Source of the DNA: Kiloniella sp. EL199
GTDB lineage: Bacteria; Pseudomonadota; Alphaproteobacteria; Kiloniellales; Kiloniellaceae
Assembly (NCBI RefSeq): GCF_900313065.1
Contig: NZ_OMPU01000014.1
Coordinates: 124,001-188,000 of the forward strand
Length of the DNA: 64,000 nt
Reading direction: 5' to 3'
Shown here: one piece after another, positions 1-64,000 of the stretch
Position numbering within the stretch: position 1 is the stretch's first letter
How the letters are laid out: each line of letters starts with the position of its first letter
Made by a program: the position numbers and the translations under genes
The notes under the pieces: model-generated
The model's input: the letters and a program-made list of their open reading frames with translations, nothing else
The model's database searches: none
What the model was told of the DNA's origin: nothing

Positions 1-110
1 AGAAAATCAATAAAACTCTAATCACTTGATACTGCTCTTATATTTTTTACGCTTCATCCAAGAAGGTGGATTAACTATTTTTGTTTTTATTTCATAAAAA
101 GTTTTATCCA

Positions 111-151
111 CAAAAAAAGCCTCGGTAAAACCAAGAGGCTTGACCGAGGCT
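111..151 (-). terminator. rho-independent terminator of the threonine aldolase unit
   Basis: Perfect 9-bp inverted repeat, arms 118-126 and 143-151 (AGCCTCGGT/ACCGAGGCT), followed on the minus strand by a run of seven T. It lies just after the stop of the threonine aldolase gene. Bases 1-110 to its left are AT-rich and hold no feature I can support. Confidence 0.85.
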
Positions 152-174
152 ACTTCACAAGACAAAAGATCGTT

Positions 175-1212
175 TTATGTCCTCAATTCTTTCGCGACTT
201 CAGCAAAACGATCAACATCAGATTGATTTGAATTAAAGGACATAACCAAACGAACCAATGATCTTTCTTCCCCCGGGATCATTTCATAAAACTCAAATCC
301 GGCACTTTTGAGAGAAGTTACCATCGCTTTTGGCATCATCAGGAACAAAATATTGGCCTCCACAGGATGAATAAATTTAATCTCTGAGTGATCGGATAAA
401 AGTCTCGCCATCCGTTGTGCCATGTCATTAGCCTGTCTGGCATTTTTCCGCCACAAATCATTATCCAGATAGGCAGTTAACTGGGCAGACAAAAAACGCA
501 TTTTTGAAATAAAATGCCCACCACGAACTCGCCTGTTTTCCAATTCTTTGACGTTGGCTTTATCGAAAAAAACAACGAGCTCAGCACCCATTGCTCCATT
601 TTTTGTCGCCCCGAAAGAAAGAACATCAACACCGGACCGCCATGTAAGGTCTGCTGGTGAACAGCCTGTTCCCACAACAGCATTGGCAAAACGCGCACCA
701 TCCATATGAACCTTGAGATCGTTCTTTCTTGCAACCTCCGTTATCGCTGCAATTTCATCTGGTTGATATAACGTTCCTGCTTCTGTTGTTTGAGTTAAGC
801 TAACCAAAGAGGGTTGAGCATGACGAGGAACACCTCGGCCAAAAATAGCATTTTCCAACTCAGTATGAGAAAATTTTCCATGGTCACCAGCCAGAGGAAT
901 AAGCTTCGCGCCACCTGTATAAAATTCAGACGCACCACACTCATCTACATTAATATGTGCCTCTTTATGACAATATACCGTGCCATAGCCTGGGGTTAAC
1001 GAGGCAATAGGTAAGACATTAGCAGCTGTTCCACTAATAACCGGAAATACAGTGACATCTGTTTCAAAAACTTCTGACACTTTGCCAGACAGACTATCAG
1101 TCCATTGATCAGCACCATAACTCATTGCCGCGTGCTCATTATTTGCACGCATTAATGAGTCCATAATCTCTGGCGATACACCTGTTACATTATCAGAGGC
1201 AAAATTAGTCAT
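175..1212 (-). CDS. ltaE: Low-specificity L-threonine aldolase (PLP enzyme)
   Basis: 345 aa, full length for the family. Fold-type I PLP enzyme that splits L-threonine/allo-threonine into glycine and acetaldehyde in the cytoplasm. The Schiff-base lysine is K204 in GATKNG, and the HMDGARFANA block at 169-178 carries the Asp and Arg that contact the cofactor. The ATG at 1212 has only a weak ribosome site. It lies 54 bp downstream of the DUF6476 gene in the same direction, so the two are probably co-transcribed, and it ends at a strong terminator. Family membership is clear from the motifs; substrate stereochemistry is not. Confidence 0.9.
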   Translation of the reverse strand: MTNFASDNVTGVSPEIMDSLMRANNEHAAMSYGADQWTDSLSGKVSEVFETDVTVFPVISGTAANVLPIASLTPGYGTVYCHKEAHINVDECGASEFYTGGAKLIPLAGDHGKFSHTELENAIFGRGVPRHAQPSLVSLTQTTEAGTLYQPDEIAAITEVARKNDLKVHMDGARFANAVVGTGCSPADLTWRSGVDVLSFGATKNGAMGAELVVFFDKANVKELENRRVRGGHFISKMRFLSAQLTAYLDNDLWRKNARQANDMAQRMARLLSDHSEIKFIHPVEANILFLMMPKAMVTSLKSAGFEFYEMIPGEERSLVRLVMSFNSNQSDVDRFAEVAKELRT

Positions 1213-1266
1213 ATAACTTGTCCCATAAGTCTTTCGCTATTGCTGAAAACATTCCTTGGCAACACT

Positions 1267-1641
1267 TCAATCCGTCGAAATATCAATCTGCCAGCCGCCG
1301 ATTTTGGTACCATTAAGACTGTCATAAAGTTCCACACGCTGACAGTCACGCGTAAGCTCGCCATCAAATCTAAAGAGAACACGGCCTTCAAGTAACTGTG
1401 TATCAGCCAAACGACAGCCTGCTGGAATCTTGATAGAGACAGTATCAAAAGGCTCACCCGATCCATCAGCTAACTTTCCAGCAACTTTCTTTTCAGAAAG
1501 CATTTCCACTTCTTCGCTTTTTTTTGAAAGGGTGCCATCGCTTAATCGTGTAGAGATCGTGTAAATCACTACAGCAAAACCGACAACAAGTAGAATAGTC
1601 ATTATAGCGACGGCTATCTTAATAGCTTTCATCTTGTACAA
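1267..1641 (-). CDS. DUF6476-like single-pass membrane protein
   Basis: 124 aa. One N-terminal transmembrane helix (about residues 8-28), then a basic/acidic linker and a small C-terminal domain of predicted beta strands. The layout and the place next to an RluA-family synthase and rpoH match the DUF6476 proteins of alphaproteobacteria, whose function is unknown. A second ATG at 1632 (MKAIKI) is an equally possible start. It is divergent from the pseudouridine synthase gene with 90 bp between them, so both promoters must lie in that gap. Assigned by context and topology rather than by any catalytic motif. Confidence 0.6.
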   Translation of the reverse strand: MYKMKAIKIAVAIMTILLVVGFAVVIYTISTRLSDGTLSKKSEEVEMLSEKKVAGKLADGSGEPFDTVSIKIPAGCRLADTQLLEGRVLFRFDGELTRDCQRVELYDSLNGTKIGGWQIDISTD

Positions 1642-1731
1642 CCCACGAGTAAAAGGAAATCATGTAATAAGCGAGCAAGATCTGTTCGGCAAGCCAAAGC
1701 AGCTTAAAAGAAAAGCCTATACGAGGGAAAC

Positions 1732-2718
1732 ATGCCAGATAACGGCGATATCGCGAATGACTCACAGATGTACAGTTTGATCGTCTCTGATGCTGAAAAG
1801 AAACAACGCCTTGATCGCTTTCTTGTTCAACACCTTTCTGATCTTTCCAGAAGTCGTATTCAGGCTCTTATTACTGAAAAGTGCCTTACCATTGACGAAA
1901 TGATCATCGAAACACCAAACTATCGATTAAAGCCCGGACAGACAGTTCGCTTAATCGTTCCCTCCGCAGCAGATCCTGAGCCTGTTGCCCAGAACATCCC
2001 ACTCGACATCGTTTATGAAGATCCCTATCTCCTCATTGTGAACAAACCATCAGGCATGGTTGTTCATCCCGCACCAGGAAATAGTGATGGTACCCTGGTT
2101 AATGCACTACTCTACCACTGCGGAGATGATTTCAAAGGTATTGGTGGTGTACGTCGCCCCGGCATTGTTCACCGTATTGACAAAGATACCAGTGGCTTAA
2201 TGGTTGTTGCTAAAACAGACGAATGCCATCAAGGGTTAGTTCAGCTTTTTGCCACACACGACATAGAACGAAGTTACAATGCAATTGTATGGAGTTTTCC
2301 AAAACCTTCTGTAGGCGAAATAAAAGGAAATATTGGACGCAGCCCAAAAAACAGAAAAAAAATGGCTGTTGTTCCGACAGGAGGTAAAAGGGCTATTACT
2401 CATTATAAGACCCTTGAGATCTTTTCAGCTGGTGCAGCAAGTTTAATAGAGTGTCGATTGGAAACCGGACGAACGCATCAAATTCGCGTTCACATGACCC
2501 ATATAGGCCATCCACTTCTAGGGGATCCGCTCTATGGCAGTCAAAGCCAGAGCAGAACCAAGAACCTCCCTGAAGCGGCTCAAAATCTCATGAAAAATTT
2601 TCAAAGGCAGGCTTTGCACGCCAAAACACTCGGATTTATTCACCCTATAACAAAAGAAAAACTGTTCTTTACGAGCGAACTATCAAGGGATTTGAAAGAT
2701 TTGATTATTAGTTTATAA
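1732..2718 (+). CDS. rluD: RluA/RluD-family 23S rRNA pseudouridine synthase
   Basis: 328 aa. N-terminal S4 RNA-binding domain (about 25-75) followed by the RluA catalytic domain. The signature HRIDKDTSG at 147-155 holds the catalytic Asp (D150). RTHQIRVHM about 90 residues further on is the second conserved family motif. RluD makes pseudouridines in helix 69 of 23S rRNA. The ATG at 1732 is preceded by GAGGGA at 1723-1728. It is followed in the same direction by rpoH after 132 bp. The RluD rather than RluC/RluA assignment rests on length and on the alphaproteobacterial rluD-rpoH neighbourhood. Confidence 0.85.
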   Translation: MPDNGDIANDSQMYSLIVSDAEKKQRLDRFLVQHLSDLSRSRIQALITEKCLTIDEMIIETPNYRLKPGQTVRLIVPSAADPEPVAQNIPLDIVYEDPYLLIVNKPSGMVVHPAPGNSDGTLVNALLYHCGDDFKGIGGVRRPGIVHRIDKDTSGLMVVAKTDECHQGLVQLFATHDIERSYNAIVWSFPKPSVGEIKGNIGRSPKNRKKMAVVPTGGKRAITHYKTLEIFSAGAASLIECRLETGRTHQIRVHMTHIGHPLLGDPLYGSQSQSRTKNLPEAAQNLMKNFQRQALHAKTLGFIHPITKEKLFFTSELSRDLKDLIISL

Positions 2719-2850
2719 TAATTAAAAATCGCATTTAGAATCAAGTTACCTCTTGTGCACCGCGGCATGACACACCATATGTAGCATCACGCAGAGAATA
2801 TGCCGTTGTGAGCATTGCATCATAACTAGCTATCAAAAGGGGAACGCAAA

Positions 2851-3735
2851 ATGGTATCATCAAAAATTCCAGCCCTGACACCAGAGGGAAATCTGTCACG
2901 ATATCTTCAGGATATTCGCAAGTTTCCTATGCTAGAACAAAATCAGGAATACATGCTCGCCAAACGCTGGCGTGAACATGACGATACTGATGCTGCTCAT
3001 ACCCTCGTCACCAGTCATCTGCGTCTCGTGGCAAAAATCGCTATGGGTTATCGCGGTTATGGATTGCCAGTCTCGGAACTGATTTCCGAAGGCAACGTGG
3101 GCATGATGCAGGCTGTGAAACGTTTTGATCCGGAAAAAGGTTTCCGCTTGGCAACCTATGCCATGTGGTGGATCCGCGCATCTATCCAAGAATACATCCT
3201 ACATTCCTGGTCTCTCGTTAAAATGGGAACAACCGCTGCACAAAAGAAACTTTTCTTCAATTTGCGTAAGCTTAAAGGACAGATGTCTGCGATCGACGAC
3301 GGAGATCTTTCACCTGAACAGGTAACGCATATTGCTGATACCCTGAAAGTTTCAGAGAACGACGTTGTCCAGATGAATCGCCGACTTGCAGGGCCGGATA
3401 ATTCCCTCAATGCTCCTCTACGCATTGACGGTGATGGAGAATGGCAGGACTGGTTGGTTGATGAAACAGAAAGTCAGGAAGTTCAGTTTGCTGAAACAGA
3501 AGAATTAACAAAACGCCGAGCCCTTCTGGAAGATGCCTTGCTTACCCTGAACGAGCGTGAAAGACATATCCTTCAAGAACGCCGTTTGAAAGACAACCCA
3601 ACAACGCTGGAAGACCTTTCTCACATCTATGATATTAGTCGTGAGCGTGTCAGACAGATCGAAGTTCGTGCGTTTGAAAAACTGCAAAAAGCAATCAAGA
3701 ACGCAGCGATTGAACAAAAGCTCGCAACGTCATAA
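2851..3735 (+). CDS. rpoH: RNA polymerase sigma factor RpoH (sigma32)
   Basis: 294 aa. Region 2 contains the ATYAMWWIRASIQEYIL block (about 107-123), the RpoH box AAQKKLFFNLRKLK follows near 130, and region 4 has the helix-turn-helix YDISRERVRQIEVRAFEKL near the C terminus. It directs core polymerase to heat-shock promoters; a candidate target, hsp20, lies in this window. An AAGGGG ribosome site precedes the ATG. Upstream, TTGTGC (2753-2758) and CATATG (2776-2781) at 17-bp spacing could be a promoter, but this is weak. It ends in a strong terminator. Confidence 0.95.
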   Translation: MVSSKIPALTPEGNLSRYLQDIRKFPMLEQNQEYMLAKRWREHDDTDAAHTLVTSHLRLVAKIAMGYRGYGLPVSELISEGNVGMMQAVKRFDPEKGFRLATYAMWWIRASIQEYILHSWSLVKMGTTAAQKKLFFNLRKLKGQMSAIDDGDLSPEQVTHIADTLKVSENDVVQMNRRLAGPDNSLNAPLRIDGDGEWQDWLVDETESQEVQFAETEELTKRRALLEDALLTLNERERHILQERRLKDNPTTLEDLSHIYDISRERVRQIEVRAFEKLQKAIKNAAIEQKLATS

Positions 3736-3763
3736 ATCACATAAAGTCAACTACAGACACAAT

Positions 3764-3800
3764 AAGTCAGCTAGATACTACTCTAGCTGACTTTTATTTT
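3764..3800 (+). terminator. rho-independent terminator of rpoH
   Basis: Perfect 12-bp inverted repeat, arms 3764-3775 and 3782-3793 (AAGTCAGCTAGA/TCTAGCTGACTT), 6-base loop, then TTATTTT. It starts 28 bp after the rpoH stop. Confidence 0.9.
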
Positions 3801-3897
3801 GGCATTCATATAAACAATAAGAAATTTTTCTGGAAAGCAGTTCACTGAGAAGTTAGTTTCCTAGAACAAAATTCAAAAAGTGGTAACCAGGTAAATC

Positions 3898-4602
3898 ATG
3901 ACATCCTCAAACAATGCATTCGAAGACGATCTTCCCAAATGGATGTGGTTGTGGTTACCTATTGCTCTAGTATCAGTATTACTGATTACCGGCCTCCTTC
4001 TTCCAGAAGAGACTTATGCTCGCTGGATTGGAAATGAGCGAACAGGCATACTTGAGACATCTCATGCAATTATTCCTGCAATCTCTTTGATTCTAGCCCT
4101 CAGGATCATTCTTCATCCCAACGTTTCCACCTTTTCCTTCCTCTGGTTTTGGATATTGCTTGCTGCCCTGGGGAGTTTTTATATGTCAGGGGAAGAAGCC
4201 AGTTGGGGCCAACATTGGTTCCAATGGGATACGTCAGCTGAATGGTCAAGGATTAATGATCAGGGAGAGACCAACTTTCACAACACAAGCTCTTGGCTTG
4301 ATCAGAAGCCGCGCACAATTCTGGAAATTGGCATCATCTTGGGCGGCATTGTTTTACCGCTTGTTTTTCGAAAGAAACCACATCTAAAAAATCATCCCTA
4401 CGCGATTATCGTCCCAACACTGGTTCTAATGCCAACGGCAATCATTGCAGAAACTACCCGGATGACAGAGCGCTTGCTTGCAGCTCTGGATGTCCCTTTT
4501 CGCTTCTTCCAAAGAGCGAGTGAAGTTCAGGAATTGTTCTTTGCCCTATTTATACTTTATTACCTGATCATCATCTTAAAAAGAGTGAAAAAGCTCAATT
4601 AA
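3898..4602 (+). CDS. Polytopic membrane protein of unknown function with a GEEASWGQ motif
   Basis: 234 aa. I count about six hydrophobic segments (roughly 15-36, 58-72, 80-100, 140-158, 172-188, 212-228). Between the third and fourth lies a conserved-looking soluble block with GEEASWGQHWF followed about 30 residues later by DQGETNFHN. I recall a widespread uncharacterised bacterial membrane family with GEEISWGQ...NxQxExNLHN in this arrangement; the paired acidic and His residues suggest metal or proton chemistry, but that is inference. ATG at 3898 has AGG just upstream. It converges on the neighbouring minus-strand gene, overlapping it by 8 bp. Confidence 0.65.
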   Translation: MTSSNNAFEDDLPKWMWLWLPIALVSVLLITGLLLPEETYARWIGNERTGILETSHAIIPAISLILALRIILHPNVSTFSFLWFWILLAALGSFYMSGEEASWGQHWFQWDTSAEWSRINDQGETNFHNTSSWLDQKPRTILEIGIILGGIVLPLVFRKKPHLKNHPYAIIVPTLVLMPTAIIAETTRMTERLLAALDVPFRFFQRASEVQELFFALFILYYLIIILKRVKKLN

Positions 4603-5062
4603 CCTCCTGTTCCTGTGGTTCCACCTCTTCCACAGCAGCAATATTTGCAGATTGCTTAACACCTTCGCCCCAAGCTTGAATCAAGTCGTCTTGATAACGT
4701 CGGATAGATTTAATTTTCCCTTCTGTTGAAATACTCAGATAACTGGAAACAAAAACAGGTGCTCCCAGGTAGAGAATCCATCCTAATCCTGCAGCACCAT
4801 ATGAAATCATCATATTCCAAGGATCCGCGATAGCGCTAAAGGCACCGTCAAAAGACTGTCCCCGTTCCCATAACTCCATCAATGAGGGCAACACACCACA
4901 AAAATTTGGCAGGCTGATTGTAACTGTAAAATATCGGTGCGGATTACGATCAATAACATAAACGACAAGGCTGGGTACCATCAAAACAGCCAAGAGAATG
5001 GCTGAAGGCATTAAGACCGCTGCCAGCACGAGAATAATTAACAGAAGAGGTAAACGTCCCAT
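4595..5062 (-). CDS. Small membrane protein paired with a pseudokinase
   Basis: 155 aa, family not recognised. A long N-terminal hydrophobic stretch (about 3-37, one or two helices), a middle loop with aromatic and Pro residues, another hydrophobic segment (about 86-108), and an acidic C-terminal tail (EEVEPQEQEVN). AGGGT precedes the ATG. It starts 8 bp after the stop of the pseudokinase gene, so the two form one operon and probably act at the same membrane. The 3' end overlaps the convergent membrane protein gene by 8 bp. Confidence 0.65.
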   Translation of the reverse strand: MGRLPLLLIILVLAAVLMPSAILLAVLMVPSLVVYVIDRNPHRYFTVTISLPNFCGVLPSLMELWERGQSFDGAFSAIADPWNMMISYGAAGLGWILYLGAPVFVSSYLSISTEGKIKSIRRYQDDLIQAWGEGVKQSANIAAVEEVEPQEQEVN

Positions 5063-5070
5063 AATACCCT

Positions 5071-7098
5071 CTAAAAAACCCAGGCTATTGTCATAAGAAC
5101 CAATGCTAAACTAGAACACACACCGGAAATAACGGCAGATGTTTTATCACTGACATGTCGAACATTCTCATCTGAAACAAGTCCTCCCTGTTCCAACCAT
5201 GTTGCTTGGGCTTCCAGATTAGAAAAAATCACCTGAGCCTGATCAAACCCGATCTGATCTTGATCCTTGATCTGAGAATTATCCAAAATTGACTGTAGTG
5301 TTGTTAACTTACCTTCAGAAGTCGCACTTTCCACAGCTTCGCGTAATTGCTTTCGAAAAGCTGTATTATGAAAGTTCTCAACAGAATCTATAAGTAAATT
5401 CGCCATGTGCGCGGACAACGCTGGCAAGTTTGGCGGCCCAAACTGTTTTTGCATATCGGACAGAATTCTTAATGAGGCACCATTATAAACATCTCGGTTA
5501 AACGGGTCTTCAAAACGCTTTAACAAAGCATCAAAATTTCCGCGCATATGATTCATCGCAAAAGCCAGAATATGCCGATCCACAGGTGCACCTTCTATAC
5601 GGCCAGCAGTCACCATGCTTTCCAAAGCCGGCAGAAGGTTTTTTACATCATCAACATAATGATCACCAACCAGTGGTGACATACAGGGCCAACCTTCATT
5701 ACCTGCATAAACCGCACGTTCCATACCATAACCGGGAACCATGCTTTTTACATTCTGAGCTAAGCTCTCTATCTGTTTAACAATCGCAACGAATTCAGGT
5801 TTGGTTCTCGTTTGTGATGTGACCCAGGCCTGGGACAATTTCATTCGAATAATATCAAGAAACTGTTCGACTTTGCCCGGCTCAAAAAACTCCAACGCTG
5901 TAGCTTGGGCAATAGCGTCAACACGAACAGCGACATCTTTGTATATAATAGGCGCAGAAGGATCCAATGCCATAATCGAAGCAGATACTGCCCGATCATC
6001 ACCGCTTCCTGTTGTCGCCAATGCGTGAGATGTTCTTTCAGCAAGAACAATTAAATCCCCCATGTCATCATTTGAAAGCGCCCGCCGAACCCAGGAATCC
6101 AAATGATCTGAAGAGATTAATCCTTTACTTTCCGACCAGTTCAACCTCATCGCATTTGCCAACATAGGTGCTGTTAAATAGTCTTTTCCGGCAAATGATA
6201 TCGACCTTACAGCTTTAGGGGGAAGCGGAACCTGTTTAGGGCTAAGATGTCGCCCATTTGCCCACATCTCAATATCTTGCATTGCCCATCTCTCGTAGGG
6301 ATCATCACTCAATAATCCACGTAGAGGTTCCATTAATTTAAGAGGTACACGCGTTTGACCGACCAATGCGCCGTAAGACCCCAGCTTTATTTTAGCTTCA
6401 ATAATCTGCTCATCAGACTGCCCCTGAACAAGGGTTCCCCCCATAGCCAGTTCAGCAAGCAGAACACCAAAGGAATAGAAATCATCAAGCACACCGCCAT
6501 CACCACGACCAGCGGGAGAAGCCATACCAGAATCAATCGGTTCGTACAATACAGGTTGGGCATAAGCAGCTGGTGTTGAAAGACATTCACCCAACATTGC
6601 CCTACCGTCGGATGTCATGAAAATATTTTCAGGACGAATAGCCCGATGCATTAATGTTCGCGCTGAAAGCTCTCTCAAAGCAGGCAACAGGTTATAGATA
6701 ACCCCATTTATGATAGCTTCTTCATCCATCTTGGGAACTGGGTGACCCACTTGCGGTATCAGACGCTTTCCTGAGGGACGTTCATATACAAGAACAAAAC
6801 GACGAATATTATCATCAGGGAAAACAACCGTTCCTGATCCCACAGGGGTCATCATCACAGGGCAGGAAACACGGCTCATTAATCTGATCATGGAAAACCG
6901 TGGTGCCGCTTCTTTTTGGCAGACCAGAGCAAAAAGAGAATTATTCCCCTTAAGGCTCGCCGCTGCTATCGCCATCGTTCCCGGAGATTGGAGTTCGGGC
7001 AAGCGTTCAGCAGGCAAAAGTCGAAACTTGTCCTCAAACTCTACAGGTTGTTGTAGATGCACCAATTCATTGGCAATTTCCTTGATATGAGCAGGCAT
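5071..7098 (-). CDS. Tail-anchored protein with a degenerate Ser/Thr kinase domain (pseudokinase)
   Basis: 675 aa from the ATG at 7098, which has an excellent GAGGAAG site; a TTG 45 bp upstream in the same frame has none. The first 300 residues have a protein-kinase outline: HRAIRPENIFM in place of HRDLKPEN, LGE in place of DFG, then DDFYSFGVLLAELAMG (subdomain IX) and DDPYERW (subdomain XI). The catalytic Asp of HRD and the metal-binding Asp of DFG are both replaced, so phosphotransfer is unlikely. The remaining 350 residues look helical with no family I recognise. A hydrophobic segment at the extreme C terminus (about 655-675) would anchor it in the inner membrane facing the cytoplasm. It is in an operon with the small membrane protein. 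Confidence 0.7.
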   Translation of the reverse strand: MPAHIKEIANELVHLQQPVEFEDKFRLLPAERLPELQSPGTMAIAAASLKGNNSLFALVCQKEAAPRFSMIRLMSRVSCPVMMTPVGSGTVVFPDDNIRRFVLVYERPSGKRLIPQVGHPVPKMDEEAIINGVIYNLLPALRELSARTLMHRAIRPENIFMTSDGRAMLGECLSTPAAYAQPVLYEPIDSGMASPAGRGDGGVLDDFYSFGVLLAELAMGGTLVQGQSDEQIIEAKIKLGSYGALVGQTRVPLKLMEPLRGLLSDDPYERWAMQDIEMWANGRHLSPKQVPLPPKAVRSISFAGKDYLTAPMLANAMRLNWSESKGLISSDHLDSWVRRALSNDDMGDLIVLAERTSHALATTGSGDDRAVSASIMALDPSAPIIYKDVAVRVDAIAQATALEFFEPGKVEQFLDIIRMKLSQAWVTSQTRTKPEFVAIVKQIESLAQNVKSMVPGYGMERAVYAGNEGWPCMSPLVGDHYVDDVKNLLPALESMVTAGRIEGAPVDRHILAFAMNHMRGNFDALLKRFEDPFNRDVYNGASLRILSDMQKQFGPPNLPALSAHMANLLIDSVENFHNTAFRKQLREAVESATSEGKLTTLQSILDNSQIKDQDQIGFDQAQVIFSNLEAQATWLEQGGLVSDENVRHVSDKTSAVISGVCSSLALVLMTIAWVF

Positions 7099-7256
7099 TA
7101 CTTCCTCAACCCGAGAACAGGCCCCCCGGCCTTCACAACACAAAAGATAAATACAGTTCTAGAGCTATAACAGAGAAAGGTAAAAAAGATAGTTAACAAA
7201 GTTTTTCTTTTTGTTCAGCGGCCCTGCCTTTAATCACTATCCTCCCCCGAATTCAG

Positions 7257-8123
7257 CTACCTCGGCATGGCATCAAAAACAAAGCTCTGAATTAGCCGCA
7301 AATCATATTTATCTTTTGGAATAACAATCGAAATATCATAATCCTTTGGCATTTCCCTGATTGGTATCGCGCTTAACGTATCATTACTTGTTGTGCTATT
7401 ATCCAGAAAAATTCCAAGGCCAACATCGTGTAGTATGGCTTCTTTCATAACCGGAAAGGTTGTTGTTTTTATTATTCTTTTAATATGAATATTTTCACGC
7501 TTTAAGGCGATACGTACTTCTTTCTCAGTCAAAGATCCTTTCTCTGGTAGCAAGAGCGCCTCGCCTTCCAGTTCGTGCAAAGAAATGCTTTTGTATTTTG
7601 AAAACCTATGACTTTTAGGCACGTACAGAACATAACGACAGGTCGCTACTTTCTGATACATCAACTCATCTGAAATTGGAGGTTCTGTAATGAATGCGAT
7701 ATCAACCTTTCTATTTCGTAACAAAGATACAGAAGTCGTCCAGTCATATAACGTAAAATCGATCTCAACATTTGGATGAGCCCGATTAAAGCGTGAAATG
7801 TATCCCAACGCGGGCAAAGGAGCATTACCGATAATCGTTAAATGTCCCTCTCCCAGTTGGGAATATCTTGTCAGCTTTTCCTCTAATAAACGATCCAGCG
7901 TTAGGTATCGATCTGCCAAATCAAAAAACTCACTACCTGTTTTAGTCAGGGTAAATCCTTCCCTGTCACGTAAAAATAACTTGGACCCAATAATATTTTC
8001 CAACTTGGAAATATGTTGACTCACAGCAGATTGAGACACTTGCAGTTTTAAGGCTGCAGCTGAAAAACTGCCTTCGCGAACGGCATGAGCGAATGCAATG
8101 ATTTGGTGAGAATTAGGGCGCAT
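7257..8123 (-). CDS. LysR-family transcriptional regulator
   Basis: 288 aa. N-terminal winged helix-turn-helix (AALKLQVSQSAVSQHISKLE, about 22-41) followed by a LysR effector-binding domain. It is divergent from the Ugp-like ABC transporter operon with a 120-bp gap holding two short dyads, the usual arrangement for a LysR protein controlling the adjacent operon and itself. The effector is unknown; a glycerophosphodiester or other transporter substrate would be a reasonable guess. Between this gene and the pseudokinase start (7099-7256) I see no clear element. Confidence 0.88.
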   Translation of the reverse strand: MRPNSHQIIAFAHAVREGSFSAAALKLQVSQSAVSQHISKLENIIGSKLFLRDREGFTLTKTGSEFFDLADRYLTLDRLLEEKLTRYSQLGEGHLTIIGNAPLPALGYISRFNRAHPNVEIDFTLYDWTTSVSLLRNRKVDIAFITEPPISDELMYQKVATCRYVLYVPKSHRFSKYKSISLHELEGEALLLPEKGSLTEKEVRIALKRENIHIKRIIKTTTFPVMKEAILHDVGLGIFLDNSTTSNDTLSAIPIREMPKDYDISIVIPKDKYDLRLIQSFVFDAMPR

Positions 8124-8145
8124 AAATCAACATATCCGATTAATT

Positions 8146-8192
8146 GAGTTCATAACTCTAACAGACATTAGCGTCACTTATATGACGTCATA
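8146..8192. promoter_or_regulatory. Candidate LysR operator sites in the divergent intergenic region
   Basis: Two dyads lie between the LysR gene and the ABC operon: GAGTTCATAACTC (8146-8158) and the perfect 12-bp palindrome TATGACGTCATA (8181-8192), centres about 35 bp apart. Neither is an exact T-N11-A LysR box, so the assignment rests on position and symmetry. Confidence 0.4.
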
Positions 8193-8243
8193 CAAACGTC
8201 TCTGAGGCTTATTAGATTGCTGGCGAAACTAACGGAGACCATC

Positions 8244-9386
8244 ATGGCCAATATTCGCCTCAGCAATATCTCAAAGCGGTTTGGAAACACGGACGTTCTA
8301 GATGGAATCGACCTTGATATTAATGATAAAGAATTTGTCACCCTTGTCGGACCATCTGGATGCGGGAAATCAACTCTTCTAAGAATTATTGCGGGTCTCG
8401 AAAGCGCAGATACAGGAACTGTTTCTATTAATGATACGGATGTAACTGGCATACGCCCTGCAAATCGAAACCTATCGATGGTTTTCCAATCCTACGCCCT
8501 CTATCCGCACCTCAGTGTAGCGCAGAACATGCTGACACCACTCAAATTAAGAGACCTGAGCTTTCTACAGCGGCTTCCAATGATCGGCCCTCTATTAGCC
8601 AAAACAGAGTACCAAACACTTTATCAACAAGTAAAAAAAACGGCACAGATACTCAAAATCGAAAACCTGCTTGAGAGAAAACCCGGACAACTTTCTGGTG
8701 GACAACGACAACGTGCAGCTCTGGGGCGTGCAATGGTAAGAGATCCATTAGCATTTTTAATGGATGAACCTCTTTCCAATCTTGATGCTGCCCTGCGGGT
8801 TCATATGCGATCAGAATTAACCCAACTGCACCAGCGCCTGAAAACCACTTTCGTGTACGTTACTCACGACCAATCCGAAGCCCTTACCATGTCAGACAAA
8901 ATGGCTGTCATGATGAAAGGGAAAATACTACAGTATGGTCCTCCGGACGAGATTTATCACAATCCACAAACGACTGATGTTGCGCGTTTTGTTGGTTCTC
9001 CTGCCATAAATATAATTCCTGGATCTACTGATGAAACTGGTTGTGTCAGCTTGCTTGGCAGATCTTTAGGGATCTATATTTCAAGCCCGCGTACGTCGAT
9101 ACAAATAGGATTGCGGCCAGAACATCTTTCCCTTTCAGAAGACAGTTCAAACAGCTTTCCTGGAATTATCAGACACATAGAAAACTTGGGTTCAGATCTG
9201 TTTTACCATCTCGAAGTAGAGGGGATGCGGCAAAGAATTGTTGTGCGAACCTCTCAGAGTGAAGGCAGAAGACTTCCTCTCGGTAGCCTCACTTGCTTCA
9301 CGGCAGAAAAAGACAAACATCTTGTCTTTGATGAAAATGGCAATCGATTAACAACCAAATCGCAGAAACTGGCAGAGGTCGCGTGA
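8244..9386 (+). CDS. ugpC: UgpC/MalK-type ABC transporter ATP-binding protein
   Basis: 380 aa from the ATG at 8244 (MANIRLS), which has CGGAGA at 8233-8238; a TTG 27 bp upstream lacks a site. Walker A GPSGCGKST, signature LSGGQRQRAALGRAM, Walker B LAFLMDEPLSNLD and the switch His in VTHDQSEA are all intact. The C-terminal TOBE region (about 240 onward) is typical of sugar/glycerol-phosphate importers. An insertion of about 40 residues lies between the Q-loop and the signature. The stop overlaps the start of the next gene (TGATG), indicating translational coupling. Confidence 0.88.
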   Translation: MANIRLSNISKRFGNTDVLDGIDLDINDKEFVTLVGPSGCGKSTLLRIIAGLESADTGTVSINDTDVTGIRPANRNLSMVFQSYALYPHLSVAQNMLTPLKLRDLSFLQRLPMIGPLLAKTEYQTLYQQVKKTAQILKIENLLERKPGQLSGGQRQRAALGRAMVRDPLAFLMDEPLSNLDAALRVHMRSELTQLHQRLKTTFVYVTHDQSEALTMSDKMAVMMKGKILQYGPPDEIYHNPQTTDVARFVGSPAINIIPGSTDETGCVSLLGRSLGIYISSPRTSIQIGLRPEHLSLSEDSSNSFPGIIRHIENLGSDLFYHLEVEGMRQRIVVRTSQSEGRRLPLGSLTCFTAEKDKHLVFDENGNRLTTKSQKLAEVA

Positions 9387-10306
9387 TGAGCCAGTCACGT
9401 GCCTACCTATGGCTGATTGCCCCTGCGTTATTTTTGATGCTGCTGATACTCATCATTCCAATCTTTGCGGCATTGGGATTGAGTTTCACCAACTATTCTC
9501 TCGGAAATCCTCAAGCAAACTTTGTTGGTTTACAGAACTACGAACAAATTTTCACACGAACAACCTATCAAAAAATGTTCGGGGCAACCATTCGTTATGT
9601 CTTTGTTGTTGTCCCGATTACAGTTGGATTGGGATTAGGCGCGGCACTATTGATTAAATCCCTTACACGGTTTGGCGACCTTTATAAAACCATCTATTTT
9701 CTTCCTGTTATGGCCGCGCTAATTGCCATGGCTATTGTCTGGGAGTTTGCTTTCCACCCTACCATTGGAATCATAAATTCCACTCTGGAACAAGGCTGTG
9801 GAACAGTTCTCGAAAACTGGTCTTGGTATGCAAATGGCTGCGAACGAACTTTTCCTCTGTGGCTAACAGATCGAAACTATGCGATCTGGACTGTTTCTTT
9901 CATTGGCATATGGCAAGGATTTGGCTTCAATATGGTACTTTACCTTGCCGGGCTAACCTCTATTCCAAAAGAACTCTATAGTGCTGCCGAAATGGACGGT
10001 GCTAAATCATCATGGGAGCGTTTCAGGTTGGTTACCTGGCCTATGCTTGGCCCAACAACTGTTTTTGTTGTCACAATCAGCTTTATCCGCAGCTTCCAGG
10101 TATTCGACATGGTGGAAGCCTTCTACCCGCAAGGCGGTGGTCCATCAAAATCTGTCTATGTGATGATGTTTGCACTTTACGAAAAAGGTATCCAGCAAAA
10201 CCTCATGGGTATAGGTGCAGCCATAACTGTTATCTTTTTAATCTTCGTAATGCTTCTAACCATAGTTCAAAGATGGCTGGTAGATAAGAGAACCCATTAT
10301 GTCTAA
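9386..10306 (+). CDS. ABC transporter permease, UgpA/MalF type
   Basis: 306 aa from the ATG at 9386 that overlaps the ATPase stop codon (a GTG one codon upstream is possible). Six membrane segments with an N-terminal helix at about 7-30. The cytoplasmic EAA loop reads ELYSAAEMDGAKSSWERF, where the family contacts the ATPase. An extracytoplasmic insertion of about 35 residues after WEFAFHP contains two cysteines that could pair. It forms the membrane channel with the next gene product; the genes overlap by 8 bp. Confidence 0.85.
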   Translation: MSQSRAYLWLIAPALFLMLLILIIPIFAALGLSFTNYSLGNPQANFVGLQNYEQIFTRTTYQKMFGATIRYVFVVVPITVGLGLGAALLIKSLTRFGDLYKTIYFLPVMAALIAMAIVWEFAFHPTIGIINSTLEQGCGTVLENWSWYANGCERTFPLWLTDRNYAIWTVSFIGIWQGFGFNMVLYLAGLTSIPKELYSAAEMDGAKSSWERFRLVTWPMLGPTTVFVVTISFIRSFQVFDMVEAFYPQGGGPSKSVYVMMFALYEKGIQQNLMGIGAAITVIFLIFVMLLTIVQRWLVDKRTHYV

Positions 10307-11216
10307 TTTTGATACCTCTCAGAGAATGTTCCAGTTTTCTACCTCAGAAACCATCAAACATATGGTTCTGATTTTCGGTGCCCTGATTGTGCTTTTACCA
10401 TTCTACGTGATGTTAAGCTATTCACTCAAGGCACCAGCAGAAATTATGCAGAACACGGGTGGATTTCTCGGCGCGCAGGAACCATTTCGCGATGATTATT
10501 GCATTAAACTAGGGAATGCTATCGCAGACTGCATGGTGACACCGTGGATTTATAATTATAAGACGGCATTCGAAAAAGCACCTCTCCTTCGCTATTTATT
10601 AAATGGTGTGTTGGTCACTTTTTCAATATTTTTCATACAGGTTGTGATTGCTCTCCCTTGTTCCTATGCCTTGGCGAAACTAAAATTTTGGGGCAGAGAC
10701 ACCGTTTTTGCGCTCGTTCTCTTTTGCTTGCTGATACCTGTCCATGCCATCGCTTTACCACTTTATATCATGCTGGCAAAGTTGGGATTGACCAACAGCT
10801 ATGCCGCCCTTGTCATTCCCTGGACAATCTCTGTTTTTGGAATTTTCCTGATGCGGCAGTTTTTCATGACCATTCCCGATGATTTGATTGATGCCGCTCG
10901 GATGGACGGCATGAGCGAGTACTCAATTATATGGAATGTTATGCTTCCCGCAGCAATTCCGGCACTGATGGCCTTTGCCATATTTAGTGTCGTGGCGCAT
11001 TGGAATGATTATTTCTGGCCACGGATCGTTGTTACAGGAAACAGAGAACTTTTCACGCCACCCTTAGGGTTACGTGAATTTAAAGGTGATGCTGATGGCG
11101 ATAATTTTGGCCCCATGATGGCAACTGCTGTTGTAATTGTTACGCCCCTGCTGGTTGCTTTCGCCTTGGCGCAAAAACGGTTTATCGATGGCATCACACT
11201 TTCTGGAATGAAATGA
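10299..11216 (+). CDS. ABC transporter permease, UgpE/MalG type
   Basis: 305 aa, six predicted membrane segments. The EAA loop DDLIDAARMDGMSEYSIIW sits about 100 residues from the end, as in UgpE/MalG. Near the N terminus a periplasmic loop has an insertion with two Cys residues, which is longer than in E. coli UgpE. It overlaps the first permease by 8 bp, so the two subunits are translated together. After its stop, 106 bp with two hairpins separate it from the binding-protein gene. Confidence 0.85.
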   Translation: MSNFDTSQRMFQFSTSETIKHMVLIFGALIVLLPFYVMLSYSLKAPAEIMQNTGGFLGAQEPFRDDYCIKLGNAIADCMVTPWIYNYKTAFEKAPLLRYLLNGVLVTFSIFFIQVVIALPCSYALAKLKFWGRDTVFALVLFCLLIPVHAIALPLYIMLAKLGLTNSYAALVIPWTISVFGIFLMRQFFMTIPDDLIDAARMDGMSEYSIIWNVMLPAAIPALMAFAIFSVVAHWNDYFWPRIVVTGNRELFTPPLGLREFKGDADGDNFGPMMATAVVIVTPLLVAFALAQKRFIDGITLSGMK

Positions 11217-11246
11217 GGAAGAACAGCTATTCCTCCTCATTACAAA

Positions 11247-11300
11247 ATCCCTAACGGGATCAACAAGATCTGGATAGATCAGCAAAACCGGATCCAGATC
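11247..11300 (+). other. Intercistronic hairpins before the binding-protein gene
   Basis: Two hairpins: ATCCC/GGGAT (11247-11251, 11256-11260) with a TAAC loop, and GATCTGGAT/ATCCAGATC (11267-11275, 11292-11300) with a 16-base loop. Neither is followed by a T run, so they are not terminators. Such structures often protect or separate the abundantly needed binding-protein mRNA; that role is inferred here. Confidence 0.5.
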
Positions 11301-11322
11301 AAGGGTAACTGGAGATAAGATA

Positions 11323-12591
11323 ATGAAAAAACTTCTAACTGCAATAGCCTGTACGTTTATTGCAACATCTGCAATTGCGGATGACAAAGTCACGATCGAA
11401 TTCGCATATCCCTATTCTCATCTGTTTGATGTGACATATGAGAAAATACTGCCACAATTCAACAAGGCCCATCCAAACATCGAAGTGAAATTCCGCGCAA
11501 CTTATGAAAGTTACGAAGACGCATCAAACACTGTGTTGCGTGAAGCCGTCGCGAATGAGCTCCCCGATGTCACGATGCAGGGGCTGAACCGTCAGGCTAT
11601 TCTTGTCGATAAAGGAATTGCCAAATCTCTGGAACCATTCATCGCTAAAGAAACAGACTTTGCCAAAGATGGATACCATCAGGCAATGCTGGATCTGGGC
11701 ACTTTCAATAATGAGGTCTATGGTCTGCCATTTTCCATTTCATTGCCTGTCGGGTATTACAACATGGAAGTGATGGCAAAGGCAGGTATTACAAATAAAG
11801 ACCAATTGCCAAAAACCTGGGATGAAGTCATCGCAACATGCGGCAAGCTTCGTGAAGCAGGTGTAAAAAACCCAATGTTCTGGGGTTGGAATATTACCGG
11901 AAACTGGTTCTTGCAGTCATTGATGTGGAGTCAGGACAAACCAACAGTAAATGGTGTTGATTTTACGCTGGATGAAACCGAAGGTCTGACTGCTCTTAAC
12001 ACAATGAAATCTCTGTTCCGTGGCTGTGATATGCAGAACATTGAATGGAAAGCAGCCCTGGCCTCTTTCTCAGCCGGCGAAATCGGAATGATGTACTGGT
12101 CAACATCTGCTGTCGGTGCTGTTGAACGTTCAATGGGTGACTTTACGCTTGTTACTCATGAATACCCAGGCATCGTTGCCGGTGGCCCACTTGGTTTACC
12201 TGCTGGTGGTAACTCGGCAATGTTGACATCAACATCTAAAGATCCCGCCGTTTTGGACGCATCATGGAAATGGCTAAAATTCATTACATCTGGTGAAGGC
12301 GCAGCTGAAGTTGCCAGAACAACAGGATACATGCCACCAAATCAGGCTGCCAACGATATCATCCTAAAAGATTTTTATAACAAGAACCCAGCAAAGGCGA
12401 CAGCTGTCCGTCAGTTACCACTCCTACGTGAATGGCAAGCCTATCCAGGTGATAATGGTCTCGCAGCCACTCAAGTCATCTATGATGCCATAGAGGGTAT
12501 TGTTACCGGAGAGTATGAAGATATGGAGGAACTTCAGCAAGAATTGTCCGAAGAAGTTCAGGATCTATTGCCTGCAGCTGCAGGTTCTTAA
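11323..12591 (+). CDS. ABC transporter periplasmic substrate-binding protein, UgpB type
   Basis: 422 aa. Sec signal peptide at 1-20 with an AIA-D cleavage region, then a cluster B (extracellular solute-binding family 1) fold. Features include YEDASNTVLRE, GLPFSISLPVGYYN and GGPLGLPAGGNSAML, consistent with UgpB-like proteins that bind glycerol-phosphate compounds, although sugars cannot be excluded. It is the last gene of the transporter operon (order C-A-E-B, unlike B-A-E-C in E. coli) and is followed at once by a strong terminator. The downstream phosphodiesterase gene supports a phosphodiester substrate. Confidence 0.82.
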   Translation: MKKLLTAIACTFIATSAIADDKVTIEFAYPYSHLFDVTYEKILPQFNKAHPNIEVKFRATYESYEDASNTVLREAVANELPDVTMQGLNRQAILVDKGIAKSLEPFIAKETDFAKDGYHQAMLDLGTFNNEVYGLPFSISLPVGYYNMEVMAKAGITNKDQLPKTWDEVIATCGKLREAGVKNPMFWGWNITGNWFLQSLMWSQDKPTVNGVDFTLDETEGLTALNTMKSLFRGCDMQNIEWKAALASFSAGEIGMMYWSTSAVGAVERSMGDFTLVTHEYPGIVAGGPLGLPAGGNSAMLTSTSKDPAVLDASWKWLKFITSGEGAAEVARTTGYMPPNQAANDIILKDFYNKNPAKATAVRQLPLLREWQAYPGDNGLAATQVIYDAIEGIVTGEYEDMEELQQELSEEVQDLLPAAAGS

Positions 12592-12602
12592 GCTTATCTG
12601 TA

Positions 12603-12640
12603 AGAGCACTCGCAGTTTTTGCGAGTGCTCTTTTTCATTT
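12603..12640 (+). terminator. rho-independent terminator after the binding-protein gene
   Basis: Perfect 12-bp inverted repeat, arms 12603-12614 and 12620-12631 (AGAGCACTCGCA/TGCGAGTGCTCT), loop GTTTT, then TTTTCATTTT. It separates the transporter operon from the phosphodiesterase gene. Confidence 0.92.
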
Positions 12641-12660
12641 TCAGACAATTTGGTAGCCAA

Positions 12661-13485
12661 ATGAAAATTCTTCAATTAACAGACATTCATCTTACCACGC
12701 CGGGACAAACGATTGCAGGTCGTGACCCTAATGAAAATTTCAACAAAGCTTTGAAGCACGCACTGCAAAATCATTCCGATGCAGAAGCAATATTCATAAC
12801 AGGAGATTTATCTGATTGGGGTGAAGCAAAAGATTACCAACACCTAAAATCAATAATAGGCTCACTCCCTATCCCGGTTCATTTATGTATTGGCAATCAT
12901 GATGACCGGAACACCCTTATTGATGAATTCCCGGATCTTAAAGGCGAAGGTGACTTTGTACACAAGGTAATTCCATTATCCCTTGGACACGCGATTGTAT
13001 TAGATACATGGGGAGAAGAAACCCACGCGGGGCACTTTTGCGAAAGACGCAGTAAATGGTTAACCAATCAACTGACAACACTTAAAGGCCCCATCTGGCT
13101 TTTCATGCACCATAATCCCGTTCCGTTAAATATTGCTCCTCTGGACAAGATTATGTTGCTGGATGCAGATCGTTTTGCAGAAACAATCAAGCCCCATAAA
13201 GAGAAAATAGCCCATATTTTTCACGGGCACTGTCACTTACCCCTATCGGGTTCACTTCACGGTATCCCCTTCAGTGCCCCCCGAGGGACAAACCACGCAG
13301 GGTGGCCAAATTTTTCTGCAACAGATTTACTCACATCTTCTGACTTGGCTGAATCCTATTCAGTTATTTTTGCAGAAAAAGATCATACAATGGTTCACAT
13401 GGTTGAATATGGGTATCAAGGTGAATTACGCATAGAAGGAAGCCCCGACTATGCTGACTGGAATAAAATAACGATGATACGTTAA
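12661..13485 (+). CDS. Class III metallophosphodiesterase, CpdA/GpdQ type
   Basis: 274 aa from the ATG at 12661 (MKILQLTD); starts further upstream would lie inside the terminator hairpin. All metallophosphoesterase motifs are present: DIH at 8-10, GDLSDWG, GNHDDR, the His in MHHNP, and GHCH. The fold hydrolyses cyclic nucleotides or glycerophosphodiesters using two metals. Beside a Ugp-like importer, release of glycerol-3-phosphate from imported diesters is the best guess. No signal peptide, so it acts in the cytoplasm. It has a weak ribosome site and no evident promoter, so it may depend on read-through of the preceding terminator. Confidence 0.82.
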   Translation: MKILQLTDIHLTTPGQTIAGRDPNENFNKALKHALQNHSDAEAIFITGDLSDWGEAKDYQHLKSIIGSLPIPVHLCIGNHDDRNTLIDEFPDLKGEGDFVHKVIPLSLGHAIVLDTWGEETHAGHFCERRSKWLTNQLTTLKGPIWLFMHHNPVPLNIAPLDKIMLLDADRFAETIKPHKEKIAHIFHGHCHLPLSGSLHGIPFSAPRGTNHAGWPNFSATDLLTSSDLAESYSVIFAEKDHTMVHMVEYGYQGELRIEGSPDYADWNKITMIR

Positions 13486-13509
13486 ATTTTAGAGTAGTTA
13501 AGATTCAAA

Positions 13510-13537
13510 CCAGAAATTCGTCGCCAGAAATTCGTCG
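13510..13537. repeat. Perfect tandem duplication of 14 bp
   Basis: CCAGAAATTCGTCG occurs twice head to tail at 13510-13523 and 13524-13537, between the phosphodiesterase stop and the shared terminator. Non-coding; probably a replication-slippage product. Confidence 0.85.
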
Positions 13538-13545
13538 GACGTAAT

Positions 13546-13579
13546 AAAAAAGCGCTTTCTATTTCGAAGGCGCTTTTTT
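13546..13579. terminator. Bidirectional terminator between the phosphodiesterase gene and purA
   Basis: Inverted repeat AAAAAAGCGC (13546-13555) and GCGCTTTTTT (13570-13579) with extra pairing towards the loop. T-rich in both directions, it serves the convergent genes on either side. Confidence 0.85.
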
Positions 13580-13608
13580 GTGAGAAAAATCACATTGATA
13601 TGCAGATC

Positions 13609-16069
<2,461 letters not shown>

Positions 16070-16143
16070 GGTCTGCGTTCCGGGTCGTTTTTAAGCTCAT
16101 ACGATGCGAAAAAACCTGCCGTGACCGGAAAGGGTCTAACCTT

Positions 16144-16210
16144 GGGCTCTTTCGGTGATTGACTACAGGTTTTACCCCTCAAGAGCAACCTGATTCCCTG
16201 ATTCAGAGCC
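16144..16210 (-). promoter_or_regulatory. Structured leader upstream of hisZ-purA
   Basis: Between the serA terminator and hisZ the minus-strand transcript can form a nested two-stem structure: outer GGCTCT/AGAGCC (arms 16205-16210 and 16145-16150) enclosing CAGGTT/AACCTG (arms 16187-16192 and 16166-16171), with conserved-looking G/A-rich internal loops. I cannot match it to a named riboswitch. The rest of 16070-16256 shows nothing else I can support. Confidence 0.4.
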
Positions 16211-16256
16211 GAAAAGTTACTCTTTTCTGACAACAACGCTGAAATATGTAGCGAAT

Positions 16257-16292
16257 TCAAAAAGAAGGCTGCAAGAAATACTCACAGCCTTC
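16257..16292 (-). terminator. rho-independent terminator of serC-serA
   Basis: Inverted repeat GAAGGCTG/CAGCCTTC (arms 16264-16271 and 16285-16292) followed on the minus strand by TTTTTG, about 30 bp after the serA stop. Confidence 0.82.
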
Positions 16293-16319
16293 CCAAGTCT
16301 TCACAAAAAAGAGTGCGCT

Positions 16320-17897
16320 CTAGAAGTTAAGTTGCACAACCTGTTTCGTTTGTGGAAGCTGTTTAACCTTATCCAGCTGCGCAGCGTCCAACGGGCTATC
16401 CAGTTCGATAAGAGCAATCGCATCTTGTCCCGGTGCTGTCCGGCCCAAATGGAAGGTAGCAATGTTTACACCTGCTTCGCCCAGCTGCATACCGAGAGCC
16501 CCGATATATCCCGGAGAATCTTCATTGGTCAGATAAAGCATGTGTTTGCCAAGCTCTGCCTCAATTTCGATACCTTTGATATTAACCAAGCGAGGACGTT
16601 TGCCACCAAAAAGAGTTCCGGCAACAGAACGCTCACCTTTTTCGGTTGTAACTGTCAGGCGGATCAAAGTCTGGAAGTCACAGTCACGTTCGTGCTTGGC
16701 TTCACTGACATCAATATTGCGTTCCCGTGCGATCACAGGTGCGCTTACCACATTCACAGAATCCATAATTGGGGCCAAAAGGCTGGCAACAATCGTCTGT
16801 GTCAAAGGGCGGCAATTAAGGGAAGCAACAGAGCCTTCGTAATCAATCTTGATTGCCTTCAGGCCTGTTCGTGTAAGCTGACCAGCAAAACTACCCAACT
16901 GTTGAGACAACGCCATATAAGGTTCCAGCTTGTTGAACTCTTCAGCAGTCAGAGATGGCATGTTCAATGCATTCGTTACAGCACCAGTCAGAAGATAGTC
17001 TGAAAGTTGCTCCGCAACCTGTAATGCCACATTTTCCTGTGCTTCAGCAGTTGATGCCCCTAAATGAGGCGTCGCAACAAAGTTTGGAACGCCAAAGAGA
17101 ACAGAGTCTTTTGCAGGTTCAACTTCGAACACGTCACTCGCTGCACCAGCAACATGACCGCTCTCCAAAGCCTCTTTTAGATCCGCTTCAACAACGAGAC
17201 CACCACGGGCACAGTTAACAATGCGGACACCCTTTTTCGTTTTGCTCAACGCCTTGGCATCAATAATTCCCTTGGTCTGATCAGTCAGAGGAACATGGAG
17301 CGTGATAAAATCGGCCCGCGCCAGTAATTCGTCCAGTTCAACCTTTTCTATGCCCAAGTCCTTGGCACGTTCAGGAGACAGGAAAGGATCAAAAGAAATC
17401 ACTTTCATCTTCAGTCCCTGCGCACGATCCACAACAATAGAACCGATATTCCCACACCCAATCACACCCAGGGTTTTCGCTGTAAGCTCAGAGCCCATAA
17501 AGCGAGATTTTTCCCACTTACCGGCCTGAGTAGATTCGTTTGCTTCCGGAATTTGCCGCGCTGCAGCAAACATCATCGCAATCGCGTGCTCAGCAGTGGT
17601 AATGGAATTACCATGTGGCGTGTTCATGACAACAACACCTTTGGCAGATGCAGCATCAATATTCACATTATCAACACCGATACCTGCGCGGCCAACAACT
17701 TTCAGCTTTGTCCCAGCTTCTAAAACCTGCGGCGTCACCTTTGTTGCTGACCGTATTGCCAAACCATCATAGTCACCAATGATGGCGATTAGTTCTTCTT
17801 CAGAAAGACCAACTTTGGTATCAACTTCGACACCACGATCACGAAAGATATCCGCTGCTTTCGGGCTCAACTTATCACTTATGAGTACTTTTACCAT
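16320..17897 (-). CDS. serA: D-3-phosphoglycerate dehydrogenase, long ACT-domain form
   Basis: 525 aa. Oxidises 3-phosphoglycerate with NAD as the first step of serine synthesis. Rossmann motif GCGNIG near 150, and the catalytic Arg, Glu and His lie in NCARGG, DVFEVEP and ATPHLGAST. A middle ASB domain (about 320-450) and a C-terminal ACT domain (about 452-525, EDSPGYIGALG) identify the type 1 long enzyme. The ATG lies 12 bp after the serC stop, so serC and serA form one operon ending in a terminator. Confidence 0.96.
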   Translation of the reverse strand: MVKVLISDKLSPKAADIFRDRGVEVDTKVGLSEEELIAIIGDYDGLAIRSATKVTPQVLEAGTKLKVVGRAGIGVDNVNIDAASAKGVVVMNTPHGNSITTAEHAIAMMFAAARQIPEANESTQAGKWEKSRFMGSELTAKTLGVIGCGNIGSIVVDRAQGLKMKVISFDPFLSPERAKDLGIEKVELDELLARADFITLHVPLTDQTKGIIDAKALSKTKKGVRIVNCARGGLVVEADLKEALESGHVAGAASDVFEVEPAKDSVLFGVPNFVATPHLGASTAEAQENVALQVAEQLSDYLLTGAVTNALNMPSLTAEEFNKLEPYMALSQQLGSFAGQLTRTGLKAIKIDYEGSVASLNCRPLTQTIVASLLAPIMDSVNVVSAPVIARERNIDVSEAKHERDCDFQTLIRLTVTTEKGERSVAGTLFGGKRPRLVNIKGIEIEAELGKHMLYLTNEDSPGYIGALGMQLGEAGVNIATFHLGRTAPGQDAIALIELDSPLDAAQLDKVKQLPQTKQVVQLNF

Positions 17898-17909
17898 TTT
17901 TCCAACACT

Positions 17910-19070
17910 CTATTTGAATTCTGTACGTACTTGCTCAATCGCCCAGTCCAACCAAGGCAGAAGAAGCTCGATGTCTGCGGTTTCAACTGTGGCCCCGCCC
18001 CAAATGCGTAATCCCGCAGGTGCATCGCGATAAGCACCAATATCAAGCGCAGCATTTTCATCTTCCAACAACGCGGCAAGTCTTTTTGCCGCTTTAGCCT
18101 GCGCATCATCGGAAAGGGCAGTAAACCAGTTCGCCGTAACCTTTAAACAAACCGATGTTGTCGAACTCGTTGATGCCTCTTCAGCAAGAAAGGCAGCCCA
18201 ATCGCTTTTGGATACCCAATTTGAAATTGCAGCAAAATTGGCATTACAGCGTCGAACAAGCCCTTCCAGACCACCAACGCTTTCGGCCCACCGAAGAGAA
18301 TCCAAAGCATCTTCGACACACAGCATCGAAGGCGTGTTTATGGTCGCACCAGTAAAAATCGATTCGTTTAATTTTCCACCTTTTGTTAAGCGGAAAATTT
18401 TCGGCATTGGCCAAGATGGCTCATGGCTCTCTAATCGTTCGACGGCACGTGGACTAAGCGCAATCATACCGTGAGCACCTTCGCCCCCCAGCACTTTTTG
18501 CCAAGACCATGTTGTGACATCCAGTTTATCCCAAGCTAAAGGCATCGCAAAGGCAGCTGATGTTGCATCGCAAATAGAAAGTCCCGCACGATCAGAACTG
18601 ATCCACTCTCCATTAGGTACACGAACACCAGAGGTCGTACCATTCCAGGTAAAGACCACGTCACGATCCCAGGAAACCTGTGATAAATCAGGCAGCTTCC
18701 CGTAATCAGCTTCAAAAGTACGTACGTCATCAAGCTTCAGCTGTTTGATTACATCTGTAACCCAACCTTTACCGAAACTTTCCCATGACAGCATATCAAC
18801 ACCCCGAGGGCCAAGAAGAGACCACAACGCCATTTCTACAGCACCAGTGTCAGAAGCTGGGACGATTCCGACATGATAATCTTCGGGGATATCAAGGATT
18901 TTGCGAGACAGTTCAATCACTTCCGCGAGCTTAGCTTTTCCGCCTTTTGCGCGATGAGATCGACCATGCCAGCAAGAGCCTAGTGAATCCAGAGACCAGC
19001 CAGGACGCTTGGAACAAGGGCCTGATGAGAATCTTGGATTTAAGGGACGTTCACTAGGTTTTTCTTTCAT
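17910..19070 (-). CDS. serC: Phosphoserine aminotransferase (Methanosarcina-type SerC)
   Basis: 386 aa from the ATG at 19070, which has a GGAG site. Longer upstream reading would start within the leader. It converts 3-phosphohydroxypyruvate and glutamate to phosphoserine. [12 protein letters not shown] near the N terminus and the PLP lysine in [13 protein letters not shown] mark the second SerC class, which is shared by alphaproteobacteria and methanogens and differs from the E. coli form. First gene of the serC-serA operon. A three-hairpin leader precedes it. Confidence 0.93.
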
Positions 19071-19083
19071 TGGACATTTTACT

Positions 19084-19160
19084 CCAGTATGGCAGTTTTT
19101 TGACTGCACGAAACAAACCACCCTGAATTTAGGGTCGCAAACCGACTTTTTCAGGTCGCA
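19084..19160 (-). promoter_or_regulatory. Structured serC leader, candidate serC RNA motif
   Basis: Directly upstream of the serC ribosome site the transcript can form three consecutive hairpins: CGAC/GTCG (arms 19155-19158, 19143-19146), ACCCT/AGGGT (19131-19135, 19120-19124) and GCAGT/ACTGC (19103-19107, 19092-19096). TGCGACC is repeated twice. A serC RNA motif is known before serC genes in alphaproteobacteria; I recognise the position and style but cannot verify the consensus. Confidence 0.45.
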
Positions 19161-19332
19161 GGTGCATCATAAACATATTGCATCGCAAAATGCTTCCTTT
19201 TATTTACCAGATTTTCACAGAAATGAAATTTTTGCATAAGCACGGCATTGTAGGCAGTGCTATTCCAGAATATTTTCTATATAGTTAGAGGAATTGACTT
19301 CGCAAAGTTAGGTGAGCCAAAGCAGGGTGGAA

Positions 19333-21111
19333 ATGAATACCGATCAATTTGTCGTTTTTGCCATTATAGGTCTCGCATTAATTTTGTTTGTATGGGGCCG
19401 TATAAGGTACGATGTTGTCGCAATGATGGCACTTATTGGGTCTGTGATCCTTGGTGTTGTCCCAGCTGACACGGCTTTCGAAGGGTTCGGGCATCCCGCG
19501 GTCATAACTGTTGCCGCCGTTTTAATAATCTCACAGGCCTTACGTAATTCAGGCATCGTAGAGCTGGCAACTCGTTTTTTAGAACCCGCTGCGGGACACC
19601 CCACGATTCACATTCTAGCCCTGACAGCTGTTGTCGCCGTTTGCTCTGCATTCATGAACAACGTCGGCGCACTTGCCCTCATGCTACCAATAGCGATTGG
19701 TAGTGCCTACAACAGCAAAAGGCCCACAAGTGAAGTCCTTATGCCCCTCAGCTTTGGCTCATTACTCGGTGGTCTCACCACACTGATTGGTACACCGCCA
19801 AACATTATTATCTCGAGCTTTCGGCAAGCTGAGACGGGCCAAAACTTTGCCATGTTCGACTTTTTACCCGTTGGACTCGGCGTGGCGCTAACAGGCATTC
19901 TTTTCATCTCTGTTGTCGGCTGGCGTCTGTTACCAAAACGAGCCGTAAACAACAGTGAGAATGAGGACCTTTTCCAGATTGAAGACTATATTGCCGAGGT
20001 TCGAATTCCGGAAAACTCTCCCTATGTGGGTCATCGTCTTGTTGACTTGGAGACATTGGCCCAAGGTAACGTGGCTGTTGTAGCTTTGGTTAGGCGCGAA
20101 GACCGTATGCTCGCACCATCTGGCTATATGCGCCTAAAAGCAGAAGATATTCTTACTCTGGAATCAGATACCGATACACTCCAACGGGTTGTTGATGAAG
20201 CCAATCTTGAGCTTGTCGGCTCTGCAGACGAAAGCTCTCAAGAGCTTCAGTCTGATCGTGTTGGTATATTAGAAGCTGTGGTTACACCAGGATCCAGACT
20301 CGAAGGACGCACAGCTCATAACATGCAATTACATACACACCACGGGATTAATACCCTTGGTGTTGCAAGGCAAGGCCAGCCAGTCAATGAACGAATCGGA
20401 CGGGTTCGCTTTATGCCAGGTGACGTTCTTCTCATCCAGGGTATCAGAGAGGAAATGCCTGAGACTCTGGCGTCTCTAGGCCTTTTACCACTCGCAGAAA
20501 GAGAACTTTCCTTAACCCCCAAACGCGGGTCAATTGTTGCTCCTCTTCTATTTGCGCTCGCAATTTTGCTGGTTGTTTTTGGCATTTTACCGCCACAAAT
20601 CTCTTTCCTTGGTGCCGTTGGCACAATGGTTTTGCTCGGAGAACTCAATCTCAAGGAGCTTTACGAATCTGTGGATTGGTCAATTATTGTACTCTTGGCT
20701 GCAATGATACCCGTAGGAATGGCTCTGGAAACGACAGGAGGCACAGCAATGATTGCCTATCCTCTTGTATCTTTAAGCGAACATATTCCTATCTGGGTCA
20801 TACTGGGATTACTGATTCTCATCACCATGATACTATCCGACGTCATGAATAACGCTGCGACTGCCGTTCTTATGGCCCCTATTGGTATCTCCATAGCCAA
20901 TAGCCTCGGCGTTAATATTGATACTTTCCTGATCGCAATTGCCATCGGCAGTTCATCAACCTATCTGACCCCTATCGGGCACCAATCCAATTTGCTTGTT
21001 ATGGGTCCCGGTGGTTATAAATTTGGTGACTATTGGCGTATGGGGCTGCCACTCGACATCATTATTCTTGTTGTGTCGGTGCCTCTTATTCTCTGGATAT
21101 GGCCACTCTAA
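19333..21111 (+). CDS. SLC13/DASS-family permease with two RCK_C (TrkA-C) domains
   Basis: 592 aa from the ATG at 19333 (GGTGG just upstream; a GTG 21 bp earlier is possible). Membrane segments in residues 3-205 and 400-592 flank a soluble middle region with two TrkA-C domains (about 215-300 and 310-390; LKAEDILTLESD and FMPGDVLLIQG). NNVGALALMLPIA and the second-half NNAATAVLMAPIG are the paired SLC13 motifs, each near a Pro-rich TPIGHQSN or TPPN loop. Sodium-coupled uptake of sulfate or dicarboxylates is typical of this architecture; the substrate here is unknown. It is divergent from serC and overlaps the convergent GNAT gene by 4 bp. Confidence 0.85.
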   Translation: MNTDQFVVFAIIGLALILFVWGRIRYDVVAMMALIGSVILGVVPADTAFEGFGHPAVITVAAVLIISQALRNSGIVELATRFLEPAAGHPTIHILALTAVVAVCSAFMNNVGALALMLPIAIGSAYNSKRPTSEVLMPLSFGSLLGGLTTLIGTPPNIIISSFRQAETGQNFAMFDFLPVGLGVALTGILFISVVGWRLLPKRAVNNSENEDLFQIEDYIAEVRIPENSPYVGHRLVDLETLAQGNVAVVALVRREDRMLAPSGYMRLKAEDILTLESDTDTLQRVVDEANLELVGSADESSQELQSDRVGILEAVVTPGSRLEGRTAHNMQLHTHHGINTLGVARQGQPVNERIGRVRFMPGDVLLIQGIREEMPETLASLGLLPLAERELSLTPKRGSIVAPLLFALAILLVVFGILPPQISFLGAVGTMVLLGELNLKELYESVDWSIIVLLAAMIPVGMALETTGGTAMIAYPLVSLSEHIPIWVILGLLILITMILSDVMNNAATAVLMAPIGISIANSLGVNIDTFLIAIAIGSSSTYLTPIGHQSNLLVMGPGGYKFGDYWRMGLPLDIIILVVSVPLILWIWPL

Positions 21112-21566
21112 AAAGTGTAGGCCATTTTCAAAATATTGCTATTTTCATCATATTCGGTCTGCCGGAAACCCAAATTTTCGTAGAGTGCTATTGCGTGATC
21201 CATTTGGCCACGAACAGTTTCAAGCAGAATTGAGTGCGCCTTCTGTTCTTTGGCAAAATCAAGAACAGTCATTATAAGGGCCTGCCCTGTATGATGACCT
21301 CGCCCCTGAGGTTCAATCCAAAGCCGTTTCAGTTCACAGCAAGCGCCCTCTTTAAATTGAACACCAACGACGCCAATAGCCTTTCCATCGGAAGATTTTA
21401 CAAGCCACAAACGCCCATAGGGAAGCGAGTAGCGCTTATCAATTTCATCCAGTTCTTTTTCAAAACCTTCAAAGCAAGGGCATGCCTGTGCCCATTTTTC
21501 ATAACTTTTGAAAAGCGTCACAGCAGAAGAAAAATCTTCAGGGGAAGTCACTATTTCAATGTTCAT
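21108..21566 (-). CDS. GNAT-family N-acetyltransferase
   Basis: 152 aa. The acetyl-CoA loop reads RGHHTGQAL, preceded by the beta-4 strand ELKRLWIEPQ and followed by AIALYENLGFRQT, the standard C-terminal GNAT signature. The substrate cannot be told from sequence. Its 3' end overlaps the SLC13 permease gene by 4 bp on the other strand. A 45-bp gap separates it from the PhzF gene, which runs the same way, so it could be co-transcribed with that operon. Confidence 0.85.
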   Translation of the reverse strand: MNIEIVTSPEDFSSAVTLFKSYEKWAQACPCFEGFEKELDEIDKRYSLPYGRLWLVKSSDGKAIGVVGVQFKEGACCELKRLWIEPQGRGHHTGQALIMTVLDFAKEQKAHSILLETVRGQMDHAIALYENLGFRQTEYDENSNILKMAYTF

Positions 21567-21611
21567 GTATTCAATCTCTTTATTGTGCCCACTGAAAATA
21601 ATCAGGGGATA

Positions 21612-22394
21612 CTATAAATAAACTGTTCCCTTGAGATAAAGCACTGCTGTTCCGGTTAAAAGAATTCGATCTCCACAATCTTCTATCTCTAACACGCCCC
21701 CCCGTTTAGATATCTGTTTTGCAATCATCTTTGTCTTGCCCAACTGTTCTTTCCAATAGGGGGCACAAACAACGTGTGCTGAACCCTTTACGGGATCTTC
21801 CGGAATGCCACAGTGGGGGCCAAAGTATCTGGCGACATAATCATATTCACGGCTGGTTGATGTGATAATCAAGCCATCACCGGGTAGTGCCGCAACTTTG
21901 TCAAAATCAGGTTCAACAGCAAGCACACTTTCTTCATCCTCAAGCACAGCCATCAACTTACTTGATTTGAGGGTCGTTTTTGGGCGTACTCCAATGGCCT
22001 CTTCAACCATAGATACGCCATCAAATAACGACGGCGGGCGAGCCGGAAAATCGAGTGTGTAGTGTCCATCAGCACAAGAGACTTTTAACACTCCGCTTTT
22101 GGATTCAAACAAAATCTCTTTGATATTTTTATCCAGTTCGCTTGCAATCACGTGTGCAGTTGCCAATGTCGCGTGTCCACAAAGATCAACCTCTGTTGTC
22201 GGCGTAAACCAACGCAAATGATATCCCTGTTGTGTCCTTACAAAAAAGGCCGTTTCAGAAAGATTATTTTCTGCAGCAATCTTATATAGCAAGTTATCAG
22301 GCAGCCATTCAGCCAGAGGACACACTGCAGCCGGGTTTCCCTTAAAAACCTGATCTGCAAATGCATCAACTTGATACAGAGAAATTTCCATCAT
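21612..22394 (-). CDS. PhzF-family isomerase-like protein
   Basis: 260 aa. N-terminal YQVDAFADQVFKGNPAAVC and NLSETAFFV are PhzF signatures, with the conserved Glu in SETAF acting as general acid/base in characterised members; CGHATLATAHV is the second conserved block and GIPEDPVKGSAH the third. PhzF proteins isomerise small cyclic acids without cofactor, but most family members have no known substrate. Two adjacent ATG codons (22394, 22391) are possible starts. It lies 19 bp downstream of the PLP decarboxylase gene and is very probably in its operon. Confidence 0.85.
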   Translation of the reverse strand: MMEISLYQVDAFADQVFKGNPAAVCPLAEWLPDNLLYKIAAENNLSETAFFVRTQQGYHLRWFTPTTEVDLCGHATLATAHVIASELDKNIKEILFESKSGVLKVSCADGHYTLDFPARPPSLFDGVSMVEEAIGVRPKTTLKSSKLMAVLEDEESVLAVEPDFDKVAALPGDGLIITSTSREYDYVARYFGPHCGIPEDPVKGSAHVVCAPYWKEQLGKTKMIAKQISKRGGVLEIEDCGDRILLTGTAVLYLKGTVYL

Positions 22395-22413
22395 GCTTCG
22401 GACTTCTTCTTTT

Positions 22414-23772
22414 CTATTTTGGTGTCTCTATTTTTTTCATGCAATTTTCAATCGCTTTCAAAGATAGATCAATATCCTGGCTCGTAATCTTCCATGATGA
22501 AACCGAAAGCCTGAAAGCATTGTGACCTTTCCAGACCGTCGGACCAAACCAGCAAGTACCATCCTGCTGAACAGCTTGAATCAAAGCTTCTGTTTTCTCA
22601 GCGCTATCCCAGGAAACCACTATCTGATTAAGGACGACATCATTCAGGATATTTAATCCCAAAGCTTCCAAGCCGTTGGCAAAATATTGAGCCAAGTTAC
22701 AACAGCCCGAAATCAAGTCATTAACACCTTCACGGCCTAAGAATTTAAGCGCTGCCCATATATCCACACCGCGGGCACGCTTGGAAAATTCTGGAATATA
22801 ATTTTGAGATTCGCCGTCTCGTTCTTTGAGATAAGCAGCAGATACAGACATTGCCCCATGAAGAGTCCCACCATCACGACACACGACAACCCCGCCATCA
22901 TAGGGCGTGTTCAACCACTTATGTCCATCTGTAGCCCAGGAATCTGCCTTATCAATGCCACGTGTTAAATAGGCTCTGGATGATGAAGATCGCGCCCAAA
23001 GACCAAACGCACCATCCACATGCACCCATGCGTCAGCAGATTGCGCAAGATCACAGATCTCATTAATAGGATCAAAAGCCCCACTATTCACATTTCCCGC
23101 CTGCGTACACACAATCGTCTGACTATCCAGTACAGGTAGCTCTCGAATATCCATTGCCCCATTTGTGTCGGTTGGAATTTTTATAACTCTGCTTTTACCA
23201 AAACCAAGCAGAGATAGTGCCTTCAAAACGGTCACATGTACTTCATCGCTGACAATGACTTTGATTTCAGGTGCACCAAAAAGCCCATCGTCTTCAACAT
23301 TCCAACCTTGTTTTTTCAGGATTTTGTGCCGTGCAGCTGCCAAGGCTGTAAAGGTGGCCATTGTTGCCCCGGTCACAAAACCAACTGCTGATTGCCGTGG
23401 TAAATCCAACACATCCAGAAGCCATTGCGCTGCCACCTTTTCAATCTTATCAGTCGCAGGTGACGTAACAGAAGACGAAGCCACCTGATCCCAAGCTGTC
23501 GCCATCCAGTTTGCACCAACAGAGACAGGCAGGCTTCCTCCCACAACGAAGCCGAAATATCGACTCCCTGTTGATGCAACAGTGGCCGGAGAACCTACTT
23601 CATCCAAATGCCTTAAAATATCATTGGGATCATGCCCTTTCTCGGGGAAAGGTTCTTCAAATCCTCTCAGAGCCATAAGATCAGGATTGGCAGGGAAGAC
23701 CCTTTGAGTATCAATCTCAGAAAGATATCTTTCACTTCTAACATATGCATCACGTAACAATTCATTTGACAT
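22414..23772 (-). CDS. Group II PLP-dependent decarboxylase
   Basis: 452 aa from the ATG at 23772, which has AAAGGTGAG upstream; an earlier in-frame start has no site. The PLP lysine lies in ATDGHKWLNTPYDGG and the cofactor-binding Asp/Ala in HVDGAFGLWA. This is the glutamate/aromatic-amino-acid decarboxylase superfamily, yet its short length and SGAFDPINEI loop do not match a named member closely. Substrate unknown. It is divergent from a MocR regulator that probably controls it, and is followed by the PhzF gene. Confidence 0.82.
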   Translation of the reverse strand: MSNELLRDAYVRSERYLSEIDTQRVFPANPDLMALRGFEEPFPEKGHDPNDILRHLDEVGSPATVASTGSRYFGFVVGGSLPVSVGANWMATAWDQVASSSVTSPATDKIEKVAAQWLLDVLDLPRQSAVGFVTGATMATFTALAAARHKILKKQGWNVEDDGLFGAPEIKVIVSDEVHVTVLKALSLLGFGKSRVIKIPTDTNGAMDIRELPVLDSQTIVCTQAGNVNSGAFDPINEICDLAQSADAWVHVDGAFGLWARSSSSRAYLTRGIDKADSWATDGHKWLNTPYDGGVVVCRDGGTLHGAMSVSAAYLKERDGESQNYIPEFSKRARGVDIWAALKFLGREGVNDLISGCCNLAQYFANGLEALGLNILNDVVLNQIVVSWDSAEKTEALIQAVQQDGTCWFGPTVWKGHNAFRLSVSSWKITSQDIDLSLKAIENCMKKIETPK

Positions 23773-23877
23773 TGTACTCACCTTTTCCTGTGAACATAAA
23801 CGGCCAATCACAACATAACCATTTGAAATTTAATAATTTCCCTTAAATCGAAAGAAACAATTTTTTGAATCTTCACA

Positions 23878-23935
23878 ATTGTCACAGTTAAAACTTGATT
23901 TAATTAGGGGTCAATGATTACATTGTCACCATGAC
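23878..23935. promoter_or_regulatory. Candidate MocR operator with direct repeats
   Basis: ATTGTCAC occurs at 23878-23885 and 23922-23929, spaced 44 bp (about four helical turns). Between and over the second copy lie the inverted repeats CAATG-ATTA-CATTG (23912-23925) and GTCA-CCA-TGAC (23925-23935), the latter containing the regulator's start codon. MocR proteins typically bind spaced direct repeats in the divergent promoter region. Confidence 0.5.
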
Positions 23936-25325
23936 AAATTGGCTTCCAAAAGTAAAATTCGGGGCAGGCCCCCGCTATATGGCAATTGCTGACGCCCTTT
24001 CTGAAGATATTCGAAACGGCTTTCTGCAGCAGGGTGATCGTCTTCCAACGCATCGTGATCTCTCCTGGCACCTTGGCGTAACTGTTGGTACGGTCAGTCG
24101 CGCATATGCAGAAGCTGAACGTCGAGGTTTAACATTTGGCGAGGTTGGTCGCGGCACCTTTGTTCACGGCCCATCTGCAGCCGAACGCCATATGCTTAAT
24201 CAAACCAGATTCAAAGATCACAATTTAATCCAGATGGATTTTGCTTACCCCCCACCGGGTGAAGTTGAAGAGAAAGAAATGACCTCAACACTTCAAAGTA
24301 TTTCCACTGACCCAGAGGTTTCATCTCTCCTCAGCTATCAGCCTCATTCCGGTTTGCCGCATCACCGTGAAGCTGGCGCGAAATGGTTCGATATGAACGG
24401 CCTGACAGTAGAGCCAGATAACGTCATTCTTACCGCAGGTGCGCATCATGCCATCGCCGTAGCCATGGCAGCACTGGCGCGACCGGGTGATCGTGTCTTA
24501 TGTGAAGAGATGACGTACCCTGGCATACAATCAGTATGTAGAATGCTGGGCTTGCGTCTTGATGGCCTTGAAATGGATGCCAATGGCATTCTGCCAGAGG
24601 CATTTGAAGAGGCCTGTAAAGCTGGTGACGTGAAATTTTTATATTGCGTCCCGAACTTTCAAAACCCGACAACACGTTTGCTTCCGATGGAACGGCGACA
24701 AGCCATTGCAGATATCGCTCGCCGCCACAGGGTTTCAATTATTGAAGATGATGTTTTTGGGCTTGTTGTTGAAAACGCCTTGCCCCCCATTACCAATCTC
24801 GCGCCAGAACGCTGCTATTACATCAGCTCGCTTGCAAAAACCATTGCGCCGGGCTTAAGAGTTGGATATCTGACCGGTCCTCAACACAGCATTGCAAGTT
24901 TGATCGCCGCCGTGCGTGCCACCTGCTGGATGGCTTCTCCCATCACCGCTGAAATTGCAACAAGATGGATCATGGGAGGTTCTGCTGAAAAAATTCTGGA
25001 AGGCAGAAAAAAGAGCGCTCGCCATCGTGTAGAAATCGCCAGAGAGATCTTCGCCGACTACGAAATGGAAAGTGAGACATTGGGCATCTATGTCTGGCTT
25101 TACCTGCCAGCACCATGGAGATCCAGTCAGTTCACTCATGCCGCAAACAGAGCAGGTGTTACAATTTCTGCTTCAGAGGCTTTTATTGTTGGCCGGAAAG
25201 CCCCCCCGCATGCAGTCAGAATTTGTCTGGGCCAACCGGATTCAGAAGAAAAGCTGGTAAGGGGCTTGGAAATTCTTGTCGAGATCTTAAAAAAAGGTCC
25301 AGATGTTGGTACCTCTGTTTTTTAG
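23931..25325 (+). CDS. MocR-type GntR regulator with an aminotransferase domain
   Basis: 464 aa. N-terminal GntR winged helix (LPTHRDLSWHLGVTVGTVSR, about 37-56) fused to a fold-type I aminotransferase-like domain (about 100-464). NFQNPTTRL, the Asp in IIEDDVFG and the PLP lysine in SSLAKTIAPGLR are kept, so it should bind PLP and sense an amino compound or its aldimine. It is divergent from the decarboxylase-PhzF pair, its likely target. The ribosome site is weak and the start codon sits in a candidate operator, suggesting autoregulation. The stop codon falls inside a long hairpin. Confidence 0.88.
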   Translation: MTNWLPKVKFGAGPRYMAIADALSEDIRNGFLQQGDRLPTHRDLSWHLGVTVGTVSRAYAEAERRGLTFGEVGRGTFVHGPSAAERHMLNQTRFKDHNLIQMDFAYPPPGEVEEKEMTSTLQSISTDPEVSSLLSYQPHSGLPHHREAGAKWFDMNGLTVEPDNVILTAGAHHAIAVAMAALARPGDRVLCEEMTYPGIQSVCRMLGLRLDGLEMDANGILPEAFEEACKAGDVKFLYCVPNFQNPTTRLLPMERRQAIADIARRHRVSIIEDDVFGLVVENALPPITNLAPERCYYISSLAKTIAPGLRVGYLTGPQHSIASLIAAVRATCWMASPITAEIATRWIMGGSAEKILEGRKKSARHRVEIAREIFADYEMESETLGIYVWLYLPAPWRSSQFTHAANRAGVTISASEAFIVGRKAPPHAVRICLGQPDSEEKLVRGLEILVEILKKGPDVGTSVF

Positions 25326-25361
25326 GTGAGAGACACAAATCACTCATCTAAAAAACAGAGG
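25312..25361. repeat. Long inverted repeat across the mocR stop codon
   Basis: Perfect 14-bp arms (25312-25325 and 25348-25361, CCTCTGTTTTTTAG/CTAAAAAACAGAGG), extendable inward to about 19 pairs with one G-U. The mocR TAG is inside the left arm. There is no T run after either side, so it is not a classical terminator, though it may act as a 3' stabiliser or a rho-assisted one. Confidence 0.65.
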
Positions 25362-25379
25362 AAAAACGACCAAAGCAAA

Positions 25380-26735
25380 TTACGTTACGTTAGAGATTGT
25401 ATCAGAAATCTCGGACACAACAGTGCGCACCAGATCAGAATCTTCGCCTTCCGCCATAACACGGATCAATGGTTCTGTACCCGATTTTCGGATCAAAACA
25501 CGACCTGTACCATCCAACTGCGCTTCCCCTGCTTTAATGACATCTTGTACCTTACCCATCCCTAAAACATCATCCAAGGGCACACCGCTTGTAATACGGA
25601 CATTTTTCAGCAGTTGTGGCAATGGCGTAAAACCACGAACGACTTCACTGGCCGGACGATCAGCTCTAATAACAGCAGCCAACACCTGTAGGGCTGCAAT
25701 CAAGCCATCCCCGGTTGTTGTATGATCACTGATCACCATATGACCGGACTGTTCACCACCAAGATTATATCCCTGTTCACGCATGGTCTGGACAACATAA
25801 CGATCTCCAACAGGTGTACGGATCAGCTCTAGCCCCAGATCTTTCAGATAAGTTTCCAACCCCATATTGGACATAACCGTTGCGACAACACCACCACCCT
25901 TGAGGAGTTCACGCGCGTGAAGTGTCTTGGCAATAATAGCCATCACCTGATCACCATCAACGATTTGACCATGCTCATCGGCCAAAATCAGACGATCTGC
26001 GTCTCCATCAAGTGCAATGCCTATATCTGCACCATGTGCAACAACAGCCTCTTGCATCAGGCTGGTGGCCGTTGCACCACATTCTTTATTGATGTTAAAA
26101 CCGTCTGGCGTCACAGCAACCGGAATAACCTCTGCCCCAAGCTCATAAAGAACCGTAGGTGCAACTTTGTAGGCCGCTCCATTTGCACAATCGATAACAA
26201 CTTTCATCCCATCAAGACGTAGATCCTTAGGGAAAGTATTTTTCACGAACTCAATATATCGCCCAGATGCGTCATCCAGACGGCGCGCACGGCCTAATTT
26301 AGAGCTAGAGGCAAGAGGAATAGAGTTACTATCCTGAAGACGAGCCTCGATTTTGGCCTCGACATCGTCTGACAATTTAAAGCCATCAGGACCAAATAGC
26401 TTGATCCCGTTATCTTCAAACGGATTGTGTGATGCCGAAATCATCACCCCCATATCCGCCCGCATGGAACGGGTCAACATACCTACAGCTGGGGTTGGGA
26501 CAGGCCCCAGAATAACCACATCCATACCAACAGAAATAAAACCAGCCGTTAACGCAGGCTCCAGAAGATAACCTGACAAACGCGTATCTTTGCCTATCAC
26601 AACAGTGTGGCGATGATTACCACGCAGGAAATGTGCCCCCGCAGCCTTTGCAACAGCCAATGCAATCTCTGCTGTTACCGGTTCTTCATTGGCTTTGCCA
26701 CGGATACCATCTGTTCCAAAATACTTACGGCTCAT
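25380..26735 (-). CDS. glmM: Phosphoglucosamine mutase
   Basis: 451 aa. Interconverts glucosamine-6-phosphate and glucosamine-1-phosphate for UDP-GlcNAc synthesis. The phosphoserine loop is [15 protein letters not shown] (about residue 102), the metal loop is DGDADR, and the sugar-binding loop is GGEQSGH; the C-terminal phosphate-binding block is [15 protein letters not shown] at 26735 begins [13 protein letters not shown], typical of GlmM. It is the last gene of the ftsH-folP-glmM run, 45 bp after folP. Confidence 0.96.
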
Positions 26736-26780
26736 CTATTTTATAACTCCAACACAACGGTAATATTCTAATCGTGTATT

Positions 26781-27854
26781 TTACACAGCCTGCTTAATCG
26801 CCTGCCCAATTGCAAAGGCCTGACTTGTTTCAGCAACATCGTGAACACGGTACATCTGCACACCACGATCCAGTCCAGCCAACGCACAAGCAAGTGATCC
26901 TGCTATACGATCTTTAGGTTCTTCGCCCTTGGACAGCTTTCCAATAAAGCTTTTGCGGCTCACACCAAGTAAAACCGGACATCCAATGCCATGTAAAAGC
27001 GACAAGTTATCCAACAATCTAAGATTATGATCTACAGTTTTTCCAAAGCCAATACCCGGATCAATCGCAATCATATCTTTTGGAATACCAGCATCCAGAC
27101 AAGCCTGAACACGTGACTGTAAATAGTCATATATATCCAGTGCAGCATCCTGATACTGTGGGTTAGTCTGCATGGTTTCTGGCGTTCCCTGCATATGCAT
27201 CAGGATAACAGGAACATTCGCCTTTGCTGCGGCTTCAAGGCTTCCCGCATCACCTTCCAAAGCTGTGACGTCATTAATAATAGCTGCACCGGCCTGTACC
27301 GCTTCGGTCATCACCTTTGCATGTCTGGTATCGATAGAAACCAATGCGCCTGCTCCGGCAAGTCTCTCAACAACAGGAATGACACGTCTCAGCTCTTCGT
27401 CTAATGAAACAGGATCTGCACCGGGCCGGGTTGATTCGCCGCCCACATCAAGAATGGTTGCTCCCTCGTCAAGCATTCGTAATCCAACATCGACAGCTGT
27501 ACTCGTCGAATAACGATCCCCCCCGTCAGAGAACGAATCCGGCGTTACGTTGATAACCGCCATAACATGTGGACGTGACATATCCAGCCCAGCAAAAGAA
27601 GACCTTGGCTTTCCCAAGATCGCCAAAAGATCAGATGCAGTGGGGGTTAAATCGGTATGTTTGTTGTCTGTCAGCCACAGAAGAATTTCGGAAGTTGGAA
27701 GGGTACGACGTTCTCGAATATCACCGGACAGCGATCGAATTGTAACCTCGGCAGCGGCAAAGCAGTTACCATTTCCCATAAAGGGCAATGCTTTGCCAAC
27801 GGAACTGTAGCTAGATGATATTCCGATCGGGCGAATATAGAGTTTATCGGGCAT
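26781..27854 (-). CDS. folP: Dihydropteroate synthase
   Basis: 357 aa. Joins p-aminobenzoate to dihydropterin pyrophosphate in folate synthesis and is the sulfonamide target. The core begins at MAVINVTPDSFSDGG near 104 and continues with GGESTRPGA, DTRHAKV and the C-terminal GVSRKSF loop. About 90 extra residues precede the core; an N-terminal extension of this kind is usual in Rhodospirillales FolP. Between ftsH and glmM as in many proteobacteria. Ribosome site weak. Confidence 0.95.
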   Translation of the reverse strand: MPDKLYIRPIGISSSYSSVGKALPFMGNGNCFAAAEVTIRSLSGDIRERRTLPTSEILLWLTDNKHTDLTPTASDLLAILGKPRSSFAGLDMSRPHVMAVINVTPDSFSDGGDRYSTSTAVDVGLRMLDEGATILDVGGESTRPGADPVSLDEELRRVIPVVERLAGAGALVSIDTRHAKVMTEAVQAGAAIINDVTALEGDAGSLEAAAKANVPVILMHMQGTPETMQTNPQYQDAALDIYDYLQSRVQACLDAGIPKDMIAIDPGIGFGKTVDHNLRLLDNLSLLHGIGCPVLLGVSRKSFIGKLSKGEEPKDRIAGSLACALAGLDRGVQMYRVHDVAETSQAFAIGQAIKQAV

Positions 27855-27881
27855 GAGATACCTGCGGATATCTGTGAAACC

Positions 27882-27912
27882 ACCAAGGCCTCACAGAATG
27901 CGAGGCCTTGGT
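27882..27912 (-). terminator. Hairpin between ftsH and folP
   Basis: Perfect 11-bp inverted repeat ACCAAGGCCTC/GAGGCCTTGGT (27882-27892, 27902-27912) after the ftsH stop. The following tract is only moderately T-rich on the minus strand, so it may attenuate rather than fully stop transcription. Confidence 0.55.
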
Positions 27913-27945
27913 TCAAGTTAATCAATAAGAACAGAAGAAAACCGA

Positions 27946-29886
27946 TCAGCTCTCTGGCTGAGGTTCCGGTGTTGCGCCGCCCTTATCATCTTTTTCGTCA
28001 TCACGATGAACTTTACCGCTCTTTGGAACCGATGCGCGAGGAACTTCAGAACCATGACCTGAGCTACTATCATCACTGCGATCTATTTTGCCTGTTTTAA
28101 GGAGTTGATCAACGTCTTCTCCTGAAAGGGACTCATATTCCAACAGCGCTTTTGTGATAAGCTCAAGTTGATCACGGTGATTTGTCAAAACTTCGCGAGC
28201 TTGCTGTTCAGCAGTCTCGATAATGCTCCGAACTTCATCATCAATCATCTTCTGGGTTTCACTGGAAACACTCAGGCCATTATCACCGCCACCACCATAG
28301 CTAAATGGATCATCCTGACGAGATACGTAGCGCAGACGACCAAGCTTTTCGCTCATGCCGTATACCATCACCATGGAGCGGGCCATGTTTGTCGCCTGCT
28401 GAATATCATTTCCAGCACCCGTCGTAACATTATCCGCACCATAGATAAGTTGTTCGGCTTCGCGCCCACCAAACATCATCGCCAGACGCGCCTTCATTTC
28501 CATGACTTTATAGCCGAGACGGTCACGTTCTGGCAGGTTCATGGTTACGCCCAGCGACTGGCCACGAGGAATAATTGTCACCTTATGAAGCGGATCATTG
28601 CCTTTAATATGGATACCGACCAAAGCGTGACCAGCCTCATGATAGGCAGTCATTTCTCTTTCTTCATCGGTCATCACCATGGAACGGCGTTCTGCGCCCA
28701 TCATGACCTTGTCTTTTGCATCTTCAAAGTCGGACATGGTGACCACGCGCTTACCAGATCTCGCGGCAAGCAGAGCAGCTTCATTGACCAGGTTAGCCAA
28801 AGCAGCACCAGAAAATCCAGGTGTTCCCCGCGCAACAACACGCGCATCAACATCCGGTGCCAGAGGTACTTTCCGTAAGTGAACCTTGAGGATTTTTTCG
28901 CGACCAAGAATATCCGGGTTGGATACCGTAACCTGTCGGTCAAAACGCCCCGGACGCAACAAAGCATTGTCCAGTACGTCTGGACGGTTTGTTGCAGCAA
29001 TAATGATCACACCTTCGTTTGATTCAAAGCCATCCATCTCGACCAACAACTGGTTGAGTGTCTGCTCGCGTTCGTCATTACCGCCGCCCATGCCAGCACC
29101 ACGGTGCCGACCAACAGCATCAATCTCGTCAATAAACAGAATACACGGGGCATTCTTTTTACCCTGTTCAAACATATCGCGAACACGGCTAGCACCAACA
29201 CCCACGAACATTTCAACAAAATCAGAACCTGAAATGGTAAAGAAAGGAACATTTGCTTCGCCAGCAATTGCTCGTGCCAACAAGGTTTTACCAGTACCCG
29301 GAGGACCAACAAGCAAACAACCTTTCGGGATTTTACCACCCAACCGCTGGAATTTTTGCGGATCTTTCAGGAATTCAACAATTTCCTGAAGCTCTTCCTT
29401 GGCTTCATCAATACCCGCAACGTCGTCAAAGGTAACGCGACCTTGCTTTTCGGTCAGTAGCTTGGCCTTGGATTTGCCAAACCCCATTGCTTTACCGCTA
29501 TTGCCCTGCATTTGACGGAAAAGGAAAATCCAGACACCAATCAAAAGAATCATAGGGAACCACGAGATCAGGATCTGTATCAGAGTTGACCCTTCTTCCA
29601 ATGGAACTGCTTTCACTGTCACACCGGCATTACGCAGCGTTTCAACCAGTTTGGGATCATCCGGCGCATAACTGGAGAATTGGCGCCCATCACTGGAAAC
29701 CCCTTTGATTTCACGCCCCTGAATAGTGACAGAGGAAACTTGTCCAGATTCGACCTGGGTTAAGAACTCAGAATAAGCTACCTGTTGTTGCCCGCTCTGA
29801 GACGATGGTCCCTGAAACAAATTAAACAAAGCAAACAAGAGCAGGGCCACTACAATCCATAGGGCTGCATTACGGCTGAAATTCAA
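27946..29886 (-). CDS. ftsH: ATP-dependent zinc metalloprotease FtsH
   Basis: 646 aa. Membrane-bound AAA+ protease that degrades RpoH, LpxC-type regulators and misassembled membrane proteins. Two membrane helices (about 8-24 and 105-124) flank a periplasmic domain; Walker A GPPGTGKT at 194-201, SRH region [17 protein letters not shown], and zinc site HEAGH near 420. The start codon is TTG (29886), supported by GGAAGG upstream and by the usual FtsH N terminus. The acidic/basic C-terminal tail is disordered. It follows tilS by 89 bp. Confidence 0.97.
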
Positions 29887-29975
29887 GGTAACGACCTTCC
29901 AAAAAATCTAGGCTGCACATAAACAGGTACAGCAAAATGAATCACTTCTTCCTAGAAGATAATGCGCTTACGCTC

Positions 29976-31349
29976 CTAAGCAACCGTAAAGGGCAACTGA
30001 ATCAGCATATTTTTTGGTTCGAATCGCATTTTCATCAAAATTTTATCGATCCAGTCCGGATTCAGGTACTCTAAATGGGGAACGGTTATGATTTTATCCC
30101 CAAGATAAACAGCTGGCAGACTATATCGGACAAAACGAGAAACCCCTACATTTTTAACTGCCGGGTGTAATGAACACAGATCCTGCCAACCTTTTTCACC
30201 CAATGTTTGTAACATTAGGCTGTCACTTTGCATTAGATCATTCACCTGGACGAAAAATCTGTTATCCCACAAGCATTCTTGTCCCGGATTTAACGGCAAC
30301 TTTGGCACCAATCTGTTCTCGCGAACGATAAAAACAACCTCATCTTTTTTTACAATTTCACACCCAGCAAGAGTCGCTTTGACAGATCCGGTACTCATCA
30401 GCGATTGAACCAAACGATCCAGTTTACTGGTTTTAGGAGAATAATTTCCTCCACCAATTGTCAAAAGCGTGCGTTGCAGAACTCGCTGGAATATTTCTGT
30501 TTGAAATTTTTCCGATTCGCGAAAATCAATTTCTGCATATCCAACCGGGTTCAACCGCACCCTTTGATCAATAAAGGCGTCGGCTCTTTTTTGCAGCGAG
30601 CGACGAATTCGCCCCAGACTATGGGTGATGCGCTCTAAACTGTTTTTTCTAATTCCTTGCCGATCCAACATTGGTAACTGATGTCGGATCCGATTTCTCA
30701 GATAGTCTGACTGCTGATTACTTGGTTCTTCAATCCATCCCCAGCCCCAATACCTGAGCGTTTCGACCAAGCGCTCTTTGGGAAAGCCAAGCAAGGGACG
30801 GATAAGCGTCATAGCCCCTTCTTGTCGCTGCATGGAGATACCAGCCAAACCGTCAGATTTACTCTGACGGACAAGCCGCATCAAAAACGTTTCAATCTGA
30901 TCATCGAGATGATGTCCCAAAGCCAGAAAGAAGATTTCCTTATCTTTACACCATTTCGCAATCAAATCATGGCGCGCTTTTCGCGCCCGAACCTGTGAAC
31001 TCCCCGTTTCTTTCTGATCATCGGGAAAAACTCGCGTGAGAACAACGTGCGCAATTCCTTCGGCCACAAGACGGGCATGAACCCATTGAGCTTCAATTCC
31101 GGATTCCGGGCGTAGACCATGGTCTACAGTGACAGCAAAAAGCTCCCCTCCTTTTGTTTTCAGCCAATTCCTGAGCAACAGACATAACGCCATGCTATCA
31201 GCACCACCTGATACAGCAACACCAAGCCGAAAAGGATTTCGGGGAAGAGTTATCACAGACATCAACTGTGCAAACTCTTCCTCTTCAATTGCTTGTATTT
31301 TGTTAGCTGTCTTTGCTTGAAACACCTTTTCAGGCGGGTGATCACTCAC
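29976..31349 (-). CDS. tilS: tRNA(Ile)-lysidine synthetase
   Basis: 457 aa. Converts C34 of the CAU-anticodon tRNA-Ile to lysidine so that it reads AUA. The PP-loop VAVSGGADSMAL lies at 44-55 (SGGADS 47-52), followed by VDHGLRPES and HHLDDQIETFLMRL, the catalytic core. The C-terminal part is weakly conserved, as is common. The start is GTG at 31349. A 24-bp gap links it to cpoB upstream and 89 bp to ftsH downstream, the classical tilS-ftsH order. Confidence 0.93.
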   Translation of the reverse strand: MSDHPPEKVFQAKTANKIQAIEEEEFAQLMSVITLPRNPFRLGVAVSGGADSMALCLLLRNWLKTKGGELFAVTVDHGLRPESGIEAQWVHARLVAEGIAHVVLTRVFPDDQKETGSSQVRARKARHDLIAKWCKDKEIFFLALGHHLDDQIETFLMRLVRQSKSDGLAGISMQRQEGAMTLIRPLLGFPKERLVETLRYWGWGWIEEPSNQQSDYLRNRIRHQLPMLDRQGIRKNSLERITHSLGRIRRSLQKRADAFIDQRVRLNPVGYAEIDFRESEKFQTEIFQRVLQRTLLTIGGGNYSPKTSKLDRLVQSLMSTGSVKATLAGCEIVKKDEVVFIVRENRLVPKLPLNPGQECLWDNRFFVQVNDLMQSDSLMLQTLGEKGWQDLCSLHPAVKNVGVSRFVRYSLPAVYLGDKIITVPHLEYLNPDWIDKILMKMRFEPKNMLIQLPFTVA

Positions 31350-31373
31350 AGGAAACTCTTTGCTTAAGGGAAC

Positions 31374-32423
31374 TTATGGACAGTTCAAACGTTGAGCTTC
31401 CTGCCCAGCGCGCTGCTTAACAATCGCACTTGCATTTGGATAGCGATTAATAAGTTCACCAAAGGTACCACAGGCATCAGATGTATTACCAAGAGAAGAT
31501 AGTGAAAGGCCCAGTTTCAAAAGGTTATCAGGTGCTTTAGAGGAATTTGGATATCGCTGGAAAGAATCAGCAAAAGTGATCGCAGCTTGCTGATAATCAC
31601 CACGCACATAATAGGTCTCGCCCAACCAATAGGTTGCGTTACCAGCCAGTGAATCTTCAGGGTGGCTTTCAACAAAGGTAGAAAAAGCCTGTTCAGCTTC
31701 ATCATAACGGGCCTGACGAAGCAACCCAAAGGCATAGTCATACTGTTCTTTAGGGGTATCACCTGGCAAGATATAGCTTGCCACTTCGTCAGAACGTAAT
31801 CCACCCTGGATCAAGCTTTGTGGTGATGCACTATCAACAGCCGTATTAGGTGCAGTCGCCGCCTGTTGTTGTGTGTTGAAATTATTCAGATCTTCAGCTG
31901 GAATCGTTCCCAAAACACCGGGTTGTCCAGATGCTGGTGGTTGCCCTGTTGTTTGTTGAACTGGCGAGGCTGTATTCGTTGAAAGAGACGTACCTTGCTG
32001 CCCAGTTCCAGATTGGGCTCCAATTTGGGTTCCATTTTCCAGATTCTGCAAACGCAGATCTGTATCCGCAACAAGCTTATCCAACCTTCTGCCTAACTGA
32101 TCGAGACGGAAATTCACTTCTTCAAACTGCCCGGTCAAGCTTCTCATCTGATTTTCAACCTGGGAAAGACGAAGTTCCAGCCGCCCGGCATTGGCACCAC
32201 CTGTGTTAGTGCCAACAGCGGCAAGTTCTTCAGCGGATGGCGTTTTACCCTGGTAAACGTGTTGTTGCAGTGTCACCAGTTCACGTTGCAGGCGGTCAAT
32301 TTTATTAACCAGCCCCTGCACTTGTGAATTTTGCGCCCAGGCACTTGCCTGCATTACCATAACAACAAACGCAACCCCGACCCCTAAACGAAACGTTTTC
32401 AAACTTACAGCCGTCAATGACAT
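31374..32423 (-). CDS. cpoB: Cell division coordinator CpoB (YbgF)
   Basis: 349 aa from the ATG at 32423, which is preceded by AGGGTG; a longer start reads into the upstream leader. Signal peptide with AWA-QN cleavage near 30, an N-terminal trimerising coiled coil (about 33-110), a Gln/Pro/Ser linker, then C-terminal TPR repeats (YDYAFGLLRQARYDEAEQAF onward). CpoB is periplasmic, binds TolA and coordinates outer-membrane constriction with septal wall synthesis. It follows pal but is separated by a strong terminator, so it likely has its own promoter near 32424-32530. Confidence 0.92.
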   Translation of the reverse strand: MSLTAVSLKTFRLGVGVAFVVMVMQASAWAQNSQVQGLVNKIDRLQRELVTLQQHVYQGKTPSAEELAAVGTNTGGANAGRLELRLSQVENQMRSLTGQFEEVNFRLDQLGRRLDKLVADTDLRLQNLENGTQIGAQSGTGQQGTSLSTNTASPVQQTTGQPPASGQPGVLGTIPAEDLNNFNTQQQAATAPNTAVDSASPQSLIQGGLRSDEVASYILPGDTPKEQYDYAFGLLRQARYDEAEQAFSTFVESHPEDSLAGNATYWLGETYYVRGDYQQAAITFADSFQRYPNSSKAPDNLLKLGLSLSSLGNTSDACGTFGELINRYPNASAIVKQRAGQEAQRLNCP

Positions 32424-32530
32424 TTTTTCTTGCACCCTTAAACGGTAATAGGTCCTAAATCTATATAGCCTTATATTGGTGAGATTATGGCACACCAATT
32501 AACAAGCATACAGAAGCAGTAATTTAACAA

Positions 32531-32569
32531 AAAAATCCCGTTTGGTTTACACAACCAAACGGGATTTTT
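32531..32569. terminator. Bidirectional-looking terminator between pal and cpoB
   Basis: Perfect 17-bp inverted repeat AAAAATCCCGTTTGGTT at 32531-32547 and its complement at 32553-32569, loop TACAC, T runs on both sides. On the minus strand it terminates pal. Confidence 0.92.
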
Positions 32570-32589
32570 AATAAGGTCAGTCTATGCGC

Positions 32590-33111
32590 TTAGTTTACAA
32601 CGAAGACTGCACGACGGTTTTGAGCCCATGCTTCTTCGGTAGAACCGAGAACTGTAGGGCGTTCTTTACCGTAGCTTACGACCTGAACGCGGTTAGGATT
32701 TACACCAAGAGCAACAAGGTAATCACGTACAGAGTTTGCACGACGCTCACCAAGAGCCAAGTTGTATTCGCGTGTTCCACGCTCATCAGCGTGACCTTCA
32801 ACAGTCAATGTTACAGCTGGGTAGCTGTTCATCCAAACTGCAAGAGCTTCAGTTGTTTTCTGACCTTCAGCCTGAAGATCACTTTGGTCATAGCCAAAGA
32901 AAACACGGTCACCAACGTTTACAACGAGGTGCTCCAGAGTACCAGGTTGTGGTCCCTGAATAGAAGAAGAACTTACAGAGGAGGACTGGTCAGTTGTACC
33001 AGTTGTCGCAGATGAACCGTCGTTAGATCCGTCTGCATTGTTATCAGAATTGCTGGCACAAGCACTTAGGAACAGTGCGGCTGCAAACATGGTGAGCAAC
33101 TTAAAGCGCAT
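32590..33111 (-). CDS. pal: Peptidoglycan-associated lipoprotein Pal
   Basis: 173 aa. Lipoprotein signal with lipobox LSAC-A (Cys about 18), Ser/Asp/Thr-rich linker, then an OmpA-like domain (about 65-173) with LTVEGHADERGTREYNLALG and RANSVRDYLVALGV, whose Asp and Arg bind meso-diaminopimelate. Outer-membrane anchor of the Tol-Pal system and partner of TolB. Own promoter at 33238-33266 and strong terminator afterwards, so pal can be transcribed apart from tolB. Confidence 0.97.
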   Translation of the reverse strand: MRFKLLTMFAAALFLSACASNSDNNADGSNDGSSATTGTTDQSSSVSSSSIQGPQPGTLEHLVVNVGDRVFFGYDQSDLQAEGQKTTEALAVWMNSYPAVTLTVEGHADERGTREYNLALGERRANSVRDYLVALGVNPNRVQVVSYGKERPTVLGSTEEAWAQNRRAVFVVN

Positions 33112-33237
33112 AATTTTTTCGCCCTCTCGAGTAATACCCGAATACTAAAATTGTTAGGTGATCCGTTTGAAACAACAGATCAACGAAGAAACTCAATAAA
33201 CCCCCAGTTACACCGATTAAATCGGGAAACGTACCCG

Positions 33238-33266
33238 ACTATAACGATATAACTGTTATTTATCAA
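33238..33266 (-). promoter_or_regulatory. sigma70-type promoter of pal
   Basis: On the minus strand TTGATA (33266-33261), 17-bp spacer, TATAGT (33243-33238), each one base off consensus. It lies just after the tolB stop and about 125 bp before the pal start. Confidence 0.65.
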
Positions 33267-33275
33267 GCATACAGC

Positions 33276-34613
33276 TTATTGCAATAGCGGAGACCAAGCC
33301 GGATCAACTCCATCAAGAGGCGTAACAACCTCTCTTTCGTTATATCCTGACAGATCAACCGTATAAACTTTGCTTTTCACTTTTCCCCGGCTATCAGATT
33401 TGCCCTGTTTAAAATAAGACAGAACCCGACCATTCGGAGACCAGGTAGGCCCTTCAACATGGTATCCCTCTGCCAACATACGCTCGCCTGATCCATCGGG
33501 CTTCATAACCCCGATATAGAACTTTCTACCGGAAAGACGTGTAAAGGCAATCAAATCACCACGCGGAGACCAGACAGGTGTCGCGTAACGCCCTTTGTTA
33601 AAAGAGATTCTCTTAACATTACCACCGTTAATATCCATCACATAGAGCTGCTGGCTACCACCGCGGTCAGAGTTGAATACAACCTTAGATCCATCAGGTG
33701 AATAGGACGGCGATGTGTCAATAGCTGGATGATTTGTCAGGCGAGAAAACTTTCTGGTCCGCAGATCCATTGTATAGATTTCGGTGTTCCCACGGTCAGC
33801 CAAGCTCATCACCACAGAATTTCCATCTGGAGAGAATCGTGGCGCAAAGCTCATTCCCTTGAAGTTACCAAGAGTTTCTTCACGGCCTGATGGAATATCT
33901 AGTAACTTCACTTTCGGGACATTGCCCTCAAATGACAAATATGTGACTTCTTGTGAAGTTGGCGAGAAACGAGGTGTAAAAACATCCCAGCGACCATTTG
34001 TGAGGAATTTATGATTGAATCCATCTTGATCCATAATCGCCAAACGACGTTGACGTCGATTTTGAGGTCCGGTTTCAGATACGTAAACAATACGGGTATC
34101 AAAGTACCCTTTCTCGCCAGTTAACTCCGTATATATATAATCAGAAATCTGATGAGACATTCTACGCCAAGCAGTTTTAGGAGCCGTTAATTTTCGCCCC
34201 TCAAGCATTACTTCGCCATAAACATCAAAAAGCCTGAATTCAACTTGAAGACGGCCATCTCCCAACAAAGCAGCTTTACCAGAAACAAGAGCCTGTGCAT
34301 TAATTAAACGCCAGTCACCAAACCGAACACCAGTTGAAAGAGATCTAACGTCTTGAATAAATGCTTTATTATCAATAGGCTTAAACAGCCCTGTTCGTTC
34401 AAGGTTACCGGAAATCACCTCAGAAATATCACGCCCAATCAATTGTTCTTCAGGCTGACCACCATTAAAATCTGCTATAGCGATAGGTAAAGGCTCGACA
34501 AAACCTTCCGTTATGCTCACATTGATTTCAGCCTGAACAGGAAAACTACCAACCGCAATTCCCAACACACCAACCACAGCAATCAGCAAACCGCGCGTTG
34601 CTTTTATTAACAT
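33276..34613 (-). CDS. tolB: Tol-Pal system protein TolB
   Basis: 445 aa from the ATG at 34613, which is preceded by GGGAGAAG; an ATG 21 bp upstream overlaps the stop of the tolA remnant. Signal peptide with VQA-E cleavage near 29. N-terminal domain (about 30-160), then a six-bladed beta-propeller with repeats such as [25 protein letters not shown] and SPRGDLIAF. Periplasmic; contacts Pal, TolA and the Lpp layer. Follows tolA in the operon after a 344-bp gap that contains a decayed tolA copy. Confidence 0.96.
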
Positions 34614-34630
34614 CACTATTCTTCTCCCGT

Positions 34631-34880
34631 TCATTGTCCGACCATTTTTGACGGATCAAATCGAATATTAATCACTTTCCAATCATCATAAAGATCGACT
34701 GGTAATCTGTAAGCTTCACATTCCGCGAGCGCTTGACTGAGTTCGCTAGATACAGAATTAAGACATCATCATGATCAACAACGACAATCTATTCAACACG
34801 ATCATCCCCAAGCAACTTCATAGTAAACTTAACAAGAGTATCTAACTAAGAATTGGGGCCAAATTTTGTTTCAACCGTTT
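34631..34880 (-). pseudogene. Decayed second copy of the TolA C-terminal domain
   Basis: The 344-bp gap between tolA and tolB translates on the minus strand into a TolA-like domain broken by at least one in-frame stop and one frameshift. The last part, ending [14 protein letters not shown] then SKMVGQ-stop at 34631, parallels the intact TolA ending [14 protein letters not shown] then AEMFGQ-stop. Upstream, in another frame, LVKFTMKLLGDDRVE-stop-IVVVD aligns with [20 protein letters not shown] of TolA. The C-x-x-Y-x-L-P block is also shared (CEAYRLP and CSPYKELP). No start codon, signal or repeat region remains. The left boundary is certain; the right one is approximate. Confidence 0.75.
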
Positions 34881-34978
34881 CGATAAGCACAATCGGCTAT
34901 GCGACTGCTATAAATTACGAACAAAAACAAAGCCCCCCCTTAAACCACAGGAAAAGGCATTTAAGTCAAATCTTAAAA

Positions 34979-35941
34979 TCATTGCCCGAACATTTCAGCA
35001 GGATTAAAGGTCAAATTAACTGTCTGCCAGTCAGCATAAACATTCTTATACTGGATCGGAAGTTCTTTATATGGGGAACATTTAAGAATTGCCGCCCTAG
35101 CCTTGACCGCTGCTGCAGTATAATAAGCATCTTTATTAAAACGCCCACTTGGATCCACAATTTGGACATTCGCGACACTTCCATCTTGGCGCATATTTAC
35201 TGAAACCTCGATAACCATTTCATCAGCCTGTAAAGCACCAGCATCAACGGACCAACAGCGCTTCATGTACTGCACGAACAATCTTTGGATGCTGTTAATC
35301 TGTGCAGCAGAAGCCCGTTGACGTGTCGGTGTTGTTGGTGCCTTACCTTTGGTTGTCGTTTTCTTTGGCGCTGATTTCAACTTGTCGACATTTTTCAAGA
35401 TAGACGCAAGCGCATCAACCTTTGGCTCGTCCTCTTTCTTCACAACTTCCGGTTTGGGCTCAGGACGCTTAGGTGGTTTTGGTCGCGCTTTAGGTTTTGG
35501 TGGTAAAGCCTTTTTCGCCTCTTCAGGTTCTGGCTCAATATTTTCAATGATTTCTGGCTCAGGTGCTTCAACCTTCAACGGTTCCGGTTCGGGAGCAGGC
35601 TCCGGCTCTGGAATTGGCTCCGGCTGTGGTTCAGGCTCAGGAATTGGTTCTGGTTCTGGTTCTGGCTCAGGTTCCGGCTGTGGTTCAGGCTCAGGAGTTG
35701 GTTCTGGTTGAGGTTCTGGCTCCGGCTTGGGTTCCGGCTCTGGAAGCTCTTCCGGCTCGGGTTCAGAAACATCCTGTTCTGGTGCCGGTGGTTTTTCCAA
35801 ATCAAGCTCTGCAAGTACAACAAACTCGACAGGTACAACCTGCTCAGCAAGAAAAGGCTTGTTAAAGCGTGGTAATCCAAAAATTACAAACGCCAACAAC
35901 GCCATGTGCATTAATAAAGAAACAGCAATGCCTGTACGCAT
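34979..35941 (-). CDS. tolA: Tol-Pal protein TolA with a Pro/Glu repeat domain
   Basis: 320 aa. N-terminal membrane anchor (about 5-22), a long periplasmic spacer of Pro-Glu and Pro-Lys repeats (about 55-185) in place of the Ala/Lys-rich helix of E. coli TolA, then a TolA/TonB C-terminal domain (about 215-320). It spans the periplasm and transmits TolQR energy to TolB/Pal. The spacer is probably a stiff polyproline rod. Start at 35941; it follows tolR by 11 bp. A degenerate copy of its C-terminal domain lies immediately downstream. Confidence 0.92.
35585..35765 (-). repeat. Low-complexity (Pro-Glu)n coding repeat in tolA
   Basis: Hexamer-like repeats of the GGCTCN/GGTTCN kind on the plus strand encode alternating Pro and Glu with a few Gln and Ile. 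The spacing is irregular and in frame; it is a protein repeat, not a CRISPR or VNTR with spacers. Confidence 0.85.
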
Positions 35942-35952
35942 ATTCTTAGCGA

Positions 35953-36408
35953 CTACTTCTTTTCTTTGGGTAATTCAGCAATCAAAGCGACCCTGTCATA
36001 ACCCGCACTGTTAACAAGACTCATCACCTGCATGACACGACCATAATCGATAGATTTATCGCCACGCACATAAACCCGCGTATCCGGTTTATTCTCTGTA
36101 ATTGCATTCAGGCGAGGAACCAACTGTTCTTCTGTAACCTTGGTTTCTTGCAGAAAAAGCTCACCAGTTGCACTTACAGAAATGACCAAGGGTTCTTCCG
36201 AAGCATTCAGTGTTTTGGCTTGCGCTTTGGGCAAATCGACGGGCACCCCGACGGTCAACAGAGGCGCCGTCACCATAAAGACAATCAGAAGCACAAGCAT
36301 AACATCGACAAAGGGCGTTACGTTGATATCACTCATCGGTTTACGACTGGAACGCTTCCAACGACCACTTCCTTTGGATGAACCACCACCAAGTGTCGGC
36401 GCTGCCAT
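35953..36408 (-). CDS. tolR: Tol-Pal proton-channel subunit TolR (ExbD family)
   Basis: 151 aa. One membrane helix (about 30-52) containing the proton-carrying Asp in [17 protein letters not shown], followed by a periplasmic ExbD domain. A Gly/Ser/Arg-rich cytoplasmic N terminus precedes the helix. Works with TolQ to use the proton gradient to pull on TolA. Its start is 1 base after the tolQ stop. Confidence 0.96.
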
Positions 36409-36409
36409 T

Positions 36410-37180
36410 CTAGTGCTCCTCTAGCTGACGAGAGAGGATGGCACTGAACTCACCGGCGAAAACTTCCAACCGTGCACCATAACGCCCGATGTCACTAGAC
36501 AATTTGTTATAGGCAAGCACAGCAGGAATAGCCGCAACAAGACCAAGAGCGGTTGCAAAAAGAGCTTCTGCAATCCCGGGGGCAACCACAGCAAGGCTAG
36601 TATTCTTAGAAGCAGCAATCGAGGTGAAGGCATTCATAATGCCCCATACTGTCCCGAAAAGACCAATGAAAGGCGCAGAAGACCCAACAGAGGCAAGGAA
36701 GACCATACCTCTTTCGAGAATATCCATCTCCCGGTTCAGGCTGATATCCATGACACGGTCAATACGCTGTTGTAAACTAACGCGAGCATGATCGCTACGG
36801 CTACCATTACCTCGACTACTAGCACGACGCCATTCACGCATCGCAGAAATAAAGATACTGGAAACTGGGTCAGAGGGGCGTTTTTCAATACGATCATAAA
36901 GATCATCCAAGGATCCACCAGACCAGAAAGCTTCGTCGAATTGGTCCGCACGGCGGCGCAAGCTACGCAATTTCACGATTTTATCAATCATGATTGCCCA
37001 GGACCAGATAGAGGCAATAATGAGAATAAAGATAACGATTTTTACAATCAGGTCAGCCTGAAGAAATAATCCCCACACACTGAGATCATGAACAGCGGCT
37101 GCCCCACCCAATGCAACAGAATCCACAACTTCGCCACCAAGACCAACTGTCTCGACTGTTTCTACAACTTCATTTGCCAT
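36410..37180 (-). CDS. tolQ: Tol-Pal proton-channel subunit TolQ (ExbB/MotA family)
   Basis: 256 aa. Three membrane helices (about 40-62, 155-180, 195-220); the second contains the family GLFGTVWGIMNAF block and the third has APGIAEALFATALGLVAAIPAVLAYN. Forms the pentameric motor with TolR. First gene of tolQRA; 58 bp separate it from ybgC, so a promoter may lie there although ybgC is usually co-transcribed. Confidence 0.97.
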   Translation of the reverse strand: MANEVVETVETVGLGGEVVDSVALGGAAAVHDLSVWGLFLQADLIVKIVIFILIIASIWSWAIMIDKIVKLRSLRRRADQFDEAFWSGGSLDDLYDRIEKRPSDPVSSIFISAMREWRRASSRGNGSRSDHARVSLQQRIDRVMDISLNREMDILERGMVFLASVGSSAPFIGLFGTVWGIMNAFTSIAASKNTSLAVVAPGIAEALFATALGLVAAIPAVLAYNKLSSDIGRYGARLEVFAGEFSAILSRQLEEH

Positions 37181-37238
37181 CGGCTTTGACAGCTCCTTTT
37201 AGTACTCAAAACTCATTCCTCAAACTTGCGTCCCGGGT

Positions 37239-37700
37239 TTACACCCCGAACTTACTCAAAGTCTGACTTATTTCTGACGGGATCCTCATCGGTCCCCCCT
37301 TTTCATCCACACAAACAATATTAATATCGCAGTGAACTAATGGAACATCGTCCCGATAAACAATCTGTCCAAACGAAAAGCTTGCACCTTTCATTTTGGT
37401 AATTCTGGATTTAACAACCAGCAAATCATCAAGATATGCTGGTTGCGCGAACTTAAGAAAGCAATCTTTTACGGCAAAAAAAAGGCCAAAACGTCGGCTT
37501 AGATCTGTCTGTTCCAAATCAAGAAGCCTCAAAATCTCTGTACGGGCTCGCTCTGCAAACTTCAAGTAATTGGCATGATAGACAATTTTAGCATTATCCG
37601 TATCTTCGTAATAAACGCGTACGGGATAATAGTGATTGCCCTTTTCGAACACCCCGGAAAGAGGAAGATCACAAATTTGCTTCATGTTTGCCCCAATCAT
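37239..37700 (-). CDS. ybgC: Tol-Pal-associated acyl-CoA thioesterase YbgC
   Basis: 153 aa hot-dog-fold thioesterase. [20 protein letters not shown] carries the catalytic Asp, followed by [11 protein letters not shown]. Hydrolyses short-chain acyl-CoA or acyl-ACP and is linked to phospholipid metabolism at the envelope. The ATG at 37700 overlaps the ruvB stop (ATGA); a second ATG at 37685 has a better GGGG site and is a credible alternative. Confidence 0.92.
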
Positions 37701-38773
37701 CCGATCTCATTACTATCTTCCGACGTTCCTGCGCCAGTAAGGAGATCCATTTGTGATGATCTTCGAGCCTTACTCTCAACAGGTTCGTTCAAACCCAGAT
37801 ATGTATACCCCGTTGAGCTGAGCAATCGCCCACGTGGTGTTCGCTGTAAAAAGCCCTGTTGGATCAAATAGGGTTCAATGACATCCTCAATGACGTCTCG
37901 TTGCTCGGATAAAGCAGCAGCAATAGTTTCGGCACCGACAGGCCCCCCCCCGTAGTTTTCGGCTATGACCCGCAGATATCGACGATCCATGGCATCAAGC
38001 CCCTTTTCATCGACATCCAGGCGACGCAAGGCCACATCCGCATCAGCAGCTTCGATCAATTCAACACCAGCGACAGCGGCAAAATCCCTCACCCGTCGCA
38101 ACAAACGCCCGGATACCCTTGGTGTACCTCTTGCACGGCGCGCGATTTCAAAAGCGCCGTCATCACTCATGGGCGCTTCAAGAATTTTGGCACCACGGGC
38201 AACAATCTGCTGTAGCTCATCTGGCTCATAGAATTGAAGCCTTAAGGGGATTCCAAACCTTTCACGCAAAGGCGTTGAAATCAGGCCTGAACGTGTTGTG
38301 GCTCCGATTAAGGTAAAGGGCGGAAGATCAATTTGCACAGATCTTGCGGCTGGTCCCTCACCTATAATCAAATCCAGCTTGAAGTCTTCCATCGCTGGAT
38401 AAAGTATCTCTTCAACTACCGGGGACAAACGATGAATTTCATCAATAAAAAGAACATCGTGGGGTTGTAAATTCGTCAAAATCGCAGCCAAGTCGCCGGC
38501 TTTGGCAATAACAGGTCCTGATGTTGCCCGAAAACCTACGCCAAGTTCACGAGCAACGACCTGAGCCAAAGTCGTTTTACCAAGGCCAGGTGGCCCAAAA
38601 AACAACACATGATCAAGTGCATCACCGCGCTGTTTCGCGGCCTCAATGAAAATATGCAGATTTTCGCGTAATTGACGCTGTCCGATAAATTCCCCAAGAC
38701 TTAATGGACGTAGAGATTTCTCAGCCCCATCACCTTCCGAGAATTCATTAGATACTAATCGATCATCACTCAC
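37697..38773 (-). CDS. ruvB: Holliday junction branch-migration ATPase RuvB
   Basis: 358 aa. Walker [10 protein letters not shown], Walker B DEIHRL, sensor 1 GATTRSG and arginine-finger region LRERFGI, with the C-terminal winged helix ending [14 protein letters not shown]. Hexameric motor that pumps DNA through RuvA-bound junctions. GTG start (38773) overlaps the ruvA stop by 4 bp. The last 30 residues after the winged helix are an extra tail. Confidence 0.97.
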
Positions 38774-39396
38774 CGCATTAACTCCGCAAGACCACCGCGT
38801 ATCAGTTCTTCCAGCGGCGTATCAGCCCCCTGCTCACTGGATACTTTTGCAACAGCACTATAGGCTTCAGAACGTCGATAACCCAAATTAACCAATGCAG
38901 AAACTGCATCCTCTGAAATAGCCATCGGCGTTGCCTCAGATTTCCCCTCAGCTGCAGAGCCATCAACAATTTCGCCTGAAGTTCCCAGAGAAAGCTTGGC
39001 AATTTTATCTTTTAATTCGTTCATGATGCGGATGGCCAACTTAGGCCCAACACCATTAGCGCGGGTTATGGTAGTTTTATCCTGAGCAGCAATAGCCACA
39101 GACAACTCGTCCGGAGATATAGCAGACAAGATCGCAAGACCAACCTTTGCCCCGACCCCCTGAACGGTACCAAGCAAAAGATACCATTCTTTTTCAGCAG
39201 CCGTTGCGAACCCAAAAAGATGGATATGATCTTCTCTGACATGGGTTTCAATCAACAGGCTTGCCACTTCGCCTTGGCCGGGAAGAACAGAGAGGGTGCG
39301 ACTGGAACAGAAAACGATGTATCCAACGCCCCCAACATCGAGCATAACCCAGTCATCCCCTGTGGAATCAACCTTTCCGGTCAGCTTGCCGATCAT
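38770..39396 (-). CDS. ruvA: Holliday junction-binding protein RuvA
   Basis: 208 aa. N-terminal OB domain ([10 protein letters not shown]), two helix-hairpin-helix motifs around [13 protein letters not shown] and [16 protein letters not shown], a flexible acidic linker, and the C-terminal three-helix domain that contacts RuvB ([16 protein letters not shown]). Tetramer that holds the junction open. Start codon overlaps the ruvC stop by 4 bp. Confidence 0.97.
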
Positions 39397-39980
39397 CTAA
39401 ACTTCTTCCCCCACGCTTTGCCTGCTTTCTTTACCGTTCTAGGGTCTTCAATTCCCGCTTTTTTCAAAGCTGCACTGATTGGGTCTTCTGTTCCTTTTGC
39501 CCATTTTCTGTCAGTCGAAGCATTATGGGCATGACAGATTGCAATAGCCAAGGCATCCGCAGCATCAGAAGAGGTAATTTTACATCCTGGCAACAGGCGT
39601 TCAACCATCATCTGAACCTGTTCTTTTGTTGCGTGACCAGTCCCAACCACTGATTTTTTGACAATCATTGGCAAATATTCACCAACAGGCAAACCAACCA
39701 ATGCCGGGGTAATAAGGGCAATACCACGCGCCATACCAAGTTTAAGCGTTGAGTTAGGGTTCTTATTGGCCAACGTAATTTCGACGGCAGCTTCATCGGG
39801 TTGATAATCGGCAAGAACAGCTTGAATACCGTCATGGATTTCCACAAGTCGTTTGGGCAATTCGTTTGTCGACAACGTTTTCACAACACCATTTGCAATA
39901 TGGTGTAGCCTGCTACCTTCTGATTCGATAATTCCCCACCCGGTAAAACGAAGGCCGGGATCGATTCCAATGATCCGCAT
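39393..39980 (-). CDS. ruvC: Crossover junction endodeoxyribonuclease RuvC
   Basis: 195 aa. RNase H-fold resolvase. The first catalytic Asp is D7 in RIIGIDPGLRFTGWG, the Glu is in EEVFVNKN-like EITLANKNPNST, and the paired acidic residues are in SSDAADALAIAICHA. The C-terminal tail is basic. First gene of ruvCAB, 28 bp after yebC. The Arg/Lys-rich last 25 residues exceed the E. coli length. Confidence 0.96.
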   Translation of the reverse strand: MRIIGIDPGLRFTGWGIIESEGSRLHHIANGVVKTLSTNELPKRLVEIHDGIQAVLADYQPDEAAVEITLANKNPNSTLKLGMARGIALITPALVGLPVGEYLPMIVKKSVVGTGHATKEQVQMMVERLLPGCKITSSDAADALAIAICHAHNASTDRKWAKGTEDPISAALKKAGIEDPRTVKKAGKAWGKKFR

Positions 39981-40008
39981 ACTCTCTGGACCCGGCCTCC
40001 TTTATGAC

Positions 40009-40761
40009 TTAGCCAGCTGTAAGCTTGGCCATAATTTCATCGGCGATTTCAAAATTTGCACTAACGTTTTGAACATCGTCGTTATCGTCAAGCGTATCAA
40101 TCAATTTCAACATTGTTGATGCCTGGTCTTCATTCAAACTGATCGTGTTTTGCGGTTTCCATTGAAGACCTAGCTCTGTCGGGGGGCCAAACTTCTCAAT
40201 CAGAGCATCCCGGACAGCGGCAAAATCACCGGGGTCACAAATTATTTCATAATCGTCATCAGTGCTTTCCACATTATCGGCACCGGCTTCAACGGCAGCT
40301 TCAAACACTGTATCTGCATCAGCAACAGATGCGGGATAGGTCAAGGAACCCACACGGTCAAACATGAAGGAAACACTACCCGTCTCCCCCAGATTACCTC
40401 CAAGTTTGGAAAAGGCTGTCCGAACTTCGGATGCCGTCCTGTTACGGTTATCCGTTGACGCATCAACAATCACAGCCACACCAGCAGGACCATAGCCCTC
40501 ATAACGCACATCCTCGTAATTTGCGACTTCTTCCCCGCCGGCAACACGTTTAACGGCGCGATCAATGTTGTCTTTCGGCATGTTCGCAGCACGTGCCGCC
40601 ATGATGGCATTACGCAAGGTAGAGTTTTGTTCCGGATCCGGCAATCCAGAACGCGCTGCAACCATAATTTCACGTGTGTGTCGTGCGAAGATTTTTGCAC
40701 GTTTTTTATCCTGAGCACCCTTGCGGTGCATAATGTTCTTAAATTGTGAGTGGCCTGCCAT
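40009..40761 (-). CDS. yebC: YebC/PmpR-family protein
   Basis: 250 aa. [20 protein letters not shown] is the family N terminus (Trp of the usual HSKWANI replaced by Phe), with [13 protein letters not shown] and [10 protein letters not shown] following. Some members regulate transcription; others ease ribosome stalling at proline runs, which could matter for the Pro-rich TolA and EF-P context, though that is inference. Upstream of ruvC as in most alphaproteobacteria. Confidence 0.95.
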
Positions 40762-40869
40762 GAGCAGAATTCCTAGCTATCGTATTATTAAACAGTATTT
40801 TTAATTGCCTTCTAGCAGGATTTCACGGCCAGAAGAAGCCCTAATAAAGCTGTTTTCTTTTTTCGATCA

Positions 40870-40906
40870 CGACCATATAGGATGATCATCCTGTATTATC
40901 GACCAT
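40870..40906. promoter_or_regulatory. Palindrome flanked by direct repeats upstream of yebC and the 97-aa gene
   Basis: AGGATGATCATCCT (40879-40892) is a perfect 14-bp palindrome, flanked by CGACCAT at 40870-40876 and 40900-40906. It is in the 262-bp divergent gap (40762-41023) and could be an operator. No named regulator motif recognised. Confidence 0.45.
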
Positions 40907-41023
40907 GTTCTGATCTTGAAGTTTGAGATCCCTGGTCAAAATTATTAACTAAAGTTTAAGTTAAAATTCATAAAATAACCTATCATCAATAAAAGAACGC
41001 GATATCTGGATCGGCAATACACC

Positions 41024-41317
41024 ATGGCAGAGAAGTTCCATATCCTTGATCTCCCCGAGGACGACCAACTTGATGCAAAAGAATTCTCAAAACTGGCAGA
41101 ACAAGCTGCTGACCTGACAGAGGATTACGCATTCTATTCAAATCTGGATGCCTTAAGCACACTTATTAAAACAGCTGAACCTTCAGCGAATCAAACGTCA
41201 GAAGCGGCTTCACAGGTAATATCTATCGCAAATGACACACTTCAACAAACCGATATGATGATTGACGAGGTACAGCGTTTTAAATCTTTGTCAGAAAAAA
41301 TAGCTAAGCACTCATAG
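41024..41317 (+). CDS. Small helical protein of unknown function
   Basis: 97 aa, acidic, no signal or membrane segment. Predicted almost entirely helical with heptad-like spacing from about residue 18 to 95 (LAEQAADL, VISIANDTLQ, MMIDEVQRFKSLSEKIA). It resembles short chemoreceptor-signalling or structural coiled-coil pieces only in composition; I do not recognise a family. Codon use is like the neighbours. It stands alone, divergent from yebC and converging on ymdB with 9 bp between stops. Confidence 0.6.
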   Translation: MAEKFHILDLPEDDQLDAKEFSKLAEQAADLTEDYAFYSNLDALSTLIKTAEPSANQTSEAASQVISIANDTLQQTDMMIDEVQRFKSLSEKIAKHS

Positions 41318-41326
41318 CCATTGGCG

Positions 41327-42148
41327 TCAATCGGCCTGTGGAATCGTTTGAGACAATCGTCCACCAACACGAACGGGTTCTACACGAGTCGCCAAACCGG
41401 TTGCATCATCGGTTTCAATGTACAACGCGCACAATGTTGCTTCACCAATCGCCGGACTCATGCGCTCTGTTGGCAATTTTTTTGTAAAACGCGCAACAGG
41501 AACTTCTTTTTTCATACCTATAACCGAATCGTAATCTCCGGTCATACCAACATCACTCTGATAGGCTGTCCCATAAGGTAACACCGTGTGATCAGCAGTT
41601 GGTACGTGGGTGTGCGTCCCAACAACAAGGCTAACCTTGCCATCCAGAAAATGTCCCATGGCCATTTTTTCACTGGTTGCTTCTCCGTGGAAATCAACAA
41701 CAACAGCAGAAAGTCCCTGTTGCCCCATTTTATAGCGATCCAGGATTTTAGAGATAGCGGCAAAAGGATCATCCAGCGGATCCATAAAGACACGTCCCAT
41801 GGCATTCATAACCATGATTTTACGTCCACCCGACACTTCGTAGAGCGCCGCCCCGCGACCCGGGGCACCTTCGGGGTAGTTCAACGGACGCAACAAACGA
41901 TTTTCGTTGTTGATATAAACCATGCAATCCCGTTGATCCCAACTGTGATTGCCACCGGAAACCACGTCCGCACCATGATCAAAAAACTGCTTACAGATTT
42001 TTTCCGTGACTCCAAAGCCCGACGCCGCATTCTCGCCGTTCACGATAACAAAATCCAGTTTCAGGTCCCGTCGAAGACCCGGCAAGTGTGCAACAATTGC
42101 ATCTCGCCCAGAACGCCCGACAACATCACCACAAAACAATAATCTCAT
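41327..42148 (-). CDS. YmdB-family metallophosphoesterase (TIGR00282)
   Basis: 273 aa. Dimetal motifs: FCGDVVGRSGRDAI, NGENAASGFG, GGNHSWDQ, VDFHGEATSEK and GTHTHVPTAD. Family members hydrolyse 2',3'-cyclic nucleotides and affect sporulation or biofilm in Gram-positives; role in proteobacteria is unclear. Downstream of the 5-FCL gene (146 bp gap) in the same direction, a pairing common in alphaproteobacteria. No signal peptide. Confidence 0.9.
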   Translation of the reverse strand: MRLLFCGDVVGRSGRDAIVAHLPGLRRDLKLDFVIVNGENAASGFGVTEKICKQFFDHGADVVSGGNHSWDQRDCMVYINNENRLLRPLNYPEGAPGRGAALYEVSGGRKIMVMNAMGRVFMDPLDDPFAAISKILDRYKMGQQGLSAVVVDFHGEATSEKMAMGHFLDGKVSLVVGTHTHVPTADHTVLPYGTAYQSDVGMTGDYDSVIGMKKEVPVARFTKKLPTERMSPAIGEATLCALYIETDDATGLATRVEPVRVGGRLSQTIPQAD

Positions 42149-42294
42149 AATAGTCTCTCATATAATGGGACAGCTATAGAAAAGCAGCCTTTTCTCAACA
42201 CACCGTCCTACTACCCTGTGCAGGACAGCTTGGCAAAGAGTTTACCCGAGCGAAGTCCACTCCCGATAACATCTTCGCTTAAAAATATAAGGAA

Positions 42295-42903
42295 TTAATG
42301 AGAGATTGAATCAGGAGAGACAATAACTTCCTGCTCGGTCACGATATAGTTCAATGGCTGATCATAAGGTCCACGAATAACTGTTGGCATTTCCTGCCCT
42401 GCATAGGCAACTCCAATCGCCGTGACCGCTTTTTTAGCCCGTAATTTATCCAGCGTCCGGTCATAAAACCCCCCGCCATAGCCAAGGCGATAACCAGCGC
42501 GATCAAAAGCAAGGAGCGGAACAAAAAGAATATCAGGTTCCAGCTCTTGCTTGTCGACACCTGGCTCTTTGGTACCAAAGCCAGCATCATCAAGCGCATC
42601 ACCCGGTGCCCAGCTTCTGAAAATCAAGGGTTTTCCAGCACCAAGCATAACGGGCAATACGGGTTTGAAACCTTTGTCATATAGCGTTTGCAATAGAGGC
42701 ATCGGATCAAGTTCATCACCCAGGGGCCAATAGGCAGAAACCACAGCCTGTGCAGGTAGAGGAATCGCCTCAAACAAGCGTTTGCATAGTCGCTCCGCAG
42801 CATCAGGATTGTGCTCATAGGCTTCAGCACGATTCTTCTTTGCTTCTTTACGAAGCAATTTTTTGCGCTGATCAATCTCATCGACATTCTGTGTGGTCAT
42901 CAT
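42295..42903 (-). CDS. 5-formyltetrahydrofolate cyclo-ligase
   Basis: 202-203 aa from the tandem ATG codons at 42903/42900 behind a GGGGGG tract; an earlier ATG at 42918 is also open. Converts 5-formyl-THF to methenyl-THF with ATP. N-terminal KKLLRKEAKKNR, ATP/substrate loops SAYWPLGDELDPMPL and the C-terminal GYRLGYGGGFYDRTL signature are intact. It is directly downstream of the 6S RNA gene, a linkage conserved widely in proteobacteria (ssrS-ygfA). Confidence 0.93.
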   Translation of the reverse strand: MMTTQNVDEIDQRKKLLRKEAKKNRAEAYEHNPDAAERLCKRLFEAIPLPAQAVVSAYWPLGDELDPMPLLQTLYDKGFKPVLPVMLGAGKPLIFRSWAPGDALDDAGFGTKEPGVDKQELEPDILFVPLLAFDRAGYRLGYGGGFYDRTLDKLRAKKAVTAIGVAYAGQEMPTVIRGPYDQPLNYIVTEQEVIVSPDSISH

Positions 42904-42964
42904 CCCCCCAAAATCCATATCTATTCACCCTGATCAGGGTCCAATAAACCAGAGAGGAAAACGT

Positions 42965-43116
42965 GGTGCCGCGGCAGCCGTCGGCTCAAAGTCCTCTTGC
43001 GGCCTGCATAAGCAGGTGGGCGCCATATACCGAGACCACGATCCCGGCAGGGACAGCTCCCTAAAGAAGATTATTGGCCCCAGGGATTTTACCAGCCTAA
43101 CGCACTCCGCAGCACC
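42965..43116 (-). ncRNA. ssrS: 6S RNA
   Basis: Lies between zapA and the 5-FCL gene, the conserved ssrS position. The ends pair in a nine- to ten-base-pair closing stem (GGTGCTGCGG at the 5' end, 43116-43107, with CCGCGGCACC at the 3' end, 42974-42965, one G-U). GCGTTAGGCTGG, the CCCTGGGGCC segment and the GATCGTGGTC/GGCGCCCACC arm resemble alphaproteobacterial 6S RNAs. It mimics an open promoter and holds sigma70 polymerase. True ends may extend a few bases. Confidence 0.85.
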
Positions 43117-43127
43117 AGTGAGATCTT

Positions 43128-43469
43128 TTACTGATTTTCCAATCGGGCGGCAATAGATTCCAAGCGATCAGCACAACTTTCCAGCGCGCTTGCGACTTTC
43201 TCTGCTTCAACTTCGTCAACAGCAGTATCTTTTTTACCGCTTGCCGATTTACCATCATCAATTTCGATATAGGCTTCGTGTAATTCATCAGCAAGAAGCA
43301 AGCTCGCCATGAGCATTAAATGAGCTTCACTGACTTGCCCCATTGATCCTTTAAGTTCATCAATTTTTTGATTGATATACTTGGCCAATCCCAAAAGATG
43401 ATCTTCCTGCCCATCCTGACAACCAACTGAATAGCGGCGTCCGTTCACATTAAGTGTTACTTGCGCCAT
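43128..43469 (-). CDS. zapA: Cell division protein ZapA
   Basis: 113 aa. N-terminal ZapA fold (MAQVTLNVNGRRYSVGCQDGQEDHLLGLA) followed by a helical tetramerisation region. It bundles FtsZ filaments. The C-terminal part from about 70 is Lys/Ala/Glu-rich coiled coil. The ATG is 4 bp after the DUF4164 stop, and 6S RNA follows 11 bp after its own stop. Confidence 0.93.
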   Translation of the reverse strand: MAQVTLNVNGRRYSVGCQDGQEDHLLGLAKYINQKIDELKGSMGQVSEAHLMLMASLLLADELHEAYIEIDDGKSASGKKDTAVDEVEAEKVASALESCADRLESIAARLENQ

Positions 43470-43473
43470 ACTC

Positions 43474-43698
43474 TTAATTCTCCAGCGATGCCGAAAGTTG
43501 TCCGATCACTTTATCCAGGCGATCACCAACTTCCCGTTTGGTATTTTTAAGTTCAGCGTTCTCTTTCAAACTCTGATCGAGATTTTTTTGCAACTCTCGA
43601 AGCTCATCATCGGATTCGTTTGATGTTGCTTCAATGTTTTTCTCAATTGTATCCACTGCAAGAGCAAGACGCTCCACAGCTTTTAGTAATCTCGTCAT
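43474..43698 (-). CDS. DUF4164-type small coiled-coil protein
   Basis: 74 aa. Nearly all predicted coiled coil, with heptads from LLKAVERLALAV to LDKVIGQLSASL. The place immediately before zapA (4-bp gap) is typical of the alphaproteobacterial DUF4164 proteins, possibly functional counterparts of ZapB. Function not established. Start ATG 43698 is divergent from tkt with 290 bp between. Confidence 0.8.
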   Translation of the reverse strand: MTRLLKAVERLALAVDTIEKNIEATSNESDDELRELQKNLDQSLKENAELKNTKREVGDRLDKVIGQLSASLEN

Positions 43699-43837
43699 AT
43701 CAAGAAACAGCCATTTGCTGAAATTTTATCCCCAGATCAGTAACCCGGCTCAATTACAGGGTAATATCAATATTCACCAGAATAAGATGCCCATCTTACA
43801 TAGGTCAACAGCCTGTCTTACAAGTCTTTTCATTGTG

Positions 43838-43958
43838 ACCTTTATAAGGTTATTTTTCCGAACATGACAATCATTCCTCAGATCACTGTTGACCTTGGCG
43901 GTGCAAAGGGGCATTTTGCCGCCGTTAATGGCCCCCTGTCTTAAACATTACAGACAGG
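43838..43958. promoter_or_regulatory. Dyads upstream of tkt
   Basis: The 290-bp gap before tkt contains ACCTTTATAAGGT (43838-43850), a near-symmetric dyad, and the hairpin CCTGTCT/AGACAGG (43935-43941, 43952-43958) in the presumed tkt leader. Neither is a terminator (no T run). Candidate operator and leader structure only. Confidence 0.3.
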
Positions 43959-43988
43959 ATAATCTGAACCCAACCGGGGACCTTGAAT

Positions 43989-46004
43989 ATGACTGCACTG
44001 CGCCTTCCCGTATCTGCTGCGGACGCCGCGCCAGGTAGCAACCACACTGATATGGCAAATGCCATTCGTGCTCTTTCCATGGATGCCGTTCAACGCGCGA
44101 ACTCTGGACATCCAGGAATGCCAATGGGCATGGCTGATGTAGCTACCGTACTTTACAGCCGTTTTCTTAAATTTGATCCATTACGCCCTGACTGGGCAGA
44201 TCGCGACCGTTTTGTTTTGTCTGCTGGTCATGGATCAATGTTGATCTATTCCTTGCTGCATCTTACTGGCTATCCGGATATGACGATGGATCAGATCAAA
44301 AATTTCCGCCAGCTGGACAGCATCACAGCCGGTCACCCTGAATTTGGGCATGCCCCCGGCATTGAGACAACCACCGGTCCTCTTGGACAGGGTATTGCGA
44401 CCGCTGTTGGTATGGCCCTGGGTGAGCGCATGATGAATGCCCGTTATGGCGACGAGATTGTGGATCACTATACCTATGCCATTGCGGGGGACGGCTGCCT
44501 TATGGAAGGCATCAGTCACGAAGCAATTTCAATGGCCGGTCACCTGAAACTGAACAAACTAGTTGTTCTTTTTGATGACAATGGCATCACCATTGATGGT
44601 TCAACGGACATGTCCGTTTCTGATAATCAGATTAAACGCTTTGAAGCCTGTGGCTGGGATGCGGTTGCCATTGATGGTCACGATCCCGAAGCCATTGCTA
44701 CAGCAATCGAAACAGCACGTAACAGTGACAAGCCTTCACTGATTGCCTGTAAAACAGTAATTGGTTTCGGTGCACCGACCAAAGCAGGAACATCGAAAAC
44801 TCATGGTGCGCCGCTCGGCGATGACGAGATTGCAGGCACCAGAGAAAAGATTGGCTGGCCGCACGCTCCGTTCGAAATTCCTGAGAACATTCTCAAGGCA
44901 TGGCGATCAGCCGGTGAACGTGGTGCAGAGTTCTCGGCGGCATGGGATGCTGAACTCGCAAAAATCCCCGCTGACAAGCGTAAGCTTTTCGAAGATCAAA
45001 TGGCAGGTAAGTTGCCAGATGGCTGGAAAGAAACTTTCCGGGCTTACAAAACCAAAATCAGCGAAGAAGCACCAAAACTGGCAACACGTCAGTCTTCTCA
45101 AAAAGCTTTGGAAGAACTTACAGCACTGATCCCGCAAATGATTGGTGGCTCTGCTGACCTCACAGGCTCTAACAACACCAAATCCGGTGTTCAGGGCCCT
45201 GTAAGCGCAGACAACTATGGTGGCAGCTATATTTATTACGGTGTACGTGAACACGGTATGGCAGCTGCCATGAACGGCCTAGCCCTTCACGGCGGTTTTG
45301 TACCTTATGGCGGAACCTTCCTTGTCTTCACAGACTACTGTCGCCCGTCTATCCGTCTTTCTGCCCTGATGAAACAACGCGTTATCTACGTCATGACGCA
45401 TGATTCTATCGGTTTGGGCGAAGATGGTCCCACACACCAACCTGTCGAGCATATAGCCTCTCTTCGTGCGATCCCGAATCTGAATGTGTTCCGTCCTGCT
45501 GATGCGATTGAAGCTGCCGAGTGTTGGGAACTCGCGCTTGAAAGCGAAGATACTCCTTCTGTAATCGCTCTGACCCGCCAGGGACTTCCCGCACAGCGCA
45601 AGGATATATCCGTAAACTATTCCAGTTACGGTGCTTATATCCTTAATCCTTCTGTACTTGATCGTCAGGTCACGCTGTTGGCAACCGGATCAGAAGTAGA
45701 GATTGCGCTTGCAGGTCAGAAACTTCTTGAAGAAATGGGCATTGGTACAGCCGTTGTTTCCATGCCATGCTGGGAACTGTTCAAACAACAGCCACAGCAT
45801 TACCGTGATGAAGTTCTCTCACCCGGCACATTGACAGTTGCCGTTGAAGCAGCTCTTCCATTTGGATGGCACGAGTGGATTGGATCACAAGGCGCATTTG
45901 TCGGGATGACTGATTTCGGCGCGTCAGCCCCAATCGATCAACTCTACAAGAAGTTTAAAATTACACCTGAAGCAATCGTAGACGCGGTTAAAGCGCGCCT
46001 GTAA
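43989..46004 (+). CDS. tkt: Transketolase
   Basis: 671 aa from the ATG at 43989, eight bases after GGGGA; a TTG two codons earlier is unlikely. Thiamine-diphosphate enzyme of the pentose phosphate pathway. [13 protein letters not shown] near the N terminus, [13 protein letters not shown] for the metal/ThDP site, and [19 protein letters not shown] for the pyrimidine domain with its catalytic Glu. First gene of the tkt-fba-gap cluster. Confidence 0.97.
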
Positions 46005-46033
46005 AGCTTGGGATCTGTTAAAGGATTTTAGAT

Positions 46034-47032
46034 ATGACTGAATCACTTGCAGATATTGCGCAGGCTCTTGTAACCAGCGGCAAGGGGATTCTTGCCGCTG
46101 ATGAGAGCACAGGTACTATAAAAAAACGGTTTGATTCTATAGATGTAGAATCAACAGAAGATTCCCGACGCGATTACCGCGAACTCCTTTTCCGGGCAAA
46201 AGGCGGAAATGATTTTATCAGTGGCGTCATCCTTTATGATGAAACTCTGCGTCAGAATGCAGCCGATGGCACGCCTCTAAGCAAAATACTTCAGGATCAA
46301 GGCATTATTCCTGGTATTAAAGTTGACCTAGGTGCCAAACCACTCGCCGGACATGACATAGAAACAATCACCGAAGGCCTTGATGGCTTGCGGGATCGTT
46401 TGAAAGAATATGCCAAGCTTGGCGCTAAGTTCACCAAGTGGCGCGGTGTTTATAAAATCACCGACGAAACCCCAAGCTTTGCTGCGGTTAATGCCAATGC
46501 CCATGCTTTGGCACGTTACGCTGCTCTTGCGCAGGAAGCAGGATTGGTTCCAATTGTAGAACCAGAAATCCTGATGGACGGCGATCATGACATCAATGTC
46601 TGTCAGGCCATTAGCGAAGAAGTTCTACGCTCCGTTTTTGCCGAATTGGCAAATCAGGAAGTTGAGTTGGAAGGCATTCTTCTAAAGCCAAACATGGTGA
46701 TTGCCGGACAAGATTGCCCAGAACAAAATTCTGTGGAAGAAGTCGCTGAACGCACAGTTGCAACCCTCTTGCGTTGTGTGCCAGCCGCTGTTCCGGGCAT
46801 AGTTTTCCTTTCCGGAGGTCAAAGTGATGAACTGGCAACAAGCCATCTCAATGCCATGAACAAGATCAGTAGCAATCTGCCATGGAAGCTTAGCTTCTCT
46901 TATGGTCGTGCCCTACAAGCAGCCCCCCTCAAAGCCTGGGCTGGTAAAAAAGAAAATGCCGGTGCAATGCAACAGGCGTTTTTGAAAAGAGCCGAAGATA
47001 ATAGCAGGGCGTCGACAGGCACCCTCGATTAA
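46034..47032 (+). CDS. fba: Fructose-bisphosphate aldolase, class I
   Basis: 332 aa. Eukaryote-like class I aldolase: GILAADESTGTIKKRF at 18-33, FTKWRGVYKI with a substrate-contact Lys near 140, and EGILLKPNM with the Schiff-base Lys near 223. It needs no metal, unlike the class II enzymes usual in many proteobacteria. Cleaves or forms fructose-1,6-bisphosphate. Located between tkt and gap with 29 and 102-bp gaps, so probably co-transcribed with tkt. Confidence 0.95.
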   Translation: MTESLADIAQALVTSGKGILAADESTGTIKKRFDSIDVESTEDSRRDYRELLFRAKGGNDFISGVILYDETLRQNAADGTPLSKILQDQGIIPGIKVDLGAKPLAGHDIETITEGLDGLRDRLKEYAKLGAKFTKWRGVYKITDETPSFAAVNANAHALARYAALAQEAGLVPIVEPEILMDGDHDINVCQAISEEVLRSVFAELANQEVELEGILLKPNMVIAGQDCPEQNSVEEVAERTVATLLRCVPAAVPGIVFLSGGQSDELATSHLNAMNKISSNLPWKLSFSYGRALQAAPLKAWAGKKENAGAMQQAFLKRAEDNSRASTGTLD

Positions 47033-47048
47033 TCTTCACCCTAATGAG

Positions 47049-47072
47049 CACCCCATCCGAAAGGTTGGGGTG
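47049..47072 (+). terminator. Hairpin between fba and gap
   Basis: CACCCCATCC-GAAA-GGTTGGGGTG (47049-47072): 9 pairs with one T-T mismatch and a stable GAAA tetraloop, followed by a weak TTGTATT. Partial terminator or mRNA stabiliser. Confidence 0.5.
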
Positions 47073-47134
47073 TTGTATTAAGAGGCAAAAGCCTCGAACA
47101 CGTGTAACTAAATAAAGAAAATAGGTTCCAAATC

Positions 47135-48145
47135 ATGACAGTCAAAGTTGGAATCAATGGTTTTGGTCGCATTGGTCGCCTCACGCTTCGTGGAGCAATT
47201 GAAACCAATCGTGACGACATCGAAATCGTTGCTATTAACGCATCTGGCGATCCCTCTATCCACGCCCATATGCTTAAGTTTGATTCCGTCCACGGTACCC
47301 TCAATGCCGAGGTCGATGCGGATGAAGAAAACCTCATTATCAACGGCAAAAAAATCAGAATGCTGCATGATCGTGATCCCGCGAAGTTACCTTGGAGCAA
47401 TTATGGCGTCGATATCGTACTGGAATGTACCGGTGCCTTTAACAATGTAGAGGGTTCTTCCCTGCATATGGTTGGTGGCGCAAAGAAAGTTTTGATTTCC
47501 GCCCCTGCCAAAAAAGGTTGTGATCTGACTGTCGTGTACGGTGTTAATCACAAGCAACTTAATGCAGACCACAAGATTGTGTCTAACGCATCTTGCACAA
47601 CAAACTGCCTAGCCCCGGTTGTTGACGTTCTTCAGAACCAAATCGGTATCAAGAATGGTTTCATGACAACCACACACGCTTACACAGGTGATCAGACAAC
47701 GGTTGATTCCAAGCATAAAGACCTGCGTCGTGCACGTGCTGCTGCCGTTTCAATGATCCCGACATCAACAGGTGCTGCCCGGGCAATCGGTGAAGTTCTT
47801 CCTGAACTGGAAGGTAAGCTGGAAGGAAACGCAATACGTGTTCCAACCGCCAATGTCAGCTGTATTGATCTGACGTTCACTGCCGAACGGGATACAACAG
47901 TCGAAGAAATCAACAACGCCATGATTGATGCTTCCAAAGGATATCTGAAGGGTATTCTCGGCATTAATGCACTGCCACTGGTTTCCTGCGATTTCAATCA
48001 CAACCCATCATCGTCTGTTTTCGATACCACACAAACCCAGATTATCGGCGGCAATTTTGTCCGCGTTCTAGCCTGGTACGATAACGAATGGGGCTTCAGC
48101 CTGCGTATGCTGGATACAGCTATTGCGATGGGAAAACATCTGTAA
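47135..48145 (+). CDS. gap: Glyceraldehyde-3-phosphate dehydrogenase, GapB-like cofactor loop
   Basis: 336 aa. NGFGRIGR at 8-15, active-site Cys154 in SNASCTTNCLAP, and catalytic His in TTTHAYTGDQ. The residue that binds the adenosine ribose in NAD enzymes (the Asp of VAIND) is replaced: it reads VAINASGD at 32-39, as in the NADP-preferring GapB of Bacillus. That suggests NADP use and a gluconeogenic or NADPH-making role; this is inferred from one loop. pgk, the usual next gene, is absent. Strong terminator follows. Confidence 0.95.
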   Translation: MTVKVGINGFGRIGRLTLRGAIETNRDDIEIVAINASGDPSIHAHMLKFDSVHGTLNAEVDADEENLIINGKKIRMLHDRDPAKLPWSNYGVDIVLECTGAFNNVEGSSLHMVGGAKKVLISAPAKKGCDLTVVYGVNHKQLNADHKIVSNASCTTNCLAPVVDVLQNQIGIKNGFMTTTHAYTGDQTTVDSKHKDLRRARAAAVSMIPTSTGAARAIGEVLPELEGKLEGNAIRVPTANVSCIDLTFTAERDTTVEEINNAMIDASKGYLKGILGINALPLVSCDFNHNPSSSVFDTTQTQIIGGNFVRVLAWYDNEWGFSLRMLDTAIAMGKHL

Positions 48146-48169
48146 AAAGCAAATAATTCTTTGATTTGT

Positions 48170-48199
48170 ATGGGGTTCTTTTGAACCCCATTTTCTTTT
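48170..48199 (+). terminator. rho-independent terminator of gap
   Basis: Perfect 9-bp stem ATGGGGTTC/GAACCCCAT (48170-48178, 48183-48191), TTTT loop, then TTTCTTTTC. Confidence 0.9.
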
Positions 48200-48293
48200 C
48201 AACTTCTTTTTTAACACGACCTATTCACTTTTGTGATATGAGCTATTCTTTTCTATCCATTGTCAGCTATCCCCCGCTTAGGTATGAAAAGAC

Positions 48294-48947
48294 ATGAATT
48301 CAGAAATCTATCTTCTTACCCCTTCCGACTTGTTGTCTGATGACAAAAATGTCGAACAGTTCAAAGCCTTATACACACAGGCCTTGGATCGTGGCAGGGT
48401 TTCTTGCGTTTTGCTGAGTGGATCAGCTAGTAACCCAAAGACATTGAAAAAAACGGTTGAAGCCCTTCAGTCTGTCACGCAAGAACGAGACATCGCCTTT
48501 CTTATAGAAGATGACTATGAAAATGCCAAAACTTTGGGATGTGATGGTGTACATCTAAATGATGCGGGCCGCTATAAAGAAGCGCGCGAATATCTTGGGA
48601 CCGATTATATTGTCGGTGTTGATTGTGGTATCTCACGGCATGACGCAATTCTGGTTGGTGAGGCCGGGGCTGACTACGTTGCCTTTAACAATAGGCGCCC
48701 TTTACCGGAAATTGAAGACCCTGACGTTCGTGAATTTGAAGAAGGTGGTCCCAAAGGTCTGGAGCTTTTGACCTGGTGGCAAACAATGATGACGCCGCCT
48801 TGTGTATCCATGGATGATATCCCGATCGAGGCCGTAAAATCACATGCAGATGCTGGGGCTGATTTCATCGCCGTACAAACAGCCATATGGAACCATAGGG
48901 ATAATCCGGCAACAGCAATCACAGAAGTAAATGAGGCGATTGCCTGA
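48294..48947 (+). CDS. ThiE-like TIM-barrel protein (thiamine phosphate synthase family)
   Basis: 217 aa. Family features include the beta-2 strand CVLLSG, DGVHLNDA (usually DGVHLGQ-D), GVDCGISRHDA (usually G-S-H) and GADYVAFNN. The usual phosphate-binding GP-x-F-x-T-x-TK loop after this is replaced by RRPLPEIEDPDV, and the pyrophosphate-contacting residues near the N terminus are not obvious. It may therefore be a divergent paralogue with another role. Between gap and efp, a place where such ThiE-like genes recur in alphaproteobacteria. Confidence 0.75.
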   Translation: MNSEIYLLTPSDLLSDDKNVEQFKALYTQALDRGRVSCVLLSGSASNPKTLKKTVEALQSVTQERDIAFLIEDDYENAKTLGCDGVHLNDAGRYKEAREYLGTDYIVGVDCGISRHDAILVGEAGADYVAFNNRRPLPEIEDPDVREFEEGGPKGLELLTWWQTMMTPPCVSMDDIPIEAVKSHADAGADFIAVQTAIWNHRDNPATAITEVNEAIA

Positions 48948-49033
48948 ACGCTTAGGACCTGATAGTTTCCCCAGCGAAATAAAAGTACACACACGAATTG
49001 ATGTTATTTGACAACTGAAGACGGGCACAGATC

Positions 49034-49600
49034 ATGAAAATTAACGGTAATGCCATTCGCCCTGGCAATATTATTGAGCACAAAGGCCGCTTGATGCGCG
49101 CCATGAAAACTCAACACACTCAGCCGGGCAAAGGTGGAGCGTACCTGCAGGTAGAACTAAAAGATATCCGTGATGGTACCAAAATGAATGAACGTTTTCG
49201 CGCCAGTGAAGATGTTGATCGTGTCCGCCTTGATCAAATTGAGTATCAGTTCCTGTTCCGCGAAGATGACATGCTTACCTTCATGAACAATGAAACCTAT
49301 GAACAAATTTCTCTGCACGAAGACATGGTCGGTGAACCTGTGATCTTCCTTCAAGACGGCATGACAGTTTCTATTGAGCTTTATGAAGAAGAGCCAATCT
49401 CTGTTGTTCTTCCTGACACCGTCATTTGTGAAGTTGTCGAAGCTGATGCAGTTGTCAAAGGACAAACAGCATCTTCTTCCTACAAGCCGGGTGTACTTGA
49501 TAATGGTGCCCGTATTCTTGTTCCACCACATATCGCAGCCGGCACACGCATTGTTGTTAACACTGCTGACGGTAGCTATGTGGAACGTGCTAAAGATTAA
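49034..49600 (+). CDS. efp: Elongation factor P
   Basis: 188 aa, three OB-like domains. KOW domain with the modified residue Lys33 in [12 protein letters not shown], so it is the beta-lysylated class (EpmA/EpmB dependent) rather than the Arg-rhamnosyl class. C-terminal domain has the conserved [20 protein letters not shown]. Relieves stalling at Pro runs; TolA and the OmpA-type protein in this window have very Pro-rich segments. About 86 bp from the ThiE-like gene. Confidence 0.97.
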
Positions 49601-49686
49601 CTCGTTTATGTTAGAGGGATTTTCATTGCTCCTCTCTCAACACGGCCCCTTAAAATAAGGCCTCCTGAACACGGAAAGTAATTTCG

Positions 49687-50487
49687 ATGGTATATCGCTC
49701 CCCCCGTATTACGGTTATGATTCGCGCCGCTGAAAAAGCTGCTCGTAGCCTGAAACGTGATTTTGGTGAGGTTGAAAACCTGCAGGTTTCAAAAAAAGGA
49801 CCTGCGGATTTCGTTTCAACAGCAGATCTTAAAGCTGAAAAAATCCTCAAGGAAGAGCTGAAAAAAGCACGCCCTGAATTCGGTTTTTTGACAGAAGAAG
49901 CCGGGGAAGAAAAAGGCAATAGTAAAGACGAGAGGTGGATCATTGATCCCCTTGATGGCACGACGAATTTCCTGCACGGGCTGCCACATTTTGCCATTTC
50001 CATTGCCTTGGAAATTCGTGACGAAATCGTTGCCGCGGTTGTTTATGACCCAATCAAGGATGAAATGTACACAGCTGAAAAAGGCAACGGCGCATATTTG
50101 AACGATCGTCGCTTGAGGGTTTCTGGTCGTGTTAGCCTGGACAGCACAATCATTGCGACGGGAACACCTTTCCTTGGGCGCGGAGACAGAGGTCCCTTCC
50201 TTCGTGAGATTAACGCTGTAATGGCACAGACTGCAGGTATTCGCAGATGGGGCGCAGCTGCTTTGGATCTAGCTTACGTTGCTGCCGGGCGCTATGACGC
50301 TTTCTGGGAAAGGGATCTATCGCCGTGGGACATGGCAGCAGGCTTGCTTCTTGTGAGAGAAGCGGGCGGATCAGTCACAGAAATTGACGGACGGGCATTA
50401 AAACTTAAAAGCCAGAGCATCCTTTGTGCAAATATTGATCTGCACCCCAAGATGGTAAAATTGTTTAAAGAGTCCGGTAAATACTAG
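49687..50487 (+). CDS. suhB: Inositol monophosphatase family protein SuhB
   Basis: 266 aa. Metal sites FLTEEAGE, WIIDPLDGTTNFLHGLPHF (about 96-114) and WDMAAGLLLVREAGG are complete, so it should be an active Mg-dependent phosphatase. In E. coli SuhB also joins the NusA/NusB rRNA antitermination complex. Follows efp as in most alphaproteobacteria; ends with a strong terminator. Confidence 0.95.
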   Translation: MVYRSPRITVMIRAAEKAARSLKRDFGEVENLQVSKKGPADFVSTADLKAEKILKEELKKARPEFGFLTEEAGEEKGNSKDERWIIDPLDGTTNFLHGLPHFAISIALEIRDEIVAAVVYDPIKDEMYTAEKGNGAYLNDRRLRVSGRVSLDSTIIATGTPFLGRGDRGPFLREINAVMAQTAGIRRWGAAALDLAYVAAGRYDAFWERDLSPWDMAAGLLLVREAGGSVTEIDGRALKLKSQSILCANIDLHPKMVKLFKESGKY

Positions 50488-50524
50488 CTTTCCGCACTTT
50501 CAAAACCTCAATTTGTACTGTTTT

Positions 50525-50560
50525 ACAAAGGCTCATCTTGCATGAGCCTTTGTTTCTTTT
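50525..50560 (+). terminator. rho-independent terminator of suhB
   Basis: Perfect 12-bp stem ACAAAGGCTCAT/ATGAGCCTTTGT (50525-50536, 50542-50553), loop CTTGC, then TTCTTTT. Confidence 0.92.
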
Positions 50561-50644
50561 AGCCTTCCCTATTGTCGTATCCCTCTATGAGCATTAAGCT
50601 ACGGACAAAGATTCACATTTGGGAATCATCCTGGGGGATGGAAA

Positions 50645-52204
50645 TTGTTCAAACCTATGAGCTATATGCATAAAAATAGACACCAAAATCGCTCAACAAT
50701 GCTACAGGCAAGCTGTGCCACACTCGCACTACTATGTAGTACATCAGCCGTCGTTGCACAGAACACAACGATCATTGGCGGCTCCGGAAGCTCAGGCGTT
50801 TATGTTAACGAACAGCTAATTGGTTCTGTTCCGGCTTATTCCAATGGATATTCTTATGGTGCCCAAGGCGTTCCCTCGGGCTACCCCGGTGCTGGAAACA
50901 ATCAATATCTCAGCAGACCCGGCAACTTGCTTTTTCCGCCTGCACGCTTTCCGCATAGCCAAGTAACAATAAACAATTTCGCTGACTTTCAAGGTTCTGG
51001 TTATAACCAAACAGCCTATACAGCACAAAATAATCCACAGGTTTATAATTCCTGGCAACAGCGCTATGGTCAAGACCTCTACGCACGGGGCGGTTATCTC
51101 CAGCAACCACAGCAAACAGCAGCCTCAAACCTCTATAACCCATATGGCCAGCCGCTTGTCCCCTTGTCACAAGTATCCAGTACACATGTCGCAAGTACCG
51201 GACAACAGCCACAATATCCGTCTCAAGTTCCGGCGTCTTCACCTCAATCACAGTTGCTGGTTCCGCCCCCCAATGGTGGAAACCGTGTTGTACAAAGAGC
51301 ATCAACTGTAACGAGATCAACGCCTGAGCCAACGACGCAAGAACCTGTGAGACAAACAGCCTCTATCACCCCACCTGCTGCGCCGAAAGTAACCTCTAAA
51401 AAAGCAGAACCTGTCAGTCAAGCACAGGCACCAAGTTCTACTATTCCGCCGGCACCAGTGGCAGAAGAAACGCAACCGACCAAGATTGAACCAGTTGCAA
51501 CACCACAAACCGTTGCCCCCAAAACTCCGGCTGTAGAAGCGACTGTCAAAGCAACAACGACAGCAGCGACCGAGGGAACAACATTTTCTGCACCAGATCC
51601 GGTGGCATCACCCCCATCAATTACAACCCCGGCAGTCACAGCCCCAGCTCCGGCGATTGAAACGGTTACAGCAGAGCCTGTATTAACCCCGCCGCCAGTA
51701 CCAGAACCAACGACACCGACAGCAGGAACAGACATCCCTACAGCGCCTGCAATTGCCGGAGCGGCGTTGACAGAGAGCACTGAAGAGCTTTCTCCGCCAC
51801 CTCCACCGCCGGCAGAAGTACCTTTAACTGAGACAGCACCGGTTGAGCTTCTTCCAACGACAGAAGAAACAGCCGCAATTACGCCGCCGGGTGAACTGGG
51901 TCCGCTTCAATTGTTGTTTGAACAAGGCGAAGCCGACTTGGGTTCGGAAGCAAAAGCACAACTAAATACACTTGCGGATCAACTTCTGGCTGATGAAAGC
52001 AAAATCATACAGCTTCTCGCCTACGCCGGTGATAGTGAAAGTAATGCCCAGGCGCGCCGCATATCCCTTTCCAGAGCACTTGCCGTTCGCGGCGTTTTGA
52101 TGGAACGCGGTATTCCAAGCACACGGATGCATGTGCGTGCTTTGGGTAATAAAGCTAAAAACGGCAACCCGGACCGGGTGGAGATAATTCCAGTACAAAA
52201 CTAG
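50645..52204 (+). CDS. Secreted Pro/Thr-rich protein with a C-terminal OmpA domain
   Basis: 519 aa. A signal peptide is predicted (hydrophobic stretch about 24-35, cleavage VVA-QN), then about 130 residues rich in Gly, Tyr, Gln and Asn, a 200-residue Pro/Thr/Ala linker, and an OmpA-like domain (about 415-519: LLFEQGEADLGSEAK, LSRALAVRGVLMERGIPSTR). The domain's usual NxxLSxxRA Asp/Arg pair is only partly kept (RRISLSRALA). The TTG at 50645 has the best-placed GGGGG site; ATGs at 50657 and 50666 are alternatives. Probably an envelope or surface protein, upstream of a MotA/MotB-like pair. Confidence 0.75.
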   Translation: MFKPMSYMHKNRHQNRSTMLQASCATLALLCSTSAVVAQNTTIIGGSGSSGVYVNEQLIGSVPAYSNGYSYGAQGVPSGYPGAGNNQYLSRPGNLLFPPARFPHSQVTINNFADFQGSGYNQTAYTAQNNPQVYNSWQQRYGQDLYARGGYLQQPQQTAASNLYNPYGQPLVPLSQVSSTHVASTGQQPQYPSQVPASSPQSQLLVPPPNGGNRVVQRASTVTRSTPEPTTQEPVRQTASITPPAAPKVTSKKAEPVSQAQAPSSTIPPAPVAEETQPTKIEPVATPQTVAPKTPAVEATVKATTTAATEGTTFSAPDPVASPPSITTPAVTAPAPAIETVTAEPVLTPPPVPEPTTPTAGTDIPTAPAIAGAALTESTEELSPPPPPPAEVPLTETAPVELLPTTEETAAITPPGELGPLQLLFEQGEADLGSEAKAQLNTLADQLLADESKIIQLLAYAGDSESNAQARRISLSRALAVRGVLMERGIPSTRMHVRALGNKAKNGNPDRVEIIPVQN

Positions 52205-52307
52205 TTCTTTGACCTACTCTCGATAACGGGAAATAGCTGTCTTAGTTTTGCCTAATAAAAGCTGTAGCCTGCAGAAGAGTTTCTAAACACCAGAGGGCGC
52301 TTTACGC

Positions 52308-53468
52308 ATGAAACGGCCAACACGCTACCTAATCCGAATGGGGATTTTCTTAGGAATAGTTAGTCTCGCTGTTGCAGCACTTGCACCAAGTCTCCACGAA
52401 GCTTTCATAGCCAATGCGGTTATGAATGGTATGATTCTAGGCGTTCTTTTCCTGGGTATAATCTACATTTTTCGGCAGGTCTTGTCGCTTAATCCAGAAT
52501 TAGCCTGGCTGGAGCACCTCAAAAGAGAAACAGAAGGTGGCTTGGTCTTCGCTGGCTCTATGAATGAAATCAGAGAACCAAGACTTCTCGGCCCCATGGC
52601 AACTATGATCGGAGAAAAAAAAGGCAAACTGAGCCTTTCCACTCTTTCCATGCGGACACTTCTTGATGGCATCCAAAGCCGTATAGAAGAAAGTCATGAT
52701 ATTTCCCGATATTTGATCGGCTTGCTAATCTTTCTGGGGCTTCTGGGAACGTTTTGGGGACTGCTGGAAACAGTTAATGCTGTCGGTGATACCATTGCCG
52801 GCCTTAGCACAACGGCCGATGATCCCTCTTCTATGTTTGATGAACTGAAATCCGGTTTGGCAACACCATTATCCGGCATGGGCACAGCCTTTAGTTCCTC
52901 ACTATTTGGACTTGCAGGTTCACTAGTTCTCGGTTTCCTGGAGCTACAAGCCGGACAAGCACACAATCGCTTCCTTAATCACCTGGAAGAATGGCTCTCT
53001 GGTATCACCAAACTTTCCAGTGGTGGCCCTGGTGCTGAAGGAGACCAGTCTGTTCCCGCCTATATATCAGCATTGTTGGAACAAACTGCTGAAAGCCTTG
53101 AAAAGCTGGAAAGAACCATGGCTCGGGATGAAGAAGAGCGTGTCAGGGCAAACCAGTCTTTGGTCACTTTGACGGAACGCATGTCCACTCTGACCGATCA
53201 TATGCGTGCAGAACAAAGTGTTATGCTCAGCATTGCGGAAACTCAGGCACAGCTAAAACCAATACTGAGTCAATTAGCACAAAAACAATCAACACCGACA
53301 AACGCAGGTATCGACGAAGCTTCCAAGGGACACCTAAGGAATATGGATCTCCGACTGGAACAACTTTCTGGTGAGATTGCTAATGGCAGAGAAAGTTCTG
53401 TTCAGGAAATAAGAAGCGAAATACGACTGTTAACACGCACATTGGCCGCTATGGCAGAAGGGGAATAA
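52308..53468 (+). CDS. MotA/TolQ/ExbB-family membrane protein with a long C-terminal tail
   Basis: 386 aa. Four membrane segments (about 11-28, 36-55, 132-155, 195-222); FLGLLGTFWGLLETV and LSGMGTAFSSSLFGLAGSLVLGF are the paired stator-channel helices. About 160 residues of cytoplasmic helical tail follow. This matches the larger MotA-like partners of OmpA/MotB-like proteins (including ZorA) rather than flagellar MotA or TolQ. The next gene follows after 6 bp. Likely proton-driven motor of unknown load. Confidence 0.8.
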   Translation: MKRPTRYLIRMGIFLGIVSLAVAALAPSLHEAFIANAVMNGMILGVLFLGIIYIFRQVLSLNPELAWLEHLKRETEGGLVFAGSMNEIREPRLLGPMATMIGEKKGKLSLSTLSMRTLLDGIQSRIEESHDISRYLIGLLIFLGLLGTFWGLLETVNAVGDTIAGLSTTADDPSSMFDELKSGLATPLSGMGTAFSSSLFGLAGSLVLGFLELQAGQAHNRFLNHLEEWLSGITKLSSGGPGAEGDQSVPAYISALLEQTAESLEKLERTMARDEEERVRANQSLVTLTERMSTLTDHMRAEQSVMLSIAETQAQLKPILSQLAQKQSTPTNAGIDEASKGHLRNMDLRLEQLSGEIANGRESSVQEIRSEIRLLTRTLAAMAEGE

Positions 53469-53474
53469 CCCCGC

Positions 53475-54797
53475 ATGTTTTCGGCAAGTCGCAGAAGCAG
53501 CAAAAGATCAATCAACATCTGGCCTGGTTTCGTCGACGCCTTGGCAACACTGCTACTTGTGATCATTTTTGTACTCATGGTCTTTATGGTTGCCCAGTTT
53601 ACCCTCAGTAATGCACTAAGTGGTAAAGACAAAGCCTTATCAAACCTGAACAGAGAAATTAGTGAACTTGCCGAATTACTTTCGTTAGAGAAATCAGCGA
53701 ATACCAGATTACGTTCCAGCGTTACACAGCTCACAACTGAGCTGCAGAGTTCGATATCCTCACGAGACAGTCTTGCAAACCAGTTAGCCGCGCTTTCTGA
53801 AGACAAGGAAAATCTGGAAGGCGAATTACTCTCGGTCAGTAAAGAGCTCAAAGACCTTGTGAGCGCGCAAGCGTTATTACAGGAAAACAATGATCAGCTT
53901 GAAGCGGAAAAGCAAAAGCTTCTGGATGACAAAAAGGGCATTGAGGATCAACTATCAGCATTGGAACTGGCAGCTGCGAAGTTATCCGCAGAATCTGCAA
54001 AGGTGAATGCTGAACTGGAAGATGCTTACAAAGTAATTGAGGCTGACAAAGAAAAAGTAGAAACTCAACTTGCCGAAATAGCTCTGCTGAAAGAACTTCG
54101 TGACAACCTCACAGAAAAACTCGCAACAGCAGAATCTGATATCTCTGGCCAAAAAGCACTTACAGAAGAAGCACAAACAGAAGTCGTTCTATTAAATCAG
54201 CAAATTGCTGCGCTTCGCAAGCAGCTATCAGATATATCGGCAACGTTGGAAATCACCGAAGCCATCAATGCAGCACAGGAAACTCAAATTATCGACCTTG
54301 GCAAGCGCCTCAACGTTGCGCTCGCGACCAAAGTGCAACAGCTAGCAAGGTACAGATCAGAGTTTTTTGGCAAACTTCGTGAAGTTCTTGGCAATCGCCA
54401 AGACATCCGAATTGTTGGGGACCGCTTTGTCTTTCAATCCGAAGTTCTTTTTTCCAGTGGTTCAGCAACACTGGAAGCTGGTGGACAGGATCAGTTAGGC
54501 CAACTTGCAAAAACACTCAGAGAGCTTTCCGCCAACATTCCTGATGATATCGACTGGATTTTACGTGTTGATGGCCATACCGATGTACAACCAATTTCTA
54601 CAGCTGAGTTTCCTTCAAATTGGGAGCTTTCAACAGCAAGAGCCATATCCGTTGTAAAGTTCCTGATTACGCAGGGCATACCTGCATCCAGACTGGCTGC
54701 AACAGGCTTTGGTCAATTCCAGCCATTGGACAGCAGCCGCGATGAAATAGCTTTCAGACGCAACCGCCGCATAGAGTTAAAACTGACACAGCGTTAA
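53475..54797 (+). CDS. MotB/OmpA-like peptidoglycan-binding protein with a long coiled coil
   Basis: 440 aa. One N-terminal membrane helix (about 17-40) with a probable proton-carrying Asp in WPGFVDALATLLLVIIF, a long heptad-repeat coiled coil (about 45-290) and a C-terminal OmpA/MotB domain (about 315-440; VDGHTDVQP, NWELSTARAISVVKFL, RRNRRIELKL). The coil would let it reach the cell wall from the inner membrane. It is the plug/anchor subunit for the MotA-like protein, analogous to ZorB, but is conserved as a chromosomal pair in alphaproteobacteria. Confidence 0.85.
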   Translation: MFSASRRSSKRSINIWPGFVDALATLLLVIIFVLMVFMVAQFTLSNALSGKDKALSNLNREISELAELLSLEKSANTRLRSSVTQLTTELQSSISSRDSLANQLAALSEDKENLEGELLSVSKELKDLVSAQALLQENNDQLEAEKQKLLDDKKGIEDQLSALELAAAKLSAESAKVNAELEDAYKVIEADKEKVETQLAEIALLKELRDNLTEKLATAESDISGQKALTEEAQTEVVLLNQQIAALRKQLSDISATLEITEAINAAQETQIIDLGKRLNVALATKVQQLARYRSEFFGKLREVLGNRQDIRIVGDRFVFQSEVLFSSGSATLEAGGQDQLGQLAKTLRELSANIPDDIDWILRVDGHTDVQPISTAEFPSNWELSTARAISVVKFLITQGIPASRLAATGFGQFQPLDSSRDEIAFRRNRRIELKLTQR

Positions 54798-54903
54798 AGA
54801 ACAGGATGCTCTTCTCAATAACTTTTTAAACCTGTACTCGGAAACCCCTTAAAATCGCGCACAGTTTCACTTGTTACTAAGAAGAAAAGATCAGCAAAAT
54901 AAT

Positions 54904-56736
54904 CTAACTGGCAGCCTGAACGGTTAACTCCGCGTCCATATCCTGACCGAACTGTAATTCAGCCAGACGCGCGTAGAGACCATCCTGTTTAACCAACTCA
55001 GCATGCGTTCCGCTTGCCACAATACGACCTTCGTCCATAACCAGAATACGATCTGCCTTCAAGACCGTCGCCAGGCGATGGGCAATCATCAGTGTTGTCC
55101 GACCATCCAGAAGATTATCCAAAGCTTTCTGAACCGCCACTTCACTTTGAGAATCCAGAGCTGAGGTCGCTTCATCAAGGAGTAAAATCTCGGGGTCTCT
55201 CAAAATCGCCCGGGCAATGGCAAGACGCTGTCTCTGTCCACCAGAAAGGCGAACCCCCTTTTCGCCAAGATAGGTATCATACCCTTCAGGAAGCTTCTCC
55301 AGAAAATCGTGTGCAGAAGCAGCTCTGGCAGCATTGAGAATTTCTTCGTGACTGGCATCAGGACGACCATAACGAATGTTCTCGTATGCAGTGGCAGAAA
55401 ACACCACAGGTTCTTGCGAAACCAGACCGATGTGCTTACGCATTTCAACAGGGTCAAAGTCGCGAAGGTCAACATCGTCAATCTTCACAACACCCTGCTG
55501 CACATCATAATAACGGAGCAACAGCTGAAAGACCGTAGTTTTTCCTGCTCCAGAAGGGCCGACAATTGCCACCTTCTCCCCCGCCTTGATATCAGCAGAA
55601 AAACCAGTCATTGCCGACTGTGTTGGCCGGGATGGATAATTAAAGCTCACATTGGAAAAAGAAACAGCGCCTTTAATTTTTGCAGGCAATGGCATTGGTG
55701 CTTCCGGTGCGGCAATATCTGTTTTAAGGGCCAAAAGGCTTAACAACCTTTCAGTTGCTCCAGCTGCACGCTGCAAATCCCCAATAACCTCGCTAAAGGC
55801 ACCTAGAGAGCCCGCAACAACGATTGCATAAAAGACAAAGGAAGAAAGCTCACCAGCTGTTATACGTCCTTCCAAAACATCGCGTCCACCAACCCAGAGA
55901 ATCGCACTGATAGAACCAAAAACCAGAACAATGACGATTGCTGTCAGCAATGCGCGGAATCGGATTCGTGTTACAGCCGTCGAAAAGGCATCTTCAACCC
56001 GACCAGAAAAATACTGACGATCAAGGTCTTCATGGCTAAATGCCTGTACAGTACGAATCGCCCCAATTGTCTCGTCAGCATACACACCAACATCCGCAAT
56101 CCGGTCCTGACTATCCCTACTCAGTGCACGCACTTTCCGACCAAAAAATAGAATCGGGATCAAAACAAAAGGAATAACAAGCGCAACAAATCCGGTTAAT
56201 TTGGGGGATGTAATAATGAGCAGCACTAAACCACCGAAAAACATCAATAAGTTACGAAGAGCAATGGAAAAGGATGAGCCAACAACAACCTGTAAAAGTG
56301 TTGTATCCGTTGTTAATCTGGAAAGAACTTCACCACTTCTGGTGACTTCGAAAAAAGCTGGCGACATCTTGATAATGTGCCCGAACACAGCAGAGCGAAT
56401 ATCAGCAACAACACGCTCTCCAATCCACGAAACAAGAAAATAACGGGAATAGCTGGCCAGGGCTAGAAGCACTGTAACACCGAATAAAACAAAAACGGCT
56501 TGATCGAGCAATTCGCTATTACCACTGGAAAACCCCTGATCAATCAAAGCCCTAAGCCCTCGACCAAGCCCAAGGACGGTGCCTGCGGCAACGACAAGAG
56601 CAATCATCGCCCCGCAGATCTGAAGCTTGTAGGGACGCACAAATTGCCATAGCAGCAACAGATGTTTTAACTCTTTGCTTTTAGATACGTCTTCGTTTGA
56701 TGACACAGCTAAATTCTTTTCACTGTTTCGGCTCAT
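54904..56736 (-). CDS. MsbA-like ABC exporter (fused permease and ATPase)
   Basis: 610 aa. Six-helix exporter domain (about 35-330) followed by an ATPase domain with GPSGAGKTT, LSGGQRQRLAIARAI, ILLLDEATSALD and the His switch IAHRLATV. Homodimeric type IV exporter. EVTRSGEVLSRLTTDTTLLQVVV is a conserved coupling region of the MsbA/LmrA group. Substrate could be lipid A, a lipid or a drug; not told by sequence. Monocistronic, converging on the OmpA/MotB-like gene and divergent from rpmE. Confidence 0.9.
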   Translation of the reverse strand: MSRNSEKNLAVSSNEDVSKSKELKHLLLLWQFVRPYKLQICGAMIALVVAAGTVLGLGRGLRALIDQGFSSGNSELLDQAVFVLFGVTVLLALASYSRYFLVSWIGERVVADIRSAVFGHIIKMSPAFFEVTRSGEVLSRLTTDTTLLQVVVGSSFSIALRNLLMFFGGLVLLIITSPKLTGFVALVIPFVLIPILFFGRKVRALSRDSQDRIADVGVYADETIGAIRTVQAFSHEDLDRQYFSGRVEDAFSTAVTRIRFRALLTAIVIVLVFGSISAILWVGGRDVLEGRITAGELSSFVFYAIVVAGSLGAFSEVIGDLQRAAGATERLLSLLALKTDIAAPEAPMPLPAKIKGAVSFSNVSFNYPSRPTQSAMTGFSADIKAGEKVAIVGPSGAGKTTVFQLLLRYYDVQQGVVKIDDVDLRDFDPVEMRKHIGLVSQEPVVFSATAYENIRYGRPDASHEEILNAARAASAHDFLEKLPEGYDTYLGEKGVRLSGGQRQRLAIARAILRDPEILLLDEATSALDSQSEVAVQKALDNLLDGRTTLMIAHRLATVLKADRILVMDEGRIVASGTHAELVKQDGLYARLAELQFGQDMDAELTVQAAS

Positions 56737-56916
56737 ACCTGTCTTTCCTGAAGAGAGACTCCATTTCCGGATCCCATAAAAATAATTACTTACCTAATAA
56801 CGGAATTGACCTTTCCACTCCAGTATGAGAAACCACAATTTATTAACGGCTTCAATGCGACCCTATGCCCCTGGCATGTAAATTTCAGGTAAATTTTTAC
56901 GATTCGTGGAATTAAC

Positions 56917-56945
56917 TTGCCTCTTGGCGCAGGTTCGGTTAAATA
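56917..56945 (+). promoter_or_regulatory. sigma70-type promoter of rpmE
   Basis: TTGCCT (56917-56922), 17-bp spacer, TAAATA (56940-56945), 28 bp before the rpmE start. The rest of the 237-bp gap (56737-56973) shows no other element I can support. Confidence 0.5.
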
Positions 56946-56973
56946 GCCCCCGCTTCCTAAGGGGATACGGACT

Positions 56974-57198
56974 ATGAAAAAAGATATTCATCCAGAATAC
57001 CACACCATCAAAGTTGTTATGACTGATGGTAGTGAATTCGAAACACGATCTACATGGGGCAAAGAAGGCGATGTAATGCGTCTTGATATTGACCCCAAGA
57101 GCCATCCAGCTTGGACTGGCGAACACCGCTTGGTTGATACCGGTGGTCAGGTTGCCAAGTTCAACAAGCGTTTTGCAGCTTTTGGCATCAAGAACTAA
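56974..57198 (+). CDS. rpmE: Ribosomal protein L31, zinc-free type
   Basis: 74 aa. [19 protein letters not shown] start and the ...[19 protein letters not shown] core are L31. The zinc-binding cysteines of the C+ form are absent (there is no Cys at all), so it is the C- type that does not depend on zinc. Preceded by AAGGGGATACGG as ribosome site. Ends in a terminator that overlaps the convergent DUF1465 gene. Confidence 0.95.
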
Positions 57199-57220
57199 GC
57201 CAAGCTGTTGAAATATTAAG

Positions 57221-57249
57221 AAAGGTTCCGTATTACGGAGCCTTTTTTT
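57221..57249 (+). terminator. rho-independent terminator of rpmE
   Basis: AAAGGTTCCG/CGGAGCCTTT (57221-57230, 57236-57245) with one T-G pair, loop TATTA, then TTTTC. The right half lies in the 3' end of the DUF1465 gene on the other strand. Confidence 0.85.
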
Positions 57250-57631
57250 CTGCCCTATCCAATTGAGAATCCAATCGAACGACTCTCGTATAGAGTTGAT
57301 GACTACGCCCCATCAAGTCAGCCATTCTGGGGTCAGCGCCATCTGGTAACTCATCGAGTATCTCACAAACATTCTGACCAGATATTCTGTTATCAGGGTT
57401 TCTGGCTTCATCCATGCTGATCTCTCCATCAAGAACAGCTCTTTGCACCAATAGCCAAGCCATAACCTGAGTAAGGCGCGCTGTAAGGCGCATACTTTCA
57501 CAACAGATTTGCAAACGATCCTCTGGCTTTAACCACAAGTGTCGATGACGGGCTCTATCCGCCAGATAGTCCCTTGCTTCTTTCGTCAGGGACAAAGCTT
57601 CTTGATAAGTCGAATCCAGATACGTAACCAT
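57233..57631 (-). CDS. DUF1465-family protein
   Basis: 132 aa from the ATG at 57631, which has AGGCGG upstream; an ATG at 57661 has no site. Helical, soluble protein with conserved YQEALSLTKEARDYL, ESMRLTARLTQVMAWLLVQ and SHQLYTRVVRLDSQL. The family is confined to alphaproteobacteria and has no settled function. Gap to hsp20 is 299 bp and carries the heat-shock promoter and thermometer on the other strand. Confidence 0.85.
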   Translation of the reverse strand: MVTYLDSTYQEALSLTKEARDYLADRARHRHLWLKPEDRLQICCESMRLTARLTQVMAWLLVQRAVLDGEISMDEARNPDNRISGQNVCEILDELPDGADPRMADLMGRSHQLYTRVVRLDSQLDRAEKKAP

Positions 57632-57802
57632 AAACCGCCTGATAATCTTTACTCTCTGCATTCAACACAACAGTTCGTGCAGAGTTTTCCTCAATCTATC
57701 ATAAGGGCCTTAACAAATTGTTGGTCAAGCAAGCAAAGCCCAGGATCATTCACTTTCTGCTGATCAAAAGGCTCAAAGAATTATTTTTTGGCAGGCCGTA
57801 TC

Positions 57803-57831
57803 TTGAAAATAATTGCTACCTTTCTTAACTC
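57803..57831 (+). promoter_or_regulatory. sigma32 (RpoH)-type promoter of hsp20
   Basis: CTTG (57803-57806), 18-bp spacer, CTTAACT (57825-57831). This agrees with the alphaproteobacterial RpoH consensus CTTG-N17/18-CYTATNT except at one -10 position. About 100 bp before the hsp20 start, leaving room for the thermometer leader. Confidence 0.6.
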
Positions 57832-57841
57832 AATTATTACA

Positions 57842-57930
57842 GGAAGTGCCATCCGGGCTTCCGTATATTCACTGGCCTGACCACAAGGTAGGCTAATTAT
57901 TAAGCTTGTTGCTCAAAAGGAGAACACGCA
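57842..57930 (+). promoter_or_regulatory. ROSE-type RNA thermometer in the hsp20 leader
   Basis: Three successive hairpins: GGAAG/CTTCC (57842-57846, 57858-57862), GCCT-ACC/GGT-AGGC (about 57875-57892), and a ribosome-site hairpin GTT-G-CTC / GAG-AAC (57908-57914, 57920-57925) with a single bulged G. The last pairs TTGCTC with the Shine-Dalgarno AAGGAG and keeps the ROSE signature U(U/C)GCU facing it. ROSE elements are well known before small heat-shock genes in alphaproteobacteria. Heating should open the last hairpin. Confidence 0.65.
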
Positions 57931-58392
57931 ATGCACCATCGTGACTTAACACCATTACTACGCGCTACTGTTGGCTTTGACCGCATGATGAACATGCTTG
58001 ATGCATCTGCCCGACCGGATACAGCATCATCCAGTTACCCCCCCTACAATATAGAAAAAACAGCCGAGCACGATTACCGTATTACAATGGCTGTCGCAGG
58101 TTTTTCCCGGAACGACCTTGAGATTACAATCAAGGAAAACTCCCTTCATGTCGCCGGAAAAAAAGAACGTGATGAAGATGATCAGGTAACTTATCTCCAT
58201 AGGGGAATTGCAAACAGATCTTTTGAAAGAAGTTTCGATCTGGCAGATCACATAAAGGTAACGGGTGCTAATCTTGAAAACGGGCTTCTGATCATAGATC
58301 TCACACGCGAGATTCCTGAATCAAAGAAGCCACGCAATATCCCCATTTCAAATGGCGCATCAAATGCATCTGAACTGATAGATCAGCAATAA
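57931..58392 (+). CDS. Small heat-shock protein, Hsp20/IbpA family
   Basis: 153 aa. N-terminal arm (about 1-40), alpha-crystallin domain (about 40-130) with YRITMAVAGFSRNDLEITI and the GIANRSFERSFDLADHIKV block, ending in the I-x-I motif (NIPISN) used for oligomerisation. Holds unfolded proteins for DnaK/ClpB. ATG at 57931 with AAGGAG 5-9 bases upstream. Controlled by a RpoH-like promoter and a ROSE-type thermometer; a strong terminator follows. Confidence 0.93.
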   Translation: MHHRDLTPLLRATVGFDRMMNMLDASARPDTASSSYPPYNIEKTAEHDYRITMAVAGFSRNDLEITIKENSLHVAGKKERDEDDQVTYLHRGIANRSFERSFDLADHIKVTGANLENGLLIIDLTREIPESKKPRNIPISNGASNASELIDQQ

Positions 58393-58410
58393 TCTTCCGA
58401 TCATAAACGC

Positions 58411-58457
58411 CAAAGACCGGGCTTATTTTTTATAAGCCCGGTCTTTGTTATTTTTGG
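58411..58457 (+). terminator. rho-independent terminator of hsp20
   Basis: Perfect 16-bp stem CAAAGACCGGGCTTAT/ATAAGCCCGGTCTTTG (58411-58426, 58432-58447), T-rich loop, then TTATTTTT. Confidence 0.95.
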
Positions 58458-58671
58458 CAATATATCTAACAGATATTACGATCTATGTCGTTTGATCTGT
58501 TTGTCCACCCTGTCAACTTGCCTTTGTTACGCAAGAGGTTATGAAGACTCGAGCCTCTCGTCAAGGACTTGTTTTATTTTTTGGCATTTTTACGACAAAT
58601 TTTGCCTTCTTTCAGGCATTTTTCTTCGTTCGAATATAATTTAAAAGCAAATAAGATCAGAATATTAATCA

Positions 58672-58701
58672 AAAAAAATCCGCCGGCAAAAAAACCGGCG
58701 G
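58672..58701 (-). terminator. Strong minus-strand terminator without an obvious gene
   Basis: CCGCCGG/CCGGCGG stem (58680-58686, 58695-58701) with a poly-T loop, followed on the minus strand by ATTTTTTTT. It is 257 bp beyond the bdh stop and after another bdh terminator, so it may end a separate small RNA. Confidence 0.85.
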
Positions 58702-58782
58702 CAAGTCAACAGGGAGGCATCAAAAAAAAGATAAATAGTAATAAAGAAACTAAAAAACTCTTTTTGACATTACAAGATTATA
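58672..58782 (-). ncRNA. Putative small RNA between hsp20 and bdh
   Basis: On the minus strand TTAACT, an 18-bp spacer and a perfect TATAAT (at about 58783-58788) lie about 100 bp before the orphan terminator. The transcript would be about 110 nt, U-rich, with the terminator hairpin as its only clear structure. No open frame longer than a few codons. Inference from promoter plus terminator only. Confidence 0.3.
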
Positions 58783-58866
58783 ACAAATCAACTAAAAAAT
58801 AGTTAACAGCATAATCCTTGCTTCTACTCATAGAGATTTAAGGTGTTATTTCTGGTTTTCAAGAGG

Positions 58867-58900
58867 CAAAAATGAAGGGAAGCATAATAAAAAGCTCCCC
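58867..58900 (-). terminator. Terminator of 3-hydroxybutyrate dehydrogenase
   Basis: Stem GGGGAGC/GCTTCCC on the minus strand (arms 58900-58894, 58883-58877, one G-U), followed by TTCATTTTTG, 58 bp after the bdh stop. Confidence 0.6.
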
Positions 58901-58957
58901 CTGCGTATATTTATTTCCTTGGGATAAAATAAATAGCAATAATAATGGCTTGTTAGA

Positions 58958-59746
58958 TTATTGCGCCATCCAGCCGCCATCAATTGAATAAGGTGCACCG
59001 GTCATTTGATCCGCAGCATCACTACATAAAAAAGCAGCAAGCTTTCCAATCTGTTCTGGCGTCGAAAAGCCCTGGGAAGGGGTTTTTTCCGAAACAAGAG
59101 CTCGTTTTTCTTCATCAAAAGATTGACCGCTCTCTTTTGCTCTTGCCTCAATTTGCGCACGAACCAAATCAGTTAAAACCCAACCGGGACAAATCGCATT
59201 TACCGTAATCCCCTGTGTTGCAACTTCCAAAGCGACAGCCTTCGTTAGTCCGACAACGCCATGTTTAGCCGCAACATATGCCGATTTGTTTGGTGAGGCC
59301 GTTAAACCATGCGCTGAAGCAACATTGATTATGCGCCCCCACCCCTTTTCCTTCATCTCGGGTAATGCAGCCTTAATACTATGAAAGGCTGAAGAAAGAT
59401 TAATGGCAATAACCGCATCCCACCGCTCTTCGGGAAATTCATCAACGGGCGAAACATTTTGAATGCCTGCGTTATTTACAAGTAAATCAACCCCACCAAG
59501 TTTTGTTTGAGCCTCAGCGATCATACCCCGGATATCATCAGGCTTGCTCATATCAGCAGCGGAATAAGCAACCTTAACAGCGTGATCTTTAGCCAGTTTT
59601 TTCTCAAGTTCAGCGATTTCAGATCGATCACCAAAACCATTCAACATGATATCGGCCCCTTCAGCAGCCAAGCATTCAGCAATTCCCTTACCGATACCAC
59701 TGGTTGATCCTGTAATAACCGCCACTTTCCCTTTGAGGCCGGGCAT
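58958..59746 (-). CDS. bdhA: 3-hydroxybutyrate dehydrogenase (SDR family)
   Basis: 262 aa. Short-chain dehydrogenase: GSTSGIGKG cofactor loop at 13-21, NNAGIQ, catalytic Ser in NVASAHG, and Y-x-x-x-K in YVAAKHG. The PGWVLTDLVRAQIE and QGFSTPEQIGKLAAFLCSD blocks and length match D-3-hydroxybutyrate dehydrogenases of the polyhydroxybutyrate cycle. NAD-dependent, tetrameric. AGGAGA precedes the ATG. The AEC transporter gene ends 33 bp upstream and is probably co-transcribed. Confidence 0.92.
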   Translation of the reverse strand: MPGLKGKVAVITGSTSGIGKGIAECLAAEGADIMLNGFGDRSEIAELEKKLAKDHAVKVAYSAADMSKPDDIRGMIAEAQTKLGGVDLLVNNAGIQNVSPVDEFPEERWDAVIAINLSSAFHSIKAALPEMKEKGWGRIINVASAHGLTASPNKSAYVAAKHGVVGLTKAVALEVATQGITVNAICPGWVLTDLVRAQIEARAKESGQSFDEEKRALVSEKTPSQGFSTPEQIGKLAAFLCSDAADQMTGAPYSIDGGWMAQ

Positions 59747-59779
59747 TTACTTTCTCCTGTAAACAATAATTGAGGAATA

Positions 59780-60739
59780 TCACCTAGGTAAGACGTGCAC
59801 ATAGTATGCGATTAACAGGGTTACCGTGACAACTGATAGAATCGTAGAAGATAAGACGACAGATGCCGCTCTGGCAGTGAAAACACCATATTGTTGCGCC
59901 AAGATAAAAACATTCACTCCTGTCGGTTGCGCGGCCAGAATAACGGCAACAGCAGCCCACAAAGGCGGCACTTGAATCACGTTAAAAACAAGGTATGCAA
60001 CAATACTTGGGTAAATAACTGTTTTTAATCCCACGATTAGAAAGCTCTGTTTTAAGTCACCAGCCAATTTGAATTCGGTTAGGGAAACTCCCAACGCAAA
60101 AAGGGCGCAGGGAACAACAGCACCGCTTAATACTGCGGTAAAACGATCCAGAACGGCGATAAATTCAACACCGGAAAGCTGAAAAATCCCCCCGAAAATC
60201 AAGCCCAGAATAATTGGATTGCTCCAGATTGCCTTTGCCAGAGAAAGTGCAATAGCCTTTAGGCCTTCGCCACCATCCCCTTCCCGTGACAGATCATATT
60301 CCGTAAGCATAGAGGTCAAGGCCATTAGGATCGGAGCCTGAAATGCAATCAGCATAGTCAAAGGAACCATGCCTTCATCACCGAAGGCTGAATAGATCAA
60401 AGGAAAGCCGAGTAACAACAGATTTCCATAGGTTGCCCCCATTGCCATGACAGCGGATTCTTTAAGCCCATGACCATATAAAAAACGGCCCAGAAGAGCA
60501 CTGCAGATGAAAATTGTCAGAGAGACACTATAAAAGGTCGCAATTAAGGGAAAATGGATATCCGCTGACAAATTACCCCGAGCCATTGTTCGAAACAAAA
60601 GGGCAGGAATAGCCAGATAATAAACAAAAAAAGACAATCCCTTCAAAGCAGAAGACGAGACCCAATGCCTTTTACCAGCCACATATCCGGACAAAATTAT
60701 AAGGAAAACTGGTATGACAATTTCTAGGCTGACAAACAA
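59780..60739 (-). CDS. AEC-family transporter
   Basis: 319 aa, about ten membrane segments in two halves of five (VIPVFLIILSGYVAGKR at the start; NPIILGLIFGGIFQLSGVEF in the middle; AAQPTGVNVFILAQQYG in the second half). The auxin-efflux-carrier superfamily moves malonate, malate or auxin-like acids; substrate is unknown. Start is TTG at 60739 with an AGGTGA site; no in-frame ATG fits. Co-directional with bdhA, which suggests a role for a short organic acid such as 3-hydroxybutyrate, but this is inference. Confidence 0.85.
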   Translation of the reverse strand: MFVSLEIVIPVFLIILSGYVAGKRHWVSSSALKGLSFFVYYLAIPALLFRTMARGNLSADIHFPLIATFYSVSLTIFICSALLGRFLYGHGLKESAVMAMGATYGNLLLLGFPLIYSAFGDEGMVPLTMLIAFQAPILMALTSMLTEYDLSREGDGGEGLKAIALSLAKAIWSNPIILGLIFGGIFQLSGVEFIAVLDRFTAVLSGAVVPCALFALGVSLTEFKLAGDLKQSFLIVGLKTVIYPSIVAYLVFNVIQVPPLWAAVAVILAAQPTGVNVFILAQQYGVFTARAASVVLSSTILSVVTVTLLIAYYVHVLPR

Positions 60740-60781
60740 AAGATCACCTGATGCGACTAATAAATATTTTCATTATTGAGT

Positions 60782-60964
60782 TTAACTCTTAAAGAGGCCA
60801 TCCAATCCTTGACGATGTTTTTCTTTGCGATCGATTTCATCACGGGTTCGGGCAATCTCATCTTCCAACAGCGAAATATATTCCCGTAATTCTTCCAACC
60901 CCATAGGTTCAAGATTTTTGAGTTGGGGTTTGCCTTTTTTGGGTTCAAGATCATCAAGGTCCAT
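60782..60964 (-). CDS. DUF1192-family small protein
   Basis: 60 aa. MDLDDLEPKKGKPQLKNLEP followed by a helix LGLEELREYISLLEDEIARTRDEID-type heptad, the DUF1192 pattern of alphaproteobacteria. Coiled coil of unknown function. Divergent from the quinone oxidoreductase gene, 137 bp apart. Confidence 0.85.
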   Translation of the reverse strand: MDLDDLEPKKGKPQLKNLEPMGLEELREYISLLEDEIARTRDEIDRKEKHRQGLDGLFKS

Positions 60965-61101
60965 ATCACAAACTTTCTCTGTTTCATTCCCCGTTTAAAT
61001 CGCGGGTAACTCCATTGTTACCATTGGCAAGAATCTTCCCAGCATACTAGACTGAATATCAAGAAGAAAAACAGTAGATTAATAATTGGCAGGGCAAGCA
61101 A

Positions 61102-62121
61102 GTGGCACAAAATACTTTCGGGGAAATCCCCGAACAAATGACGGCAATTGAAATCAAAGAATACGGTGATGCAGATCAGCTTGTACCAACAGAGTGTGCA
61201 GTTCCGACTCCGGCAGAAGATGAAGTACTGATCAAGATCAGTTATGCCGGCGTAAACCGGCCAGATGTAATACAGCGAAAAGGCCTGTATCCTCCGCCCC
61301 CTGGAGAATCGGATATTCCGGGCCTCGAAGTTTCAGGGACAATCGTAAAGTTGGGAGCACAGGCAACACAATATGCGCTCGGGGATCAGGTTCTCGCACT
61401 GGTTGGCGGCGGAGGCTATGCAGAATATTGCACAGCACCAGTAGGGCAATGCCTGCCGATACCGAAAGGTCTTTCTCTTGAACAGGCAGCAGCTTTGCCC
61501 GAGACATACTTTACTGTCTGGAGTAATATTTTTGATCGTTGCGAACTTAAATCAGGCGAAACGATTCTGATTCACGGTGGAACCTCGGGCATAGGTACAA
61601 CCGCAATTCAACTGGCAAAAGCTTTTGGAGCCAAAGTTATTGCCACAGCCGGAAGTGACGAAAAGTGCCAAGCTTGCCGCAATCTTGGCGCAAATCTCGC
61701 GATTAACTACAAAACCCAGGATTTTGTTGAAGAATCTAAAAAATTCACAGAAAAAAAGGGGGTCGATGTTGTTCTCGATATGGTCGGTGGTGACTATATA
61801 CAACGTGATATTTCAAGCTTGGGAACAGACGGGCGCCTCTGCTTTATTGCCTTCTTGTCCGGATCTCAAGCAAATGTAAATTTCATGCCTGTAATGCTGA
61901 AACGCCTAAAGATTACCGGGTCCACTCTTCGTGCACGTTCCAGAGCATTCAAGGCACAGATAAGCCAAAACCTGACAGAAAAAGTCTGGCCACTCATTGA
62001 AGATGGGAAGCTTGGACCATTAATCTACAAGACCTTGCCTTTGGACAAGGCAGCAGAAGCACATAAATTAATGGAATCATCGAAACATATTGGTAAAATC
62101 GTTTTAAAACTTGAAAAATAG
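61102..62121 (+). CDS. Zinc-free NAD(P)H:quinone oxidoreductase (MDR superfamily)
   Basis: 339 aa. Alcohol-dehydrogenase-like fold without zinc ligands. GHGGTSGIGTTAIQLAK-type cofactor loop (HGGTSGIGTTAIQLAKAFGA about 153-172), N-terminal NRPDVIQRKGLYPPPPGESDIPGLEVSG, and the EQAAALPETYFTVW segment match PIG3/TP53I3-like quinone oxidoreductases. NADPH-dependent. Start GTG at 61102 with AGGG; an internal ATG at 61138 is an alternative. It is divergent from DUF1192 and followed by trcR after 146 bp. Confidence 0.88.
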   Translation: MAQNTFGEIPEQMTAIEIKEYGDADQLVPTECAVPTPAEDEVLIKISYAGVNRPDVIQRKGLYPPPPGESDIPGLEVSGTIVKLGAQATQYALGDQVLALVGGGGYAEYCTAPVGQCLPIPKGLSLEQAAALPETYFTVWSNIFDRCELKSGETILIHGGTSGIGTTAIQLAKAFGAKVIATAGSDEKCQACRNLGANLAINYKTQDFVEESKKFTEKKGVDVVLDMVGGDYIQRDISSLGTDGRLCFIAFLSGSQANVNFMPVMLKRLKITGSTLRARSRAFKAQISQNLTEKVWPLIEDGKLGPLIYKTLPLDKAAEAHKLMESSKHIGKIVLKLEK

Positions 62122-62267
62122 CCCCAAAGCCAACTAATTAACAAAAAAAAACACCTTGATCCTTTATTTACTGCTTGGCCTCGCGGTATATTCGGGGTAA
62201 GCCACCCGTTGGATACGTATTACCGTAGCCGAAGGATCATTAGCCGACGGCACGATTAGGAGAACCA

Positions 62268-62921
62268 ATGTCTCAACCACTAATGCCAAAAGCGACCGCC
62301 GTTTGGTTGGTCGAGAACACATCGCTCACTTTTGAGCAGATTGCTGAATTCTGCCAACTTCACACACTGGAAGTGCAAGGAATTGCCGATGGTGAAGTCG
62401 CTGTAGGTATTCGGGGAATGGACCCCATTGCGAATTCTCAGATTACTCGCGCGGAACTGGAACGCTGCGAAAAGGATTCGTCAAAGTCCCTGCGTTTTTA
62501 TCAACAGGATGATTTGCCACAACCCTCCAAACGGACAAAAGGCCCACGCTACACACCAATTGCAAAACGTCAGGATAAACCGGACGGGATTGCATGGTTG
62601 GTTCGCCATCACCCTGAACTTACGGATAATCATGTTTCAAAGCTGATTGGGACAACAAAGAAAACCATTCAGGCAATCAGAGATAGATCTCACTGGAACA
62701 TCAGCAACATTCGTCCTCGTGACCCTGTATTGCTTGGCCTTTGCAAACAGGTTGATTTGAACGCAACAATCGATAAAGCGATCAAAGAAGCTGAAAAAGC
62801 TGGCCGTATCATTCCAAAGCCAGAGCCGATGGAAGAAGAAGTTGTTGAAGCCCCCGTAAAAGAAGAAGTGCCGGAAGATCCGTACGAAGCTTTTACAAGA
62901 GCTTTTAAAACAACAGATTAA
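62268..62921 (+). CDS. trcR: Cell-cycle transcriptional regulator TrcR (DUF1013)
   Basis: 217 aa. The DUF1013 family: MPKATAVWLVENTSLTFEQ, IAEFCQLHTLEVQGIADGE, GPRYTPIAKRQDKPDGIAWL, and IRDRSHWNISNIRPRDPVLLGLC. Two predicted DNA-binding helical units. Named TrcR and linked to cell-cycle control in Caulobacter-like alphaproteobacteria; otherwise little is known. TTAGGAGAACC gives a good ribosome site. Acidic C-terminal tail (EEEVVEAPVKEEVPEDPYE). Confidence 0.93.
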   Translation: MSQPLMPKATAVWLVENTSLTFEQIAEFCQLHTLEVQGIADGEVAVGIRGMDPIANSQITRAELERCEKDSSKSLRFYQQDDLPQPSKRTKGPRYTPIAKRQDKPDGIAWLVRHHPELTDNHVSKLIGTTKKTIQAIRDRSHWNISNIRPRDPVLLGLCKQVDLNATIDKAIKEAEKAGRIIPKPEPMEEEVVEAPVKEEVPEDPYEAFTRAFKTTD

Positions 62922-62942
62922 TCTCTCGATACAGCAAAAATC

Positions 62943-62973
62943 AAAAAGGCCTCTTATTTTAAGAGGCCTTTTT
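62943..62973. terminator. Bidirectional terminator between trcR and prpE
   Basis: Perfect 14-bp stem AAAAAGGCCTCTTA/TAAGAGGCCTTTTT (62943-62956, 62960-62973), loop TTT, T-rich both ways; serves both convergent genes. Confidence 0.93.
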
Positions 62974-63011
62974 CTTGGTTAAATAACAGAGGTTATGTAC
63001 CAACAATCGCA

Positions 63012-64000
63012 CTACGTCGTCATGCCATATCCAATGCTTTGTAAAGCCATCCGTATCTCGTCCAGAATAACTGGATCATCAATAGTCGCAGGAACTTTGT
63101 AATCTTCGTTATCAGCAATTTTACGCATTGTGGCGCGAAGAATTTTTCCTGATCGTGTTTTTGGCAAACGATCGACGACGACTGCAAGTTTGAAAGCCGC
63201 AACGGGACCAATGTCATGTCTGACCTTCTGCACAACTTCGGCAACAACATCACTATGTGATTTTTCCGACCCGGCCTTTAAAACCATAAAGCCCAGTGGC
63301 AGTTGACCTTTTAATTTGTCAGCCACACCAATGACTGCACACTCCGCAACATCTTCATGGGCGGCAAGAACCTCTTCCATAGCTCCCGTTGACAGGCGAT
63401 GCCCTGCGACATTGATGATGTCATCTGTTCGGGACATAACATAGATATAGCCGTTTTCATCTTTATAGCCCGCATCCCCTGTTTCGTAAAATCCCGGAAA
63501 GCCTGTTAAATAAGCCTGACGATGGCGTTCTTTAGCATTCCAAAGAGTAGAAAAGGTTCCCGGCGGCAAGGGAAGTTTGCAAACAATCGCTCCGATATCG
63601 CCAGCAGGCATTTCATTATGATCTTCAGCATCAAGAATACGAACATCCCATCCCGGAACAGATCGAGCGGGGGACCCGGCCACAATTGGCAACTCTTCAA
63701 TTCCCAGACAGTTAGAGGCAATCGGCCATCCAGTCTCGGTCTGCCACCAGTGATCAATGACCGGAACTCCTAGCTTTTCCAGCGCCCAATTCAGTGTATC
63801 AGGGTCACATCGTTCGCCAGCCAAAAACAACGTTCTGAAATGGGACAAGTCGTATTTATCCAGATAGGTCGCATCAGGGTCCTGTTGACGGATCGCACGG
63901 AAAGCTGTGGGAGCCGTAAAGAGTACAGAAACACTATGCTCTGAGATAACGCGCCAAAAAGCCCCGGGATCTGGTGTTCCCACGGGTTTGCCCTCGTACA
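63012..64000 (-). CDS. prpE: Propionyl-CoA synthetase, 3' part (runs off the window)
   Basis: At least 329 aa; the 5' end is beyond position 64000. Acyl-CoA synthetase (AMP-forming). YEGKPVGTPDPGAFWRV at the truncated end and HWWQTETGWPI are typical of PrpE rather than acetyl-CoA synthetase. Adenylation hinge GYKDENGYIYVMSRTDDIINVAGHRL and the C-terminal lysine in KTRSGKILRATMRKIAD are intact. Makes propionyl-CoA for the methylcitrate or methylmalonyl pathway. Convergent with trcR. Confidence 0.9.
   Translation of the reverse strand, partial: YEGKPVGTPDPGAFWRVISEHSVSVLFTAPTAFRAIRQQDPDATYLDKYDLSHFRTLFLAGERCDPDTLNWALEKLGVPVIDHWWQTETGWPIASNCLGIEELPIVAGSPARSVPGWDVRILDAEDHNEMPAGDIGAIVCKLPLPPGTFSTLWNAKERHRQAYLTGFPGFYETGDAGYKDENGYIYVMSRTDDIINVAGHRLSTGAMEEVLAAHEDVAECAVIGVADKLKGQLPLGFMVLKAGSEKSHSDVVAEVVQKVRHDIGPVAAFKLAVVVDRLPKTRSGKILRATMRKIADNEDYKVPATIDDPVILDEIRMALQSIGYGMTT

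Follow-up and report, generated by a model that had tools for sequence, protein, structure and literature searches.

To our knowledge, the third domain of TolA (TolAIII) is known in free form solely from a laboratory construct, which loosens the outer membrane of Escherichia coli. The domain binds TolB and is also used by phage g3p and by colicins (PMC7391070, PMC7066135, PMC4339652; these papers are cited here and below from excerpts), binding being described for g3p and for colicins A and N (PMC7391070, PMC4339652). The best-known TolA-binding part of TolB is its N-terminal strand (PMC7066135), and TolAIII binding is lost in the E. coli TolB variants V101P and VVV99-101AAA, the latter being also partly unfolded (PMC4339652). 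An exported TolAIII fusion aided periplasmic protein release from E. coli, although in the same study fusion-free cells leaked too at high induction and cytoplasmic GroEL was found outside; the authors call TolAIII a pore (excerpts of PMC6195910). That paper cites Levengood-Freyermuth 1993 and Wan and Baneyx 1998, the latter for pTA3Y, a signal sequence joined to TolAIII and exported without the motor part, which is the design of the natural genes described here; pTA3Y is artificial and overexpressed, whereas those genes are chromosomal, lie in the operon, have diverged from TolAIII and are under selection. Like CpoB/YbgF and YbgC, they are accessory genes of the tol-pal operon (PMC7391070, excerpts), but unlike these they sit between tolA and tolB and derive from TolA itself. 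Neither a natural stand-alone TolAIII nor a TolA paralogue between tolA and tolB was found described in the PMC literature, as far as the excerpts retrieved go, a scope outside which most subscription journals lie.

The window analysed here, 64,000 nucleotides from Kiloniella sp. EL199 (genome G000), carries a tolQ-tolR-tolA-tolB region on its minus strand. The host is a marine bacterium. Its tolA (34979..35941, minus strand) encodes 320 aa, comprising an N-terminal hydrophobic helix, a Pro-Glu linker and domain III, and tolB (33276..34634, minus strand) encodes 452 aa, counting from the upstream ATG, with matches to TolB_N, PD40 and PDB TolB chains. Window TolA scores below the cut-offs of Pfam TonB_C and TonB_2 and of the NCBIfam models, reaching E=6.4e-11 and 42.1 bits against the 59.45 required by tolA_full.

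Between the two genes lies a gap of 344 nt holding a decayed TolAIII split over two frames. This had been proposed from the sequence-only reading and is borne out by three-frame translation, which gives a TolAIII-like C-terminus running to its stop and more remnants in a second frame. Profile A1, built from the intact copies of three sister genomes and searched against 61 genomes, matched the best-preserved part at 34634..34765 (minus strand; profile positions 83-126; E=2.6e-16) and an N-terminal part in the other frame at 34768..34953 (minus strand; profile positions 11-76; E=2.1e-7). In a separate six-frame scoring against the intact copies of relatives, with X at stops, the two parts reached 62.3 and 33.7 bits, while the best dinucleotide shuffle reached 6.1 bits (n=500). 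The N-terminal part has three TAG and one TAA inside; relative to the intact copy of G006 the remnant has four deletions (1, 12, 15 and 1 nt), and the frame opened by the start codon that overlaps the tolA stop meets 10 stops. The whole feature (34631..34982, minus strand) consists of that start codon, a signal-peptide remnant and a frameshifted domain, of which the final ~41 codons are readable in a single frame. The gap is, judged from its sequence, a pseudogene of a small gene for a putative exported single-domain TolAIII. As a pseudogene it is unremarkable, yet it points to a recurrent Tol-Pal accessory.

Intact second copies, which the sequence-only reading had suggested looking for in relatives, are present in three of the nine Kiloniella genomes (G004, G006, G008); the copy is broken in the window genome, G003 and G007, and absent from G001, G002 and G005, in all of which the tolA stop abuts tolB (the G005 assembly is 77% complete, its junction nonetheless being read directly). 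In the sister species the copy, here called a solo, is a separate gene of 126-131 aa with a signal-peptide-like start (by eye) followed by TolAIII, beginning at the tolA stop or 12 nt after it and ending at tolB. The idea of a partial tandem duplication thus holds in that a second TolAIII arose by duplication and is dead here, but not in that one copy took over, the intact relatives having a complete separate gene; the suggested tie to the Pro-Glu spacer form fails, as G001 and G002 have a Pro-rich spacer without a second copy. In the window an ATG that shares the frame of tolB does overlap the stop of the remnant, as had been noted, although this upstream ATG is missing from G001, G002 and G007. 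The start of tolB is more likely a GTG 18 nt downstream of the usual ATG, behind GGGAG (window 34614-34634), and this downstream codon is GTG in eight of the nine Kiloniella genomes and TTG in G008.

With window TolA as query, E values were 3e-14 to 2e-12 for the intact solos and 3e-11 for the broken copy of G003, and solo profiles match both TolA and PDB TolAIII chains. The solos have the TolAIII fold and homology to the TolA C-terminus, resembling the TolAIII of E. coli and P. aeruginosa (PDB 1lr0, 6s3w, 3qdr, 2x9a) in fold and operon and, in Kiloniella, in the landmarks of the domain (cysteine pair, W, F-x-P, M). They are not full TolA proteins: at their length they have only the signal-peptide-like N-terminus or a lipobox, and neither the transmembrane helix nor the periplasm-spanning linker. 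Putative export signals, read by eye, include AVA-EP (G004, G006), LLAGC (G111), LAGC (G356), LMLGC (G289) and LAAC (L037). No Pfam model matched over its cut-off in 13 solos scanned (nearest TonB_2, 21.6 of 22 bits, in G225), and none of the NCBIfam tolA/tonB models did so in the three Kiloniella solos scanned.

The mature part of the Kiloniella solo has a dN/dS of 0.23-0.33, indicating that the gene was under selection; the TolA and TolB segments change more slowly, at 0-0.13 in those that could be computed, leaving out the TolB signal peptide. In Kiloniella, solo and TolA share 13-14 of the last 20 residues, which in TolA hold the TolB-binding end, against 31-33% identity elsewhere; this preferential conservation is absent in families f89 and f42. 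That the G008 solo shares its origin with the other Kiloniella solos is weakly supported by the trees (50/50 in one, 69 in another). As a source of the solo signal peptide, the 5' end of tolB, by tandem duplication across the tolA/tolB junction, is not supported: once the flank was removed, 1 of 42 comparisons was unreached by 300 shuffles, and a suggestive alignment in G008 is largely due to shared flank.

Surveys in the class covered 289 genomes, with 16 multi-match genomes followed up (G000 and G004 aside), and 385 genomes, best matches only; two families were also searched, nine genomes each. An intact tandem solo is rare, occurring in at least 6 of the 385 genomes (G004, G111, G192, G225, G289, G355). 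In genus g97 (family f89) the order tolA-solo-tolB is found in 5/7 genomes, with, by eye, a plain signal peptide in G225, G355 and G358 and a lipobox in G111 and G356. In genus g166 (family f42) 2/3 genomes have a solo, G289 one and G192 two in a row, and the third (G347) gave a single match in the family search. The second of the G192 pair (L046:1705-2139) is a very divergent TolAIII-like lipobox ORF placed after the first solo and still upstream of tolB. The g97 solos have dN/dS values of 0.14-0.29 in 9/10 pairs, the tenth being saturated, so that the range over both lineages is 0.14-0.33. In the domain tree, where G019, G022 and G024 represent families f2, f5 and f7, solos group with the TolAIII of their own lineage (SH-aLRT/UFBoot 98.7/99 for Kiloniella, 97.3/99 for f42, 74.6/89 for f89 and 82.4/85 for f2). 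This clustering with the local TolAIII suggests that solos were probably born independently at least four times, the f89 and f2 births being less firmly supported.

Stand-alone TolAIII copies remote from tolA occur in G019, G026, G002, G068 and G266. Those of G019 and G026, two genomes of one genus, carry by eye a lipobox (L037:2489-2932 and L038:4336-4779) and stand beside a gene that we take to be phosphoglycerate kinase. Elsewhere in Kiloniella G002 there is a further secreted-looking TolAIII-like ORF (L039:2771-3163), and at a contig start in G026 two TolAIII-like domains share one open frame (L040:25-636). In G213 (L048) a long TolA-like ORF is followed by another whose domain III is near-identical and which has a signal-peptide-like region in place of the transmembrane start.

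The neighbours of the remnant have themselves changed in the window. Compared with G003, G004, G006 and G007, window TolA is 92-93% identical over residues 1-210 and 65-68% identical over domain III (residues 211-320; 34982..35311, minus strand), while TolB is 55% identical over a segment of its N-terminal domain (residues 119-176; 34107..34280, minus strand) and 93-94% identical over residues 36-116 and 177-350. These are the two deepest dips in DNA identity over 7.5 kb of the operon, at 63-71% for TolAIII and 65-70% for the TolB segment (150-nt bins, two of them over TolAIII; the G003 row is without the first five bins). Synonymous difference in both is 0.77-0.88, against 0.22-0.73 in the remaining segments, which suggests that diverged DNA was imported and that local adaptation was not the sole cause; TolAIII and TolB 119-176 of the window have thus probably diverged by exchange. 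A single continuous recombination tract from tolA to tolB is not favoured, because the remnant and the tolB start, between the dips, stay closer to the sister species.

G005 shares several TolB residues with the window, as well as a 3-residue TolAIII insertion (KELPI type), and the TolAIII domains of the two group together (bootstrap about 80), but they are just 64% identical in each of the two segments; in the TolB segment G005 is nearer to the window than are the other four genomes (64% against 55%), and in TolAIII it is not (64% against 65-68%). Between G006 and G007 synonymous difference falls to 0.08 in domain III, compared with 0.36-0.61 in other segments and 0.17 in the TolB signal peptide, which reads as recent exchange of domain III between species. 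In L003 and L004 the domain III DNA of tolA is 96-100% identical in windows between two species that differ by ~10-15% over much of the operon, likewise a mark of recent exchange. Taken with the divergence in the window, this makes it seem that domain III moves as a module.

Our favoured reading, held tentatively and with slightly more doubt than belief, is by analogy with the constructs that the solo competes with TolA for TolB and decayed in the window after the TolA-TolB pair had changed. A competitor or modulator at TolB is favoured because TolAIII binds TolB and an exported TolAIII fusion promotes leakage in E. coli. What is observed of the intact solos is a signal-peptide-like N-terminus (by eye) with a TolAIII fold, start and stop codons that overlap or nearly do so, and purifying selection. 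Such a protein would lack the stalk driven by TolQR, would reach the periplasm by export or be held by a lipid anchor, and would bind TolB, or TolB-Pal, through its TolAIII fold; once bound it could compete with or buffer the pull of TolA on TolB, and so tune the release of Pal and the stability of the outer membrane. TolAIII and part of TolB would then have diverged in the window lineage, probably by exchange, and the old solo, mismatched to the changed pair, would have decayed. By alignment, the E. coli TolB sites V101P and VVV99-101AAA correspond approximately to window TolB 116-118, where the diverged segment borders on its flank, and the cited D120 falls inside the segment, at about residue 137; the N-terminal strand, best known for binding TolA, lies outside it, which speaks against this reading.

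That switch and loss are linked is drawn from two genomes, G000 and G005. Against it, G003 and G007 carry decayed solos too, with TolAIII and TolB belonging to the common type, and the solo is missing from G001 and G002, where the TolB segment is near the common type (78-81%), so that absence needs no switch. Nor is the TolB link replicated in g97, where TolB 119-176 is not unusually changed in the two solo-free genomes (84-88%, compared with 79-81% in the rest). It also counts against our reading that the TolB-binding end is preferentially kept by Kiloniella solos but not in f89 or f42, and that in TolAIII G000 and G005 are no nearer to each other than each is to the remaining genomes. A broader proposal, that alphaproteobacterial Tol-Pal repeatedly spins off TolAIII as a free or lipid-anchored third partner, that TolAIII and the TolB segment form an exchangeable specificity pair, and that a pair switch kills the free partner, is doubtful.

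The null explanation is that solos are short-lived duplicates, TolAIII being repeatedly duplicated in a recombination-prone operon, weakly selected and then lost, with no dedicated function. Three of the six Kiloniella copies are broken, solos evolve faster than the TolA and TolB segments, and intact tandem solos are rare in the class, all as such turnover would have it. We nevertheless consider it unlikely, since in two lineages dN/dS is well below 1, 5/7 g97 genomes retain the solo, and each lineage has a signal peptide or lipobox (by eye). The main functional rival is a decoy, an exported TolAIII that would capture minor coat proteins of filamentous phages or domains of bacteriocins and would be lost once the cell's own TolAIII type has changed. 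TolAIII is after all the periplasmic receptor bound by g3p and colicins A and N (PMC7391070, PMC4339652, as excerpted), its exchange between G006 and G007 is as expected for a receptor under pressure, and the two genomes that share the insertion and group together are one with a dead solo (G000) and one with none (G005). A decoy ought to track its TolAIII, however, whereas solos and the TolAIII of the same genome share only 26-52% identity once the last 20 residues are set aside (10 pairs), and PADLOC gave no match among five solos, which leaves this explanation quite improbable. The first reading, in which a partial duplication left the tail of the original tolA dead as this remnant, is highly improbable and already contradicted by the intact solos of G004, G006 and G008, which are independent genes with their own start and putative export signal; in the tree, solos form long branches next to the TolA copies. 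The final codons and the tolB junction do look like a tolA 3' end, and the remnant's 3' end may derive from the old tolA-tolB junction, so that descent from a tolA tail is physically plausible for the last codons.

Under the broader proposal, the window would preserve a case in which the contact between TolA and TolB was re-wired in nature; it shows matched change in both TolA and TolB. What seems new here, within the literature covered, is a type of Tol-Pal accessory gene, a detached TolAIII copy between tolA and tolB, that seems to have arisen several times. The solos are ready material for testing how TolA recognises TolB, and if natural, selected, operon-encoded solos did arise several times, then some bacteria would use a detached TolA tip to regulate the TolA-TolB contact or to protect it.
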